Shown: positions 1 to 5,831 of the stretch, piece by piece
How the letters are laid out: the number at the start of each line of letters is the position of its first letter
Position numbering within the stretch: the first letter of the stretch is position 1
Origin: Candidatus Borrarchaeota archaeon
Lineage (GTDB): Archaea > Asgardarchaeota > Sifarchaeia > Borrarchaeales > Borrarchaeaceae
Direction of reading: 5' to 3'
Assembly: GCA_016840645.1 (NCBI GenBank)
Contig: JAEORY010000276.1
Coordinates: forward strand, 1 to 5,831
DNA: 5,831 nucleotides
Notes under the pieces: generated by a model
What the model was told of the DNA's origin: nothing
The model's database searches: none
What the model saw: the letters and a program-made list of their open reading frames with translations, nothing else
Translations under genes and position numbers: made by a program

Positions 1-1021
1 GACCTTGCCTAATTGTAACATCATTACCTGCATTCGCATAAGGCTTTGGCTTACATTCTGGCTCTGGTTTCGGTTTAGGTTCTGGTTTTGGTTTGGGCTT
101 AGGTTCTGGAGCTGGTTCTGGAGCTGGTTCTGGAGCTGGGGTTGGTGTCGGTGCTGGTGAATTATATACGACATAATTAGCTGCGATGCCTATCTTATTA
201 CAGTTATATCGTATTCGTATATATCCATTCTCACCCCAAGATGTTCCCCAACTGTTTTTCATTATAAAATACTGACCATCATCATTCCAACCAACTAGAG
301 TAACCGCGTGGTTAGGACCAGTTCCATCACAGCTATTAAAAATCCCAGTGCGGTAGGCCATCATAATATCCGTAGCTCCGACTGCAACACTTATGGGACC
401 GTAAGTATAGATCGCATTCTTAAGAGAATCCAAAGAAGGCATCGACGTTTCGCTGCTTGCTGGAAGGAAAGCCCACGAAGCGATATGATAAGGATGAGAT
501 AAATTAGATTTACAGGCGACTTCTCGTCCAACATAAGGAAACTCAGATTCAGGCACGGCACCGTAAGGCAAAGCACGATGGTAGTCGTGAGCAAAATAAC
601 CACCGTCACAGCTCCAGCCTTCCCTTGGACCTGCACATGAGAGAAGATATTGTTCCGACAATCGTGTCTGTGTATTATGACGTATCGCCATTATATCTTG
701 AAGGACAGCTACCGTACTGAAGGCCCAGCAAGAGCCGCAATTTCCTTGGTCTTTTGTTGGCGTTAGTTGATATTGATCTCTCCAATCAAAATTACGAGGG
801 AGTGCTGCTTGTGCTTTAACGTCTTTAAAAACTACGTTCTTCGACCAACCTTTTTTAAGCTTAAGACCTGTCTTGTACTTAACAGGTGTTTTTGTTGTCT
901 CAAACGTTTGCGCTTCAACTATATTATCATCCACTATCGCATCGAAAGCTTGAGTTTTAATCACTTCACCGTTAGCTAGAGTAGCTAAACAAAAAAGAAC
1001 ACTTAAAAAAATTCCTTTCAT
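1..1021 (-). CDS. Secreted papain-family (C1A) cysteine protease with Pro-rich linker and start of a PKD-like domain (3' end outside window)
   Basis: This frame is open from an ATG at 1021 to the window edge (340 codons), so the C-terminus is missing. Residues 1-18 form a short hydrophobic signal peptide (MKGIFLSVLF..., cleavage probably after ANG). A propeptide of about 55 residues follows, without an obvious ERFNIN pattern. The mature C1A domain begins near LPRNFDWRD (residues 74-82). The active site is complete: Gln92 of the oxyanion hole and Cys98 in DQGNCGSCWAF, His238 in PNHAV, and Asn256 in KNSWGTSWG. The family motif CDGG (138-141) is also present. Residues about 289-327 are a Pro/Glu/Lys/Ala linker, after which YANAGNDVTIRQG resembles the first strand of PKD-like domains. 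The predicted role is an exported endopeptidase with a C-terminal binding or adhesion module. A GAGGAGG Shine-Dalgarno overlaps the stop codon of the upstream glycoside hydrolase gene, which implies co-transcription and coupling. The protease assignment is firm; the PKD call rests on about 13 residues. Confidence 0.93.
   Translation of the reverse strand, partial: MKGIFLSVLFCLATLANGEVIKTQAFDAIVDDNIVEAQTFETTKTPVKYKTGLKLKKGWSKNVVFKDVKAQAALPRNFDWRDQYQLTPTKDQGNCGSCWAFSTVAVLQDIMAIRHNTQTRLSEQYLLSCAGPREGWSCDGGYFAHDYHRALPYGAVPESEFPYVGREVACKSNLSHPYHIASWAFLPASSETSMPSLDSLKNAIYTYGPISVAVGATDIMMAYRTGIFNSCDGTGPNHAVTLVGWNDDGQYFIMKNSWGTSWGENGYIRIRYNCNKIGIAANYVVYNSPAPTPTPAPEPAPEPAPEPKPKPKPEPKPKPEPECKPKPYANAGNDVTIRQG
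43..157 (-). repeat. Low-complexity tandem repeat encoding the Pro-rich linker of the protease
   Basis: On the plus strand the 12-base unit GGTTCTGGAGCT occurs three times perfectly in a row (102-113, 114-125, 126-137). Degenerate GGTTT/GGTTCTGG copies flank it. On the minus strand it encodes PAPE units that grade into a KPKPEP pattern, an extended spacer between the catalytic domain and the C-terminal module. Such in-frame repeats can change length by slippage. Confidence 0.8.
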
Positions 1022-1033
1022 TTCTTTTCCTCC

Positions 1034-2074
1034 TCAATTGCTCATTAAATAATCTTCATTTACGTCTTGCCCATACGTTTGAATTACATCGATAACATCA
1101 TAAGATTCAGGATAATAAACCGAAAACCCATCATAGTCTGGATATAAAGATCCATCATCTTGTGTTCCAGACAGCAACCAAAAGGCAACTCCATCTATTT
1201 TTTCATCTCGAAATATCTGATACCATTCTTGGTAAACTCTCCGTCTTTTCTGCTTGTCACGTAATCCAAACTCCCCAAGAAAAAGTGGTTTCATCATATG
1301 TTGAGCAATTTTAACGTGGTCATAAATATAACTCTTAGCTCTATCTTCATCGAATCCCCAACCGTCTGGATAAAGATGGAAAGAGATAAAATCAATTGCC
1401 TCTGATTTATGAAGTTCATAGACATCACCTGAAATAGCACCTTCGGAACCTGTTGTGACCAAATGGTTAGGATCTAGCTCTTTTATATATCTTGCCATTT
1501 CATCCACCCAATCGTAAAGAGAAGGAAGATCATGGCTTTTAGGTTCATTCATTAGTTCCCAAGCAAGAATTGTCCCTTCATTTTTGTAGGGAACATTAGT
1601 GAGAGTGTTCACGCGAGTAAGCAAATGCTTTACATAAGCTTTAAATGTGTTTTTAACACGTTCGTCTCGATAAAAATCATCATGTTCTGATAGATTAAAC
1701 CACCGTAAATACTGAGGTATCCCACCGAAATCTTTCCAGTTATTAGACAGTGTGAGGATAAGTCGGATGTTATTTTGTTTAGCTTTTGCAATAATATAAT
1801 CTAATTTTTTAAATGTGGGTTCATGATAAACATAAGGTTCAGGTTGGAAACAATAGCCATCGTGAAAACTATTCTCACAAAAAGCCCACGTTCGAACTAC
1901 CGAAATATTTAATAACTTAGCGTCATCAAATATCTCATCAATCATTTTTTGAGATTTATAAAAAAGATAATATTGATTAGTACCTGAGAATTTTGGTAGC
2001 TTGTCAAATAACGAAAAGGAACAGCAAGAAAGGACAAATGCAAATAACAAGGATAGTATCCAGCGTATAAGCAT
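1034..2074 (-). CDS. Lipoprotein-type glycoside hydrolase family 5, mannan endo-1,4-beta-mannosidase-like
   Basis: A 346-aa protein resembling GH5 beta-mannanases (clan A TIM barrel), which cut internal beta-1,4-mannosidic bonds. The N-terminus is a hydrophobic signal ending in VLSC at residues 14-17, an acceptable lipobox, so Cys17 would be lipidated and the enzyme held on a membrane. Conserved GH5 elements appear in order: VVRTWAF (59-65, with the substrate-site Arg61); AWELMNEP (171-178) with acid/base Glu177; SFHLYPDGWG (231-240) with His233 and Tyr235; LFLGEFG (264-270) with nucleophile Glu268; and Trp299 in VAFWLLSG. The length fits a single catalytic domain without a carbohydrate-binding module. 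The motif wording resembles the GH5_7 mannanase type, but substrate is inferred; a glucanase or glucosidase of GH5 remains possible. The start is supported by AGGAG upstream of ATG. It lies 39 bases after the membrane-protein gene and 12 bases before the protease gene. All catalytic residues are present, so it should be active. Confidence 0.92.
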   Translation of the reverse strand: MLIRWILSLLFAFVLSCCSFSLFDKLPKFSGTNQYYLFYKSQKMIDEIFDDAKLLNISVVRTWAFCENSFHDGYCFQPEPYVYHEPTFKKLDYIIAKAKQNNIRLILTLSNNWKDFGGIPQYLRWFNLSEHDDFYRDERVKNTFKAYVKHLLTRVNTLTNVPYKNEGTILAWELMNEPKSHDLPSLYDWVDEMARYIKELDPNHLVTTGSEGAISGDVYELHKSEAIDFISFHLYPDGWGFDEDRAKSYIYDHVKIAQHMMKPLFLGEFGLRDKQKRRRVYQEWYQIFRDEKIDGVAFWLLSGTQDDGSLYPDYDGFSVYYPESYDVIDVIQTYGQDVNEDYLMSN

Positions 2075-2113
2075 ACCTGTTTTCTCCTATTCTATTTTCT
2101 AATTAATCTTAGA

Positions 2114-2608
2114 CTACTTCTGAAGATATTCTTTCAGCTTTTCGCTATATTCGAATGCTAGATCCGTATTACCTGCCAGTAATGCTCGCATCATTTTCAA
2201 CTGAAGAATGATTTTTTTATCGTCGCGAGTACAATCTATACAAGCTTCGTTGTCCACACGAATTAAAATATCGATTAGACGGTTTTCAAACACAGCTTGC
2301 ATCCTTTGAGTTAATACTCTCTGTAACTCGTCTTCTGTGTCGGGTAACTCTGACGGCTTCTGAATCTTTAGCTTGGTTGGGAAAGTATCTTTGTCTAACA
2401 AAATAACTTCATTATTACTCAAGGCTTTAACATCATCATCAGGGGGGTTGTTGGGTTTTTTCGGTAAAGGATTTTCACATGAAGAGATATTTGATTTTTT
2501 AATTTCAATAGTAAGAGAATCTGGCAAGAAGTAATCAGAAAAAAGAATAAAAATCAATACAAAAACTATTGTCCACAGTACAGTTAAAATAGTGAAAAAC
2601 CAATTCAT
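2114..2608 (-). CDS. Small single-pass membrane protein of unknown function
   Basis: A 164-aa protein I do not recognise. Residues 3-24 are one strongly hydrophobic segment (WFFTILTVLWTIVFVLIFIL...), a membrane anchor rather than a cleaved signal. A flexible Pro/Asn/Asp-rich stretch follows (about 46-60, PKKPNNPPDDD). Then comes a charged, mostly helical C-terminal region (about 88-164) with a pair of cysteines in ACIDC (122-126). The last 40 residues (LLAGNTDLAFEYSEKLKEYL) look like one helix-turn-helix pair of the TPR/SEL kind, but a single pair is not enough for a domain call. AGGA at 2618-2615, inside the last codons of the DHH gene, lies 6 bases from the ATG. The gene starts 3 bases after that gene's stop, so translational coupling is likely. 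Being encoded between a phosphoesterase and exported hydrolases, it could be an envelope-anchored accessory protein, but that is context only. Confidence 0.8.
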   Translation of the reverse strand: MNWFFTILTVLWTIVFVLIFILFSDYFLPDSLTIEIKKSNISSCENPLPKKPNNPPDDDVKALSNNEVILLDKDTFPTKLKIQKPSELPDTEDELQRVLTQRMQAVFENRLIDILIRVDNEACIDCTRDDKKIILQLKMMRALLAGNTDLAFEYSEKLKEYLQK

Positions 2609-2611
2609 ACA

Positions 2612-3493
2612 TTATCCTAGTGAAGCTTTATGTACTCTCACATGAAACCCAGCAGCATTCTTATGACCACCGCCACCGAATTTCTTTGCAATCTCGCTTA
2701 CATCAAAATCACCCCGACTACGAAGATCGTATCTTCTGGATACTTGGTCATCTACAGAATCGGGACCAAAAGCATTGATACGCTCATCTCGATACACAAC
2801 GGCAAACTTACAATCTTTATATTCCGAATCATTTTCAATCATATCTAATAAATAATGACACACTTCGCTAGACTTATACGAAGTGTTTACAGCTAAAACC
2901 TTATCCTCGCCTATCATCATAGTGACAGCATTCCGACAAATATTTTTAATACTTCTATTAGCTGCACGTAAAATAGCTTCGCCTTCTCTCATTAGAAGTG
3001 CTGGTAATGTTGAAACAAACTGGGACCACAATTCGAAATTAAATGAATGGCTACACAGCATTTCGTGAATTTCTTTTGTCCCTGCAAGTTCAAACTTCCA
3101 TAAGTCTCGGTCTGCAATGTGTAAAAGAAGCGTCGGTATTGGTTGGTTAGGGAAAAAATATTCATGAGTTAAAATACAGCCAGCTTTTGTAATATCAAAA
3201 ACAAGTTCCAAATTCGGTACTGAATCCAACATTAGATCCTTCAAATCATCTATAGCACTTTTGTGATGGTCGATAACTACAACTTTTTCCATCCGTTCTG
3301 ACATAATTTTGATGGTATCTTTATTGTAACTAAAATCTACTATATATACAATAGAACCATCTTCCATCTCTGGAACTGGTTGTTTGTAATCCACAGCGAT
3401 GTAATTTGCGTTGTCGCCTAATTTTCTCCACGCAGCATAAGCAGATCCTTGACCATCTTTATCGGAATGATATAACACATATGTTGAACTCAA
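2612..3493 (-). CDS. DHH/DHHA1 family phosphoesterase
   Basis: A 293-aa cytoplasmic protein of the DHH superfamily, metal-dependent phosphoesterases that include oligoribonucleases (NrnA-type) and cyclic-dinucleotide hydrolases. Counting from the TTG at 3493, the metal-binding motifs are in order: YHSDKDG (8-14, with His9, Asp11, Asp13), YIVDFS with Asp53, VVVIDHHKS with the name-giving DHH at 75-77, and ADRD (127-130). A C-terminal DHHA1 substrate-binding domain ends in the Gly-rich GGGGHKNAAGF (273-283). The frame extends upstream to an ATG at 3565, but I prefer TTG 3493. AAGGAAGGG (3509-3501) sits 7 bases before it, the extra 24 residues do not resemble the family, and the longer form would run into the divergent promoter region. 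It is the first gene of the minus-strand operon. Substrate cannot be read from sequence; recycling of short RNA or DNA oligonucleotides, or degrading a signalling dinucleotide, are both possible. Confidence 0.93.
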   Translation of the reverse strand: MSSTYVLYHSDKDGQGSAYAAWRKLGDNANYIAVDYKQPVPEMEDGSIVYIVDFSYNKDTIKIMSERMEKVVVIDHHKSAIDDLKDLMLDSVPNLELVFDITKAGCILTHEYFFPNQPIPTLLLHIADRDLWKFELAGTKEIHEMLCSHSFNFELWSQFVSTLPALLMREGEAILRAANRSIKNICRNAVTMMIGEDKVLAVNTSYKSSEVCHYLLDMIENDSEYKDCKFAVVYRDERINAFGPDSVDDQVSRRYDLRSRGDFDVSEIAKKFGGGGHKNAAGFHVRVHKASLG

Positions 3494-3601
3494 GAATGAT
3501 CCCTTCCTTAAATAAATTTCTTGCAAAAGACTAAGAATAATATACACTACGCATCTTGTATACATAAATTTAGATTTAGACTTACATACTGGAGATTGAA
3601 A
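3494..3601. promoter_or_regulatory. Divergent intergenic region between the DHH gene and the 249-aa gene
   Basis: This 108-base AT-rich stretch separates two genes transcribed away from each other, so it must hold the promoter of the left operon and of the plus-strand gene and RNA run. Candidate -10-like elements are TATACA (3541-3546) on the plus strand and TATATT or TATTAT read on the minus strand near 3535-3545. No convincing -35 partner was found for either, so a phage-specific promoter type is possible. The two Shine-Dalgarno sequences are clear: AAGGAAGGG for the minus gene and GGAG at 3591-3594 for the plus gene. The 9-mer TAGACTTAC near 3578 recurs in the downstream RNA region near 4532. 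Confidence 0.45.
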
Positions 3602-4351
3602 ATGGGAAAATTACATGCACTACTAGCTGTTGAACCTGACAAAAAAGGTGCTGCAGAAAAAATCTTAAACGAAACTATTAATACTTTTTCTAAAAAACAA
3701 GATCACTTCACAGGGCAACTTCGTACTTATGCACCTGTTAATGATGGAGATACTGAAATTTTTGATGACGAAAAGAAAACGATGGTCACAACGGTTGCTG
3801 ACAAATTGACATACACAGAGCAAGCGCTGGTGGAGTTAATCGATGTCCTCTATCAAAAAGAAGAGACAAACACTAACGCTCGTGCAGATCTTGTCTTACC
3901 AAATGGAACCGTTATCGCTACTAGTGTCCCAGCGACAGTTTTACTGAATTTGGAAAACAGGTTTAAAGCTATTAGAATGATGTATCAAGCTATTCCTACT
4001 CTAGCCCCTGAAGAAGAGTGGGTTGTAGATAGTACATTAGACAATACTTATAAATCAAAACCGAAGGTTACATATAAAACCAAAAAAGTGACAACTCCAC
4101 TTGTTCTTTATCCACATACCGACCGTCATCCAGCGCAAGTTAAAGAGGTGACAGAGGATGTTCGACAAGGAACTTGGACGACAACTAAATGGTCTGGGAT
4201 GTTAAGTCCTAGCCAAAAATCAGAGCTATTAGGGCGCGTTGATACCTTGATTCAAGCGATCAAATGCGCTAGAGTACAGGCGAACGATGAGGAAGCAGCA
4301 ACTAATAAGATTGGTAATCGATTATTCGATTACATAAATACTGGAAACTAG
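3602..4351 (+). CDS. Conserved uncharacterised protein, MGKLH...SGM...LLGRVD family
   Basis: A 249-aa soluble protein. I recognise it as belonging to a conserved but uncharacterised family in bacteria and phages; I believe Pfam calls it DUF7873, but the number is from memory. Characteristic stretches are the N-terminal MGKLHALLAVEPD (1-13), VTTVADKLTY (62-71), a central VPATVLLNLENRFKAIRMMY (109-128) with IPTLAPEEEW (131-140), HPAQV (176-180), and the C-terminal TKWSGMLSPSQKSELLGRVD (195-214) followed by a basic helix and an Ala/Asn-rich end. There is no signal peptide, membrane segment or known catalytic motif. The start is set at ATG 3602 because GGAG lies 7 bases upstream and MGKLH is the family N-terminus; an in-frame ATG at 3521 would add 27 unrelated residues. 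The stop lies 11 bases before tRNA-Asp, and no terminator is seen between them, so it is probably co-transcribed with the RNA run. That placement suggests an RNA-related role, for example binding or processing of the tRNA-like RNA, which is inference only. Confidence 0.9.
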   Translation: MGKLHALLAVEPDKKGAAEKILNETINTFSKKQDHFTGQLRTYAPVNDGDTEIFDDEKKTMVTTVADKLTYTEQALVELIDVLYQKEETNTNARADLVLPNGTVIATSVPATVLLNLENRFKAIRMMYQAIPTLAPEEEWVVDSTLDNTYKSKPKVTYKTKKVTTPLVLYPHTDRHPAQVKEVTEDVRQGTWTTTKWSGMLSPSQKSELLGRVDTLIQAIKCARVQANDEEAATNKIGNRLFDYINTGN

Positions 4352-4362
4352 AAATAAAAAGA

Positions 4363-4438
4363 GGGGTATGGGACTGCATGGTGTGGTCACTGGCCTGTCA
4401 CGCCAGAAATCAGGCGGGTTCAATTCCCGCATACCTCG
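4363..4438 (+). tRNA. tRNA-Asp (anticodon GTC)
   Basis: All arms fold. The acceptor pairs 4363-4369 with 4431-4437 (7 bp, one G-T at position 2:71). The D stem is GACT/GGTC (4372-4375 with 4385-4388) with GG in the loop. The anticodon stem CTGGC/GCCAG (4390-4394 with 4402-4406) closes the loop CTGTCAC with GTC at 4397-4399. The T arm is GCGGG-TTCAATT-CCCGC (4414-4430). Discriminator base G4438 is the known Asp identity base. No CCA is encoded, so host CCA addition is needed. Oddities are G instead of T at position 8 and a 7-nt variable loop. Confidence 0.92.
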
Positions 4439-4460
4439 TTTAACCAAATCTAAAACCGTA

Positions 4461-4510
4461 GACTTAGACTTAGACTCGAACCTTCACTTTGTGTGAAGGG
4501 ACTTAGACTT
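4461..4510 (+). repeat. Short direct repeats GACTTAGACT around a hairpin
   Basis: GACTTAGACT occurs at 4461-4470, overlapping at 4467-4476, and again at 4500-4509. The copies flank the 7-bp hairpin CCTTCAC/GTGAAGG (4481-4499, loop TTTGT). All copies have the same orientation, so they cannot pair with each other; they could be repeated binding sites or unpaired linkers. A related TAGACTTAC lies near 4532 and upstream of the 249-aa gene near 3578. Confidence 0.6.
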
Positions 4511-4569
4511 TGATTTAGCGTTTTGCGGTTGTAGACTTACGCTTGTAAGGACGTTAGAAAGTATATCGA

Positions 4570-4664
4570 GACTCACAATAGTTCTGGCCGTGAGTTCGAA
4601 TCTCACCTCGTCGGCTTGACGACGAGTAGCTCAGTGGTAGAGCAAGAATTTTTAGATTAGAGTT
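4570..4664 (+). ncRNA. Circularly permuted tRNA-like domain (permuted tRNA or Y-RNA-type tRNA mimic)
   Basis: The 3' half of a tRNA precedes its own 5' half. In order, there is an anticodon-arm 3' strand GTTCT (4581-4585), a GGCC variable loop, and a perfect T arm GTGAG-TTCGAAT-CTCAC (4590-4606). Then come acceptor 3' strand CTCGTCG (4607-4613), a six-base connector GCTTGA, acceptor 5' strand CGACGAG (4620-4626), T8 and A9 (4627-4628), and a perfect D arm GCTC-AGTGGTA-GAGC (4629-4643). The last element is A26 and anticodon-arm 5' strand AGAAT (4645-4649). The acceptor is 7 of 7 Watson-Crick pairs and both elbow loops match consensus (GG in the D loop, TTCGAAT). The anticodon helix continues outward through an internal loop into GACTC/GAGTT (4570-4574 with 4660-4664), so the anticodon end is a stem instead of a normal loop. 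By topology this is the arrangement of YrlA-type bacterial Y RNAs, whose tRNA mimic has a closed acceptor hairpin. A spliced permuted tRNA gene is the alternative. The fold is near certain; the role is inferred. Confidence 0.85.
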
Positions 4665-4702
4665 TTGGTTATACTGAATACGCAGTCCATAAAAACAGGC
4701 AC

Positions 4703-4772
4703 AAGAGTATAGCTCTAGAGAGAGCGCCAGCTTGATAAGCTGGAGGACTTGGTGCAAATCCAAGTACTCTAC
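4703..4772 (+). tRNA. tRNA-Ile (anticodon GAT), with non-canonical elbow
   Basis: The acceptor pairs 4704-4709 with 4765-4770 (6 bp), with an A-A mismatch at 1:72. The D stem is GCTC/GAGC (4712-4715 with 4722-4725). The anticodon stem CCAGC/GCTGG (4727-4731 with 4739-4743) holds loop TTGATAA with GAT at 4734-4736. The T stem is CTTGG/CCAAG (4748-4752 with 4760-4764). The D loop TAGAGA lacks the GG pair and the T loop is TGCAAAT instead of TTC-type, so the usual D-loop/T-loop contact is lost on both sides. Position 73 would be C, unlike the usual A of tRNA-Ile. No CCA is encoded. It could be a weak, decaying or specialised tRNA. Confidence 0.7.
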
Positions 4773-4780
4773 TTCATAAT

Positions 4781-4815
4781 AGGAGGTAGGATAGGCGATG
4801 TTCCTACCTCCACCA
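4781..4815 (+). promoter_or_regulatory. Ribosome-binding site locked in a 10-bp hairpin
   Basis: GGAGGTAGGA (4782-4791) pairs with TCCTACCTCC (4802-4811), 10 perfect pairs with a 10-nt loop. The 5' arm contains the strong Shine-Dalgarno AGGAGGT and a second AGGA; the loop carries ATG 4798-4800, and the 3' arm is the first codons of the small ORF. Folded, it would hide the ribosome site, so opening of the stem may control translation. The stem is followed by ACCA (4812-4815), giving it also the look of an acceptor-type minihelix. No T-run follows, so it is not a terminator. Confidence 0.6.
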
Positions 4816-4914
4816 TCTAATCCTTACGTCAGTAAGTTCTATATATGGGGTGATGGCTCTACCGAGCCTGATCTCCACCATTTGTATCTACACAAAATTA
4901 TATATAATTTTTAA
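4798..4914 (+). CDS. Possible 38-aa small protein, unknown function
   Basis: The ATG at 4798 opens 38 codons (starting MFLPPPSNPYV and containing FYIWGDGSTEPD and LHHLYLHKI) and ends at TAA 4912-4914. AGGA at 4788-4791 is 6 bases upstream, and a full AGGAGGT lies slightly further off, so the start is better supplied than most short ORFs. I know no family for it and see no signal or membrane segment. The same bases form hairpins at 4782-4811, 4823-4836 and 4847-4876, so the stretch may instead be a structured RNA that happens to be open. It follows tRNA-Ile on the same strand and probably the same transcript. Confidence 0.4.
   Translation: MFLPPPSNPYVSKFYIWGDGSTEPDLHHLYLHKIIYNF
4823..4836 (+). 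other. Small hairpin CTTAC-GTCA-GTAAG
   Basis: A 5-bp stem with a tetraloop. The same stem with a different tetraloop (GCTT) occurs at 4536-4549 in the upstream structured RNA. This repeats the helix, but not the loop, on both sides of the tRNA-like domain. It could be a shared protein site or chance. Confidence 0.4.
4847..4880 (+). other. Hairpin with tandem G-A internal loop and ACCA tail
   Basis: GGGG (4847-4850) pairs with CTCC (4873-4876), including a G-T at the third pair. A symmetric internal loop TGAT/TGAT (4851-4854 with 4869-4872) can form tandem G-A pairs flanked by T-T. GGCTC/GAGCC (4855-4859 with 4864-4868) closes a TACC loop. ACCA follows at 4877-4880. G1-C72, G3-T70 and A73 with CCA match the alanine acceptor identity of tRNA-Ala and tmRNA. 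It overlaps the 38-aa ORF, so coding constraint and structure compete as explanations. Confidence 0.4.
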
Positions 4915-4920
4915 TATAAT

Positions 4921-4950
4921 TTGACTTTCATACACATCTTCTTCTATGAA
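4921..4950 (+). promoter_or_regulatory. Candidate sigma70-type promoter
   Basis: TTGACT (4921-4926, five of six bases of the -35 consensus), an 18-base spacer, and TATGAA (4945-4950) as a weaker -10, with a very AT-rich upstream stretch (4894-4920). It would drive a short transcript of about 140 nt ending at the terminator at 5065-5098. The weak -10 keeps confidence low. Confidence 0.35.
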
Positions 4951-4969
4951 GGAATTTTGGTAACTGCAT

Positions 4970-5002
4970 AAGGACACTCATATGAGTACAGGATGTCTTT
5001 TT
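4970..5002 (+). terminator. Possible weak hairpin/terminator
   Basis: AAGGACA (4970-4976) can pair with TGTCTTT (4994-5000, one G-T). An inner CTC-ATAT-GAG (4977-4986) and an unpaired TACAGGA lie between. The 3' arm runs into TTTTT (4998-5002). The bulge makes it weak; it may instead be an upstream stem of the same transcript as the strong terminator. Confidence 0.25.
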
Positions 5003-5020
5003 GGTAGTAAGATTTTCTAG
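4982..5020 (+). CDS. Possible 12-codon leader peptide
   Basis: ATG 4982 gives MSTGCLFGSKIF and then TAG at 5018-5020. AAGGA at 4970-4974 is 7 bases upstream, good spacing. It lies between the candidate promoter at 4921-4950 and the strong terminator, the layout of a leader peptide or a small RNA with a short ORF. There is no downstream gene on the plus strand for it to attenuate before the terminator, so it may be meaningless. Confidence 0.15.
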   Translation: MSTGCLFGSKIF

Positions 5021-5064
5021 TAAATCTGTTGAACTCAGGTAGAGATTAAATGCTCGTCATCGGG

Positions 5065-5098
5065 AGCACCACTGAACATACTCAGTGGTGCTTTTTTT
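5065..5098 (+). terminator. Strong intrinsic terminator
   Basis: AGCACCACTGA (5065-5075) pairs perfectly with TCAGTGGTGCT (5082-5092), an 11-bp stem with loop ACATAC, followed by a run of seven T (5092-5098). It ends plus-strand transcription of the RNA run and overlaps the stop codon of the convergent HNH gene. There is no T-run on the other strand, so it works mainly in one direction. Confidence 0.93.
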
Positions 5099-5471
5099 AA
5101 TCTCGATCGAACTTTGCATTAAGAACTATTTCGATTGCTTCTTGTTGAGTAATTTCTCCTTTTTTTAATTGTTGATACGTTTGATACTCAAGGTGAGTGA
5201 CATTGAGAGAATAATGTTGACACCAAAGGTTGTCGTCATCATTAGATCCACCAATCGACAATGGAATAATATGATCCACTGTGTAATTCGTGCGATCCTC
5301 AACCCCATCCCGTAAACAAATGTCTACCTTTCTTTCTGTGGTAACATTGCGTCTACAGTGCGGGATCATCTCTTCGTAACGAAATTCATCAAAATCAGGA
5401 TCTGTTTCAGTACATAAGTGTCCAGTCGTGGGCGGTACTACTAGAGAATAGAGAAGGATCAAAAATCCCAT
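5097..5471 (-). CDS. Exported small HNH endonuclease
   Basis: A 124-aa protein. Residues 1-18 (MGFLILLYSLVVPPTTGH) look like a short signal sequence, so the nuclease would leave the cytoplasm. The HNH core is YTVDHIIPLSIGG (63-75), with the Asp66-His67 pair, and NLW (81-83) with Asn81; His86 may complete the metal site. The upstream part, CTETDPDFDEFRYEEMIPHCRR (20-41) with Cys20 and Cys39, plus Cys52 and Cys84, is the pattern of a compact HNH family with an N-terminal DPDF...YCRR-type segment that I recall from secreted bacterial proteins. Cys pairs could form disulfides outside the cell. The start is backed by GGAGG seven bases upstream. Its likely reaction is metal-dependent DNA cleavage. 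Roles could be degrading host or competitor DNA in the periplasm or outside; both are inference. It is convergent with the RNA run and shares the terminator end. Confidence 0.88.
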   Translation of the reverse strand: MGFLILLYSLVVPPTTGHLCTETDPDFDEFRYEEMIPHCRRNVTTERKVDICLRDGVEDRTNYTVDHIIPLSIGGSNDDDNLWCQHYSLNVTHLEYQTYQQLKKGEITQQEAIEIVLNAKFDRD

Positions 5472-5543
5472 CTTGTTTCCTCCAATATAATCCCGTATAA
5501 GAAAAACTGAATGTATTATTTAATCTTGAAGTACGGAGTGTAC
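5472..5543. promoter_or_regulatory. Divergent intergenic region between the HNH gene and the right-edge gene
   Basis: 72 AT-rich bases between two genes transcribed apart, which must hold both promoters. TGTATTAT (5512-5519) is a possible extended -10 for the plus gene, and TTATAC read on the minus strand near 5495-5500 for HNH. No clear -35 was found. Shine-Dalgarno sites are GGAGG for HNH and GGAG at 5535-5538 for the plus gene. Confidence 0.4.
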
Positions 5544-5831
5544 ATGTTTACCACAGTAGAATATGAGCCAAGAAAAACCGCTGAAATCCAAGAATTACTA
5601 GACAGACTAGATGAACGTTACAAAACATTAAAAACCGAAATCTACCAATATACAGAAGAGCCTAAAAATAGTTCGCCACAGGCATTTTGTCTTGCTCTCG
5701 ATAAAGAACGTTTAATAAATCTAGTAAAATGCGAACGACGAGTTTACAGTTTACTTCCACATATTGCATATACACATTTCCCTCTATCCGAAGATGAAGA
5801 TGAATATGAAGGTGAAGATGACGAGAATGAA
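5544..5831 (+). CDS. Unknown protein with helical N-terminus and acidic tail (3' end outside window)
   Basis: The ATG at 5544, with GGAG 5 bases upstream, opens 96 codons that continue past the window edge. I do not recognise the family. Residues 8-35 (EPRKTAEIQELLDRLDERYKTL...) form an amphipathic, charged helix with coiled-coil character. A second helical part lies at about 48-75 (FCLALDKERLINLVKCERRVYSLL). From residue 82 the chain is extremely acidic (SEDEDEYEGEDDENE), as in phage structural, assembly or DNA-mimic proteins. There is no signal or membrane segment. Being divergent from the HNH gene, it may start a separate plus-strand operon. Confidence 0.85.
   Translation, partial: MFTTVEYEPRKTAEIQELLDRLDERYKTLKTEIYQYTEEPKNSSPQAFCLALDKERLINLVKCERRVYSLLPHIAYTHFPLSEDEDEYEGEDDENE

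Follow-up and report, generated by a model that had tools for sequence, protein, structure and literature searches.

What is specified by DNA in which the two halves of a tRNA appear in reverse order, and which protein, if any, does the product serve? The question is raised by a 5,831-nucleotide sequence (the window, here always the whole stretch that was analysed), where a first-pass annotation of the letters had proposed for 4570..4664 either a permuted tRNA gene or, in preference, a Y-RNA-like mimic of tRNA with Ro60 as the partner to look for. By its gene content the window is phage-like, with open reading frames matching a DHH phosphoesterase (phrog_4771), HNH, a papain-type peptidase and GH5.

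Pertinent here is YrlA, in which the two ends of the RNA pair into a stem that carries a permuted tRNA-like head, with one or more copies lying beside the gene for the partner protein in bacteria and phages alike. To our knowledge, the Y RNAs have one protein partner, Ro60. Published work describes some jumbo phages as carrying TROVE together with a tRNA-like partner (PMC7824862), proposes as Y RNAs the abundant RNAs near a Ro-like gene of Listeria phage CKA15 (PMC12282133) and puts forward YrlA as a possible competitive inhibitor of a tRNA-cutting nuclease (PMC7790460).

The element in the window and its predicted fold

Direct reading of 4590-4643 bears out the permuted order that had been noticed, namely T arm, acceptor, connector, acceptor and D arm, with a perfect 7-bp acceptor (Table 1). 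This order puts a connector between the acceptor strands, and in place of the anticodon arm there is a long internal-looped rod. In the unconstrained minimum-energy fold of 4538-4698 the head is followed by a 6-bp P4, a 5 x 9 internal loop, a 15-bp rod with one bulge and, after a GAA/GAA loop, the outer stem, giving a predicted RNA of about 140 nt (4549-4688). The outer 5-bp helix GACTC/GAGTT described earlier is present, but as the inner end of the rod 4560-4574/4660-4675, so that the range first given to the element was too short; likewise the anticodon-arm helix exists and is extended outward, but has 6 bp (AGTTCT/AGAATT, 4580-4585/4645-4650) rather than 5. The full length of the RNA had been overlooked, as had the conserved neighbour dealt with below. 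Fold energy for 4538-4698 is -44.9 kcal/mol against a shuffle mean of -35.3 (z -2.32, with 6 of 200 shuffles equally stable), and the centroid structure keeps the rod and the acceptor while losing the T and D arms.

Table 1. Positions of the predicted RNA, its parts and its immediate neighbours in the window
Feature	Position	Strand	Basis
DUF7873 protein gene, 249 aa, conserved neighbour of the RNA family	3602..4351	+	PF25283 267.5 bits
tRNA-Asp(gtc)	4363..4438	+	ARAGORN; Rfam 37.7 bits
Whole predicted RNA, rod and permuted tRNA-like head	4549..4688	+	Unconstrained minimum-energy fold; ends inferred from fold
Outer stem P1, 5′ strand	4549..4556	+	Partner 4679-4688; unconstrained fold
Rod P2/P3, 5′ strand AGTATATCGAGACTC	4560..4574	+	Partner 4660-4675, bulged U4669; unconstrained fold
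P4 ('anticodon' helix), 5′ strand AGTTCT	4580..4585	+	Fold, P4 pairing in the viral set, covariation
T arm GTGAG-TTCGAAT-CTCAC	4590..4606	+	Read from sequence; fold
Acceptor stem, 3′ strand CTCGTCG	4607..4613	+	Read from sequence; fold
Connector GCTTGA, without CCA	4614..4619	+	Read from sequence
Acceptor stem, 5′ strand CGACGAG	4620..4626	+	Sequence; fold; 7 Watson-Crick pairs with 4607-4613
D arm GCTC-AGTGGTA-GAGC	4629..4643	+	Read from sequence; fold
P4, 3′ strand AGAATT	4645..4650	+	Unconstrained fold
Asymmetric internal loop between P4 and rod, 3′ strand	4651..4659	+	Fold; partly conserved sequence (alignment A3)
Rod P3/P2, 3′ strand	4660..4675	+	Unconstrained fold
Outer stem P1, 3′ strand	4679..4688	+	Unconstrained fold
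tRNA-Ile(gat)	4704..4772	+	ARAGORN; Rfam 50.3 bits

As had been anticipated, a standard tRNA finder passes the element by: ARAGORN is blank there and calls just the two flanking tRNAs. Among Rfam families YrlA (RF02553) is the sole one matching the element over its length (4568-4669, 40.4 bits, E 1.7e-6), a weak match from the suggested Y-RNA covariance search, with a score below the gathering score of 69. In that alignment the 7-bp rod helix of the YrlA model is deleted, the element's own fold having instead the 15-bp rod, the 5 x 9 loop and the 6-bp P4.

An identity as a genuine circularly permuted tRNA gene, its halves to be rejoined after processing, is highly improbable. The order T arm, acceptor, D arm and the connector between the acceptor strands are those of the permuted genes of algae and archaea, and phage relatives of the element have CCA exactly at the tRNA position (see below). 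However, permuted tRNAs of algae and archaea use a bulge-helix-bulge (BHB) at the junction, as set out in PMC3978253, and measured against that definition the fold shows no BHB, the junction side being taken up by the long rod and its 5 x 9 nt loop in place of an anticodon arm; nor is there a 7-nt anticodon loop, and the discriminator base varies. This identity was rejected, and the earlier preference for a Y-RNA-like mimic stands, the rod running far past the anticodon arm.

In two-piece tmRNA, too, T arm, acceptor and connector come before the 5′ acceptor strand. The element shares that order with the permuted two-piece forms (RF04321, RF01849) but, unlike them, has a full D stem, and no tag reading frame was recognised in it. 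Identity as tmRNA was rejected on scores: the tmRNA models yield just an 18-nt match to the T arm in the window (12.9 bits, below the family cut-off), and in three cultured phages 24-25 bits at the element against a cut-off of 84. Separately, Rhodobacter phage RcXuper (L002, 3216-3749) has a permuted tmRNA match of 108 bits directly before a permuted tRNA-like element, and its record has no TROVE match.

A conserved coding neighbour of the DUF7873 family

The gene upstream on the same strand, whose stop codon is about 200 nt from the outer stem with the tRNA-Asp gene in between, encodes a clear member of PF25283 (267.5 bits over residues 1-246, cut-off 27), a protein for which there is an identical match in a protein cluster from contigs of up to 262,013 bp. 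The Pfam entry, DUF7873, gives no function, NCBIfam and PADLOC had nothing useful, and among CC-licensed PMC papers none was found that deals with DUF7873 or with an RNA of this kind next to its gene. Two structure models (pLDDT 88.3 and 93.7) gave nothing at E 1e-3 or better in Foldseek searches of PDB, or of BFVD with the first model, and lower-ranked matches such as 3kdq_A or Pur-alpha were set aside as too weak for use. With no confident structural relative of the model, the protein offers no independent functional hint.

In the spacer before the element (4440-4545) there are repeated GACTTAGACTT-like words and a CCTTCAC/GTGAAGG hairpin; no Rfam family matched it with a meaningful E-value.

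Linkage in viruses and cultured phages

For viruses the best 80 of 332 confirmed DUF7873 loci (IMG/VR contigs) were taken. A strict structural scanner, run over the 700 nt that follow each of 72 distinct eligible genes of this set, found the motif behind 52; the 72 upstream stretches, the 72 reverse strands and 1440 dinucleotide shuffles yielded none. Relaxed criteria added L151, L173, L184, L200 and L206, together with one implausible match, L202. The covariance model R1 was built from 32 viral elements, the window (92.2 bits at 4556-4678) being one of its training rows; P3 was smeared by the MAFFT alignment and hence no covariance model includes it. R1 places an element downstream of DUF7873 in 79 of these best 80 IMG/VR loci. 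With the window, L001 and Rhizobium phage RHph_Y65 counted in, the figure is 82 of 83 viral genes, the sole miss (L183) having 122 nt of downstream sequence left. Of the 83, 32 are training rows and 6 more are near copies of these (94-100% identical downstream); among the 45 others 44 are positive. Between the matched coding stretch and the R1 match lie 82 to 584 nt, with a median of 149 (82 loci). A 40-base exact core of the window element had 0 matches among viral contigs.

Cultured phages give the same picture. Ten were examined among 73 phage records with DUF7873, their hosts being Rhizobium (3), Arthrobacter, Klebsiella, Gordonia (2), Rhodococcus, Pseudanabaena and Vibrio; none is a training row, RHph_TM30 being a close relative of the training row RHph_Y65. 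All ten have an R1 match behind DUF7873 (39.2 to 80.1 bits), several have two, and the best match is in an annotation-free stretch in eight, overlapping a small hypothetical coding sequence in Ziko and D505. YrlA (RF02553) scores for the relatives in five cultured phages are 31.3-37.6 bits.

Four viral contigs (L047, L075, L026 and L109) have strong elements of 52.6-67.6 bits with no predicted tRNA at the match, and neither DUF7873 nor a Ro-like gene was found in the DNA available for them.

Linkage in bacteria

The bacterial set, the best 80 of 529 confirmed loci, includes complete chromosomes and many metagenome-assembled genomes; strains of Nostoc and Nonomuraea are among the bacteria with DUF7873. 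With E 0.01 as the limit, the virus-trained R1 finds an element downstream in 70 of these 80, at a distance of 21-649 nt from the matched DUF7873 stretch and never on a tRNA; the other ten, mostly Cytophagales, still had no R1 match with filters off. Ordinary tRNA pairs score up to 53.1 bits with R1 and 49 of the 70 best bacterial matches are not above that, so the bacterial case rests on position, recurrence and covariation. Recurrence was also seen in a further set of 198 genomes spread over the phylum of Nonomuraea aridisoli: DUF7873 is present in six, one being the centre genome, and in the other five (at most 88% identical to earlier loci) the element is downstream in every instance, with two matches in four. 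Multiplicity is common, the scanner giving 80 elements in 54 loci of the bacterial set (best 80 of 529), with two or more in 25 of the 54, and at actinobacterial loci both RNAs of a locus are unlike each other.

With the viral and bacterial positives combined (82 and 70), all 152 elements lie on the DUF7873 strand, 21-649 nt behind the matched coding stretch. This constancy, and the background that tRNA-like folds can act as processing signals, would be expected if the element were no free RNA but a structured 3′ part of the DUF7873 mRNA, serving stability, autoregulation or, through tRNA-processing enzymes, 3′-end formation. Such an explanation is decidedly unlikely, as a tRNA gene separates the DUF7873 gene and the element in the window, and the two or more elements at many bacterial loci go beyond the need of a 3′ signal.

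Two bacterial observations concern elements away from DUF7873. In genome G050 there is a tandem run of several similar permuted elements (L311, C33:222855-223203), with neither DUF7873 nor a Ro-like gene found within 12 kb. In G059 two lone elements (L306, 5044-5343) have a single tRNA about 3 kb off, DUF7873 and a Ro-like gene not being found within 9.4 kb; perhaps there is another partner.

Pairing, covariation and the tRNA-pair explanation

The expectation that T arm, acceptor and D arm would co-vary in homologues was borne out, though in part by selection, because their pairing served to find the elements. P4, which was no selection criterion, also co-varies: 77.3% of its cells are paired and there are both-side changes in all 4 pairs. 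At least 4 pairs of P4 form in 34 of 49 viral-set elements (mismatched flanks of different loci give a mean of 2.1 and a maximum of 6), and at least 8 pairs of P3 in 27 of the 49 (mean 4.1 and maximum 7 in the same control). RNAalifold on 18 actinobacterial loci predicts 80 pairs, 37 with both-side changes, among them pairs in the second RNA's rod, a helix that had played no part in the selection.

That the element is a chance or decayed product of two adjoining tRNA genes is, on these data, barely credible. It does lie between two tRNA genes, and tRNA pairs can mimic the pattern; they do explain 2 of 3 high-scoring bacterial matches 'elsewhere' and 9 of 23 viral pattern matches. But none of the 1440 shuffles produced the motif, the 152 best downstream matches, 82 of them viral and 70 bacterial, share at most 20 nt with any ARAGORN tRNA, and both the rod and P4 covariation speak against it. 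The comparative data thus refute such an origin, and a tRNA-pair artefact is rejected for the DUF7873-linked elements. What the comparisons show in phages and bacteria is a predicted permuted head of T arm, acceptor and D arm, linked downstream and on the same strand to DUF7873; that there is a conserved RNA with this linkage is near certain on comparative sequence grounds.

Relation to Ro60 and YrlA

The likeness to YrlA (RF02553) with Ro60/Rsr (TROVE, PF05731) extends from the permuted head on an end-formed stem to the one or more copies beside a partner gene. The element differs in that its neighbour is DUF7873, in rod helices and internal loops unlike those of the Rfam consensus, with a score below cut-off, in the CCA of most viral-set connectors (see below) and in the scarcity of TROVE among DUF7873 phages. 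The predicted RNA would accordingly have a YrlA-like architecture, but belong to a separate, DUF7873-linked family.

Could it still be an ordinary phage YrlA serving the Ro60 of phage or host, with DUF7873 a passenger of tRNA clusters? Rfam does match it to YrlA, and elements linked to Ro60 in phages match R1 as well (BRock 62.1, Alone3 50.9 and RHph_Y65 56.9 bits). Streptomyces phages Alone3 and BRock have the element ahead of a gene with a TROVE match, annotated as Ro-like or RNA-binding, and in RHph_Y65 DUF7873 and TROVE are about 5.4 kb apart within a tRNA cluster. DUF7873 and Ro60 are thus neighbours in some genomes, among them a bacterial one (G057), where one cluster on a 12-kb stretch (L309) brings together a Ro-like gene, adjacent DUF7873 with its RNAs, and one more element, an arrangement that suggests a functional tie between the DUF7873 and Ro systems.

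Nevertheless, such a passenger role for DUF7873 is unlikely. Ro60 as the partner, in the form first put forward, is not supported: TROVE has no match among the seven window ORFs scanned and turned up in 2 of the 45 viral records that were searched (from the best 80 of 332 loci, many of the records being fragments), in one of the ten cultured-phage genomes with the DUF7873 unit, not being found in the other nine, and in 18 of 30 bacterial genomes with the unit, not being found in 12. Phage records without a TROVE match include those of Gordonia phage Ziko, Arthrobacter phage Mimi and Rhizobium phage RHph_TM16. Among the matches listed for these 30 bacterial genomes (110 candidates were scored in each, and positions were assigned by hand), 36 reach at least 45 bits with R1, of which 22 are at DUF7873, 11 no more than 2 kb from TROVE, 2 on adjacent tRNA pairs and 1 without assignment; 16 of the 18 genomes with TROVE have some listed match within 2 kb of it. 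Ro60 therefore has elements of its own, and the separate matches at DUF7873 and at TROVE imply that each protein has its own permuted tRNA-like RNAs. A search of the genes around 30 bacterial DUF7873 loci, covering 101 crudely called ORF products and 103 Pfam families, found no family in more than two proteins and thus none in common, and the gathering score of YrlA is missed.

CCA in the connector

In 38 of 49 non-redundant viral-set elements the connector starts with NCCA, exactly at the position of discriminator and tail in tRNA; CCA at five other offsets is present in 0 or 1 of 49 each. The discriminator base is not conserved among these elements, and in the bacterial set (best 80 of 529 loci) 11 of 80 elements have CCA in the connector. 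A comparison with the phage's own tRNA genes (14/11/3/6 loci, a tRNA being present in 34 of 58, with the last copy taken where a cultured phage has two elements) gave Fisher p 0.44. In the Arthrobacter and Rhodococcus phages the first copies have CCA despite 0 of 8 and 0 of 10 nearby tRNA genes encoding it, and the second copies are without.

The encoded CCA in phage members raises the question of whether the mimics are processed, or even charged, as tRNA. Because CCA is at the exact tRNA position, and next to never elsewhere, a two-piece form can be entertained, in which tRNA end-processing enzymes would cut the phage connector, leaving a first piece that ends in CCA as in two-piece tmRNA. 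The CCA-ended head could then be aminoacylated, or held by EF-Tu or by tRNA-binding enzymes. The composite proposal of a second family of tRNA-mimic ribonucleoproteins, independent of Ro60 and made up of DUF7873 with its RNAs in phages and several bacterial phyla, with the phage connector cut to give a two-piece, CCA-ended RNA, is speculative and, taken whole, rather unlikely.

A possible role

The element is probably a Y-RNA-like RNA with a partner protein of its own, DUF7873, and a displayed tRNA-like head, working in the manner of a Ro60-YrlA particle. The parts of this reading differ in firmness. That protein and RNA are partners is likely. The DUF7873 protein would bind the rod, probably in the internal-loop region, while the RNA would display its tRNA-shaped head, by which DUF7873 might be tethered to, or might block, enzymes recognising tRNA by its elbow and acceptor, as has been proposed for Ro60-YrlA; it is the combination of rod binding and displayed head that would make the pair work like Ro60-YrlA. 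In phages, where the unit is often near tRNA genes, it would act during infection as a tRNA decoy or handle. A decoy or tether role is the best available guess from the comparative analysis, and a tentative one.

The architecture was already known from YrlA; the partner, the rod and the encoded CCA are new as far as searches of Rfam 15, Pfam and CC-licensed PMC literature show. If the reading is right, a second, unrelated protein family has its own permuted tRNA-like RNAs, one or two per locus, and rod-mounted mimics of tRNA are a general design shared by bacteria and phages. The link is also a lead to function for a Pfam family having none, and the unit, being small and present in cultured, sequenced phages and in culturable bacteria, is amenable to direct testing.

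At the other end of the window, on the minus strand, are the papain-type peptidase gene with a proline-rich repetitive tail (2-1021) and that for the GH5-type glycosidase (1034-2074); both products have, by eye, signal-peptide-like starts and are odd cargo for a phage.
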